From Nitrospirota bacterium (GTDB lineage Bacteria; Nitrospirota; Thermodesulfovibrionia; SZUA-242), in the NCBI GenBank assembly GCA_003235715.1, contig QJVM01000026.1:1-42347 (forward strand): a DNA stretch of 42,347 bases, given 5' to 3'. Shown in pieces: positions 1-42,347 of the stretch. How positions within the stretch are numbered: position 1 is the first letter of the stretch; each line of letters begins with the position of its first letter. The notes beneath the pieces are model-generated. The model was not told where the DNA came from, did not search any database, and saw nothing but the letters and a program-made list of their open reading frames with translations. Made by a program: the position numbers and the translations under genes.

Positions 1-651
1 AAGAAGCTGGCCGAGGAATCCAAACAGGAACTGGCGAGCCTGAATCTCTACGACCGCCCCCTTGTGACGCCTATCGTACCGGCGAGCGTCTTTTACCCGG
101 CTGAGGACTATCACCAGGACTATTACAAGAAGAACCCCATACGTTACAAGTTCTACCGCGCCGGTTCCGGAAGGGATCGGTTCCTGGAGAAGATCTGGGG
201 TAAGGGCGGGAAGGCCGAGATGAAGAAGTCGAGCGATCTAAAATCCCGGCTGACGCCCATCCAGTACAAGGTGACCCAGGAGGACGGAACGGAGCCGGCA
301 TTCCAGAACGAATACTGGGACAACAAGAAACCGGGGGTCTACGTGGATATCGTCTCGGGGGAACCCCTCTTCAGTTCCACGGACAAGTACGAGTCGGGAA
401 CCGGCTGGCCAAGCTTTACGAAACCCCTGGTCCCCGGGAACATTGTGGAAAAGAAGGACTGGTCCTTCGGCATGAGTCGTATGGAGGTGAGGAGCAAAGG
501 CGCGGACTCTCACCTCGGTCACGTCTTTGACGACGGGCCCCAGCCCACGGGGCTTCGGTACTGCATGAACTCCGCCGCCATGCGTTTCATCCCTGTTGAG
601 AAACTAGAGGAAGAGGGGTACGGAGAATACCTCAAGCTGTTCCAGAAGTAA
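1..651 (+). CDS. msrAB: Peptide methionine sulfoxide reductase MsrA-MsrB fusion, 3' part (partial at window edge)
   Basis: The frame is open from the first base of the window, so the gene starts outside it. The first ~65 residues match the C-terminal tail of MsrA, including the [12 protein letters not shown] motif. A short linker leads into a full MsrB domain with GTGWPSF, SHLGHVF and the catalytic-cysteine motif [11 protein letters not shown]. The paired CxxC zinc sites of many MsrB proteins are absent, as in PilB-type fusions. The protein should reduce both S- and R-epimers of methionine sulfoxide. Whether it is exported cannot be seen because the N-terminus is missing. A strong terminator-like hairpin follows at 694-743. 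Another msrA, with selenocysteine, lies 3 kb downstream. Confidence 0.93.
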
Positions 652-693
652 TGCGTCACCGGAGGGTCTCCTACTGTTCTTTAATCTTATAAC

Positions 694-743
694 GCCGGCC
701 CGGACCCTTTGCACTACGAACGGGACGTCCGGGCCGGCCTTTT
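694..743 (+). terminator. Hairpin terminator after msrAB
   Basis: A perfect 12-bp inverted repeat (694-705 with 727-738, arms GCCGGCCCGGAC / GTCCGGGCCGGC) has a 21-nt loop. Two bases after the stem comes a short T run (740-743). It lies 43 nt past the msrAB stop and separates msrAB from the response regulator. Confidence 0.7.
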
Positions 744-871
744 GAATTTCCGGGGGAGTTCACGTCCGAAGCCCTCGCCGGTGCTGCCCATGGCACAACC
801 CCGCCTTCGTGAAGTTCCTGTGACAATTTTCCGCTAGGATGAACCTTAAAGAAGCCGTGGTAAGGTGAACC

Positions 872-1582
872 ATGTCTTACCGAGTACTCCTGATCGAAGA
901 TAACCCGGAACTGGCCAACCTCCTGAAGATGCACCTTCAGGACCTGCACTACGTCGTCGAACTCGCAAACCACGGCAAACTGGGGCTGGCCAAGGCTGAG
1001 ACCGGCCGGTACGACCTGATCGTTCTGGACATCATGCTCCCCGGCATGGACGGGCTGGAGATCTGTCGGCAGATCCGTACCCACCCGGACTATGTCCCGG
1101 TTCTCATGCTCACCGCTCGCTCATCCGAAATCGACCGCGTTCTCGGGCTGGAAATCGGGGCCGACGACTATGTCACGAAACCTTTCAGCATTCCGGAGTT
1201 TCTGGCCCGGGTTAAGGCCCTCCTGCGCCGTACTGAAAAGATGAGGGCACCGTCCACGGATAAACTCCCGGCGCTGATCCGGGCCCACGATCTCACGGTT
1301 GAACCCGAAAAACGACGGGTCACCGTGGACGGCAGACTCGTGGACCTCACGGCAAAGGAGTTCGATCTGTTGCTTCATTTCGCCCGAAACCCGGGGAGGG
1401 TTTTTACCCGTGAGGAACTTCTTGAAGCCGTGTGGGGCTACAGCTATGAGGGCTACGAACATACGGTGAACTCCCATATCAATCGTCTCCGGGGCAAGAT
1501 CGAAAAGGACCCGGCACGCCCCCGATACGTCCTGACCGCCTGGGGTGTGGGCTATAAATTCGCGGAGACAGAGGAGCCCTGA
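872..1582 (+). CDS. OmpR/PhoB-family response regulator
   Basis: The protein has 236 residues. An N-terminal receiver domain carries the acidic pair E9/D10, phospho-acceptor D53 (VLDIMLPG), T81 and K103 (TKPF). A C-terminal winged-helix DNA-binding domain starts near residue 135 and contains LTAKEFDLL and the HINRLRGKIE recognition region. The stop is 3 nt from the start of the histidine kinase gene, so the two form a two-component system in one transcript. AAGGTG lies just before the ATG as a ribosome binding site. Flanking msr genes suggest control of methionine-sulfoxide repair, but this is inferred from position only. Confidence 0.95.
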   Translation: MSYRVLLIEDNPELANLLKMHLQDLHYVVELANHGKLGLAKAETGRYDLIVLDIMLPGMDGLEICRQIRTHPDYVPVLMLTARSSEIDRVLGLEIGADDYVTKPFSIPEFLARVKALLRRTEKMRAPSTDKLPALIRAHDLTVEPEKRRVTVDGRLVDLTAKEFDLLLHFARNPGRVFTREELLEAVWGYSYEGYEHTVNSHINRLRGKIEKDPARPRYVLTAWGVGYKFAETEEP

Positions 1583-1585
1583 CAC

Positions 1586-3070
1586 GTGTTCCGCACCCTC
1601 TATTCCAAGATGGCCCTCATTCTTCTGGGGCTCTTTCTGGTCGTCGGAGCCAGTTTCATAGGGGTGAGCCTTTACACGACCGAGATGTATCAGCACGAGG
1701 TGAACCAGAAACTGAATCGTGAACTGGCCCGCCTGCTGGTGGAGGACCAGCAGATCATGGTCGACGGACGCGTAAACGAAGCCTCCCTGGAGCAAACCTT
1801 CCACATGCTGATGGTCATGAACCCGAGTATCGAGCTGTATCTCCTGAATCCCGAGGGGAACATCCTGGCCTTTTCTGCTGAACCGGGGCGCGTAAAGCGG
1901 AAGAAGGTGGGTCTGGAACCCATCCGGAACTTTCTGAACGGGGGAGCGGCCTTTCCCATCGAGGGAGACGACCCACGGGATCTGGCCGGGAAGAAAGTGT
2001 TTACCGCGGCACGGATACCGGAGCAGGGTCCGCTGCAGGGGTACCTTTACGTCATTCTCGGAGGGGAGATCTATGACAATCTGGCCCAAAGGCTCCAGGG
2101 CAGCTATATCGTTCGTCTTAGTCTCTGGAGCGTTGTAACCAGCCTGGTGGTTGCGGTGCTCACCGGTCTCATTCTCTTTGCCATGCTGACGCGAAGGTTG
2201 CGGAGACTGGCACAAACCATGGAAGCGTACACAGGGGGCCAGGGTCTGGAGGGTCTCCAGTTGCCGCGTGCCAGGGACGCGGGGAAGGCGGATGAGATAG
2301 ACCGGCTGATCCTCGCTTTTGGTCAGATGGCCGAGCGGATAGAACAGCAGGTCCAGTCCATCCGGGAGGCCGATTCCCTGCGCCGCGAACTGGTGGCCGG
2401 AGTCTCCCATGACTTGAGAACCCCCCTGGCCACTCTCCAGGGTTACATGGAAACCCTGCGGATGAAGGAATCCTCACTCAACGAACAGGAACGCCGGGAT
2501 TATCTGGATATTGCCCTCAGTCACTGCCGGCGATTGAGTCAGTTGGTAGCGGACCTCTTCGAACTGGCCAAACTGGAGGCCCGTGACATCGGAATCCGGC
2601 CGGAGCCGTTCAACCTGGGAGAGCTGGTGCATGACGTGGTCCGGAAATTCCAGCTTCGGGCAGAGGAACGCCATGTGGGAATAGCGGTCGACGTAGCCGC
2701 GGAAACTCCCATGGTCGTGGCGGACATCGCCCTTATTGAACGGGTCCTTGAAAACCTGCTCGAGAATGCTCTCCGCCATACGCCGGAGGAAGGCCGGATA
2801 CAGGTCCTTTTGCGGCCTTCGGAGGAGAGGCTCGGCGTGACGATCAAGGACACGGGCCCGGGTATTGCCCCTGATGAACTGCCGCTCATCTTCAACCGGT
2901 TCTACCAGGGGCCCGGCACCGAGAAGGCAAAATCGGGTCATTCCGGCCTGGGTCTTGCCATCACCAAACAGATTCTTGAACTCCACGAGTCGCGGATTCG
3001 GGTCGAAAGCGTTCCGGGCTCAGGAACAGCGTTCTCCTTCCATCTGTCCCTGCACCGTTCAACCCACTGA
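1586..3070 (+). CDS. Membrane sensor histidine kinase
   Basis: The protein has 494 residues and a GTG start at 1586, three bases after the regulator stop. It has TM1 (about 8-30), a periplasmic domain (31-175) and TM2 (178-202), followed by a HAMP linker and HisKA with phospho-acceptor H275 in VSHDLRTP. The HATPase domain has its N box around N394, DTGPGI at 422-427 and GLGLA at 454-458. All catalytic motifs are present. The sensor region includes a methionine-rich segment, HMLMVMNP (73-80). Direct thiol- or methionine-oxidation sensing is possible given the msr neighbours, but the ligand is not known. Confidence 0.95.
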   Translation: MFRTLYSKMALILLGLFLVVGASFIGVSLYTTEMYQHEVNQKLNRELARLLVEDQQIMVDGRVNEASLEQTFHMLMVMNPSIELYLLNPEGNILAFSAEPGRVKRKKVGLEPIRNFLNGGAAFPIEGDDPRDLAGKKVFTAARIPEQGPLQGYLYVILGGEIYDNLAQRLQGSYIVRLSLWSVVTSLVVAVLTGLILFAMLTRRLRRLAQTMEAYTGGQGLEGLQLPRARDAGKADEIDRLILAFGQMAERIEQQVQSIREADSLRRELVAGVSHDLRTPLATLQGYMETLRMKESSLNEQERRDYLDIALSHCRRLSQLVADLFELAKLEARDIGIRPEPFNLGELVHDVVRKFQLRAEERHVGIAVDVAAETPMVVADIALIERVLENLLENALRHTPEEGRIQVLLRPSEERLGVTIKDTGPGIAPDELPLIFNRFYQGPGTEKAKSGHSGLGLAITKQILELHESRIRVESVPGSGTAFSFHLSLHRSTH

Positions 3071-3174
3071 AACCTCCACCGTTACCGAAACGTTAGATTT
3101 GTGTGATTTGGCGATGATATCCGGACGGTATCCTCTACCCAAGGAAGTCAATCCAGAAAGAGGAGGTACCGAAG

Positions 3175-3636
3175 ATGAAACACTCCATCCATCTCATCAC
3201 CATGCTGGCGTTGCTCGTTCTGGGAATAAGCGCCGGCACCGTCAACGCGGCCCCGGCCACTCGCGTTGAGAACGCGATCTGGGCACATGACCACATCTAT
3301 GACACCGTGGTCACGGATACCAGCTTTTCCGTGCCACCGTCCGGGTCGACGGATATCATTTACAGCTTCATGTTAAGCGGGCTTGACGGCCAGCGGTCCG
3401 TCGCCGAAGCCGCCCCCGGCGATCCCGAATTCAACGGCGGACGCTGGGATGTCCATCTGGTGACGTTCACCCCTGCCGGCCTCGCGGCCCATGATCCGGA
3501 CGGGGACGGCCTGGTGAATTTCGAGCTCACCAACGCGGAAGACCTTTTGTTGCATGAAGAGCTGGGTCATCTCGTCGTCAACCGGGCCAATTTCTATTTC
3601 GAATGTCCCATGCTCCCCAATCGCGGAATCCGTTGA
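3175..3636 (+). CDS. Exported protein of unknown function
   Basis: The protein has 153 residues. Residues 1-26 form a clear Sec signal peptide (MKHSIHLITMLALLVLG, then cleavage near NAA). A strong GAGGAGG ribosome binding site precedes the ATG. The mature part is acidic and contains a DPDGDGLVNFELT stretch that resembles a calcium-binding loop, then HEELGH and a single cysteine in FECPM. I do not recognise the family. It lies between the two-component system and the exported selenoprotein MsrA, so it may belong to the same regulon. The 104-nt gap after the kinase leaves room for its own promoter. Confidence 0.8.
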   Translation: MKHSIHLITMLALLVLGISAGTVNAAPATRVENAIWAHDHIYDTVVTDTSFSVPPSGSTDIIYSFMLSGLDGQRSVAEAAPGDPEFNGGRWDVHLVTFTPAGLAAHDPDGDGLVNFELTNAEDLLLHEELGHLVVNRANFYFECPMLPNRGIR

Positions 3637-3660
3637 CGACGACAGGCCTGTCGGCCAGAG

Positions 3661-3696
3661 GTCAGGCCGGCCAACCTTAGGATCGGCCGGCCTGAC
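3661..3696 (+). repeat. Perfect 12-bp inverted repeat upstream of msrA
   Basis: Arms GTCAGGCCGGCC (3661-3672) and GGCCGGCCTGAC (3685-3696) flank a 12-nt loop. No T run follows, so it is not a classical intrinsic terminator. It sits 25 nt after the stop of the exported hypothetical gene and 22 nt before the msrA start, just upstream of the AGGAGG site. It could mark the transcript end, stabilise mRNA, or be a regulatory hairpin for msrA. Confidence 0.6.
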
Positions 3697-3718
3697 TGCA
3701 TCAGGAGGAAACAGAGAT

Positions 3719-4504
3719 ATGATGAAACTTGATACAGAAAGTCTTTCGGGCCGCGCCGCGCTGACGGCTTTAGGGATGTGCCTGATGCTGTCCTCCCCAC
3801 AGGTCGCGGGAGCAGCCCCCTTGACGAGGTCCGATGTCACGCCGGCATCCGGGGAAACCGGCCACGCGAAAGTGATCGAGACAGCCACATTTGCCATGGG
3901 TTGATTCTGGGGACCGGACTCCCGGTTCGGGAGTCTTCGCGGCGTCATCCGTACCAGGGTGGGATATGCCGGCGGCAAGGCTGCCGCTCCAACCTACAGG
4001 TCTCTCGGCGGGCACGCAGAGACGATTCAGATCGATTTTAACCCCGCCGTCATTTCCTATGAAACCCTTCTGAACCTGTTCTGGGAAGGCCACTACCCCG
4101 AGGATCAGCCGTGGTCGGACCAGTACCGGAACATCCTCTTTTATCACAGTGAGGCGCAGAGAAGACTGGCGGAGCAATCAAGGAAGACTCTTGCGGTGGC
4201 AAGAGGAGGGATTGTGCGGACCGAGATCCGCCCCTTTGAAGGATTTCATCCGGCCGAAGAATACCACCAGAAACACGCCCTCCAGCAGTACAGAGTATTC
4301 CTGGATGACCTGAAGCGTACGTATCCCGAAGACGGGGACTGGATACACTCCACAACCGCCGCTCGGTTGAACGGATATCTGGGGGGGTATGGAGACTGCG
4401 ACAAGCTCTCGATCGAACATGATACGCTCGAGCTTTCCGCCGCGAACAAGGCCGAGCTCACGCGGATGGTCTGCGGCATCCCGTCCCGCCGGACTTCGCC
4501 GTGA
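3719..4504 (+). CDS. msrA: Exported selenoprotein MsrA (in-frame UGA read as selenocysteine)
   Basis: One frame runs from ATG 3719 to the stop at 4504 with a single internal TGA at 3902-3904. That TGA is codon 62, exactly where all MsrA proteins have the catalytic cysteine: the context is A-M-G-(TGA)-F-W-G. MsrA motifs follow on both sides of it: RVGYAGG, PTY, GHAE (catalytic E101), DQYRNILFYH, F-H-P-A-E-E-Y-H-Q. C227 and C252 could be resolving cysteines. Residues 1-33 look like a Sec signal peptide ending near AGA, so the enzyme is probably periplasmic. AGGAGG (3703-3708) is 10 nt before the start. The full protein has 261 residues. A perfect hairpin directly after the TGA fits a bacterial SECIS. 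An automatic annotation would split this into two fragments. A nonsense mutation is the alternative, but the position and hairpin make it unlikely. Confidence 0.9.
3902..3938 (+). promoter_or_regulatory. UGA(Sec) codon and bacterial SECIS-like hairpin in msrA
   Basis: TGA is at 3902-3904. Twelve bases later a perfect 7-bp stem begins (GACTCCC 3917-3923 with GGGAGTC 3929-3935), with loop GGTTC at 3924-3928. The loop starts 20 nt after the UGA and begins with GG, matching known bacterial SECIS geometry for SelB binding (apical loop about 16-37 nt downstream with an early G). It lies within the coding sequence, as bacterial SECIS elements do. Confidence 0.85.
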
Positions 4505-4564
4505 TGGCCGGCGCCGTTCTCGGCCACGCAGCCGGGAGGCCTCTTCTCCAAAGTCCTGCCGCTT

Positions 4565-6103
4565 CTAATGTGCAGGTCCCGGCGCTGGCCGCGGCCTGGC
4601 CCTTTTCATGATCATCACCAGGGGCAGAACGGAAATCATGAGGATGGCCACAATAAGGAAAGTTTCGTTGAACGAGAGCATGGCCGCCTGCCGCAGGGTT
4701 TCCCCATAGATTCGACCGTCCGCCGCGTGGGGGCCAAGCCCCTTGAAACCAAGGAGCGCCGCAGCTTTGCCCTTGGTGAACACGTAAGACGGGTCGAACG
4801 GGGTGAGATGTTCCACTAGGTAGGACTGGTGGAGCTGGGCCCTCCGCGACAACAGCGTAGTTGTGAACGCAATGCCCACACTCCCGCCCATGTTGCGGAG
4901 GAGGTTGTACATGGCCGTGGCCTCGGTCATCTTCTCCCGGGGAATGTGCGACAGGGTGAGAACCGTTAACGGGATAAAGGAAAATCCCATCCCGATCCCG
5001 AGCGTGATCCTGGGCCAGACAAACCCCCAAAAGTCTGTCTCTAGATTGAACCTCGACATGGCGTAGGTCGTATAGGCGCAGACCAACACGCCTATGGCCA
5101 GAATACGCTTGGGATTGGTCTTGTTGACCAGCATCCCCACCATCGGCATGACCAACAGGGTGGCCAGACCGCCGGGCCCCAGGACCAGCCCGGCGTGGAA
5201 GGACGTGTAGCCCATAAGGGTCTGAACGTAGATCGGCAACAAGACAATGCTGGAAAACAGGTTCAGGAAGACAAAGAACATCACGACGCAGCCGCTGGCA
5301 AAGGTGCGGTCCCGGAAGAGGCGGAGATTCACGATGGGCTCTTTCGTATAGGTTTCCTGGATGACCAGGAGAATGAGAGACAGGAGCGAAACGGCGGCCA
5401 GAGCCACGATGAGCCTGGAGGAGAACCAGTCCTCCTGATGACCCTTGTCCAGGATGAACTGGAGCGACCCCAGCCCCACAGCCAGGAATGCCAGCCCGGC
5501 CCAGTCGACCCGCATCTTTGCTCGCTTCATGTAGGGCGGGTCCTCGATCACGATGAGGTTCATGAAAATGGAAACGATGCCAATGGGAATATTGATATAG
5601 AAGATCCATCGCCACGACCAGTTGTCCGTGATCCACCCGCCCAGAAGCGGTCCGGCAATAGGGCCAAACATGGCGCCCAGGCCGAAGATGGCCATGGCCG
5701 TGCCGTGCTTGTGTGGAGGAAAGGCTTCCAGCAGGATGGACTGGCCCACGGGGACCAGGCCGCCGCCCCCCAGCCCCTGCAGCACCCGGAAGAACACCAG
5801 GCTGGGCAGGCTCCAGGCGGATCCGCAGAGGAACGAGCTGATCGTGAACAGGGCGATGGAGCCGACCAGATAACGCTTTCGGCCGAACAGGCGGCTCAAC
5901 CAGCCCGCCATGGGAATCACGATGGCATTGGATACAAGGTAGGCGGATATGGCCCACGTCGCTTCCTCGATGCCCGCGGACATGGCCCCGCGGATGTGGT
6001 CCAGGGAGACGTTGACGATCGAGGTGTCGATAATCTCGATCAGGGTGGGCAGCATGACCGTGAAGGCCACAAGCCCACGATTCTTGGCACCCTCGGGTTT
6101 CAT
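4565..6103 (-). CDS. emrB: DHA2/EmrB-family drug:proton antiporter
   Basis: This is a 512-residue inner-membrane major-facilitator protein of the 14-helix type. It has the DIVNVSL-like motif ETIDTSIVNVSL region (IDTSIVNVSLDHI), the motif A loop GWLSRLFGRKRY, and motif C-type G-L-G-A-M-F-G-P-I-A-G-P-L-L-G-G-W. I chose ATG 6103 (MKPEGAKNRG) because 36 further upstream codons lie inside emrA and look uncharacteristic. The gene overlaps no part of emrA and begins 23 nt after its stop, so the two are co-transcribed. It should work with the EmrA adaptor to export hydrophobic toxic compounds. It converges with msrA, with a 60-nt gap between stops. Confidence 0.93.
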   Translation of the reverse strand: MKPEGAKNRGLVAFTVMLPTLIEIIDTSIVNVSLDHIRGAMSAGIEEATWAISAYLVSNAIVIPMAGWLSRLFGRKRYLVGSIALFTISSFLCGSAWSLPSLVFFRVLQGLGGGGLVPVGQSILLEAFPPHKHGTAMAIFGLGAMFGPIAGPLLGGWITDNWSWRWIFYINIPIGIVSIFMNLIVIEDPPYMKRAKMRVDWAGLAFLAVGLGSLQFILDKGHQEDWFSSRLIVALAAVSLLSLILLVIQETYTKEPIVNLRLFRDRTFASGCVVMFFVFLNLFSSIVLLPIYVQTLMGYTSFHAGLVLGPGGLATLLVMPMVGMLVNKTNPKRILAIGVLVCAYTTYAMSRFNLETDFWGFVWPRITLGIGMGFSFIPLTVLTLSHIPREKMTEATAMYNLLRNMGGSVGIAFTTTLLSRRAQLHQSYLVEHLTPFDPSYVFTKGKAAALLGFKGLGPHAADGRIYGETLRQAAMLSFNETFLIVAILMISVLPLVMIMKRARPRPAPGPAH

Positions 6104-6125
6104 TGGGACAGGAAATGCGGAAGAG

Positions 6126-7313
6126 CTATTCGTCTCCGGCCAGCACCGTGGGAACCACAGACATCCCCATGCGAAGAGGGTGGTCTTCGGGCAGCTCGCC
6201 CTCGAACACAATCTTCACGGGTACACGCTGAACCACTTTCACAAAGTTCCCGCTCGCGTTCTCCGGTGGAAACAGGGCAAAGGCGGACCCGGTTCCGGCC
6301 ATGAGGCTGTCCACCCGGCCCGTCAACACAAGGCCGGGATAAGCGTCCACCTTGATCTCCACGGACTGCCCCGGCCGAATTCTGCCCACCTTGGTCTCCT
6401 TGTAGTTGGCGATCACGTAGGGGGCTTCGAGCGAGACCACCGTCATCAGAGGTTGTCCCGGCTGCACCACATTGCCCGGCTCCACATTCTTCCGGGTCAC
6501 ACGGCCGCGGGTGGGAGACGGGATCTCGGTATGGGACAGGTCAAGGCGGGCCATCTCCAGGAAGGCCTCCCGACGCCGGACTTCCTCCCTCTGACTTTTT
6601 GCCGCCGCCTCCGCCTCGATAGCTGATGTCCGGACCGCCCTGAGGGCGGCCCCGGCCTCTTCAATGACGCTACCCTGGACCTCGCGAGTCGCCCGGGCCT
6701 GGTCGCCCAGTCGTTCGGCGGCTTCCAGTGCGGCGGCGGCCGTGTCCCGCGCGGTTTCTGACCGGTCACGGCTGTCCGTCGGAATGAGCCCCTGGCTGAA
6801 AAGATCCTGGATTCTCTTGGATTCTCTCTCCGCCTGAGCTAGGGCGGTCCGCCTTAGCCGGACATCCGCCTCACGCGCCGCAAGAACCGCATCCAGTTCT
6901 CCCTCCTGCGCTCTCACCCGTGCCAGCGTGGCCTCGGCGGCCTTGACCCGGGCGTCCTGCGACAGACGTGCCGCTTCCATCTGTTCAAGCTTGTTCCTTT
7001 CCTTCTCCAGGTTGGCTTCTGCTTCCTTCTTTCTCTCCTGGTAGGGTTCAGGGTCAAGCGTCACCAGAAGATCCCCCTCGGCGACCTCCTGGTTATCCGC
7101 CACAGCCACCCGAATCACCTTTCCGGGAATCTCCGAGGCCACCGTATGAATGGCCCCTTCTACAAAGGCATCATCAGTACTGATGTGAGTGCGGAGATAC
7201 CGGCCGTACAACAGGGCGCCCACGCCAAGGGAAACCACGACCGTGGCGAAGATGCCCAGGGCCATCCGCTTCTTTCTGGCGTTGTTTCCCTCAGGCTTTT
7301 CGAGATTTTCCAC
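6126..7313 (-). CDS. emrA: EmrA/HlyD-type membrane fusion protein
   Basis: The protein has 395 residues with a GTG start. It has one N-terminal membrane helix (about 17-38), then the biotinyl-lipoyl half motif EGAIHTVASEIPGKVIRV, and a long charged coiled coil (about 90-250) rich in Glu, Arg and Ala. The second lipoyl half follows (S-H-T-E-I-P-S-P-T-R-G-R-V-T), and the beta-barrel region closes with RVPVKI. This is the periplasmic adaptor for the adjacent EmrB pump. No dedicated TolC-type gene is next to it; the outer-membrane factor at 28.3 kb belongs to another cluster. A GAAGG-like site precedes the start. Confidence 0.93.
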   Translation of the reverse strand: MENLEKPEGNNARKKRMALGIFATVVVSLGVGALLYGRYLRTHISTDDAFVEGAIHTVASEIPGKVIRVAVADNQEVAEGDLLVTLDPEPYQERKKEAEANLEKERNKLEQMEAARLSQDARVKAAEATLARVRAQEGELDAVLAAREADVRLRRTALAQAERESKRIQDLFSQGLIPTDSRDRSETARDTAAAALEAAERLGDQARATREVQGSVIEEAGAALRAVRTSAIEAEAAAKSQREEVRRREAFLEMARLDLSHTEIPSPTRGRVTRKNVEPGNVVQPGQPLMTVVSLEAPYVIANYKETKVGRIRPGQSVEIKVDAYPGLVLTGRVDSLMAGTGSAFALFPPENASGNFVKVVQRVPVKIVFEGELPEDHPLRMGMSVVPTVLAGDE

Positions 7314-7511
7314 CCTTCTTCCCTCGCTCCGGCGTCCTCAGTGGTCAGAATATTAACGCAGGAAGTCTGAATCAGATAAGGGAAAATCGTCAATACGGAG
7401 GCGGTAGGAGACGCGAAGGGACCTTTCCCTCCGGGGCTTCAATGCAACGAGGGCCGTTTCCTGGCGGAACCGGCCCCCGTGAGGCGTCCAGAAGTATAAA
7501 AGAGCCCGGAA

Positions 7512-7967
7512 TCAGTGGCCGGACTTCATCATGCCGCCCATGGCCGCTTCGGCCGTTTTCACTACGGCCGGGGTTTCGATCGCACCGGCCTTGCTGAAAT
7601 TAAGCACGACCGTCGCCTTCTCGGACAGGGGTTCGGCAATGTCCATCACCATCAGGTGATACGAGCCCTTCTTGAGAAGAAGCGTCTTTCCCGCTTCGAT
7701 ATCGACGCCCTCGACCGGGAACATCTTTCCTTCTTCCACATTGTGAACTTCGCAGCGTGCGGTGGGAGCTTCCTTTACCGAACAGGAAACAAGCCTGTCG
7801 TCCGAGGCCCCCTGATTGGTAATGACCATGAAGGCCGACGCCATCTTGCCACTGGGAACCACGTTGACGGTAACCGCCTCCACAAGCAAGTCCGAGGCCG
7901 CCCATGCCGGCAAAACCCAGAGCATGGAAAGCATCACCAAAGTCAGTGTCCATTTGATCTTCTTCAT
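7512..7967 (-). CDS. PCuAC-family periplasmic copper chaperone
   Basis: The protein has 151 residues with a Sec signal peptide (1-23, cleaved near AWA) and a beta-sandwich PCuAC/DUF461 domain. The metal motif is visible as H75, M82, then exactly 21 residues to H104-L-M106, the classical M-x21-H-x-M arrangement. The spacing between H75 and M82 is shorter (6) than the usual ~10. The tail MGGMMKSGH adds possible Cu(I) ligands. A GGAGG ribosome binding site precedes the ATG. The family delivers Cu(I) to cytochrome oxidase or buffers periplasmic copper. No oxidase gene is nearby, so buffering or supply to the neighbouring redox proteins is open. Confidence 0.88.
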   Translation of the reverse strand: MKKIKWTLTLVMLSMLWVLPAWAASDLLVEAVTVNVVPSGKMASAFMVITNQGASDDRLVSCSVKEAPTARCEVHNVEEGKMFPVEGVDIEAGKTLLLKKGSYHLMVMDIAEPLSEKATVVLNFSKAGAIETPAVVKTAEAAMGGMMKSGH

Positions 7968-8032
7968 CGTTCTTCTCCTCCTTCAAGTTTTTTCCGCTCA
8001 CCGCATGCGGATATGTCCACCCTTTGCGCAGG

Positions 8033-8512
8033 TCAAGTCCGGGCCGCCTGTTTTTCCAGTTCCGCAATCGGAACGAGGTATCCTTCCTCGGTCTCGCGGC
8101 CATTGATGCGGATAGGGTAACAGCCCCCCACCCCCTGAATTACTGACCTCGTGCTGAACTGCTGGTTGCAGGCCTTGCAGATCAGGTATCCGTCCGCAAA
8201 CCCGTACCCCTTTTCTTGCGGATAACAGGTCTCGCAGGCGTCATGAAAGGCGAAGACGCCGTCGTCGTTGCGGAGGATAAAGAAGCTGGCCGGGCCGCGG
8301 TCCGTGGCGTAGGTGAAAAAAACCGGGATATCCTTCTGAATGAGCGAGGCCTCCACGAAAAGGTCGTCCCCCCGTCGCGGCGGTTCAGGGTAGGCACCCT
8401 CTTCTGCGCAGGCCGCCAACAGGATCAGAAAAACCATGAGGACAAGCCCCGTCCCCTGAACAGCCCTGCCCCACAGCATGCGGCGTCTCGTATCAAGCGC
8501 AATCACATTCAT
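8033..8512 (-). CDS. DUF2318 cysteine-rich lipoprotein
   Basis: The protein has 159 residues. A lipoprotein signal ends in LILLAAC with lipid-attachment C35. The mature domain has C93-x2-C96 (ACETCYP), C112-x2-C115 (ICKACNQ) and C131 in GGCYPIRI, the cysteine pattern of DUF2318, a domain usually found in membrane proteins linked to iron or metal uptake. Here it is a short stand-alone lipoprotein without the usual polytopic membrane part. The four paired cysteines could bind a metal or Fe-S cluster. It lies in the same orientation between Split-Soret cytochrome c and PCuAC, suggesting a shared metal or redox role. Confidence 0.8.
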   Translation of the reverse strand: MNVIALDTRRRMLWGRAVQGTGLVLMVFLILLAACAEEGAYPEPPRRGDDLFVEASLIQKDIPVFFTYATDRGPASFFILRNDDGVFAFHDACETCYPQEKGYGFADGYLICKACNQQFSTRSVIQGVGGCYPIRINGRETEEGYLVPIAELEKQAART

Positions 8513-8554
8513 TCACAAACGCTCCCCCCGACTCCGGCTCCCGGGGGAGAGATG

Positions 8555-8587
8555 AGGCGGGCGGGCGGACGGCCCACCCGCCCGCCT
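8555..8587 (-). repeat. Perfect 11-bp GC hairpin between Split-Soret and DUF2318 genes
   Basis: Arms AGGCGGGCGGG (8555-8565) and CCCGCCCGCCT (8577-8587) with an 11-nt loop start 10 nt beyond the Split-Soret stop. No T run follows on the minus strand. It may protect the upstream mRNA from 3' decay, attenuate read-through into the DUF2318 gene, or act as a weak terminator. Confidence 0.6.
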
Positions 8588-8596
8588 ATTGTACCT

Positions 8597-9394
8597 TCAA
8601 ATCTTCTGACTGGGGGCCTCCGGTATCTTATCCCCGTGACAGTCCGTGCAGTTCTGCTGGGCCGTGATTCCCACGCTGCCGACACCGGACCACATCGATG
8701 TCGGTTCATAATCGTCGTCCTTCCACTGGTTGAGGTATTCCACAAGCTGGTAGGCCACGCTGGCCGCCACCCGCGCACAACGGTCCTTCCGTTCCGGGCT
8801 CTTGATGGGGTAGCCGGTCTCCTTCATCCACCGCCCCACAGAGATATGGCACAGCGGAGACTGGGCGGTGGTCTGCACAATGGCCGTCTTCACTCTGGGG
8901 TCCTTCGGCATGAATGTGGGCAGAGCGGTATTCGAATACCAGTTCAGAATATCCGCGCCGATGAGGGCCCCGTTTTCGCATTCCGGACCAGCGATCCGCG
9001 GCCCTGTAATCACATTGGCCACAATATTAGCGCCTGCGTTAGACCCGCACACCGTACCCCAGCCCACCATACCGCCCTCCAGGAATACGAAGGCATCACT
9101 CGGGAACGAGGCATAAGGCTCGCCCACCTTTTCCCTGAGCTGGCCAAACACGCTGTTTATGACCGCAGCCCCGCAGAAGACCCGGTACCATTCGCTGTAG
9201 GCTATTTCTGCGGTCTTCGCAGGGTCCAGTTTTTCATAAGGCCAGGGCCATTTCTCGGTGTTTCCTCCCGCCGCACGGGCCTTCTCCACTACGCCACCCC
9301 CCCCCGCTCCGAGGGCCAGGCCTGCTGACGCCGCAACCAGGGCGGCATTTTTCATGAATTCTCTTCTGTTGAAAGCATTTTCAATCTTCATCAT
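8597..9394 (-). CDS. Split-Soret cytochrome c-like protein, Tat-exported
   Basis: The protein has 265 residues from ATG 9394. This start is favoured because GGAGG lies 9 nt upstream; the upstream TTG/ATG at 9403/9400 would sit too close. A Tat signal (NRREFMK followed by a hydrophobic Ala-rich segment) leads to a C_GCAxxG-type redox domain (R-V-F-C-G-A-A-V, then G-W-G-T-V-C-G-S-N-A-G). A single haem-binding CTDCH motif lies close to the C-terminus (C249-H253). This layout matches Split-Soret cytochrome c of Desulfovibrio, a dimer in which two haems sit side by side. Its exact electron partner is unknown. Confidence 0.85.
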   Translation of the reverse strand: MMKIENAFNRREFMKNAALVAASAGLALGAGGGGVVEKARAAGGNTEKWPWPYEKLDPAKTAEIAYSEWYRVFCGAAVINSVFGQLREKVGEPYASFPSDAFVFLEGGMVGWGTVCGSNAGANIVANVITGPRIAGPECENGALIGADILNWYSNTALPTFMPKDPRVKTAIVQTTAQSPLCHISVGRWMKETGYPIKSPERKDRCARVAASVAYQLVEYLNQWKDDDYEPTSMWSGVGSVGITAQQNCTDCHGDKIPEAPSQKI

Positions 9395-9634
9395 CGGCAT
9401 CAACCTCCGTCAGATCCGTTCTTTACAGGGGCCGAGGCTCGGTTGCCCTGTATCCTTCCATTTCCCCTTTGCAGGATCAAAAAGAGGGACCCTGCTCCGG
9501 CCACGTGAGAGCACGAACACACGTCCGAAGCAGAGTCGATAGCAAGGGGGGTTCTTACTGCACGGCAAGGGCCGGTACAGGGAAAGTACCTGATGCGACC
9601 CGATTACGGACTCAGCGGCTTCGGAATGGAAGGA

Positions 9635-9922
9635 TCAGGATTTCGGGGGGCGCTCGTCCTGAAATACGACGAGCAGTTGATAGAGCGGCACGGATAAGGT
9701 TTCCGTGCGGCCCGCAACGGTCCAGGCGGTCAGGATAGCCGGGCTTTCATGGACCATGGGCAAATCGGAAGCGGAAGCCATAAACCCGGCGGATGCGTGG
9801 CACACATCGAGGGTCATGCACATACTAGCCTGACCTGCCGGAGCGGCATGGAGGACAACAGGAGAAAACACGCCGAGGAGGGAAATGACCATCAGCAACA
9901 GCGCGACAGACTTCCTTACCAT
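9635..9922 (-). CDS. Small exported protein of unknown function
   Basis: The protein has 95 residues. A signal peptide (MVRKSVALLLMVISLLGVF, cleaved near LHAAPA) is followed by a short mature part with two cysteines (C35 and C41 in MCMTLDVCHASAG) and a conserved-looking C-terminal QDERPPKS. I do not recognise a named family. A near-consensus promoter sits so close that transcription would begin at or near the ATG, and no Shine-Dalgarno sequence is visible, so the mRNA may be leaderless. It lies between batE and the Split-Soret gene in the same orientation. Confidence 0.7.
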   Translation of the reverse strand: MVRKSVALLLMVISLLGVFSPVVLHAAPAGQASMCMTLDVCHASAGFMASASDLPMVHESPAILTAWTVAGRTETLSVPLYQLLVVFQDERPPKS

Positions 9923-9928
9923 GAGAAA

Positions 9929-9957
9929 TTTTTAGGCATGGGATGAAACTCTGTCAA
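9929..9957 (-). promoter_or_regulatory. Sigma70-type promoter for the small exported protein
   Basis: On the minus strand TTGACA (9957-9952), a 17-nt spacer and TAAAAA (9934-9929) form a good promoter. The -10 box ends 6 nt before the ATG at 9922, so the expected start point is at or next to the start codon. Confidence 0.6.
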
Positions 9958-10017
9958 CTTGAAATTCCGGTTCGCAGGTCCGAATGGGGAAGACCACGCC
10001 CTGCATCCGGAGCCGGA

Positions 10018-10854
10018 TCAGAGACCCCGAACAAGGGCGATATCCTGGGCAGGGACCCACCCGACGCGGTCTTTCGTAAAGAAAACAAGAGCATAGCTCC
10101 CCTCCAGACGGCGCGCCTCCACACGTGTTCCGGCATGCAGACGGAAGAGTTCCGTGGAGGCGGCATCGGTACCCGACCGCACCGCCACCTCGTCGGCGAG
10201 GATAATGGCGTCCGCCGCGTAGGCCTCTTCGTAGTAGTTGTAAAAGGCCGTAGCCACCAAAAGGACCGCGACAAACCCCGTGAGTACAATCGCGACCCGA
10301 ACGGGGTTTCCACGGGAAAACCTCTTCAGGCCGAGAAACGTCCAGAAGGCGCACCAGAAGAAGAGGGCCGTCCACCGGACGGACCGGTCGGACATCCGGT
10401 ACTTCCAGAAGAAAAGAATCCGCCCGAGGGGGACCTCGGGATTCTCGACCTCATCGCGCGTGAGCGCCCTCGCATAGTCCAGGTTGTACAGAAGGTCCGC
10501 GTTGCCCGGTATCCGCTTCAACGCGCGTTCATACCACAAGATGGCCCGACCGAGGTCCCCGGACTTCAGGTAACCGTTACCCAGATTGAAATACAGCAGC
10601 CCGGACTCGTAGCCCCGGCTGACCAGATTCGAAAACGCCTCGACCGCCGCCGCATAGTCCCCGGACTCATAGGCCCGCACCCCGGCCAGAAACGTATCCG
10701 TATCCTCGCGTTGAATCGTTTCCGCGGCCTGGACGTGATCCGCCCCCCACAGAAGAAAGAGAAAAACGACCGCGAAGGCCACCCCTGAAACCAAAGGAAG
10801 AATAGCCTTCAACCGGCCGGCGGGCCGGGATCCGATACTTCTTTCCGCCGTCAT
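10018..10854 (-). CDS. batE: BatE: TPR and SH3-like domain protein
   Basis: The protein has 278 residues. A membrane segment or signal (about 18-40) is followed by TPR repeats (F-L-A-G-V-R-A-Y-E-S-G-D-Y-A-A-A, then L-L-Y-F-N-L-G-N-G-Y). Two membrane helices (about 155-205) precede an SH3-like C-terminal domain ending in DRVGWVPAQDIALV. It is the last gene of the Bat operon. Its ATG overlaps the batD stop (ATGA at 10851-10854), so translation is coupled. BatE proteins are membrane components of the Bat complex, associated with stress or oxygen tolerance; the biochemical role is unclear. Confidence 0.9.
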   Translation of the reverse strand: MTAERSIGSRPAGRLKAILPLVSGVAFAVVFLFLLWGADHVQAAETIQREDTDTFLAGVRAYESGDYAAAVEAFSNLVSRGYESGLLYFNLGNGYLKSGDLGRAILWYERALKRIPGNADLLYNLDYARALTRDEVENPEVPLGRILFFWKYRMSDRSVRWTALFFWCAFWTFLGLKRFSRGNPVRVAIVLTGFVAVLLVATAFYNYYEEAYAADAIILADEVAVRSGTDAASTELFRLHAGTRVEARRLEGSYALVFFTKDRVGWVPAQDIALVRGL

Positions 10855-12611
10855 GTCCGTCTCCCCGTCATCGTTCGTACCACGCGGGACACCTCCTCAT
10901 GAAGCCGCCCGACACCGGCTTCCGGGGGCGTCCCGCCGTAGCGGGCCTCATCGATCCTGACGAGCAGGGAAAGCACCTGACGGGTGTCCTCGTCCGAGAC
11001 CCCGCAAGCCCCAAGGAGGTCGCGAGCTTCGTCATAGGTCAGGGATTCTCCAGCCCGGCCCCCGACAGAAAGGACTGCTGAAACGAGCGCCCGGTATAGA
11101 AGGGTCAGCGTATCGCGATCCTTGCCGGAGTTCCCGGCGTTCCCGGCCTCCTTCAGGAGGATGCGCGCCCTCAGGGCCATGTGGTCCCGCGCCGAGAGGG
11201 ACCGTCGCCGCGCCCGGGTCAGGCTCATCACGCCAAGATACACAAGCGGAGGGAACAACAGCCCCACCATAAAAAGGCGCAGATTCATCCGCCAGCCATG
11301 GCGCAGGACCTCGAGGTCCTTCCGAATGGAAAGAATGTCCTGACCGGTTCGGACCACCCGTTTCTTGGGGGAAAGGATTGACTCGCCTGTGGAAAGAGTC
11401 AAAGAAGGGAGCGTCGTTGTGCCTCCTTCGGACGAAGGAAGAACATTCATCGAAAGAGCCCGGAAGGTCAGTTCCCTGTATTCGCCTGCCTTTGGATCAA
11501 ATACCGTGTACGCAAAAGGGCCCAGGGTAAACGCCCCCTCTTCCACGGGAACAAGGGCAAAGCGAAAGGTCTTCCTGCCCTTTGTTCCGACCGCATCCCG
11601 GGTCACCGATTCTTCGGGGTCATCGGGATAGACCTTGGCCCACTCGGGCTTCCTGAAAGCGGGTTCCGGCGCATCGGGCACATTGCCCGTCCCTTCCAGA
11701 GTAAGGGTCAACGTAACGGAATCCCCCACCCTGACCTCCCTGTCTTCCAGGGAGGCTTTGAGCTCGAAGGTTCCCATCAGCCCTGAAAAAGTTCCCGGAC
11801 CCTTGTACTCCGGCAGGGCCCTCACCGTGACCGGTATGGCCTCCGAGCGTACGCTCCGCGTAACCGTGCGCGTGCCGGAAAAGAAAGGATCCTCGAAGAA
11901 CGACCCGAAAGGCGACCGGGGTCGGGAAGAGCTTGAAGGATCGGCCACTTCGCAGGTGAGAATACCGGGCTCGATGGTCAGGCTCCCTGAACGGAGAGGG
12001 GTGAGAAGGTACGTCACCTCGGTCACGGTGTACGATCTGCCGTTGACCACGCTGGAATACTCCTTCTGGCCGTCCGCTTCCCTTACCGTGAACCCGTCAA
12101 AGGAAGGTTTCTGATACCGGGCACTGAACACCTTGGTGCCCGCAAGAAAACGGAACGTGTAGGCAATCTCCTGTCCCGCCCACGGCCTGGCTTCCGATAC
12201 CGAGGCCACCATGAGCAGGTCGCCGCTGCCCGAAGACCCCGTAGCCTTGCTCACCTGTATCGTTACGGGGTCCGTGCGCACCGTTTCTTGACCGCTCCGA
12301 ACCGTCAGGGACGGGATCACCAGGGTTCCACTCCTGAGCGGGGTCAGGGTGTACATCAGGTGAATCTCTCGGGTCATCTGGGTGTTCACAATGCGCACCG
12401 AGGAGGAGCGGCCGCGATAGGCGACCCTGAAATCCTTGATCGGCGACACATCCACCTCGCCTTCGCCATCGGTCATCACCAGGCGAAGTTCGAGGGATTC
12501 CTGCTCCGATATCCGGTTCCGGTCGACCAGGGCTTGCACGGAGAGGGCCTCTGCGGCACAGGGGATCGCAACCACCCAGAACACAAGGGCCATCGCGCAA
12601 AGGGATTTCAT
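10851..12611 (-). CDS. batD: BatD: Ig-like repeat membrane protein
   Basis: The protein has 586 residues from ATG 12611, where a signal peptide starts (MKSLCAMALVFWVV, cleaved near AEA); 48 upstream codons have no signal character. The large extracytoplasmic part is built of beta-sandwich repeats with the BatD/oxygen-tolerance pattern (V-D-R-N-R-I-S-E-Q-E-S-L-E-L, later L-E-D-R-E-V-R-V-G-D-S-V-T-L-T-L). A single C-terminal helix (about 445-465) and a cytoplasmic helical tail follow. It sits between the batB-C fusion and batE, and probably scaffolds the VWA proteins. Confidence 0.9.
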   Translation of the reverse strand: MKSLCAMALVFWVVAIPCAAEALSVQALVDRNRISEQESLELRLVMTDGEGEVDVSPIKDFRVAYRGRSSSVRIVNTQMTREIHLMYTLTPLRSGTLVIPSLTVRSGQETVRTDPVTIQVSKATGSSGSGDLLMVASVSEARPWAGQEIAYTFRFLAGTKVFSARYQKPSFDGFTVREADGQKEYSSVVNGRSYTVTEVTYLLTPLRSGSLTIEPGILTCEVADPSSSSRPRSPFGSFFEDPFFSGTRTVTRSVRSEAIPVTVRALPEYKGPGTFSGLMGTFELKASLEDREVRVGDSVTLTLTLEGTGNVPDAPEPAFRKPEWAKVYPDDPEESVTRDAVGTKGRKTFRFALVPVEEGAFTLGPFAYTVFDPKAGEYRELTFRALSMNVLPSSEGGTTTLPSLTLSTGESILSPKKRVVRTGQDILSIRKDLEVLRHGWRMNLRLFMVGLLFPPLVYLGVMSLTRARRRSLSARDHMALRARILLKEAGNAGNSGKDRDTLTLLYRALVSAVLSVGGRAGESLTYDEARDLLGACGVSDEDTRQVLSLLVRIDEARYGGTPPEAGVGRLHEEVSRVVRTMTGRRT

Positions 12612-12687
12612 ACAGGAACCTGAGACACGCCTGAAGACCCCATCGGCGTTGGTGTTGAGGGGGCGACCTGAAATGAGTTCTCTCACC

Positions 12688-14460
12688 TTACCAGTCCTTC
12701 TCCACCTGGCGCTTGCTGTAGACCGGCAGAAGGGCTCTTCCGGGCCTGTCCTCAAGCCGGTTCAGCATCCGTTCCTCCCGTGCGGGGTCCATCGAACGAC
12801 CAGGCTCCTGGCGGCCTTCCGCAACCCCCTGGTCTTTTTCCTGTTTCCCGCCGTCCTCCGCCTTCTCCGCCTGATTCGTTTCCTTGCGTTCCCTGGATTC
12901 CGGCTTTACGTCGGCCTCCTGGTCCCGGTCTTCCTCGCGGCCCTCCCCCGAAGGTTCGCCCTTTTGTGCAGACGGGTCGTCCTTCTTTTCCTCGCCTTCC
13001 CGACGATTCTCGGGCCTTTCTTCCTGTGAGGCCTCCTGGTTCCTCTCTTCGATGCGCTTCTTCACGAATTCAAGGTTCTTCCGGGCCTCCTCGTCCCGTG
13101 GGTTCAGCTCAAGAACCTGCTCGTAACTCTTCACGCTGTCCTCGAAGCGTCCAAGACGGTACTGGGTGTTTCCGAGATTGAAGAGGCTTCTGGCCTTGAG
13201 ATCCGTATCCTCTGACTGAGAGGCCGCCTCGAAGTTCCGAAGGGCCGCCTCATAATCCCCTTTCTTGTACTGAGCACTTCCGGAATCGTAGGAAAGTTCC
13301 GCAACGCCGGGTTCCTCCACCTGGGCCCGCACAAAAGCGTTCACGGCTGATTCATAGTCACCGGCTTCGTAATGACGGATCCCTTCCCGAACTTGGCCCG
13401 GGGCTCCGGAAGCCTCAACTCCGTTTGCCCCAAAAACACCCAGGACCAGGCACAGGACGATCCCCCTTGTGCGTTTCCTGCCCCCGTAGAGCACAAACTC
13501 CGCGACGAGAAGAATCAGGGCCAACCCCAGGGGCCACTGATAACGGTTCTCCCAGACACGCGTCCGGCTGTCCTCAAGGGTCCGGGCTTCCATCTTGCCC
13601 CGAATCTCACGGTCATAAATCACGTCCCAGTCGGTATCGTCCAGGGTCGCCGGCACATAGACGCCTCCAGTCCTGGCGACCACCTTTCGGATGGTTACTT
13701 CTTCAAGCTTCGTGAGCACAATGTTTCCCGCCGCATCCTTTTTGAAGCCGCCTCCGGCCTCCGGTATGGGGGCTCCCTGGCCCGTTCCCACCCCCACCCC
13801 ATGGATCACCACCCCGGCCTCGCGGGCACGGTCGGCCGCGTCAAAGGGATCGCCTAGAGTCGGTTGGCCATCCGTAAGGACAATGATGACCTTTTCAGCA
13901 GGGCTCTTTGGGTCAAAGCCTTTCAGCGCCGTGTCTATGGCTTCGGCAAGAGCGGAGCCTCCCACGGGCAGAAAATCCGGACCGAGCGCATTCAGAAACA
14001 GATGGAACCCCGCATAATCCACCGTGAGCGGGCATTGGAGGAAGGCGGTTCCCGCAAAAGCCACCAGACCCACACGGTCGCCCTCAAGCCGGTTCAGGAA
14101 ATCGATAATCTCGCGTTTGGCCCGGGCCAGACGATTGGGTTTGACATCCTCGGCCAGCATGCTCCGGGATACGTCAAGAACCATCATGATGTCCACACCC
14201 CGCCGCTCAACGGTCCTCCATCGGTAGCCGTAAAGCGGGCCGGCCACCGCCAGGGTCATAAGCACGAAGGCGGATACGGCCAGGATCGAGCCCGCCAGGC
14301 GTTGATGACCGTCCGCTGTCCTGACGATACGGGTCAGGGTTTCCCTGCGCGCAAATCGGCCCAGAATTTTCCGTCGGCTTCTTAAGCCCCACCACAGGAG
14401 CAGCGCCATGACAGGCACAAGCCAGACCAGATACAGGGCCTGGGGTGCTGCAAGTTTCAT
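12688..14460 (-). CDS. BatB-BatC fusion: VWA domain plus TPR protein
   Basis: The protein has 590 residues from ATG 14460 (MKLAAPQALYL). Two membrane helices precede a von Willebrand A domain with the intact MIDAS motif DVSRS (96-100) and a later TDG. A further helix (about 315) leads to TPR repeats (R-E-G-I-R-H-Y-E-A-G-D-Y-E-S-A and following). A very charged Glu/Lys/Arg linker and the BatC-type end (L-N-R-L-E-D-R-P-G-R-A-L-L-P-V-Y) then follow, closing with EKDW. In many genomes batB and batC are separate; here they are one chain. The gene begins 16 nt after the batA stop. Confidence 0.92.
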   Translation of the reverse strand: MKLAAPQALYLVWLVPVMALLLWWGLRSRRKILGRFARRETLTRIVRTADGHQRLAGSILAVSAFVLMTLAVAGPLYGYRWRTVERRGVDIMMVLDVSRSMLAEDVKPNRLARAKREIIDFLNRLEGDRVGLVAFAGTAFLQCPLTVDYAGFHLFLNALGPDFLPVGGSALAEAIDTALKGFDPKSPAEKVIIVLTDGQPTLGDPFDAADRAREAGVVIHGVGVGTGQGAPIPEAGGGFKKDAAGNIVLTKLEEVTIRKVVARTGGVYVPATLDDTDWDVIYDREIRGKMEARTLEDSRTRVWENRYQWPLGLALILLVAEFVLYGGRKRTRGIVLCLVLGVFGANGVEASGAPGQVREGIRHYEAGDYESAVNAFVRAQVEEPGVAELSYDSGSAQYKKGDYEAALRNFEAASQSEDTDLKARSLFNLGNTQYRLGRFEDSVKSYEQVLELNPRDEEARKNLEFVKKRIEERNQEASQEERPENRREGEEKKDDPSAQKGEPSGEGREEDRDQEADVKPESRERKETNQAEKAEDGGKQEKDQGVAEGRQEPGRSMDPAREERMLNRLEDRPGRALLPVYSKRQVEKDW

Positions 14461-14476
14461 CCACTCCCCCTCGTTC

Positions 14477-15472
14477 TCACGGAATCTCCAGATAGCGCGT
14501 ATGGGACAACGCATGCGACAGAAAGAGAAACGCGAGAGCCGGTACGACAAACCAGGCGTACAGGTCATTGAAATTGTCATAACTCTTGACCCTCACCTCG
14601 GTCCGCTCCAACTCGTCGATCCGGTCGTAGATTCGCTTCAACCCCTCGGAGTCCGACGCGTTGAAATAGAGGCCCCCGGTCTTGCCGGCGATCTCCTTCA
14701 GGGCTTCCTCATCGATGTCGACCTCCTGGTACACCACGCGCTGTCCCCACAAGGGATCGTTCACCACAAAGGGGACCGGGCCTTTGGATCCCACGCCGAT
14801 CGTATAGACCTTCACCTTGTTGCCGACCGCAATGGAGGTGGCCGCGGTCGGGTCCAGTTCGCCTGTATTGGATCGGCCGTCCGTGAGCAGAATGATGATG
14901 TTGGATTTGCTCTCGATGTCCCTGAGGCGTTTCAACGATATCCCGATGGCGTCTCCGATGGCGGTGGCCTTGCCCGCCGCACCGATCGCCAGCCGGTCGA
15001 TTACGGACAGGAGTGCCGAATAATCGTTCGTCAGCGGAATCTGCGTATAGGCTTCGGAACCGAAAACCACAAGCCCGATGCGGTCGCCGTCCCGCTTGCC
15101 GACGAAGTCCTTCACCACCTGTTTTACGGCCTCCAGTCGATTGACCGCCTTGCCCCCGAGTTTGAAATCCAGGGCCGACATGCTTTCCGAAAGGTCCATG
15201 GCCAGCACGATGTTCACCCCCTCCGTCAGGCGAACGCTCTCCCGGGTTCCCCACTGGGGCCGGGCCATGGCCAGGATCACCAGCACCAGCGCCAATACCT
15301 TGAGCCCGGGAACAATCCATTGCGTGCGGACGGTCAAAGACCGGGGCAGCGTCCCGCCCATGACCAGGGTGGGGGTCCCCAATCCGGGACGCTTCCGCTT
15401 CCCAAGGAGATGAAGGATCCACGGAAGGGTCAGAAGCGCGGCAAGCCAGAATGGAGACTCAAACCGGTACAT
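14477..15472 (-). CDS. batA: BatA: VWA-domain membrane protein
   Basis: The protein has 331 residues. Two N-terminal helices (8-24 and 55-72) precede the VWA domain with MIDAS motif DLSES (93-97) and LLTDGRSNTG. A C-terminal helix (about 305-323) anchors it, so the VWA domain is held at the membrane. The start overlaps the end of the DUF4381-like gene by 14 bases, which supports operon coupling. VWA domains bind partner proteins through the metal site, and MoxR ATPases are their usual partners. Confidence 0.93.
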   Translation of the reverse strand: MYRFESPFWLAALLTLPWILHLLGKRKRPGLGTPTLVMGGTLPRSLTVRTQWIVPGLKVLALVLVILAMARPQWGTRESVRLTEGVNIVLAMDLSESMSALDFKLGGKAVNRLEAVKQVVKDFVGKRDGDRIGLVVFGSEAYTQIPLTNDYSALLSVIDRLAIGAAGKATAIGDAIGISLKRLRDIESKSNIIILLTDGRSNTGELDPTAATSIAVGNKVKVYTIGVGSKGPVPFVVNDPLWGQRVVYQEVDIDEEALKEIAGKTGGLYFNASDSEGLKRIYDRIDELERTEVRVKSYDNFNDLYAWFVVPALAFLFLSHALSHTRYLEIP

Positions 15473-16151
15473 GGGGTTTCTCTTCCTCCAGGCCCCGCCG
15501 GGTGGCTCTCACAAAACCCAGCGCAAAAGCCATATCTTCCCTCCTGCGGACGGGACCGGCCGGAGCCGACGCGTACTTTACGGGGTCCGCAGAACGAAGA
15601 AGGTTCAACAGCGACATCTGCAGGTCGGGTTCCGACTCAATCCGGCCAAGGACGGGCACAAGCTCTTCCGTGGTCTTCTCCAGGGTGTCGGTTCCGTAGC
15701 GACGGTCCAGGTAATGGCGGAGAATACCCGTCAGACGGAAATAATATTCCCGGTCCGGGATCCCTTCACAGGACTCCAAATCCCTGAGCGAATCAAGGGC
15801 CTCCTCGTCTTCCGGCACCCGCGGCAGAACCGCAGCCTTTTCGGGCTTCCTCTTTCTCCTGCGCCAGAAGTACAACACGGCAATGACGGCGAGGATCATG
15901 CTGATCGCAAGCGCGAGGAACAGCAGGCGGGGGTCCATCCCGTAGGGGACAGGCGGACGGATGTCGATGATATCGGTCATCTCCGCCACCGGGCCCCCTT
16001 CGGATTCGGGAGCTGACGTAGAGGCCCCGTCAGACGCGGTCGACAGCCTCTGTTCCGAAGCCCGCACATCCGTCCCGGTCCAGACCACCAGGACGAGCGC
16101 CAGCAAAATCAGCCATCCCCCCGACCCGTCCACGCGCATTCGCGGGTTCAT
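15459..16151 (-). CDS. DUF4381-like membrane protein of the Bat operon
   Basis: The protein has 230 residues. A signal peptide or first helix (10-30) is followed by a short acidic segment and a second helix (about 76-96) with a basic stop-transfer RRRKRKPEK. The cytoplasmic helical domain contains REYYFRLTGILRHYLDRRYG, the typical signature at this operon position. It overlaps the DUF58 gene by 4 bases and batA by 14. Its role is not known; position suggests a membrane link between MoxR/DUF58 and the VWA proteins. Confidence 0.82.
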   Translation of the reverse strand: MNPRMRVDGSGGWLILLALVLVVWTGTDVRASEQRLSTASDGASTSAPESEGGPVAEMTDIIDIRPPVPYGMDPRLLFLALAISMILAVIAVLYFWRRRKRKPEKAAVLPRVPEDEEALDSLRDLESCEGIPDREYYFRLTGILRHYLDRRYGTDTLEKTTEELVPVLGRIESEPDLQMSLLNLLRSADPVKYASAPAGPVRRREDMAFALGFVRATRRGLEEEKPHVPV

Positions 16152-17029
16152 CGATATCGCGCCCTTTCCCGGGCCCTGAAGAAACGACGAAGCGGGTCCA
16201 CCAGGGAACCATCCGTAGAGATTTCGACCACATCCACGTCCGCTCGACGGAAGACCGCCCGTGTGTCTCTGTAACGGGTCTCCACCCAGGCGGCATAGCG
16301 TCTTGCCGTCTCTGCGTGGGCCGCGTCCAGCACGAGGCGGCGGCCGCTCTCCAGGTCTTCGAGCTCAACGAGTCCGGCCTCGGGCAAGCGTCCGTCGCCG
16401 GGGTCCGAAACGAGGACACTGATCACGTCGTGTTTGCGTGCCGTCACGGCAAGGGCCCGCCCATAGTCCCGGTCGTGAAAGTCCGAAATGAGAAAGGCCA
16501 CGGTTCGTTTGCGCATCACCCGACCGAAGAACCGAACCGCAGCAGCAATATCGGTCTTCCCGCTCTGGGGCTGACAGGTCAGAATCTCCCGGATCACGCG
16601 CCATACATGGGCAGCGCCCTTTTTGGGAGGAATGTAGCGTTCCACCCGGTCGGTAAAGAGAATCGCCCCGATCCGGTCATTGTTTCTGATGGCATTGAAG
16701 GCCAGGATGGCCGCCATCTCGGCCGCCGTTTCGCGTTTCAACCGGTGGACGGTCCCGAAGGCTCCGGACTCGCTCAGGTCCACGAGAACCATGACGACCA
16801 GTTCGCGCTCCTCACGGTAGCGCTTCACATAAGGCCGCCCCATGCGGGACGTGACGTTCCAGTCAATCGTCTTCACCTCATCGCCCGGCACGTACTCCCG
16901 GACCTCCTCGAACTCCATGCCCAGCCCGCGAAAGGCCGAGTGGTACTGGCCCGCCATGATCGTATCGACCATGCGACGGGTCCGGATATGGATGCCCTTG
17001 ATCTGGCGGATGACTTCAGCAGACAGCAC
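16148..17029 (-). CDS. DUF58-domain protein
   Basis: The protein has 293 residues without membrane helices. It has the DUF58 signature PGDEVKTIDWNVTSRMG (48-64) followed by a degenerate VWA-like fold (VMVLVDLSESGAFG; DISDFHD-like FLISDFHDRDYG). It starts 26 nt after the moxR stop. Proteins of this type are regularly paired with MoxR ATPases and probably act as their adaptor or substrate. Confidence 0.93.
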   Translation of the reverse strand: MLSAEVIRQIKGIHIRTRRMVDTIMAGQYHSAFRGLGMEFEEVREYVPGDEVKTIDWNVTSRMGRPYVKRYREERELVVMVLVDLSESGAFGTVHRLKRETAAEMAAILAFNAIRNNDRIGAILFTDRVERYIPPKKGAAHVWRVIREILTCQPQSGKTDIAAAVRFFGRVMRKRTVAFLISDFHDRDYGRALAVTARKHDVISVLVSDPGDGRLPEAGLVELEDLESGRRLVLDAAHAETARRYAAWVETRYRDTRAVFRRADVDVVEISTDGSLVDPLRRFFRARERARYR

Positions 17030-17055
17030 AGGGTGTCACCATGAACCGGCCCCCC

Positions 17056-18051
17056 TCAGGGAACCTCCACCGAATCAAAGACCCGCCCGATGATCTCTTC
17101 GGACGTGATGTCCTCGGCCTCCGCCTCATAACCCAGGATGATGCGGTGCCGGAGCACGTCCGGTGCGATGGACTTGATGTCCTGCGGGGTCACGTAGGCC
17201 CGGCCCTGAAGAAACGCATAGGCCCGGGAGGCCACCCCAAGGTAGATGGAGGCGCGGGGCGAGGCCCCGTATTCGATATAGGATTCGATGTCCAGGCCAT
17301 ACTCCTTGGGCCGTCGCGTGGCATTGACCAGATTGACGATGTAGTCAAAAAGCTTCTCGTCCAGGTAGATGCCGGAAATAAGGGTTCGCATTTCCTTGAG
17401 TTCTTCGGGGTTGACCACGGCGGGAACCTGCATTCCTTCCACGGCTTCAGCCCGCTTCATGATGTCCCTCTCTTCCGTGGGCGAAGGGTAATCCACCAAG
17501 ACCTTGAACATGAAACGGTCCACCTGCGCTTCCGGAAGGGGGTAGGTTCCCTCCTGTTCAATGGGATTTTGCGTGGCCAGAACAAGGAAGGGGTCGCCCA
17601 GTCGGTAGGTCTTGTCCCCGATGGTGACTTGGTGCTCCTGCATCGCCTCCAGAAGGGCCGATTGGACTTTTGACGGGGCCCGGTTGATCTCGTCCGCGAG
17701 AATGATGTTGTTGAAGATCGGTCCCGTCTTTACGACAAAGTCTCCGGTCGCCGGCCGGTAAACCTCGGTCCCGAGAATATCGGCCGGCAACAGGTCGGGC
17801 GTGAACTGGATCCGTTTGAAGTCCGCGTGGATGGTCTGGGCGAGCGCCTTGACCGCGCTCGTCTTGGCCAGTCCGGGAACCCCTTCGATGAGAATGTGCC
17901 CCCTCGTAAAAAGTCCCATCAGGAGGCGGTCGATCAAGGCCCCCTGCCCCACAATGACCTTGCTGATCTCGTTTCGCATCTGCTGAACGAGAACGTGCTT
18001 TTCCCTGACCCTGTCCGTTGTCTGTTGAATATCCACGTTCCTTGCCTCCAT
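17056..18051 (-). CDS. MoxR-family AAA+ ATPase
   Basis: The protein has 331 residues. Walker A is GVPGLAKT (57-64), Walker B IILADEIN (116-123), and sensor 1 falls in LATQNPIEQEGTYPLPEAQ. A C-terminal lid contains YGASPRAS. It is the first gene of a seven-gene operon and supplies the ATPase that is thought to remodel or insert cofactors into VWA proteins. All ATPase motifs are intact. An AT-rich block with a possible promoter lies upstream. Confidence 0.95.
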   Translation of the reverse strand: MEARNVDIQQTTDRVREKHVLVQQMRNEISKVIVGQGALIDRLLMGLFTRGHILIEGVPGLAKTSAVKALAQTIHADFKRIQFTPDLLPADILGTEVYRPATGDFVVKTGPIFNNIILADEINRAPSKVQSALLEAMQEHQVTIGDKTYRLGDPFLVLATQNPIEQEGTYPLPEAQVDRFMFKVLVDYPSPTEERDIMKRAEAVEGMQVPAVVNPEELKEMRTLISGIYLDEKLFDYIVNLVNATRRPKEYGLDIESYIEYGASPRASIYLGVASRAYAFLQGRAYVTPQDIKSIAPDVLRHRIILGYEAEAEDITSEEIIGRVFDSVEVP

Positions 18052-18168
18052 GTCCTCGGCCCCTTCTTGCAGGGGAGAGGAGGAAATCCGATAGTGATTG
18101 AACAGATTCGGCCCGGATACGAGCCTGATACGCGGGGCCCATGACCTCGGCCCCGGACAGTGCGAACT

Positions 18169-18198
18169 ATATTACGGGAATTTGAAGAAAATATGAAA
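18169..18198 (-). promoter_or_regulatory. Possible promoter of the moxR-bat operon
   Basis: On the minus strand TAATAT (18174-18169) is a good -10 box, preceded at 18 nt by TTTCAT, in the only AT-rich part of the 192-nt moxR upstream region. The -35 match is weak. Confidence 0.35.
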
Positions 18199-18243
18199 AA
18201 ACATAATGTTGCGAACACGAAGGCCCAAACCGGACCGGGGGGC

Positions 18244-19362
18244 TCAATGACCGGCTGACGCCAGTTGCTCTTCGACAAATCGCAATACGGCCTCAACCAG
18301 GGCCTCACGCGGGTATCGATTCTGGTCGACAAACGTGGACCCGAGCGTCGAATGGGACCGCGCAATGGGGATGGCAATGGCCCAGTGATCCGCGTTCACG
18401 TATCCGAGCAACGTGCTCCCAGGAATGACCTGATCGTAGAACAGGAGCTGACCGTCATTGCGCGGGTCAATCCGGCTGAGTTGCTCGTAAGACAGCTCAA
18501 AAGCCGATGAGACACGCTCAGGTCTCGGGTACGTCACCAGCGAGTAATAGGGAAACTTACGCGGAAGCGGATTTTTTGCCAGCCATCCCTTGCGGATGGC
18601 CGGCCGCAGGCTTTCCCGGGCTCCCCCGTCGCCGGCCGAGCATCGGGCTCCGGGCCAGTGTCTCATCAACTCCAGTTGTGATTGGGTCGCATCCTCTGCG
18701 AGGGGCGATCCTCCCACCGCGCCCCCGAGACTGATGACCGCGGCAATCCTCCCGTGTATCTCGGGATAGGCCACCAACGCTTCAAGGATATCGGGAGCCC
18801 CCTTGGAATAGCCCATCAATACGAGGTTGGGCCCTGAGGGGTCCGCTTCCATGGCCATGAGCGCGTCGCGGATCTGGCGTGCATTGTTCGTACAGCTCGA
18901 AAGGGCGTCAACCTTAAGAGTGACCTGATCATAGCCGAACGGGCGCACATGTCTGGGGATGCTGCCCTTCAGGTCCAGCCAGTCTTCGAAACAATCCCAG
19001 CCGACGCCCGGCACCAGCACCGCAACGAGATCCCGACGGGCTCGCCCAAGTTCAACGGGATGCCCCGGGCCTCCGGGCTCGTCGCCCACCCGGATGAGCG
19101 CATCGTCACACGGCCTGTAGTCCGGCAGCGTCGAACCGCGTTCCTCAAGAATCGCGCAGAATATCTCACGGAAACGGCCGCGTTCATCCTGCACGCCAGC
19201 CAGCGACGCCGGCAAAAGAACCAAAGGCGGCCCGTCTTCCGAATAGGGCGCCGAAGGGCCCGTGGCACACGCCGCAAAGACTAGGGTCGTCCCCGCAACC
19301 CCGGCAAGAACCAGGAAACGGCAGATCCGGCAGATACGATCTTGGAAACCGGCTGCCCTCAT
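18244..19362 (-). CDS. Lipoprotein alpha/beta-hydrolase-like protein
   Basis: The protein has 372 residues from ATG 19362 (MRAAGFQ), where a signal peptide ends in the lipobox VFAAC (C32); 41 upstream codons look unlike a signal. The hydrolase fold shows VAVLVPGVGWDCF, the nucleophile elbow GYSKG with S186, and a likely catalytic histidine in NADHWAIAI. It is probably a surface or periplasmic esterase or lipase; substrate unknown. It is monocistronic, downstream on the same strand of nothing obvious, and its start faces a long intergenic region. Confidence 0.8.
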   Translation of the reverse strand: MRAAGFQDRICRICRFLVLAGVAGTTLVFAACATGPSAPYSEDGPPLVLLPASLAGVQDERGRFREIFCAILEERGSTLPDYRPCDDALIRVGDEPGGPGHPVELGRARRDLVAVLVPGVGWDCFEDWLDLKGSIPRHVRPFGYDQVTLKVDALSSCTNNARQIRDALMAMEADPSGPNLVLMGYSKGAPDILEALVAYPEIHGRIAAVISLGGAVGGSPLAEDATQSQLELMRHWPGARCSAGDGGARESLRPAIRKGWLAKNPLPRKFPYYSLVTYPRPERVSSAFELSYEQLSRIDPRNDGQLLFYDQVIPGSTLLGYVNADHWAIAIPIARSHSTLGSTFVDQNRYPREALVEAVLRFVEEQLASAGH

Positions 19363-19974
19363 GGCTGTTGATTCTGACCGTGCATCAGCCAGGCCGGCGT
19401 TAGGATTGCCGCTGCAAGCCCCTCTATAACCACAAATGCGTATCGGTTCGAAAGTCTTCGCATGAGTTCCCCTGTCTTGAATCAAGTCTCCCTGGAGGCT
19501 CGAGTATTGTATCCATATCTTCTGTTTATACCGTCTATTTATCTGGTCTTGGCTCCGATGTCAAAGAAAACGGTTGCCCTGCTAATGTCCGAAACGGTAC
19601 TGAGTCAGGAGCCAATCCATACTTCAGCCGGTGGCCCATCTCGAAAAAGGGAGTCCTGTTCCCGCGACGTACATGACCGGTATGGGGTCTCATGCACATA
19701 TTTCAGAAAAGCGGTAGATTTCCGAAGGTGCTGTGCCATCGGGTTACAAGAGTTGTGGCACAAATCTCGCAAACAACGCGACCTGTTGACAATAATTGGG
19801 ACTGGATTAGTATGGAAAGTGTAAAGATTTTTTCCGGAGGGCTGTATCCGTATTTATCCCGTTCATTCCCACGACGAAAACGAAAGGAGGCATCTGATCG
19901 CTTAAAGAGTACAGGCATACGAAACATCCGGCATTGGCTGAAAGGGTAACCGTTTAGGAGAGGAGGGTAGCACC
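19363..19974. other. 612-bp AT-richer intergenic region
   Basis: No convincing gene is seen here. Base composition is visibly more AT-rich than the surrounding sequence, especially 19500-19960. It holds a near-consensus plus-strand promoter (19786-19813) and the divergent upstream regions of the hydrolase and the coiled-coil protein. Short reading frames inside show no recognisable domain or ribosome site. Confidence 0.6.
19786..19813 (+). promoter_or_regulatory. Sigma70-type promoter upstream of the exported coiled-coil gene
   Basis: TTGACA (19786-19791), a 16-nt spacer and TAGTAT (19808-19813). Transcription would start near 19820, giving a leader of about 155 nt before the ATG at 19975, long enough for regulation. 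Confidence 0.55.
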
Positions 19975-20448
19975 ATGGGCCCCAGAATAGCAGTTGGATT
20001 GTCCGCTTGCATGACGGTCTTGATGCTGTTGGGTGATGTAGCGGTCTCAGCCATAGAGGTCGGGGAGGAACTGATTACAGAATGTCTGACATGCGCGGAG
20101 CGTGCGAACCATTGCGTACGGGAAATGTCCGTCTATTCACGAAGTCTGGAATTTCGAACCGAAGAAGCCCTGAAACAGCGGGACCTCCTGATAGACGAAA
20201 TCAGGTCCATGGAAGCCGAACATGAAAAGTTTCTTGAAAGCCTGAGCCCTGCGGAAAGAGAGAAGTTCAGCAAACGCATACGGATTATGGACCAGGAGCG
20301 ACAGCACATCTGGCGGCATCTCAGGGAGATGGACCGGCAGTTCAAGGATACTGAACCAGACGCGTGGAGAATCGGTCAGGAAGTGGACGGGATTGGAGCT
20401 TCCATCTTCATGTGGACCCGGCAATACGGCCTGCTGGGCAAGCTGTAA
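19975..20448 (+). CDS. Exported coiled-coil protein of unknown function
   Basis: The protein has 157 residues. A signal peptide (1-25, cleaved near VSA) is followed by three cysteines (C37-x2-C40, C47) close to the mature N-terminus. A long charged helix (about 55-130) rich in Glu, Arg and Lys probably forms a coiled coil. A strong AGGAGAGGAGGG ribosome site precedes the ATG. I do not recognise the family. It converges with the DsbA/FrnE-like selenoprotein gene, which could act on its cysteines, but that is only suggested by position. Confidence 0.72.
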   Translation: MGPRIAVGLSACMTVLMLLGDVAVSAIEVGEELITECLTCAERANHCVREMSVYSRSLEFRTEEALKQRDLLIDEIRSMEAEHEKFLESLSPAEREKFSKRIRIMDQERQHIWRHLREMDRQFKDTEPDAWRIGQEVDGIGASIFMWTRQYGLLGKL

Positions 20449-20532
20449 CGCCTTAGGCTGCCCCCTGATAAGGCCCGCGCGCGTGGGGGAGACAACGGTT
20501 TTGGCGAATTCTGGTTGATATCGCGTGGCCGC

Positions 20533-21144
20533 TTAACCGTCTGCGGCGCGGCGAGCCCGTTCAACCAGGCTGAGCAGGGCTTCCACCGGCTGAACCCCGC
20601 TCGCCATAGCCTCAGGACCTGCGACGAAAGCGGGTACCGCGGAAATCTCGAGACCGGCCGCCTCCTCGATATCCCCCTGAACTCCTTCTGCATGTTCATG
20701 CCTGTCGAGTGAGTCTCGCAAGGCCCGGCCATCCAGCCCCAGCAAGACCGCAAGCCCCCCCAGCACCTCCGTATCCCCGATATCCTCTCCCCTTTCAAAG
20801 AAAGCCCGGAACAGTTCCGCATGATAATCCTCAAAACGCCCCACGGATCGAGCCCAGTGAGCGGCCTCATGCGCCAGCCGCGTCCGCGGCTGGACCGGCG
20901 GCAGATTCATGGTCATGCCCATCTTCATGGCCATCGGCTGAACATGCTCCCTCCAGACCCTTTGAATATAGGGGGCGTTGGGGTCCAGTGCCGGGAAACC
21001 TTCGGGACGGAGTTCAAAGGCCGCCCAGACGGCTTCCACATCCGGCATCCGACGCGTTAACTCCCTCAAGGCTGGCTCCGCCAGCCAGCAGAACGGTCAC
21101 ACGTAGTCGGAAAAGATTTTAAGTCTCACCTTATGAATGGTCAT
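20533..21144 (-). CDS. DsbA/FrnE-family selenoprotein, UPFC active site
   Basis: The frame runs from ATG 21144 to 20533 with one internal TGA at 21099-21097 (codon 16). The N-terminus reads KIFSDYV-(TGA)-PFCW, where DsbA/FrnE proteins have a C-P-x-C redox motif; so the first active-site cysteine is selenocysteine (U16) and C19 is the second. The rest has the helical insertion and the cis-proline motif SAVPAF of the thioredoxin fold. The 203-residue length is normal. GGAAGGGAG is the ribosome site upstream of the ATG. No signal peptide is seen, so it is probably cytoplasmic, like FrnE. A perfect SECIS-like hairpin follows the TGA. An automatic call would start at 21069 and lose the whole active site. 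Confidence 0.88.
21070..21099 (-). promoter_or_regulatory. UGA(Sec) codon and SECIS-like hairpin in the DsbA/FrnE gene
   Basis: On the minus strand TGA (21099-21097) is followed by 10 nt and a perfect 7-bp stem GGCTGGC (21086-21080) / GCCAGCC (21076-21070) with loop GGA. The loop starts 18 nt after the UGA and begins with GG, as required for bacterial SECIS recognition by SelB. Confidence 0.85.
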
Positions 21145-21329
21145 CCGTCACTCCCTTCCTTCCTATTGAATACCATATTCCGGCGTTTCTGGATATCCGG
21201 TCCCCTGCCCTTCTGAACCGGTACCTTGCATTTTGCAGTTTCAACGTTGAGGTATAAGATGGAGCCTGGGGAAACATCAAGCTCTTTGGGTAGATGAGGG
21301 AATTGCAATCCTGAAGGAGGATGAACAAG

Positions 21330-21749
21330 ATGAGAAAGTTCACCGTAGTCATGCTGTCCCTTGTCCTGGTCCTGGGCCTGGTTGCCCTGGCCACGGCGAA
21401 ACATCACGCGGTCAAGGTGGCTGAAAAAGAGGGCGTCGGGTCTTACCTCACCGATACCGAAGGAAAAGCCCTTTACTGGTTCAAGAACGATTCTCCGGGA
21501 AAAAGCGCCTGTGCCGGAGGCTGTATACAGAAATGGCCCGTGTATTACAGGGAGACCGTAGCTCCCACCGGCAACCTGAAAGCTGAGGATTTCGGAACCA
21601 TAACACGCGATGACGGCACCAAACAGAGCACCTTCCGCGGGTATCCGCTGTATTACTGGTCCGGAGATGAAAAGGAAGGCGATACAAACGGTCAAGGCGT
21701 AAAGAACGTCTGGTTCGTCATCGACCCGGGCAACTTCCCGGCTCACTGA
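21330..21749 (+). CDS. Exported PF03640 (secreted repeat, COG4315) protein
   Basis: The protein has 139 residues. I use ATG 21330 rather than 21321, because GGAGG ends at 21320 and fits only the later start. A signal peptide (MRKFTVVMLSLVLVLGLVALATA) is followed by two repeats of the family motif: YLTDTEGKALYWFKNDSPGKSACAGGC and F-R-G-Y-P-L-Y-Y-W. The third block is K-N-V-W-F-V-I-D-P. Two cysteines (in SACAGGC) are close together. The family is widespread, exported and of unknown function. Confidence 0.88.
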   Translation: MRKFTVVMLSLVLVLGLVALATAKHHAVKVAEKEGVGSYLTDTEGKALYWFKNDSPGKSACAGGCIQKWPVYYRETVAPTGNLKAEDFGTITRDDGTKQSTFRGYPLYYWSGDEKEGDTNGQGVKNVWFVIDPGNFPAH

Positions 21750-21830
21750 AAAGGGCTCATGGCCACGGCGATCCGCTCCCCCGGACGATAGGACGGAACT
21801 CGCGCCAGGCCTGGTAATCCCCCAATCCGG

Positions 21831-22039
21831 TCAGCGTCCGGTCATCCGCCTGGCGCTGACCGATTCTCCCGCGGTCCCCCAGTTGTCTGTTTCCACCTCA
21901 TCGATGACCACCATGGTGGTCGCAGGGTTTTTCCCGAGAACCTCGATCAGGAGATCGGTCTCCCCACCCCCTTGATAAGCCTGGCCTTTTGCTCTGCGGT
22001 AACCCCGTCCCGGGTCACCTTGATACTCACCTAAGGCAT
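21831..22039 (-). pseudogene. Decayed 4-oxalocrotonate tautomerase-family gene
   Basis: From ATG 22039, after an intact GAGGAGG site, the reading is M-P-(TAG)-V-S-I-K-V-T-R-D-G-V-T-A-E-Q-K-A. It continues to L-I-K-G-V, after which the homology continues in another frame as T-D-L-L-I-E-V-L-G-K-N-P and VVIDEVETDNWGTAGESVSARR, ending at TGA 21833-21831. This is the tautomerase family sequence (normal form MPYVSIKVTR... with catalytic Pro after Met). It carries a stop at codon 3 and at least one frameshift, and the total length is not a multiple of three. It should be non-functional. Confidence 0.8.
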
Positions 22040-22125
22040 GAATCCTCCTCTATGGATGTCCAGGATAGGGTCGGTGCGCTGAACCCCTGAGCGTACAACC
22101 TGATCCCAAGAAACGACGAGGAGGC

Positions 22126-22467
22126 TTAATCCTCATCCTCATCGTCTTCGATCGGTGCATCCACCAGGTCGTACACACAGGAACGGAACTCCACATCGAA
22201 CCACTTCCTGAACAGACCCAGATCCCGGGTATCAGGCCAGTCCCGCCGGTCCGTCCACCAGCCTGCAAGCTGGTCCTCGAAGATGAGATCAAAGTAGTGT
22301 TCGAGAAGGCCGTCCCGCTCCCCTTCGAAGTCGTAGACCGGCAGGAGGTAAACGCTGTTGTCCGTATTGATGCTATCGAGCGAGTAATGCCCGGGTTCGG
22401 GGAGGCCCTTCAACCAATCCTGGAACGGCTTCCGGGCGCGAACCGTCACAGCACAACGATTAATCAT
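22126..22467 (-). CDS. Acidic protein of unknown function
   Basis: The protein has 113 residues, no signal peptide and a very acidic C-terminus (EDDEDED). It is rich in aromatic residues, with LAGWWTDRRDWP and FRKWFDVEF. It resembles a conserved uncharacterised family with the N-terminal RCAVTV motif. It lies upstream of the dead tautomerase gene on the same strand. No function can be assigned. Confidence 0.72.
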   Translation of the reverse strand: MINRCAVTVRARKPFQDWLKGLPEPGHYSLDSINTDNSVYLLPVYDFEGERDGLLEHYFDLIFEDQLAGWWTDRRDWPDTRDLGLFRKWFDVEFRSCVYDLVDAPIEDDEDED

Positions 22468-22542
22468 GGACAGGGTTCAGGTTCGCTCGCCTTGCAGGGC
22501 CTTCAGGCCCGAAGACCGAGGCCCGCACGGGAAGCAAGAACG

Positions 22543-23190
22543 TCATTCCCGGTAGCCTTCGATGACCAGATAAATATCTTTCTTGAGAAAGAAGGTCCGG
22601 GTAATGTTCAGGCATCGCGAGCGCTCGATATGGCCAAGCGTGTCCCGATCGAACCTCGCCCCGTAGATCGTTTCCACAAAACGCGTCAGTCGCTCCTGGC
22701 GCCTTCGGTCCCGCGGATTCCGGGAATAAAGCATCTCGAGGAGACGAAAACGACCTCCGGGTTTGAGGACCCGCTCGAACTGTTCCACCGCGAGCGGCTG
22801 GAGGTGATCAGGCATAACGCAGCAGAGGAAGGTTGAGATAATCCAGTCATACTGCGCCGAGGGGACAGACTGCATGAGGGTGGCGTCTTCCTGACGAAGG
22901 TCGACCTTGCAGAGGGCCGCCCGCGCTCTCTTCATGGCCCGCACGAGCATCTGCCTGCAGATATCAATCCCAAGAAGATTGACGTCCGCCGGGTAGTGTT
23001 CCAGGTTTCGCCCACTCCCGACCCCGGCTTCCAGAACCTCGCCCTGGACGTCGCGCAGAAGAATAGGTCTCCAGCTTCGGTACTGCCTCTCCCAGGGATA
23101 ATCCAGGAGGTCATAGAACCAGGCCGTAAGCTCATACTTGGCCTGAAGCATTAGATTGTCGTGATGTATCGGGGCAGCAGGCGACACCAT
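22543..23190 (-). CDS. Class I SAM-dependent methyltransferase
   Basis: The protein has 215 residues and a Rossmann-like fold. Motif I is VLEAGVGSGRNL (about 51-62), motif II LLGIDI, motif IV YDWIISTFLCCV, and the post-motif region RVLKPGGRF. It belongs to the UbiE/phospholipid methyltransferase-like group. The substrate cannot be told. It is soluble, with no nearby pathway genes, and sits 60 nt from the GNAT gene in the same orientation. Confidence 0.88.
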   Translation of the reverse strand: MVSPAAPIHHDNLMLQAKYELTAWFYDLLDYPWERQYRSWRPILLRDVQGEVLEAGVGSGRNLEHYPADVNLLGIDICRQMLVRAMKRARAALCKVDLRQEDATLMQSVPSAQYDWIISTFLCCVMPDHLQPLAVEQFERVLKPGGRFRLLEMLYSRNPRDRRRQERLTRFVETIYGARFDRDTLGHIERSRCLNITRTFFLKKDIYLVIEGYRE

Positions 23191-23250
23191 GGACGAAACC
23201 CGACCTCTCTCTTATGGCCTTATTATACTCTCAGCCCCGACCGGGCGAGG

Positions 23251-23766
23251 CTAGGCCGTTTCGTTGAACTCCTCGCGGTACCGGGCCGTCCCGGCCACCG
23301 CGTTGACCTTTTCAGGGTCAAGAACCTTGATCATGAAGGCTGCATCCGCCATCCCCTCCCACTGGCTCCGGATGCCAAAGCGCGACGCCGGTTCAAAACC
23401 GATCCGCGAATAGAACTCCGGGTGTCCCACCACGACCACAAAGGCACAGCCACGCTTCCGCAGGAGGTCAAGGCCGTGGTTCACCAGTGCGGAACCAATA
23501 CCGTGTCGCTGCTGCTGGGTCTCCACCGCCATGGGAGCCAGTCCCATGCCGCATAACAGACCACCCTCGCCTTCCACGGTTACCGGGCTGAAAAGAATGT
23601 GCCCGACCACCTTCCCGTCGTCCACGGCCACAAGGGAAAGCAGTTCGTCGCAGTGGCAGCGAAGCTGGTCAACGATATCCGCCTCAGTGGCCTGCCCGAA
23701 GGCCTTCTCGTTCACCAGGCGGATGGCGGGGACATCCTCTTTTCTTTCTTCGCGTATGGTGATCAT
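23251..23766 (-). CDS. GNAT-family N-acetyltransferase
   Basis: The protein has 171 residues. It has the GNAT pattern: VVGHILFSPV (beta 4), the acetyl-CoA loop Q-Q-Q-R-H-G-I-G-S-A-L-V (motif A, about 86-97), and VVGHPEFYSRIGFEPAS (YhbS-like motif B). It most resembles COG3153/YhbS-type acetyltransferases. Substrate unknown. Confidence 0.9.
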   Translation of the reverse strand: MITIREERKEDVPAIRLVNEKAFGQATEADIVDQLRCHCDELLSLVAVDDGKVVGHILFSPVTVEGEGGLLCGMGLAPMAVETQQQRHGIGSALVNHGLDLLRKRGCAFVVVVGHPEFYSRIGFEPASRFGIRSQWEGMADAAFMIKVLDPEKVNAVAGTARYREEFNETA

Positions 23767-23817
23767 GTTGGCGGGGTCGTCTCCTGTTCCATTGTACAGG
23801 CAAGCCCGGGGACAGGC

Positions 23818-26800
23818 CTAGGACCGGGTCTCACCCTGGGCCCGGGGTTCCGCTCGGGACAGACGAAACACGCCGAGCAGATCTTCCAGCACCATATAGG
23901 CCGACGGCACCATGAGCAGGGTAATCCCTGTGGCCACCATGACTCCAAAGGCTAGGCTGACGGCCATGGGGATCAGAAAGCGGGCCTGCATGCTTCGTTC
24001 GAGAATCATCGGAAGCAGCCCGAAAAAGGTGGTGAAGCTTGTCAGAATGATGGGACGAAACCGCATCTTGCCCGAGTTGATGATGGCGTCCTTGAGAGGC
24101 TCTCCCTTCTGCCGGGCGCGGTTGATGAAGTCGATCATGATTAGCGAATCATTCACAACGATCCCCGAAAGTGCCACAATCCCGAACATGCTGAGCATGG
24201 AAAGGGAAAGGCCCAGCATAATGTGACCCAGGATGGCCCCCACGATACCAAAGGGGATGGCCAGCATCACGATGACGGGTTGGGCATAAGAGCGGAAGGG
24301 TACGGCCAGGAGGGCATAGATCCCGATCAGCGCGATCAGGAACCCCCGCCGGAGGCTTTCCATGGATTCCCTCTGGGATTTCTGCTCCCCCTCAAAACTG
24401 AATCCCAGGTCCGGATAGTCCTGTTCGAGCTTCGAGATGCCCCTCGTTCGGATGCTCGCCAGGACCTCGTCGGCGGTGGTCACGGACTCATCCACGTCCG
24501 CCGTTACGCTCACCACCCGGCGTCTTTCCTCCCGAGTGATGGCCGCATACCCTCGTCCCAGGTCCACCTCGGCCACGTAGGAAAACGGGACCTCGGCACC
24601 GCTCGTAGTGCGGATTCGCATGTTCTCGATGTCCCCGAGCGACCGGCGCTCGGATTCAGGGTAACGAACCATGACCTTCATATCATCCCGGCCCCGTTGA
24701 ACGCGGAGGGCCTCGTCCCCGAAGTAGCCCTGTCGCACCTGTTTCGCAAGATCGGCCAGGGTCAGGCCAAGAGTCCGGGCCGCCGGCTTCAGGCTGAGCT
24801 TCATCTCCAGCTTGCCGTCCCGGAAGGTATCGCTGATATCGCTGACCCCGGGGTAGGCGGCCAGTTCGTGTTTCACCTTTCCCGCCACTTCCTTCAGGGT
24901 GTCAAAGTGGTCTCCGGAGATCCGCACCTCGATGGGATTTCCCGCGGAGAAGAGGGACGACGTGAAGGTCAGGGATTCCACATCCGGAATTTCGCCGGTC
25001 AGTTCCCTCCATCGGGCCGCCACCTCTGCGCTCGGGAGGGTTCGGAACTCCGAGTCAAGGAGCTGAATATTGACTTCGCCCACATGCGAACCGGCGGACG
25101 GAGCCACCCCGTGACGGCTCTCGCTCTGGGTTCCAACCATGGAAAAGACATGCTCAATGGGCGAGGCTCCCGACGCGGCGACCTCTCCGTTTACGGATTC
25201 GCGCAGTCGGCGGGCCGCGTCTTCCAGCCTCTGCACGACCGCCTTCGTTTCGGCCAGGGAGGTCCCCCGGGGCATGCTCAACCGGGCCACGACATTGTCC
25301 GATTCCACCTTGGGAAGAAACGTGAACTTGATGTGTCCCCCCTGAATCACGCCGACCGCCGCCAGCAGAAGCGTCAGGGCACAGGCCAGCGTGAGGTACC
25401 TCCAGTTCACTGCCCGGTGGAGAAGCCAGTCGTACGGCCCCTCCACAACGTGTTGCAACCCGTGAGCGAACCGCCGGCGGTACCGTTCCGCGAGCGATGG
25501 CCGGTCGATGCGACGGAACCGATGGTGTCTCTTCTTCAGCCCGGACAGGTGAGCGGGCAGAATCGTTACGGCCTCCAGAAGCGAGACCCCCAGTACCGAG
25601 ATCACCACAATGGGGACCACGCGCATGATCTGACCCATGCCCCCTTCCACGAACAGAAGAGGGGCAAAGGCCGCCACCGTCGTGAGGATGGCAAAGGTCA
25701 CCGGAACCAGCATTTCCCGTGCTCCGTCGATGGCCGCTTGCAGGGGGGGCTTTCCCGACTCCCAGTGACTGAATATGTTTTCGCCCACGACAATGGCATC
25801 GTCCACCACAATTCCAAGACATATGATGAAGGCGAAAAGCGAGATCATATTGATGGAAACCCCGAGTTGGGGCAGAAGCCAGAAGGTGCCGAAGAAAGAG
25901 ATGGGAATGCCCATCGTGACCCAGAAAGCCAGCCTCAGGTCGAGAAACAGGGTCAGACAGGCGAACACCAGAAGCAGCCCGAGACGTCCGTTCCGGATAA
26001 GCAGATCCATGCGGCTCTTCAATATCTTCGAATCGTCCCGCCAGGTGTCGACCTGGACCCCGGAAGGAAACGCGGTCCGGTTCTCATCCACGTACCGGTG
26101 CACGGCACGGGCCACATCCAGGGCGCTCTGGTCCGCCACCCGGAAGACCTGGACCATGACCGCCGGCATGCCGTCGAACCGCGTCAGGATCTCGGACTCC
26201 TCGTCAAAACCGTCAATCACCTTCCCGATCTCTCTGAGCCGCACCACAGAACCGTCAGGCCGGGTGAGGACCACGATGTCCTCGAACTCAGGCCCCGTGT
26301 AGCGCTGCCCCCTGGTCCGGACCAGGATTTCCCCCGCGTCCGTCCTGATAGTGCCTCCCGGCAAGTCGAGACTGCTGTTCCTCACCGCTTCGGTCACCCG
26401 GGTGAAAGTCAGTCCATACCGCCGGAGGGTCTCCTCAGGGACCTCGACGGAGATCTGATAGTCCCTCGCTCCCGCAATCTGGACGAGGGAGATATCCTCC
26501 CGGAGCGTCAGGTCAGCCCGCACCTTCTCGGCCAGAACCTTGAGGGTTCTTTCCGGGACATCCCCGTAGAGGACCAGGTTGATCACCTGCTTGGCGCCGG
26601 AGAGTTCCACCACCACCGGTTCCTCGGCGTCCTCCGGAAAGGTGACGATCCGGTCCACCTCGGCCTTGACTTCGTCAAGGGCCTTTTTCATATCCGTGCC
26701 CCGTTCCAGTTCAACGATCACGGTCCCCGAGCCTTCCACCGCGCGCGACTGGATGGAACGAAGGCCCTCAATCCCCGCAATCTGCTCCTCGATACGCACG

Positions 26801-27009
26801 CAGATCCCTTCTTCCACCTCGGACGGGCTCGCTCCGGGATACTCTACGGAAACGCTGATCATGCCAAGGTCGAAATCGGGGAAGACCTCCTTCTTGAGGT
26901 CAAAGAGACTCAGGGTGCCGGCCACGAGAATGAACAGCATGAGCAGGTTGGCCGCCACGTGGTTGCCGGCAAACCAGCTGATGAAGTCAGACCGGTCCTC
27001 TTGCTTCAT
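23818..27009 (-). CDS. RND-family efflux pump, AcrB-type
   Basis: The protein has 1063 residues with 12 expected helices and two large periplasmic loops (about 45-335 and 565-870). The proton-relay aspartates D403/D404 in GIVVDDAIVVGEN are intact. The periplasmic loop starts with E-V-F-P-D-F-D and contains EYPGASPSEVEE, typical of the hydrophobe/amphiphile exporter family. It is the last gene of a tetR-OMF-MFP-RND operon and overlaps the adaptor gene by 4 bases. It probably exports hydrophobic compounds; the specific substrates are not visible. Confidence 0.95.
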   Translation of the reverse strand: MKQEDRSDFISWFAGNHVAANLLMLFILVAGTLSLFDLKKEVFPDFDLGMISVSVEYPGASPSEVEEGICVRIEEQIAGIEGLRSIQSRAVEGSGTVIVELERGTDMKKALDEVKAEVDRIVTFPEDAEEPVVVELSGAKQVINLVLYGDVPERTLKVLAEKVRADLTLREDISLVQIAGARDYQISVEVPEETLRRYGLTFTRVTEAVRNSSLDLPGGTIRTDAGEILVRTRGQRYTGPEFEDIVVLTRPDGSVVRLREIGKVIDGFDEESEILTRFDGMPAVMVQVFRVADQSALDVARAVHRYVDENRTAFPSGVQVDTWRDDSKILKSRMDLLIRNGRLGLLLVFACLTLFLDLRLAFWVTMGIPISFFGTFWLLPQLGVSINMISLFAFIICLGIVVDDAIVVGENIFSHWESGKPPLQAAIDGAREMLVPVTFAILTTVAAFAPLLFVEGGMGQIMRVVPIVVISVLGVSLLEAVTILPAHLSGLKKRHHRFRRIDRPSLAERYRRRFAHGLQHVVEGPYDWLLHRAVNWRYLTLACALTLLLAAVGVIQGGHIKFTFLPKVESDNVVARLSMPRGTSLAETKAVVQRLEDAARRLRESVNGEVAASGASPIEHVFSMVGTQSESRHGVAPSAGSHVGEVNIQLLDSEFRTLPSAEVAARWRELTGEIPDVESLTFTSSLFSAGNPIEVRISGDHFDTLKEVAGKVKHELAAYPGVSDISDTFRDGKLEMKLSLKPAARTLGLTLADLAKQVRQGYFGDEALRVQRGRDDMKVMVRYPESERRSLGDIENMRIRTTSGAEVPFSYVAEVDLGRGYAAITREERRRVVSVTADVDESVTTADEVLASIRTRGISKLEQDYPDLGFSFEGEQKSQRESMESLRRGFLIALIGIYALLAVPFRSYAQPVIVMLAIPFGIVGAILGHIMLGLSLSMLSMFGIVALSGIVVNDSLIMIDFINRARQKGEPLKDAIINSGKMRFRPIILTSFTTFFGLLPMILERSMQARFLIPMAVSLAFGVMVATGITLLMVPSAYMVLEDLLGVFRLSRAEPRAQGETRS

Positions 27010-28220
27010 GGGGTCCCTTGGGCCTCCCGGACCTTCATCCCGTCTGTTACGGCGTCGATCCGGGAGATAATGATCTCGTCTCCGTCCTCGAGGCCACCGG
27101 TCACAATAACCTCGTCTTCCGTGGCGCGGGCCACCTCCACGGGCCGAATCTGCAAGACTCCGGGTTGCCGGAAAACCCAGACCGTACCCTCTTCCCGCAG
27201 GGCGTACCTGGGTAGAACCGCGACGTTCTTCAGGGCTGTCCCCTGGATCCGTCCCTCGACAAACATGCCCACGGTCAGGGGCGCCCTGGCCTTGGGATGG
27301 GATTTCCCAAGATTGTACGGGTCCGGCACCTCCACCATTACGTTGACGAGGCGGCTTCCAGGGTCAATGGCACCGCCCGTTCGAATCACCTGTCCCGTCC
27401 ATTCGTGCATCTGTCCCCCGTAGGTCGCACGGACCAGGACCCTGGAGCCCTTCCGTGTCTTGCCGGTCGCTTGCTCCGAAACCGCGAACCAGCCCAGGTC
27501 CGCGTCCGGTACAGGAAACATGATTTCCACGCTGTCGGTTCCGTAAATCGTGGCGATGACCTTGCCGGGACTGACATACTGCCCCTCGTCCACCGACTCG
27601 GTCCGAACGCGGCCGCTGAAGGGGGCCCGGATGAAGGTTCGCTCCAGCGCCAGCCGGGCCTCCCGAAGTCGCGCCTCGGCCGCATCCCGATTGGCCTCCG
27701 CAAGCTTGCTCTGCGGGCCTCGAAAGAGGAGACTGTCGTCGGTCGGCGGGTCTCCGGTCGGGTTCATGCCTGCCCGGTTCACGAGTTCCCATTCCTGGCG
27801 CGCGATCTCGCCTTCCTTCTCCTCCCGCAACAATTCGAACTCGGCCCGGGCAACATCCGCCTGGGCCCGGGCCACCGCCAGCTCATAGTCCCGGGGGTCG
27901 ATTCTCACCAGGGTCTCGCCCTCCGCGACAAACCCGCCCTGGACCATGGAAGGGGAAAGCTCAACGACCCGACCCGCCACCTCCGGAATCAGGTCCACCT
28001 GGACCTTTGGAGCAACCGTACCAAAAACAGAGACTTCCACCTGCACGTCTGTAAGCCTTACAGGCTGTGTGCGCACAAGCAGGCCCGGCGCGGGCCGTTC
28101 CGTACGAACCGGTTCCTTCCTCAGCCGGACCAGGGCCCCGAATATCAGGACCCCGATTCCGAGAACCAGCAGGGGCAGAACAATCTTAAGGAGCGACTTC
28201 TTGCTCACCCGATCCTCCAT
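27006..28220 (-). CDS. RND membrane fusion protein
   Basis: The protein has 404 residues. An N-terminal helix (about 8-28) leads to VSVFGTVAPKVQVDLIPEVAGRVVEL (lipoyl half 1), a coiled coil (about 115-195), and the second lipoyl half RTFIRAPFSGRVRTESVDEGQYVSPG. The beta-barrel and membrane-proximal domains end with the EDGDEIIISR pattern. This is the periplasmic adaptor linking the RND pump to the outer-membrane factor encoded just upstream. Its stop overlaps the pump start by 4 bases. Confidence 0.94.
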   Translation of the reverse strand: MEDRVSKKSLLKIVLPLLVLGIGVLIFGALVRLRKEPVRTERPAPGLLVRTQPVRLTDVQVEVSVFGTVAPKVQVDLIPEVAGRVVELSPSMVQGGFVAEGETLVRIDPRDYELAVARAQADVARAEFELLREEKEGEIARQEWELVNRAGMNPTGDPPTDDSLLFRGPQSKLAEANRDAAEARLREARLALERTFIRAPFSGRVRTESVDEGQYVSPGKVIATIYGTDSVEIMFPVPDADLGWFAVSEQATGKTRKGSRVLVRATYGGQMHEWTGQVIRTGGAIDPGSRLVNVMVEVPDPYNLGKSHPKARAPLTVGMFVEGRIQGTALKNVAVLPRYALREEGTVWVFRQPGVLQIRPVEVARATEDEVIVTGGLEDGDEIIISRIDAVTDGMKVREAQGTP

Positions 28221-28301
28221 GAATATCTATAGTGCCCGGCCGCCGTGTCCGGCCCCCGGTCATTCCCCCGGGAGGACCGATCCCCTTTAAGCCTCCCGCG
28301 T

Positions 28302-29741
28302 TCACGGGTCTCCGTCACCGTTGCTTTCGGAGGATTCGAGGCCTGCCAGATTCCTTTCATGTTCCCAGTCCCCCCCAAGCGCCAGATGCAGCGCGACCCG
28401 GTTCAGAAAAAGGTTCCGCTCGTTCTCGATAAGCTCAACCTGGGCCACGTACAGGGCCCGCTCGGAATTGAGGGTTGGGATCAGGGAATCGAGTCCCCGA
28501 CTATAGCGTCCCCGCGAGCTGGAAAATGACTGTTCCGCCTCGTAAACGGAACGGACAAGCGCTTCGCGCCGTCCACGCAGCGTCTGCTCGGAGGCCAGCG
28601 CATCCTCTACCTCGGCCAAGGCCTGAAGCACGGCTTTCACGTAGGCCCGGGCCGCAGCCTGCAGCCTCGCCCGCGAAGCCTCCACCTCCGCCCTGTTCCG
28701 GCCGGCCTCGAAGACCGGTCCCGCCAGGTTGGCCGCAAGAGTCCACAGTTCGTTCTTCTTGAGGAACAGGTCCCCGAGTTCCTGGCTGCGATACCCGCCG
28801 GAAGCCGTCAGGGCCAGCCTCGGGAACAGGCCCGCACGCGCCACGCCGACCCTGGCGTTGGCCGCCATGATCCGGGACTCCGAGGCCCTGAGGTCAGGCC
28901 TGCGTCTCAGGAGCTCGGAAGGCAAGCCGGCCGGGATAAGGCCGGGGACATCAGGAGAAAGGTTTTCGGGAAGGGCCAGGTCCGAAGCAGGGTAGCGCCC
29001 CATCAGGATGTTCAGTCGGTGGCGGGCGCGCGACACCTCTCCCGAAAAGAAGGGAACCCGGGCCTCCGAGGCCGCAAGGTTCTGTCTCGCCAGGAACACA
29101 TCGAGGGCCGGAACAAGACCCGCGCCGTAACGGAACTCCACGAGAGCCAGACTCTGCCGGTTTGTCTCGACCGTTTTCAACGCCAGAAGACGCTGACGCT
29201 CGGAGAACACAAACCCCGTATAATTCCGGACCACATCCGCAACGAGGTTGTGATAAACGGTCAGGCGGTCCTCTTCCGTGGCCATGAGGTCCTGCAGGGA
29301 AGCCTCACGGGTATTCCGAATGCGGCCCCAGATATCGGGCTCATAGGAAAGATTAAGTCCGACCTGGAGAAGGTCGGTTTCGATTCCAGCCAGCTCGGAG
29401 CGCTCCGCAGATACCTGTCCGGCCGCGAAGGGAAAGAGCGGGGCACTGTTCTTCCGGAGGATAGCCCGGGCCTCGAGAACACGCGCTCCGGCCACACCCA
29501 GGTCGGGGTTCGCCCGCACGCTCTCTTCTACCAGTTCCTTGAGTTCCGGCCAGCCGAGGCCGGTCCACCACGCTTCCCCCGGAACGGCAACCGCCCCGGC
29601 CTCCGGGTCATGCACATAACCTTCCGCCGGGCTTTCCGGGGTCGGCGGACGGGAATAGTCCGGGGCCAGCGAGCAGGAAAGGGTCAGGGGGATTACCCAG
29701 ACATACAGTACATGCTTCAGTCCCGGGACGAGCCGTTTCAT
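28302..29741 (-). CDS. Outer-membrane efflux factor (TolC/OprM/NodT-type lipoprotein)
   Basis: The protein has 479 residues from ATG 29741, which overlaps the tetR stop by 4 bases; a longer frame upstream runs antisense-free inside tetR and lacks a signal. The signal peptide ends in the lipobox TLSC followed by SLAPDYSRP, the typical N-terminus of OprM/NodT lipoproteins. It has two structural repeats with the helices A-R-V-L-E-A-R-A-I-L-R and later R-I-M-A-A-N-A-R-V-G-V-A-R-A-G-L-F-P. It forms the outer-membrane channel for the adjacent RND pump. Confidence 0.93.
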   Translation of the reverse strand: MKRLVPGLKHVLYVWVIPLTLSCSLAPDYSRPPTPESPAEGYVHDPEAGAVAVPGEAWWTGLGWPELKELVEESVRANPDLGVAGARVLEARAILRKNSAPLFPFAAGQVSAERSELAGIETDLLQVGLNLSYEPDIWGRIRNTREASLQDLMATEEDRLTVYHNLVADVVRNYTGFVFSERQRLLALKTVETNRQSLALVEFRYGAGLVPALDVFLARQNLAASEARVPFFSGEVSRARHRLNILMGRYPASDLALPENLSPDVPGLIPAGLPSELLRRRPDLRASESRIMAANARVGVARAGLFPRLALTASGGYRSQELGDLFLKKNELWTLAANLAGPVFEAGRNRAEVEASRARLQAAARAYVKAVLQALAEVEDALASEQTLRGRREALVRSVYEAEQSFSSSRGRYSRGLDSLIPTLNSERALYVAQVELIENERNLFLNRVALHLALGGDWEHERNLAGLESSESNGDGDP

Positions 29742-30397
29742 CCCGGACCTCCGATACCCCTCAGCGAAAATTCCGTGATGTGACGGCTGATCCGGTCGAC
29801 GAAAGGCCGCGTGAACCGGCGCCCCGACATGAGGCTGATGACCTCGCGTGCGCGCAGGAAATGAATGATCTGGCCGATCACGCTCCCGATACAGAGGATC
29901 GCCTCGTCGCGGTTCAGGTCCGGTCGCGTCCTGCACAGGGCGTCGCAGAAAGCCCGCTGAACCGGAAGGATCATCTCCTCTGTTACCAGTTCAAACGCCG
30001 GTCCGGGTTGCGACACCTCCCGGAAAACCAGGTTCATGAAATGCGTCGAAGTCCGCGAAAAGTAAAGGTCCCGAATGAAATGGTCCACAAACGACCGAAC
30101 CAGTTCTTCCAGGGTCTGGGGTTCACCGCCGGCCGGCTGGCCCCGGATGGCCCGGAGACGCCCCTCGCGCAAGGCCGGAATCCGGCGTCTGAAGACCTCG
30201 AGGTAGAGGTTCCTCTTGCCCTGAAAATGATAGTTCACCGAAGCCACGTTGACGCCGGCAGCGCACGTGATATCGCGGACGACCGTTCCGGCGTATCCCC
30301 GTTCAGAGAAGAGAACTTCGGCCGCGTCCAGGATTCGGGCCCGGGTGGAGGCCTCCGAATCCGGCCGCTGTGAAGCGGTGTCGAGGGCAGGAGACAT
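29738..30397 (-). CDS. TetR/AcrR-family repressor of the efflux operon
   Basis: The protein has 219 residues. An N-terminal helix-turn-helix (about 18-66) contains ARILDAAEVLFSERGYAGT and the recognition part G-V-N-V-A-S-V-N-Y-H-F-Q-G-K. The C-terminal ligand domain resembles DUF1956/CerR-type regulators. It is the first gene of the efflux operon. A 14-bp palindrome covers its -35 region, consistent with autoregulation released by pump substrates. The start has a very short 5' leader and no clear ribosome binding site. Confidence 0.93.
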   Translation of the reverse strand: MSPALDTASQRPDSEASTRARILDAAEVLFSERGYAGTVVRDITCAAGVNVASVNYHFQGKRNLYLEVFRRRIPALREGRLRAIRGQPAGGEPQTLEELVRSFVDHFIRDLYFSRTSTHFMNLVFREVSQPGPAFELVTEEMILPVQRAFCDALCRTRPDLNRDEAILCIGSVIGQIIHFLRAREVISLMSGRRFTRPFVDRISRHITEFSLRGIGGPG

Positions 30398-30408
30398 GGT
30401 AAACGTAA

Positions 30409-30437
30409 GATTAAAACATCTGTTTGAAGCGCTTCAA
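30409..30437 (-). promoter_or_regulatory. tetR promoter with overlapping palindromic operator
   Basis: On the minus strand TTGAAG (30437-30432), a 17-nt spacer and TTAATC (30414-30409) form a promoter. A perfect palindrome TTGAAGCGCTTCAA at 30424-30437 covers the -35 box and is the likely TetR-family binding site. Confidence 0.6.
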
Positions 30438-30650
30438 GACCCTGGAAGCCCTTTGCACGCCCTCCGTGCAGGGCGGGCACGGGAACCGGTGTGACATTGG
30501 AAGAGGCAAACCAGTAAACTAGGCCCGTAGCGTCCCTTTCACAGGGTTCCACTTCAAAAGAGAAATTTGTTCTGTTCCGCTGGCCTTTGGCAGCCCGGAA
30601 AGGGATATCCCTAAAGACCCGACCTGTTCAGGGGCCCACCAATCGAAATC

Positions 30651-30812
30651 ATGAGAGAACTTGTTGTCTATGAGACGGAAGACGGCCATTGGGAGGCGAC
30701 CTACGATAAGCTTCCCGGATTCCGAGCCCAGGGCCGTAATCGTGACGAAGCACTGCAGCGGCTGCAGGAGGCCATTCGAATCTACGACCCGTGCCGCTGT
30801 GAGGACGATTGA
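30651..30812 (+). CDS. HicB-like small protein
   Basis: The reading frame encodes 53 residues: MRELVVYETEDGHWEATYDK, then LPGFRAQGRNRDEALQRLQEAI and a Cys-containing end (CRCEDD). The fold pattern (short beta strands, G-x-W-x-A, then the helix with D-E-A-L-x-x-L-x-E-A-I) is that of HicB-type proteins. It lacks the extra DNA-binding domain and no HicA toxin lies next to it. Its TGA overlaps the ATG of the following YkgJ-like gene (TGATG), so the two are translationally coupled. No clear ribosome site is visible before it. It may be an orphan ligand-binding or adaptor version of the fold. Confidence 0.72.
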   Translation: MRELVVYETEDGHWEATYDKLPGFRAQGRNRDEALQRLQEAIRIYDPCRCEDD

Positions 30813-31570
30813 TGGCGGACGAACGTCAAGGACCGGTCGCTCCTCCGGACGTCCTGCGGGATGCGGACCTCTTCCCCTTTCAATGCCGGAGGGATCTGCA
30901 ATGTTTTAATCGGTGCTGCCGAGACGTAAACATTTACCTGACCCCCATCGATATCGTGGAGATGAGGCGGGCCCTCGGGATGACCTCCTCCGAGTTTCTG
31001 CGGGAATATACGGTGCCCCTGTTTCCCCGTGAGGTCGGCCATCCCGTTATTGTTCTCAAGATGGGCGGTCCGGACAAAACGTGTGTCTTTGCCGGCAAGG
31101 AAGGATGCCGCCTCTATGAGGCGCGCCCGTGGTCCTGCCGGAGCTTTCCGCTGGATCCGGAGGATCAGCAGGACCCCGGCGGGCGCCAGTTTCGCCTGGT
31201 CAGAAGAAGCTTCTGCAAGGGGCTCGAGGAAGAGGCGACGGAGACGGTGGGCCAATGGCGTGAAAGCCAGGCCGTGGAACTTCACGAAGCCCTGAACAGT
31301 CTGTGGGCCACGGTAACGCATCATCCCGGGGTGGCGCGGGTGAACCTTCTCGAGGGAAGCGGGCGGGACATCTTCTTTCTCGGAAGTTACAATCCCGACG
31401 AATTCCGGAACATGGTGTTCAACACGGACTTTCTCCAGTATTTCGAGGTTGCCCCGGATACTCTTGAACGGGCCAGGAAAGACGACATCGAACTTCTTGG
31501 TCTCGCCTTCCGCTGGCTCCGAACCGTACTTTTCGGCGATGAAAGCCTGCCCAGGAAAAGGCCCCGTTGA
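30812..31570 (+). CDS. YkgJ-family cysteine-cluster protein
   Basis: The protein has 252 residues from ATG 30812. Cysteines form the YkgJ/UPF0153 metal-binding pattern: F-Q-C then C-F-N-R-C-C, and later TCVFAGKEGCRLYEARPWSCRSFPLD. They probably bind Zn or an Fe-S cluster. The family lies beside many pathways and its exact activity is unknown. A C-terminal extension of about 100 residues is unlike the minimal family. It is coupled to the HicB-like gene by stop-start overlap. Confidence 0.87.
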   Translation: MADERQGPVAPPDVLRDADLFPFQCRRDLQCFNRCCRDVNIYLTPIDIVEMRRALGMTSSEFLREYTVPLFPREVGHPVIVLKMGGPDKTCVFAGKEGCRLYEARPWSCRSFPLDPEDQQDPGGRQFRLVRRSFCKGLEEEATETVGQWRESQAVELHEALNSLWATVTHHPGVARVNLLEGSGRDIFFLGSYNPDEFRNMVFNTDFLQYFEVAPDTLERARKDDIELLGLAFRWLRTVLFGDESLPRKRPR

Positions 31571-31576
31571 GCTGAA

Positions 31577-31605
31577 GCAACAGCACGGGGTCCGGGGCGT
31601 ATAAT
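31577..31605 (+). promoter_or_regulatory. Candidate promoter for the zinc-ribbon/HEAT gene
   Basis: A perfect TATAAT (31600-31605) is preceded at 17 nt by GCAACA, a weak -35. It lies in the 133-nt gap after the YkgJ-like gene and about 100 nt before the ATG at 31704. Confidence 0.4.
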
Positions 31606-31703
31606 TGACATAGGACCCTAGAGGGGGCCGTCTGAATCAGAGGAAGCGTACTTGCAGAATCATCCATAACAAGACGGACCGACAGAAGACCAAGGAGCAA
31701 GAC

Positions 31704-32393
31704 ATGCCAGGCAAGACCAGACAGAAGGATTCAACAAAGCGGGCGCCGGATAATACCCTCAAGGCCGCCCGGAAGGAATACCAATGCCCACACTGCGGGA
31801 AGAGGATGAACAAATGGGAGGTGCCGCCTTTTAATTTCAGCGACGGACTCGGGTGGTGCACCGATCACCTGTATATTTGTTTCAACGACGAGTGCCGGTT
31901 TTTCACAAACAGTTGGGGACATATGGAGGAGCATTTCGGCCAGGAAATGGGGTACCGGTGCATGATCCACCCGGATTCAAACGAGGTGGGCGCCATACCC
32001 GCGGGCAGCGTGGACGCGATGAAGGGAAACATCCTGGATGAAATTCAGGAGGCCAAAGATGCTGAAAGCATCGCCCGCCGTAACGCCAACATGGCCCGTT
32101 TGACCGAGGCCTTCATGAACAGGGATCTCCCGGGTATCGTCGCAGTTCTCGAACAGGAGGAGGAATGGCCCAGTGTCCGGCTCAAGGCCGCCCAGCTTCT
32201 TGGAGACCTGGAGGACCTTGCCGCCATCGAACCCCTCATGAATATCGTCCCCTCCCACGAACCGGTAAAGAAAGCCGTGGAAGAGGCGGTCAAGAAGATT
32301 CACAAGGCCAACTTCACACGGGAATGCCCCCATTGCGCCGAGATTATCAAGCAGAGAGCAAAACTCTGCAAACATTGCGGCAAGGAAGTCTGA
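31704..32393 (+). CDS. Zinc-ribbon / HEAT-repeat protein
   Basis: The protein has 229 residues. An N-terminal zinc ribbon uses C28-x2-C31 (YQCPHCGKRM) and C59/C64 (YICFNDECRFF). The middle helical part (about 125-200) looks like one or two HEAT repeats (P-S-V-R-L-K-A-A-Q-L-L-G-D-L). A second zinc ribbon closes the chain (C208-x2-C211, C222-x2-C225, CPHCAEIIKQRAKLCKHCGK). It is probably a cytoplasmic scaffold or nucleic-acid/protein-binding protein. Function unknown. Confidence 0.82.
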   Translation: MPGKTRQKDSTKRAPDNTLKAARKEYQCPHCGKRMNKWEVPPFNFSDGLGWCTDHLYICFNDECRFFTNSWGHMEEHFGQEMGYRCMIHPDSNEVGAIPAGSVDAMKGNILDEIQEAKDAESIARRNANMARLTEAFMNRDLPGIVAVLEQEEEWPSVRLKAAQLLGDLEDLAAIEPLMNIVPSHEPVKKAVEEAVKKIHKANFTRECPHCAEIIKQRAKLCKHCGKEV

Positions 32394-32428
32394 GCTTTAT
32401 CTACGGGGGATGACAGGGGTCACGGAAT

Positions 32429-32755
32429 TCAGCCTGCCGGATACCCGGTGACCTCGGCCGAAAGGAGCTTCAGAAAATCTTCGGAGGCGATGGGCCTGCC
32501 GATGAGATAGCCCTGCAGGAAGTCGCACTCGAGGGCGGCCAGATATCCCAACGGATCCTCGGTCTCCACGCCTTCTGCAACCACCTTCAGGCCCAGCGTA
32601 TGGGCCATGGCCATGATACTTGCCGTAATGGCCGCATCCTCCCGGTCTCGCACGATGTTGCGAATGAAGGAACGGTTCACCTTGAGAGCATCGATGGGGA
32701 AATTCCTCAGATAACTGAGGGAAGAGTACCCGGCCCCAAAATCATCCACCGACAC
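32429..32755 (-). pseudogene. 3' remnant of an EAL (c-di-GMP phosphodiesterase) gene
   Basis: The last ~108 residues of an EAL domain remain: V-D-D-F-G-A-G-Y-S-S-L-S-Y-L-R, then ALKVNRSFI, VAEGVETEDPLGYLAALECDFLQGYLIG and R-P-I. The first half, with the catalytic E-x-L-x-R motif, is missing. Upstream of 32755 the frame stays open but the sequence is not EAL-like, with a random-looking arginine-rich composition. The break is 215 nt from the start of the divergent PAS kinase gene. It cannot be an active phosphodiesterase. Confidence 0.75.
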
Positions 32756-32969
32756 GGCTGCGGGATGCGCAGCCCCATTCCCGGCACACCGTTCTTTTGT
32801 GCGGCCTGACACCCTCTTTCTGACCGACGCCGACGTCGTTTGACAGGTCCTGCCCATAGTTCTATTCTTCATGGACATTGGCACAGGCGTCGTGCGGAGG
32901 CCGGACCTGTGTCGCATCTGCTAAACCACCGTTCCCGTAAGGACGAAAAGAGAGAGCAGACCCCGCCCC

Positions 32970-35900
32970 ATGCGCCCGGCCGAGGTTGCGAGGAAACCAG
33001 TGAGGAACTCGGAACACAAGGAAAAGCAGAAAGTCACCCGCACCGCCCGGAGGCCGCACCTGACGAACCCGGACGCACGCTACCGGGCCTTTATTGAGGG
33101 CTCGGCCGACGGGTTCGTCCTGTGCAACGACCAGGGCCGGATTCTTGAGGTCAACCAGGCCTATGTCAGGGCTTCAGGCTACACCCGGGACGAACTCATG
33201 GCCATGCATATTCAGGATCTCGAAGCCAGGGAGAATGCGGCTGAAACAACCGCCCACATAGAAAGAATCCGGAGGGAAGGCAGTGAAGTTTTCGAAACGT
33301 TCCATCGCTCCAAGGATGGAACCGTCTGGCCCGTAGAGGTCAGTTGTGCCTACGCCCCCCTGGAAGGGGGCCTCCTCTATTCCCATCTGCGGGATATCCG
33401 TCACCGGAAAAAGGCCGAGGAGGCGGTCCGTCTCAGCGAAAGGCGGCTCAGCCTTGCCATGCAGGCCACAAACCAGGGCTGGTTCGACATGAATGTCCAG
33501 ACCGGTGAGGTGCACGTCAGCCCGGAATACACGCGGATCCTTGGATACGAGCCGGCCGAGTTTAGCAGCAGCTTCGATACCTGGCTCGATAACGTGCATC
33601 CCGAGGATCAGGAGGCCGTTAAGGGCGTTTTCCTGGAATGCCTGAAGTCCGGAGAGACACAGATCATGGACTACCGGCGGCGGCACAAATCCGGCAACTG
33701 GGTATGGCTCCGCTCCATAGGCAAGGTGGTGGAATACGATACGCAGGGGAAGCCCGTGAGGATGACGGGCACCAACATCGACATCTCCGAGGCCAAGCAG
33801 AAAGAAGAGCAGCTCGTCGCATCGTACCAGCGGTTCGAGGCGGTCTTCAATCTGGTTCCCGACCCGACGACCATCACGGACGTTAACACCGGGGAGATCA
33901 TCGATCTTAATGAGGCCGCGGCCCAGTGGTTTGGGCTCTCCCGGCAAGAGGCCATGGGAAGGACAACCGCCGACGTCTTTGTATGGGAAAATCCGGGCGA
34001 CCGGGACCGCATGGTTCGCGAGATGAAGGCGATGGGACGCGTCGACGATATGACCTTCCGGCTAAGGCACCATAGCGGCGAAGTCCGGAATGTTCTCTTT
34101 TCATCCCGGTTCATTGAACTGAACGGCCGCCAGGTTCTGCTGTCACGTGCACACGATATCACGCCCATCAAGAGCGCGGAAATCCGTCTTCATGAAAGTG
34201 AGAAGAAATACCGGGAACTGGTGGAAAATGCCAACTCAATCATCCTCATGTGGGATGCAGAAGGCCGGGTCACCTTCTTCAACAGGTTCGCTCAGAGATT
34301 TTTTGGTTTTACGGAAGAGGAAATCCTTGGCAAGCATGTTGTCGGGACCATCGTGCCGGAAACGGAATCGGTTACCGGGCGTGATCTCGGACACCTGATG
34401 AGGGAAATCTGTGACGACCCGGATCGGTTCCAGGACAATGAGAATGAGAACATTACTCGGGACGGCCGCAGGGTCTGGGTTCGGTGGAGAAACCGGGCCA
34501 TTTTGGATCACGAGGGTCAGCCCGTGGGGGTCCTGTCCCTCGGAATTGATGAAACCAGCCGGAAACGCGCCGAAGAGGCCCTGCGGGAGAGCGAAGCCAT
34601 GCTCAGGCAATCCCAGTCCGTGGCACGGGTCGCCCATTATGTTTTCAACATTCCGGCGGAAAACTGGTCCAGTTCGGAAGTGCTGGATGAGGTCTTCGGC
34701 ATCGACCCCGAATACAGCCATACCGTGGAGGGCTGGCTGGAAATCGTCCATCCCGATCAGCGCAAGGAAATGCTCGACTACTTCACCACACAGGTGCTGA
34801 GGGACGGGAAACCGTTTGACCGAACGTATCGCATCGTACGCGTTTCAGACGGGTCCCCCCGATGGGTCCATGGCCTGGGAAATCTGGAATTTGACAACGA
34901 TGGCCGACCGGTGCGAATGTTTGGAACCATCCAGGACATCACGGAGCGGCGAAATATCGAGGACGCCCTGCGGGAGAGCGAGAACCGCCTGAACGTCATT
35001 CTCAATTCCGTCGATGCCTACATCTTCATCAAGGACTTGGATTACCGTTATACCTACGTGAACCGCAAGGTATGCGAACTCTTTAACCTTCCGAAAAATG
35101 AAATCCTGGGCAAGGGAGATGAGGCCTTCTTCTCTGAGGCATCGGTCAAGGAGGTTCGGCTCAGCGACACGCCGGTCATCGAACGCGGAGAGATCATAGC
35201 GAGGGAAGAGAGGTCCCTCACCGGTCCTGACAGCCGCTTGCGGGCTTATTGGGTGGTCAAGGTCCCGCTCCGGGATGATAGCGGCCAGATAACCGGCCTT
35301 TGCGGCATCTCAACGGACATCACCGATGTCAAGAATGCAGAAGAGGCCGTGCGGGAAAGCGAAGCCCGATTCAGGCAGATCGCGGAGACCATCAATGAGG
35401 TCTTCTGGGTGGGTTCGCCCGACTGGAACCAGGTCCACTATGTGAGCCCCGCCTACGAACAGGTGTGGGGACGCTCCTGCGCCAGTTTGTATGCCGAACC
35501 CCTTTCATGGCTGGACGCCGTCCACCCTGAGGATCGTGAAGCGGTTGTGGAGGCCGTGGCCATAAAGAGCCGGGGTGGAAAATTTGGGCCGGGCTTCCCG
35601 GACTACCGTGTGATGCGACCCGACGGAAGTACGAGGTGGATTCAGGCCAGGGTGTTTCCCGTAATGGATGAGGGGGGAAACGTGACCCGGGTCATTGGCG
35701 TGGCCCGGGACGTCACCGAACGCCATCTGCTCGAGGACGAGCGTCTGAAGGTCCAGAAACTCGAGGCCATCGGCACGCTGGCTGGCGGCATTGCCCACGA
35801 TTTCAATAACCTCCTCCAGGGCGTGTTCGGCTATATCTCCATCGCCAAGCTTTCCGAGAACGAGCCGCAAAAAGTCTCCCGAATGCTCGATGAAGCTGAA

Positions 35901-36869
35901 AGGGCCCTTTCCCTTTCCGTGAATCTTACGAACCAGCTCCTCACCTTTGCCAAGGGCGGGAAGCCCGTGAAGAAGAAAACGGCCCTGGGCCCGGTCATCG
36001 AGAACGCTGTGAAATTCGCCCTGAGCGGTTCGCGATGCGAGCACAGGTTGAAACTGGCTCCAGACCTGTGGCCCGCGGATGTGGACGAGGGACAGATATC
36101 CCAGGTCATTCAGAACATCACCCTGAACGCCAGCGAGGCGATGCCCGCCGGCGGCACCATCGAAGTTCTGGCAGAGAACATGGACCTGCTCCGGAACATT
36201 CATCCCGCCTTTCCCGATGGCGGCAAATACGTCCGCATCGCGATTAAGGACTCTGGCATTGGAATCCCGGAAGGGTATCTGTCAAGGATTTTCGATCCCT
36301 ACTTCACCACCAAGCAGAAGGGAAGCGGCCTCGGGCTGGCCAGCGCCTATTCCATCGTAAAGAACCACAGCGGCACGATTGAGGCACGGTCGGAACATAA
36401 TACCGGGACTTGCTTTTACGTCTTCCTGCCGGCCAGCCCCGCCACGCTTCCGAAAACCGGGCCGTCGGGGACTCCGGACAGAGGGACGCAGCGCAAAGGC
36501 CGTATCCTGCTTATGGATGATGAGGAGATGATCCGGAATGTGGGCCGGAACATGGTCGACGCCCTGGGTCACGAGCTGGTACTCGCAAGTCACGGCGACG
36601 AGGCCGTTGATAGGTACCGGGAAGCCATGACTGCCGGGAGGCCTTTTGACCTTGTCATACTGGATCTTACGGTCAAGGCCGGAATGGGAGGGGAGGAAAC
36701 CCTCCGGCGCCTCCTCAAGATAGACCCGAAAGTGACCGCCGTGGTCTCGAGCGGTTATTCGGACGACCCCATCCTTTCGGATTACCAGGCCTTCGGGTTC
36801 TCGGCCCTGCTGAACAAACCGTACAGCATCAGGGACCTCAAGGAATGCCTGGACAAACACTTGGCCTGA
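32970..36869 (+). CDS. Soluble multi-PAS hybrid histidine kinase
   Basis: The protein has 1299 residues and no membrane helix. It contains about seven successive PAS domains (roughly 36-150, 155-275, 280-405, 410-535, 545-665, 670-790, 795-920), several ending in the PAC motif (for example GTNIDISEAK, GIDETSRKRAEEALRESE). HisKA has phospho-acceptor H943 in GGIAHDFNN. The HATPase domain has KDSGIGIP and GSGLGLASAYSIV. The receiver domain at the end has phospho-acceptor D1232 (VILDLTV). It should sense cytoplasmic signals such as redox or small ligands. No output gene is next to it, only the EAL remnant. The start is not firmly fixed; the ribosome site is weak. Confidence 0.93.
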   Translation: MRPAEVARKPVRNSEHKEKQKVTRTARRPHLTNPDARYRAFIEGSADGFVLCNDQGRILEVNQAYVRASGYTRDELMAMHIQDLEARENAAETTAHIERIRREGSEVFETFHRSKDGTVWPVEVSCAYAPLEGGLLYSHLRDIRHRKKAEEAVRLSERRLSLAMQATNQGWFDMNVQTGEVHVSPEYTRILGYEPAEFSSSFDTWLDNVHPEDQEAVKGVFLECLKSGETQIMDYRRRHKSGNWVWLRSIGKVVEYDTQGKPVRMTGTNIDISEAKQKEEQLVASYQRFEAVFNLVPDPTTITDVNTGEIIDLNEAAAQWFGLSRQEAMGRTTADVFVWENPGDRDRMVREMKAMGRVDDMTFRLRHHSGEVRNVLFSSRFIELNGRQVLLSRAHDITPIKSAEIRLHESEKKYRELVENANSIILMWDAEGRVTFFNRFAQRFFGFTEEEILGKHVVGTIVPETESVTGRDLGHLMREICDDPDRFQDNENENITRDGRRVWVRWRNRAILDHEGQPVGVLSLGIDETSRKRAEEALRESEAMLRQSQSVARVAHYVFNIPAENWSSSEVLDEVFGIDPEYSHTVEGWLEIVHPDQRKEMLDYFTTQVLRDGKPFDRTYRIVRVSDGSPRWVHGLGNLEFDNDGRPVRMFGTIQDITERRNIEDALRESENRLNVILNSVDAYIFIKDLDYRYTYVNRKVCELFNLPKNEILGKGDEAFFSEASVKEVRLSDTPVIERGEIIAREERSLTGPDSRLRAYWVVKVPLRDDSGQITGLCGISTDITDVKNAEEAVRESEARFRQIAETINEVFWVGSPDWNQVHYVSPAYEQVWGRSCASLYAEPLSWLDAVHPEDREAVVEAVAIKSRGGKFGPGFPDYRVMRPDGSTRWIQARVFPVMDEGGNVTRVIGVARDVTERHLLEDERLKVQKLEAIGTLAGGIAHDFNNLLQGVFGYISIAKLSENEPQKVSRMLDEAERALSLSVNLTNQLLTFAKGGKPVKKKTALGPVIENAVKFALSGSRCEHRLKLAPDLWPADVDEGQISQVIQNITLNASEAMPAGGTIEVLAENMDLLRNIHPAFPDGGKYVRIAIKDSGIGIPEGYLSRIFDPYFTTKQKGSGLGLASAYSIVKNHSGTIEARSEHNTGTCFYVFLPASPATLPKTGPSGTPDRGTQRKGRILLMDDEEMIRNVGRNMVDALGHELVLASHGDEAVDRYREAMTAGRPFDLVILDLTVKAGMGGEETLRRLLKIDPKVTAVVSSGYSDDPILSDYQAFGFSALLNKPYSIRDLKECLDKHLA

Positions 36870-36981
36870 CAGAATCAGCGACGGCGGAAAAGCTCGTCGG
36901 GTCATGGCCGGGAAAAGAAGGAACAGAATCACTCCTGCCCCCGTCCTGCCAACGCATGACACGCGAAGCCGTGCGGCGATA

Positions 36982-38295
36982 TCAGAACGATTCCCGCGCC
37001 CTGATCTTGTCCCGGACAATCTGGAGATGGAGACGAAAGTTGTACATAAGGTCGGAATACGTAACAGGGGTATGGCTCCGGTTGACCGCCTCTTCGATCC
37101 GGTCGAGCTGCTCTAGATACTCGCTCACCTTTTCGCGATCAAATCCTGTATCGATCTCCTGCTCGAGGTATCTCAGTTCTCCATAACGTCTGAAGATCCG
37201 TGACCGAACCCGCCAGGTATATATCATGGGAAGAAAACGAAAGACGGGCAGCAATACGGCCACGAGGGGCAGGAGCAGCACGACCATCCGGTCGATAAAT
37301 ACCGCGATCCAGAAGGGAAGGTATCGCTGAAGAAACGGTCGGCCGGACTTGTAGAACTGCCGGGCCACATCGGACAGCGGGAGGTCGGTATCCTTCCCCG
37401 AGGGAAACTCTCCAGCCTTCTGGAAGAGGCCCGACCTGTTATGGACCTGTTCCGCGGCATCCAGCAGGACATAAATGAGGGCGGGGTGCAGGTCGGACCG
37501 GGCCACAAGATTGGCTCGGCTCACGAGGAGCCGCGTGTCACGCTCGGGAATGTTCCGTCCGAAATCCACCGTACCCTGGGGCAGGACCATCGGGGAAAGA
37601 TACGGAAACTTTCGGCCATAACCCTCGGCCCGGTCCAGATCCATGAGCCGGACGCCCGGGGCACGGAGAAGCCGCTGCACGGTTTCAGACTCCACAGCCG
37701 CGACGACGAAGACTGCATCCACGTTCCCGGACATCAGGGCATCTGCCGCCTCACCAGTTGGCAGGTCGAGATACCCGGACGCCGGCTCCAGCATGCCGTT
37801 GGCCTCGAGAAGGACCATGGCCAGAAACCGAAGGCCACTCCCCTCGGGTCCGATGGAAACACGCATTCCCTTCAGACTCGTCAGCCGGTCCAGTACCCTG
37901 GACCCGCGATAGAACACCCATAAGGGCTCGTTGAAAACCGTCCCCAGGGACTGAAGTCCCGGGTATGCCTCGGCCGACGCAATGCCCCCCTGGACCAGGG
38001 CCACGGACACACCCGATCCCGAGTCGGTGAGACGAGAAAGATTCTCCAGAGACCCCGCGGACGTCCGGAGTTCAAGAGTAATCCGGCTGTCCGAAACCAG
38101 ATCCCGGTATTTCTTTCCGAATGTCTGGTAGGCACCATCCTCTGCGCCCGTGCTCATCACGATGGTATTGGGCGGAGCCGGCTCGACAAACTGGTAGGCA
38201 ACCCAGAAAGCCACAATGACGATTAAGACGGCCGGGGCTGTGGTGGTCACCAGATCCCGGGGGGAAGATCTTCGGTTTCGTGATTTATTTATCAT
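36982..38295 (-). CDS. TAXI-type solute-binding protein, membrane-anchored
   Basis: The protein has 437 residues from ATG 38295 (MINKSRNRRS). An N-terminal helix (about 19-37) anchors it. A TAXI-family binding domain follows (TIVMSTGAEDGAYQTFGKKY, A-L-V-Q-G-G, and L-K-G-M-R-V-S-I-G-P-E-G-S-G). A second helix (327-352) then leads to a cytoplasmic helical tail rich in charged residues. Unlike TRAP-associated binding proteins it is tethered at both ends and no TRAP permease gene is nearby, so it may be a sensor or regulatory binding protein. Confidence 0.85.
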   Translation of the reverse strand: MINKSRNRRSSPRDLVTTTAPAVLIVIVAFWVAYQFVEPAPPNTIVMSTGAEDGAYQTFGKKYRDLVSDSRITLELRTSAGSLENLSRLTDSGSGVSVALVQGGIASAEAYPGLQSLGTVFNEPLWVFYRGSRVLDRLTSLKGMRVSIGPEGSGLRFLAMVLLEANGMLEPASGYLDLPTGEAADALMSGNVDAVFVVAAVESETVQRLLRAPGVRLMDLDRAEGYGRKFPYLSPMVLPQGTVDFGRNIPERDTRLLVSRANLVARSDLHPALIYVLLDAAEQVHNRSGLFQKAGEFPSGKDTDLPLSDVARQFYKSGRPFLQRYLPFWIAVFIDRMVVLLLPLVAVLLPVFRFLPMIYTWRVRSRIFRRYGELRYLEQEIDTGFDREKVSEYLEQLDRIEEAVNRSHTPVTYSDLMYNFRLHLQIVRDKIRARESF

Positions 38296-38473
38296 GGCCC
38301 CCGTGCAGCCCCCTTTTGGATACCAGAGTACAGCATGAACCTGCTTATTCCAAAGTCCTTTCCCGGCAGTTTGAGGAACGTTTTGCTGTGCCCCCGCGTC
38401 GCCGGTGGCCAAAGGCTCAGGACCACCAAGCTATGGTGGCCCCTAAGTCAATTCGATTTCTGAAAGACCCTGC

Positions 38474-39148
38474 CTACCGTCGGCTCTCCAGCGCCTTGAG
38501 AACATAGGGGTACAGGGTCTTGACCACAACACGGTGGCCTGCGGCATTGGGGTGAATGCCGTCGGCCAGATTCAGGGAAGGAATCGAGGCCACCCCCTCC
38601 AGCAGAAATGGAACGAGAAGGGCCCCGGTATCCCGGGCCACCGCGGGGTAGACTGCATCAAACTGCGTCGTGTAATCCGGCCCGAGATTGCGAACCATTT
38701 TCATGCCGGCCAGGACGACCACGGCCCCGCTGTCCTGGAGCCGCTGAACAATCGAGGTGATGTTGCTTTTCATGAGACCCACGTCCAGTCCCCGGAGGCC
38801 GTCGTTCCCTCCGATGGCCAGGATGACGATATCGGGCTTCAGCCGCCCCACAACCCAGTCCACCCGCGACAGGGTGCCACTGCTCGTCTCACCGCTCACC
38901 CCGGCATTCACCACCCTCCAGGCCCGGCCCTCTGAAGCCAGTCGTCTCTCGAGAAGAGCCGGCCAGGCCTCGTCTTCGCTCAGTCCGTAGCCTGCGGTGA
39001 GGCTGTCGCCGAGCGCCACGATCGTCCCCTGCCAAACCGGGGTCGGTGCGGGAAGCGCCCCACTCGGGCCCGTTCCGGGCTCCCCACTGCATGCGGCCGC
39101 CATCAGGGCGGTGAGCCCCCAAATCGTCCAGCACCCCAGAAATCTCAT
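38474..39148 (-). CDS. tesA: SGNH/GDSL lipoprotein esterase, TesA-like
   Basis: The protein has 224 residues. A lipoprotein signal ends in LMAAAC (C20). SGNH blocks are intact: block I GDSLTAGYG (S49), block III GGND (N115) and block V DGIHPN (D196, H199). It resembles TesA/arylesterase, an acyl-ester and thioesterase. Its ATG overlaps the ybbP stop by 4 bases, and in E. coli tesA lies next to ybbAP but divergently; here it is in one operon. It differs from E. coli TesA by being lipidated. Confidence 0.92.
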   Translation of the reverse strand: MRFLGCWTIWGLTALMAAACSGEPGTGPSGALPAPTPVWQGTIVALGDSLTAGYGLSEDEAWPALLERRLASEGRAWRVVNAGVSGETSSGTLSRVDWVVGRLKPDIVILAIGGNDGLRGLDVGLMKSNITSIVQRLQDSGAVVVLAGMKMVRNLGPDYTTQFDAVYPAVARDTGALLVPFLLEGVASIPSLNLADGIHPNAAGHRVVVKTLYPYVLKALESRR

Positions 39149-41640
39149 TCGGGTGCCACCTCGCGAAGATAAACCACCGGCTTCTTTCTGAGTGCCGGCA
39201 CGGTCCCGGCCACCCCGGTAGCCAGCACAAGAAGGGCCACAGCCGAGGCGAGGGCTCCCAGCGTTCCGGGAAACGCGTGAAAGTCGATACGGAAAGCCTG
39301 TCGGCAGAGTATCCATACCGACATTTCCGAAAAGACGAACGCCAAACCGCCTGCAAGGGTACCCAGCAACACATGCTCGGCCGCGAACACCCGGAGCACG
39401 AAGCGGCTCTTCGCACCAAGAATCCGGTAATACACGGATTCGCGAAGCCGCACGTGGCGGGTGGCCAGCACCGCGCTGGTAACGATGAGCAGACCGGCCG
39501 CAATCGAAAACCAGCCGAAGAACCGGACGATGACGGACAGGCGACGCATGACCCCGGCAAAAACGTTCACGGTCTCCATGACGTCGATCACGCTGACATT
39601 CGGAAACGAAGAGACCATCCGGCTTTGAAGGGCCGGAAGCTGCCCCGGCGCAACGCGGACCGCGGCAAAGAACGTTTGGGGAGCATCCTCGAGAACTTCC
39701 GGAGGGAAGACAAAGTAGAAGAAGGGACGAACCGAGGAATGCACCCTTTCACGGAAACTGGTGATGCGGGCTTCCAGGGGCACACCCGCGATGGTGAAGG
39801 TGATGGTGTCCCCTATCTCGAGGGAGCGCATTTCGAGGACCTCGGTGAGCACGGAGACCTGGGGCCCGTGGACCTTCGGGTCAAAGAGGGATTTCCCGGC
39901 AACGAGCCGTTCATCTCCAAGAAGCGTGTCGTAGTAGGTGAGGTTGAACTCCCGGGCGAGATTGTCCCGGCGGGATTGCCTCTCCACTTCACGGTCGATG
40001 GGAGTCCCGGAAACAGCGGTCACCCTGGCCCGAACCACCGGATGAAACTCGGCCGAAGCCTCAAGGATCCGGCGGGCCTCGTCGCGCTGCGATGGCTGGA
40101 TATCGAGGAAATAGACGTTCGGGGCCTCGGCCGGATAGGAACCTACAAAGTTCTGAAAAAGATTCAGTTCGAGCAGCCGGATACTGAGTATCACCGTGAG
40201 GGCCGTGACGAGCGTGGTAAGGGTCACGAGCGTTCCGCTGCCGGGCCGTTCCAGGCCCCGAAGGACCAGCCGCGACAGAAGCCGATCCGGTCGGCGCGTG
40301 CGGCTGATCCAGAGCACCAGGACCCCGGCGCCTGCAGAGAGCAGAATCAGGCCTCCCACCCCGGCCACGAACCAGAGACCCGTTCGGGTGTCCTCGATCT
40401 TCCAAAGGACAAGGAGAACGGCAAGGACCGTGACCAGAGCGCCATGGACCACCAGAGGTGTCCGTCCCGTTTCCGGCAGAACCTCGTGCCCGAGAACCGA
40501 TACCGGCCGTACCTCCCGGAGCCGCCGGAGCGGAATGGAAGTGAACACGGCGGTCACGACGGCGCCCATCAAACACCCCTCCAACACGGCCCCCGGCGAA
40601 AGGCCGCCTGAAAGGCCGGGCACGATATCCCTCATCAGGACGGGCAGCAGACGCTGAACCCATGCGCCGCAGAGGATACCCAGGGCTGTACCCGCCGCCG
40701 CTAGAATGCAGACGATGATGGCCGCGAGCCGGGCCACGTATCCGGACGTTGCCCCGAGGGCGCGCATAACCGCCAACGTGTCACGCTTCTCGCGAAGAAG
40801 CGCGGTCAGGGAACTCTGGATACCAAAACCGGCGAGGATAAGCGTAAAGACACCAATCAGGGAAAGAAAGAAGAGAAAATTATCGAGGAAACGCTTTATC
40901 CCGGAGCGGGCGGTTCGGAAGGTCTCCACCCACTCCTCGTCCTTCCGGGCATGGACCCTGAGACGAGCCGCCATAGGGTCGACCCTTTCGCCGTGAAGGG
41001 CCTTAAGCAAAAGCCGGTGTTCCACCCGGCTGCCGGTCCGGACGAGTTGAAGCGCCTCCAGGTCATACGCATGCACGATGATTCGAGGCCCCAGGCTGAA
41101 GGCGTTCAGCGGCCGGTCCGGCTCCCGAATCAGGGTGTCCCGGATCGTAAGCGCCGCGCTCCCGAGTTGGATCGTATCCCCCACCCGCACGCCCAACTGG
41201 TCCAGAAGGGATGGCTCCACGACCACCCCGCCGACCTCGTGCACGCTCTGAAAGGGCCGTCCAGAGCCCACGGTCACCGTGCCGTAAAAGGGATAGTTGT
41301 CGGGCGCCACCAGAATACTCGAAAGGACGAGACGGTCGTTATCCGACGTCCGGGCCATGGAATAGAACTCGTAGAGCCGGGCCGCCTCGGCACGGCCGGA
41401 CGCGACTTCGGCTCTCACCGCCCGGAGCAGGCCTTCTGAAAATTCCCGGTGACTGTGAAGAATCACGTCGCCGGCATGGAGTTCCCGGGCGTCCCTCAGA
41501 AACGAGTCCTGGACCGTGCGACTGAATCCGCCGACCGAGACGAGGGTGACCAGCGCCAGCGTGGTTGAGAGCACAAACAGCACGGCCTGCGGACCGGCCC
41601 GGAGGATTTCCCGGCGTGCCAGGAGAAAGAGACGGTTCAT
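39145..41640 (-). CDS. ybbP: YbbP-like FtsX-family ABC permease
   Basis: The protein has 831 residues and is polytopic, with FtsX-type membrane blocks at about 15-40, 255-400, 450-480 and 710-815 and large extracytoplasmic regions between them. It begins 4 nt after the ybbA stop. YbbA-YbbP belong to the MacB-like type VII ABC superfamily that uses mechanotransmission rather than transmembrane transport. The function of the pair is poorly known; linkage to the TesA-like lipoprotein suggests work on lipids or lipoproteins. Confidence 0.9.
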   Translation of the reverse strand: MNRLFLLARREILRAGPQAVLFVLSTTLALVTLVSVGGFSRTVQDSFLRDARELHAGDVILHSHREFSEGLLRAVRAEVASGRAEAARLYEFYSMARTSDNDRLVLSSILVAPDNYPFYGTVTVGSGRPFQSVHEVGGVVVEPSLLDQLGVRVGDTIQLGSAALTIRDTLIREPDRPLNAFSLGPRIIVHAYDLEALQLVRTGSRVEHRLLLKALHGERVDPMAARLRVHARKDEEWVETFRTARSGIKRFLDNFLFFLSLIGVFTLILAGFGIQSSLTALLREKRDTLAVMRALGATSGYVARLAAIIVCILAAAGTALGILCGAWVQRLLPVLMRDIVPGLSGGLSPGAVLEGCLMGAVVTAVFTSIPLRRLREVRPVSVLGHEVLPETGRTPLVVHGALVTVLAVLLVLWKIEDTRTGLWFVAGVGGLILLSAGAGVLVLWISRTRRPDRLLSRLVLRGLERPGSGTLVTLTTLVTALTVILSIRLLELNLFQNFVGSYPAEAPNVYFLDIQPSQRDEARRILEASAEFHPVVRARVTAVSGTPIDREVERQSRRDNLAREFNLTYYDTLLGDERLVAGKSLFDPKVHGPQVSVLTEVLEMRSLEIGDTITFTIAGVPLEARITSFRERVHSSVRPFFYFVFPPEVLEDAPQTFFAAVRVAPGQLPALQSRMVSSFPNVSVIDVMETVNVFAGVMRRLSVIVRFFGWFSIAAGLLIVTSAVLATRHVRLRESVYYRILGAKSRFVLRVFAAEHVLLGTLAGGLAFVFSEMSVWILCRQAFRIDFHAFPGTLGALASAVALLVLATGVAGTVPALRKKPVVYLREVAPE

Positions 41641-41644
41641 TGGG

Positions 41645-42319
41645 CTAGACTCCGGAACGGACGATACGACCGTCCCGGAGCGTCACCACGCGGTCCGCGC
41701 GGGACGCAATCTCGGTATTGTGGGTCACCAGCACAAGGGTCGACCCCTGTTCGCGCCGAAGCTCAAGCAGAAGCTCGAAGACCGCCGTCCCGTTGGCCGA
41801 ATCAAGGTTGCCCGTGGGCTCATCGGCAAAGATGACCCTTGGCCCGTTCACGAGAGCCCGGCACAGGGCGGTCCGCTGTTTCTCGCCTCCTGAAAGCTGG
41901 TGGGGAAAGCTCTCGATCCGGTCCGACATTCCCACCCGCTCCAGCACCGCAAGCGAGGTTTCCCGGGCCGACGGCACCCCGGCCAACTCGGCCGGAAACA
42001 TGACGTTTTCGAGGACAGTCAGGGAGGGGATGAGATGAAAATTCTGGAAGACAAACCCGATGGCGCTCGTTCGCACAGGAGCCAGATCGTCCTCGTCCAG
42101 GTCCGTGATGTCCCGGCCCTCAAAGAACACGCGGCCCGAGGTCGGCCGGTCGAGTCCGGACAGCATGGAAAGAAGGGTGGTCTTGCCGCTCCCGCTTGCT
42201 CCGCCGATGACCAGAAACTCGCCGGCTTCCACGGCAAGGGACACGTCGCTCAGGACGGTCAGGGAACGGTCACCGATACGGTACGTCTTGGAAATCTCCC
42301 GCGCCTCGATCAGGGCCAT
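41645..42319 (-). CDS. ybbA: YbbA-like ABC transporter ATPase
   Basis: The protein has 224 residues. Walker A is GGASGSGKTTL (39-49), the signature is LSGGEKQR (142-149), and Walker B is VIFADEPTGNLD with catalytic E167. The H-loop sits in LVTHNTE. It belongs to the LolD/MacB/YbbA group that powers FtsX-type permeases. It is the first gene of the ybbA-ybbP-tesA operon on the minus strand; only 28 bases of upstream sequence are in the window. Confidence 0.94.
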   Translation of the reverse strand: MALIEAREISKTYRIGDRSLTVLSDVSLAVEAGEFLVIGGASGSGKTTLLSMLSGLDRPTSGRVFFEGRDITDLDEDDLAPVRTSAIGFVFQNFHLIPSLTVLENVMFPAELAGVPSARETSLAVLERVGMSDRIESFPHQLSGGEKQRTALCRALVNGPRVIFADEPTGNLDSANGTAVFELLLELRREQGSTLVLVTHNTEIASRADRVVTLRDGRIVRSGV

Positions 42320-42347
42320 ACCGTTTCCAGTATCCGCCCGACCCGGA

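Follow-up and report, generated by a model that had tools for sequence, protein, structure and literature searches.

Does a UGA triplet at the catalytic codon of a bacterial msrA gene end a broken reading frame, or is it read as selenocysteine (Sec)? The question arises near the start of the window, by which we mean the whole stretch of Nitrospirota DNA analysed here (42,347 nucleotides). A first reading of the DNA letters without database searches (the sequence-only reading) had placed an in-frame TGA at the cysteine codon of the G-C-F-W-G motif, and the present analysis bears this out. TGA 3902–3904 lies in frame with the ATG at 3719, in the context ...TFAMG-U-FWGPDSRFGS..., and homology to MsrA runs on both sides of it. 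Past the codon the frame stays open for 199 codons and ends at TGA 4502–4504. An alignment of Sec- and Cys-MsrA sequences, which that reading had proposed as a check, likewise extends across codon 62. We conclude that the gene product is almost certainly a full-length MsrA, with UGA 3902–3904 decoded as Sec; for the window gene, both the insertion of Sec and the MsrA activity of the product are predicted from the sequence. Automatic annotation of 3719–4504 would yield two fragments. The features discussed below are collected in Table 1.

Table 1. Positions of the msrA locus and other features in the window
Feature	Position	Strand	Remarks
msrA-type selenoprotein gene	3719..4504	+	261 aa including Sec62; stop TGA 4502-4504
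Shine-Dalgarno AGGAGG	3703..3708	+	10 nt before ATG 3719; 6/6 match
Likely signal peptide (residues 1-33)	3719..3817	+	by eye; hydrophobicity 1.51; low pLDDT 1-37
PMSR catalytic domain (PF01625)	3881..4285	+	Pfam
UGA as selenocysteine (Sec62), predicted	3902..3904	+	catalytic position, G-U-F-W-G
Bacterial SECIS hairpin	3917..3935	+	stem GACTCCC/GGGAGTC (3917-3923/3929-3935), loop GGTTC (3924-3928)
C-terminal helical domain, selenoprotein MsrA (PF20939)	4346..4441	+	Pfam; fold match to 4lwj
Cys227 codon	4397..4399	+	one of a pair co-occurring in the family
Cys252 codon	4472..4474	+	partner of Cys227
MsrA domain end fused to MsrB (MsrAB)	1..651	+	cut by contig start
Response regulator and HAMP histidine kinase	872..3070	+	872-1582 and 1586-3070; between both msr genes
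DsbA/FrnE-like selenoprotein gene	21144-20533	minus	203 aa, U-P-F-C; TGA 21099-21097; hairpin about 21086-21070

An MsrA of the helical-domain type

Domain searches describe a complete, two-domain enzyme. The Pfam PMSR match spans the Sec codon (residues 55–189, E 6e-38) with the catalytic signature intact, and PF20939 matches residues 210–241 (28.7 bits; cut-off 23.7). The protein also passes the NCBIfam model TIGR00401 (110.8, cut-off 108.1). By profile, its best solved relatives are the Clostridium oremlandii structures, with 4lwj (CoMsrA U16C) matched over both domains at an E of 5e-80. An AlphaFold2 model with a mean pLDDT of 83, low at residues 1–37, has 4lwl and 4lwj as its top fold matches (TM 0.90 on the target, 40–41% identity over 200 aligned columns).

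CoMsrA, from Clostridium (Alkaliphilus) oremlandii, is a 209-aa protein with no cysteine; its activity requires the helical domain, its Sec form is 20 times more active than its Cys form, and it is recycled by glutaredoxin and not by thioredoxin (PMC4333827). The window protein shares with CoMsrA (PDB 4LWJ–4LWM, 4U66) the Sec of G-U-F-W-G, the PMSR domain and the C-terminal helical domain, to which it adds a likely signal peptide and the Cys227/Cys252 pair; CoMsrA has no N-terminal extension. With canonical Cys-MsrA (e.g., E. coli, 1FF3) and MsrA-MsrB fusions it shares the catalytic fold, but these carry GGCFWC/GCFW, have neither a helical domain nor a SECIS element, and form a separate branch. 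In a tree of 92 proteins, the helical-domain clade splits from canonical MsrA with support of 100/99, and Cys forms are scattered inside it. The window MsrA falls in a Nitrospirota-rich subclade of 13 (support 100/95) on a branch of 0.86; despite the length of that branch, it retains its frame and the residues invariant in the family.

Sec-MsrA with the motif GUFWG/H is counted among the verified prokaryotic selenoproteins in one source (PMC13188914), and Sec-MsrA appears as a known prokaryotic selenoprotein in another (PMC9312934); the window protein shares both family and motif with these entries. Because it matches the CoMsrA structures and its family is already listed in this way, the window MsrA is a member of the helical-domain Sec-MsrA clade (CoMsrA type), an already known kind. 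The sequence-only reading was right to call it a Sec-MsrA but overlooked the helical domain, the likely export signal and the other selenoprotein gene that the window contains.

In the predicted reaction, the selenol would attack the sulfur of methionine-S-sulfoxide, releasing methionine and forming a selenenic acid at Sec62, which a thiol would then reduce. It is very unlikely that Sec is inserted into a protein with some other function, for example a periplasmic thiol/selenol oxidoreductase. Such a role would suit the export signal and the additional cysteine pair, neither of which is found in the solved enzyme, and the activity of the exported branch is only predicted; against it stand the intact MsrA signature, the intact PMSR and helical domains, the 40–41% of residues shared with the solved enzyme across the fold, and the presence of another Msr gene 3 kb upstream.

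The hairpin after the UGA codon

The perfect 7-bp hairpin with a GG-start loop that had been described at SECIS distance is confirmed, and proves to be conserved, with compensatory changes and frozen codons. Its loop begins with GG 20 nt after TGA 3902–3904 and its stem is a perfect 7 bp. Bacterial SECIS elements are described as hairpins right after the UGA with a small apical loop that contains a G (PMC1088965), a description that the hairpin at 3917–3935 fits (loop GGTTC at +20). The window has 99 TGA codons that can be read through with 8 or more open codons before them and 60 or more after; a scan of these found a SECIS-like hairpin with a stem of 6 bp or longer behind only eight, among which the msrA TGA ranks first. 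The isolated hairpin folds at about -12.7 kcal/mol; since the energy of the 46-nt stretch that holds it is not exceptional against shuffled sequences (z -1.1), we regard folding energy as weak evidence for a SECIS element and do not use it as proof. An Rfam scan of the window returned nothing at gathering thresholds, a scan that says little on bacterial SECIS elements.

The hairpin is conserved across 85 non-redundant Sec genes. Three of its codons are synonymously frozen: serine is TCC in 67 of 67 cases, arginine CGG in 53 of 56 and glycine GGG in 81 of 85. At the glycine, arginine, valine and threonine codons just past the hairpin, all synonyms are used. The core five stem pairs are standard in 92.9% of cells, and pairing falls to 57.9–60.5% when the partner column is shifted by one. 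Two-sided stem changes number 18; 500 shuffles gave 3.4 ± 1.7 and never reached that count. Kinship inflates these covariation counts, but the frozen codons are evidence of a separate kind. A smaller alignment of 23 rows varies too little for covariation, with one changed pair and the same number when slid by one; only the 85 rows decide the matter. A common or comparable conserved hairpin was looked for in the canonical Cys-MsrA genes of relatives, and none was found.

Conservation and spread of the Sec codon

The decisive evidence is comparative: the catalytic TGA is maintained well beyond this contig. In a search of 200 related genomes, each of the 22 top matches other than the window's own genome, from relatives of the same class, has TGA at the catalytic codon; those ranked below them are, with few exceptions, ordinary Cys-MsrA that lack a stop. 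A species-level scan of ~85,000 species genomes gave a similar picture. Among its best 80 loci, several of which are the same contigs as the class relatives (e.g., bins titled Thermodesulfovibrionia), the catalytic codon is TGA in 75, TGC in three and TGT in two. By title, these 80 loci come from Nitrospirota, Thermodesulfobacteriota, Chloroflexota, Myxococcota, Actinomycetota, Bacillota, Planctomycetota and others; the available text of the two listings (PMC13188914, PMC9312934) gives no comparable phylum spread. The earlier description of selenoprotein MsrA as rare therefore does not hold for the helical-domain clade. The gene is patchily present: the two genomes from the same family carry selB but no match to the window MsrA.

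Two clade members with Cys (TGC), L116 (Dehalococcoidia) and L080 (Syntrophobacterales), keep a SECIS-like hairpin, with a 12-bp stem in L116, and are probably recent Sec-to-Cys changes. One Sec-MsrA, L043, has a second in-frame TGA (2041–2043, plus strand) at a position that is glycine in the family (GYLGUYG); this triplet could encode another Sec, terminate the protein or be an error.

These data bear on whether the window copy is a pseudogene or a sequencing error, in which case the TGA would either really terminate translation or be a wrongly read Cys codon, and what follows it would be debris. A TGA is one base from TGC or TGT, and the window copy is divergent, as its branch length indicates. 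A misread TGC or TGT at 3902–3904 is nonetheless excluded in practice, as TGA occupies this position in 22 other, independent assemblies of the same class, as well as in the great majority of the best 80 loci. The frame that stays open after the codon, the frozen hairpin codons and the lack of a comparable conserved hairpin in the canonical Cys-MsrA of relatives also count against this reading. We consider a pseudogene or error extremely unlikely and retain the reading as a Sec codon.

Selenocysteine machinery of the genome

A Sec codon requires the means to decode it, and the sequence-only reading had proposed a search for selA, selB, selC and selD, with the absence of selB or selC to count against it. 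All four are present. The genome is a draft (3.24 Mb in 271 contigs, 95.8% complete, 2.6% contamination; the window is contig 262), so the sel genes lie on contigs other than the window's. The tRNA-Sec encoded by selC has the anticodon TCA and scores 70 bits. SelA (620 bits) and a full-length SelB (356 bits) are encoded in one cluster; between their genes sits another whose product resembles RadC (L017, 2768–3568, plus strand, G000 contig C95). SelD itself contains Sec, with a TGA at its active site (TCGUAAKIGP), and the gene for the formate dehydrogenase alpha subunit (fdhA, 840 bits) has one in-frame TGA. At the msrA codon, SelB with Sec-tRNASec would bind the hairpin, which begins 13 nt past the UGA, and so deliver Sec at codon 62. 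That the UGA is instead decoded as another residue, either Cys through an unusual tRNA or Trp through an altered genetic code, would agree with the Cys found at this site in a few non-Sec homologues, but has a negligible probability given that TGA also terminates msrA and is no general sense codon, that the sel set is complete alongside selD and fdhA with TGA in frame, and that the hairpin fits the SelB-dependent mechanism.

Probable export and a possible second start

The N-terminus of the window MsrA is likely a signal peptide for export, judging from its residues; its hydrophobicity of 1.51 is just below the threshold of 1.6. An in-frame hydrophobic segment precedes the domain in 63 of the 84 family members with enough upstream sequence, as against 11 and 5 in the other frames. 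From these counts we infer that export or anchoring is common in the family, the solved enzyme being without it.

Many relatives also have what may be a second start. Between the hydrophobic segment and Sec, 29–36 codons ahead of the latter, 37 of the 63 members, drawn from the Sec-MsrA loci L026–L126, have an internal ATG with a Shine-Dalgarno sequence (at least 5 of 6 bases). When codons are shuffled, such a site appears in 2.4 ± 1.6 members, with a maximum of 7 in 200, a comparison uncorrected for kinship. Desulfofustis glycolicus DSM 9705 (L059), a cultured bacterium, carries a Sec-MsrA gene in which the internal site was not seen. The AGGAG nucleotides persist at the site as the residues that they encode vary (KGG, RR, KEE, EEG, KEG). 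This pattern suggests that in relatives the internal site is a second start, giving a cytosolic isoform beside the exported one. A brief literature search found no paper describing an internal start of Sec-MsrA. The window copy was examined for an internal Shine-Dalgarno sequence and ATG, and has none. With somewhat less than even confidence, we conjecture that the clade commonly makes two proteins per gene, one anchored or exported from the upstream start and one cytosolic from an internal start ~33 codons before Sec, and that the window copy, having lost this second start, became an exported-only enzyme whose Cys227/Cys252 pair would suit an oxidising compartment.

The cysteine pair and the reducing partner

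Of 89 proteins, 14 have both Cys227 and Cys252 and none has just one of them, a co-occurrence that suggests a disulfide or redox pair; the two cysteines may have a resolving or a structural role. The window protein is not a 1-Cys MsrA in the sense of CoMsrA, which has no other Cys: it has Cys227 and Cys252 within its helical region, and Cys21 in the putative signal peptide. A cysteine in the C-terminal tail, found in 34 of the 89 proteins, is missing from it. We also considered a Sec-glutaredoxin as reductant, as reported for C. oremlandii, but no Sec form turned up: the search of the genome yielded a single glutaredoxin, whose gene lacks an in-frame TGA or stop.

A second selenoprotein gene and the gene neighbourhood

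The TGA ranked second in the window scan belongs to a DsbA/FrnE-like gene on the opposite strand. The DsbA-type domain PF01323 is matched at an E of 1.5e-29 when the TGA is read through and at 2.4e-18 by the post-TGA fragment. The Sec would lie in the context D-Y-V-U-P-F-C-W, and the codon is followed by a perfect 7-bp, SECIS-like hairpin (GGCTGGC-GGA-GCCAGCC) whose loop starts 18 nt after the TGA. Nine matches with one in-frame TGA occur in eight class relatives. DsbA-like selenoproteins with UxxC are already on record (PMC13188914).

Several neighbouring genes deserve mention. The MsrAB fusion at the contig start is truncated; G000 contig C206 (14–355) ends in a signal-peptide-bearing Cys-MsrA whose open frame runs into a TAA close to the end of that contig, and this may be the missing half of the fusion. 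A two-gene set of response regulator and HAMP histidine kinase lies between the msr genes; that it regulates msrA is only a guess. Farther along, a split-Soret cytochrome c-like protein (9403–8597, minus strand) scores 128.7 bits, below the 400-bit cut-off, and its gene is adjoined by one for an FtrD-like Fe-S protein (8512–8033).

Implications

The novelty is modest and lies in the probable exported architecture with its cysteine pair, in how broad the clade is, and in relatives that may use two starts. Sec-MsrA emerges as the usual form of the helical-domain clade across many anaerobic lineages, with Cys forms as scattered exceptions. An exported Sec-MsrA would also raise the question of which reductant serves the selenenic acid outside the cytoplasm.

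Follow-up and report, generated by a model that had tools for sequence, protein, structure and literature searches.

Does the in-frame TGA of the gene at 20533-21144 end its translation, or does it encode selenocysteine (Sec) in the active site of a redox enzyme? The gene lies on the minus strand of the window, the whole 42,347-nucleotide stretch of DNA analysed here. Its frame runs from ATG 21144-21142 to a stop at 20535-20533 and specifies 203 residues. Only one stop falls within it, TGA 21099-21097, at the first residue of a UPFC motif. The read-through product begins MTIHKVRLKIFSDYV-U-PFCW, which places the putative Sec (U) in the context IFSDYV-U-PFCW. Judged from sequence, it is very likely that this UGA is read as Sec, which would form part of the active site of a cytoplasmic redox enzyme belonging to the FrnE branch of the DsbA family, with insertion by SelB directed by a hairpin. 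The features concerned are the following.

20533..21144, minus strand: gene for a putative Sec-containing FrnE/DsbA-type oxidoreductase, based on read-through translation, the Pfam DSBA match, the match to FrnE (5cnw) and coding constraint.
21097..21099, minus strand: UGA codon, putative Sec, residue 1 of UPFC; Cys in the homologues L026, L027 and L048, TGA in sister genes.
21088..21099, minus strand: redox motif U-P-F-C, aligning with CPWC of FrnE.
21070..21086, minus strand: candidate SECIS hairpin GGCUGGC-GGA-GCCAGCC, with 7 Watson-Crick pairs and 17 nt between the UGA and the loop.

The original prediction had put the TGA at the first cysteine of a C-P-x-C motif, and this placement is borne out by the read-through frame, the UPFC motif and the Cys found in homologues. 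Coding constraint appears to act on both sides of the UGA, because the differences between the window gene and L026 are distributed 72/55/131 over codon positions 1/2/3 of the 203 codons. Synonymous divergence (dS) is saturated when the window gene is compared with its relatives, and for this reason a dN/dS ratio is not reported. A gene at 21321-21749 (plus strand), whose product is a secreted Lipoprotein_15 repeat protein, is divergent to the putative selenoprotein gene and has a common upstream region with it.

With Sec replaced by Cys, residues 7-192 matched Pfam DSBA (PF01323) at 1.4e-29, scoring 103.6 bits against a curated cut-off of 25.6. Residues 3-193 matched FrnE in the PDB (5cnw) at 2.4e-20, with UPFC aligned to CPWC. 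The conserved columns C16, C19, V170 and P171 hold UPFC and AVPAF, the latter with a proline before a late strand at the position of the presumed cis-Pro loop. FrnE proteins are described as thiol oxidoreductases that belong to the DsbA family and act in the cytoplasm, and the Deinococcus radiodurans protein has insulin reduction and disulfide isomerase activity in vitro (PMC8945050). No signal peptide was seen at the N-terminus of the window protein, suggesting that it too is cytoplasmic. The Cys of UPFC is its sole ordinary Cys. It thus has no C-terminal CXXXXC, the pair for which a role in regeneration was proposed in D. radiodurans FrnE (PMC8945050). Because the FrnE proteins of D. maricopensis and S. 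roseofulvus also miss CXXXXC (PMC8945050), this pair is not a defining feature of FrnE. The predicted structure model, made from three sequences, was poor (mean pLDDT 44.8) and not usable to judge a thioredoxin fold with helical insert.

We next consider the relatives. A scan of named genomes found the nearest homologues, 63% and 59% identical and both with CPFC, in two MAGs of the Pyrinomonadaceae (Acidobacteriota). Alignment confirmed Cys at the UGA column in these nearest homologues, with Cys read in L026, L027 and L048, and the nearest relatives carry TGC there, a single base from TGA. Plasmid and phage collections returned DsbA-type matches only, all below 60% identity. In 230 genomes of the window's class, FrnE-type matches spanning the motif were counted. 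All 11, the window included, had exactly one internal stop, a TGA in the U position of a UPWC or UPFC motif; the other ten genes come from nine genomes. Sampling was extended to 395 genomes of the phylum. There, ten genomes of family f25, outside the class, carry TGA in UPFC or UPYC, and other families outside the class had Cys in the matches read out. Class and phylum together gave 20 further TGA genes of FrnE type, and in these distant genes the frame downstream is intact.

The form of the gene followed the presence of selA. Among 20 genomes of the phylum sample, selA was found in seven of eight with the TGA form and in none of 12 with the Cys form. The TGA-form genome with no selA match (G258, L050) is a fragmented MAG of 460 contigs, and the absence is probably due to a missing contig. 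The two Pyrinomonadaceae genomes have the Cys form yet possess selA. A 38-protein tree requires at least three changes of the Sec label. The window protein groups with the Pyrinomonadaceae Cys proteins (96/87) and then with L048, a Cys protein of the phylum; this narrow subfamily (window, L026, L027, L048) has no other TGA copy. Which way each change went is not readable from the tree. The pattern across the phylum is that FrnE-type enzymes have Sec where the genome decodes Sec and Cys where selA is absent, the form having switched three times or more. Secreted or lipoprotein-like DsbA/DsbG genes whose motif reads YQ-U-PFC or YQ-U-PHC occur often in the class, L015, L016 and L018 being examples from same-class genomes, so that Sec is common in this fold there.

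Reading UGA as Sec needs dedicated machinery, and the original prediction had supposed a working Sec system from two independent UGA codons in one window. Two heuristic, non-exhaustive screens of the window revealed no second selenoprotein with UGA, so this argument is not supported. Ordinary genes were returned when the neighbouring ORFs were scanned against Pfam. The system itself is established without it: by sequence the machinery is complete in the window's genome, with tRNA-Sec (70 bits, anticodon TCA), SelA (620 bits), SelB (356 bits) and SelD (353 bits). The genes selA and selB adjoin on contig C95 (L019), whereas tRNA-Sec and selD are located on two further contigs, one on each (loci L020 and L001, with G000:C48). 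The SelD gene has its own in-frame UGA (CGUAAK) and a 7-pair hairpin with a GGACUU loop. Two more Sec candidates of this genome are DsbG-like: L045 (G000:C135), with FQ-U-PHC, and L046 (G000:C240), with YQ-U-PYC. An 8-pair hairpin with loop GUC lies 19 nt after the UGA of L045, and L046 had no comparable hairpin in the strict test described below. Neither decayed nonsense relatives nor a genome devoid of Sec machinery, either of which had been named as speaking against the prediction, was found: Cys codon and frame are intact in the relatives, and the machinery is complete.

The machinery lies on other contigs, and we checked that the window belongs with them. Tetranucleotide composition of the window correlated with that of the selAB and tRNA-Sec contigs at 0.97 for large pieces and 0.93 for pieces of 18-24 kb; other genomes gave values from -0.02 to 0.45. 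The MoxR gene of the window has its best matches, at 70-72% identity, in the two same-family genomes, where the order of the Bat operon is kept. Since composition is shared and the MoxR matches come with the same operon order, the contig is judged to be no foreign contaminant and to belong to the Sec-decoding genome. This Bat-type operon (10851-18051, minus strand) comprises BatD, VWA-TPR, BatA, DUF4381, DUF58 and MoxR, in the same order in both same-family genomes. The genes flanking frnE had no counterpart beside the Bat operon in the available pieces of these two genomes, and an insertion, if there was one, can therefore not be dated.

A SECIS-like hairpin with a GGA loop had also been predicted just after the TGA. 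The hairpin is present, but its evidential weight proved smaller than claimed. Bacterial SECIS elements are stem-loops just after the UGA, with a small G-containing loop at about 16-37 nt, and the candidate has this form. Its fold is only about 2 SD better than that of shuffled sequences, and a loose SECIS definition was passed by 24% of synonymous recodings and by 13.5% of in-frame positions in the window's other genes. The window hairpin alone is thus modest evidence, and the loose test was rejected as a discriminator. A strict definition required a loop of 3-8 nt starting GG or GU, 16-24 nt from the UGA, and at least 7 Watson-Crick pairs. Of the recodings, 0.12% satisfied it, as did 0.17% of the in-frame positions tested in the window's other genes, figures that are indicative only, as the definition was fixed post hoc, after sight of the window and sister elements.

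Similar GG-loop elements occur in the sister genes and also, within the window's genome, in the gene for SelD. Among Sec genes of the f4/f5 groups, identical residues used the same codon in 94% of comparisons in codons 4-12 after the UGA and in 55-60% further on; for f25 Sec genes the values were 86% and 49-60%, and for Cys genes 71% and 58-69%. Because synonymous change is suppressed just after the UGA, as is typical of a SECIS and unlike in Cys genes, the downstream RNA element is judged to be real in the sister Sec genes. In the f25 stem, 93.9% of cells pair, against 19-48% with the partner slid, and one pair changes from G-C to A-U in three of nine sequences. Covariation in f25 is thin, since there is hardly any variation at the remaining pairs. 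When G-U pairs were admitted and GG or GU had to fall among loop bases 1-3, 7 pairs were reached in 12 of 19 Sec genes and in none of 19 Cys genes; in the window's genome, SelD and one DsbG-like gene out of two reached them as well. Of the seven Sec genes below 7 pairs, six have a longer stem broken by a single mismatch, and the last forms 6 pairs. Among the Cys relatives, L027 forms 5 pairs and L026 forms 1. L027 (4875-5498), a Cys homologue from a Pyrinomonadaceae MAG, carries a 5-pair version of the window hairpin with identical GGA loop and distance; this may be either a SECIS remnant or a latent precursor.

These data bear on the main rival to the Sec reading, namely that an ordinary FrnE gene of the Cys type acquired its TGA through a mistake in sequencing or assembly, or through a fresh nonsense mutation. 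The isolation of the window gene as the single TGA copy in its narrow subfamily is in line with such an error, as are the TGC of its nearest relatives, one base away, and the selA of both Pyrinomonadaceae genomes with the Cys form. Such an error would however have had to strike exactly the redox Cys, in a Sec-decoding genome, when every other FrnE-type gene found in the class has TGA at this place. It would also have left the frame otherwise intact and fallen just upstream of a hairpin that is rare among recodings (by the strict, post hoc definition) and has fewer pairs in L027 and L026. We regard an error or nonsense mutation as improbable.

The start of the gene raises another alternative. 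The mechanical (table-11) ORF list opens the gene at TTG 21069, 25 codons late, and the motif is lost. The original prediction was right that this call removes the active site, and the annotation is corrected here, as the default ORF would drop that part of the enzyme. Were translation to start at this TTG or later, a shortened DsbA-like product lacking the active site would be made and the UGA would end a short upstream frame. The dropped part, however, holds the first strand of DSBA as well as the redox motif. Its codons 5' of the UGA are kept as protein (VRLKIFSDYV in the window, VRLEVFSDYV in homologues), and the ATG is directly preceded by a purine-rich ribosome-binding stretch, GGAAGGGAG. 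A late start is thus very improbable. Equally so is a reading of UGA as another amino acid, by a reassigned code or unspecific suppression, which has a readable frame in its favour and nothing more, given that window genes such as AcrB, MoxR and a two-component pair have no internal TGA, that full Sec machinery is present and that CCA, the standard anticodon, was read in the Trp tRNA.

With the UGA taken as Sec, the window gene and its Pyrinomonadaceae relatives may record a recent switch between Cys and Sec, in which a SECIS grew from, or decayed into, ordinary coding sequence. We propose this tentatively, at somewhat less than even chances. It is based on L027, with its 5-pair hairpin, the GGA loop and distance of the window, and a genome with selA. 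A Cys gene of Acidobacteriota kin could have been taken up by a Sec-decoding bacterium, TGC then changing to TGA over a latent hairpin. Conversely, a Sec gene could have reverted to Cys and left a hairpin remnant. The window gene and L027 are one base apart at the key codon and few apart in the hairpin, making them a natural pair for studying how coding sequence becomes a working SECIS.

In the proposed mechanism, the hairpin just 3' of UGA 21099-21097 would act as the SECIS of the window gene and direct SelB, with Sec-tRNA(Sec), to insert Sec at this codon. The Sec would then attack a substrate disulfide, or a thiol donor would reduce the selenide-sulfide that Sec forms with its partner Cys. 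This Cys, located three positions after the Sec, would resolve the mixed bond. By analogy with FrnE, and with thioredoxin-fold selenoproteins in general, Sec most likely attacks and Cys resolves, and the enzyme would reduce or isomerise disulfides in the cytoplasm.

How does the gene compare with known systems? Literature naming FrnE together with selenocysteine was not found, the matches being unrelated uses of the string. We take COG2761 to be the FrnE group. DsbA-like selenoproteins with UXXC were described in 2005 (COG2761, nine sequences; PMC1088965) and are catalogued under PF01323 as 'DsbA-like protein form 1' (PMC9312934, PMC13188914). Families of this kind are also on record as having switched from Cys to Sec, and Cys genes as retaining SECIS-like remnants (PMC1794560). 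Since DsbA-like UxxC selenoproteins are already catalogued, Sec in this protein family is known and the window gene adds a member. It shares with them the Pfam family, Sec as first residue of UxxC, a candidate SECIS just downstream and widespread Cys homologues. It differs in that the other members found of its narrow subfamily are Cys forms; the published members are likened by description. DsbG-like selenoproteins (PF13462/NF041057, UxxC), of which the window's genome has two candidate genes, likewise combine a thioredoxin fold with Sec first in UPxC, but belong to another Pfam family, and the window protein scores far below the NF041057 cut-off (18.7 bits against 190). Finally, FrnE of D. 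radiodurans (DR_0659; PDB 5cnw) has the same DsbA-type thioredoxin domain and an N-terminal CPWC where the window protein has UPFC. The window protein differs from it in its putative Sec in place of the first Cys and in lacking the C-terminal CXXXXC pair.
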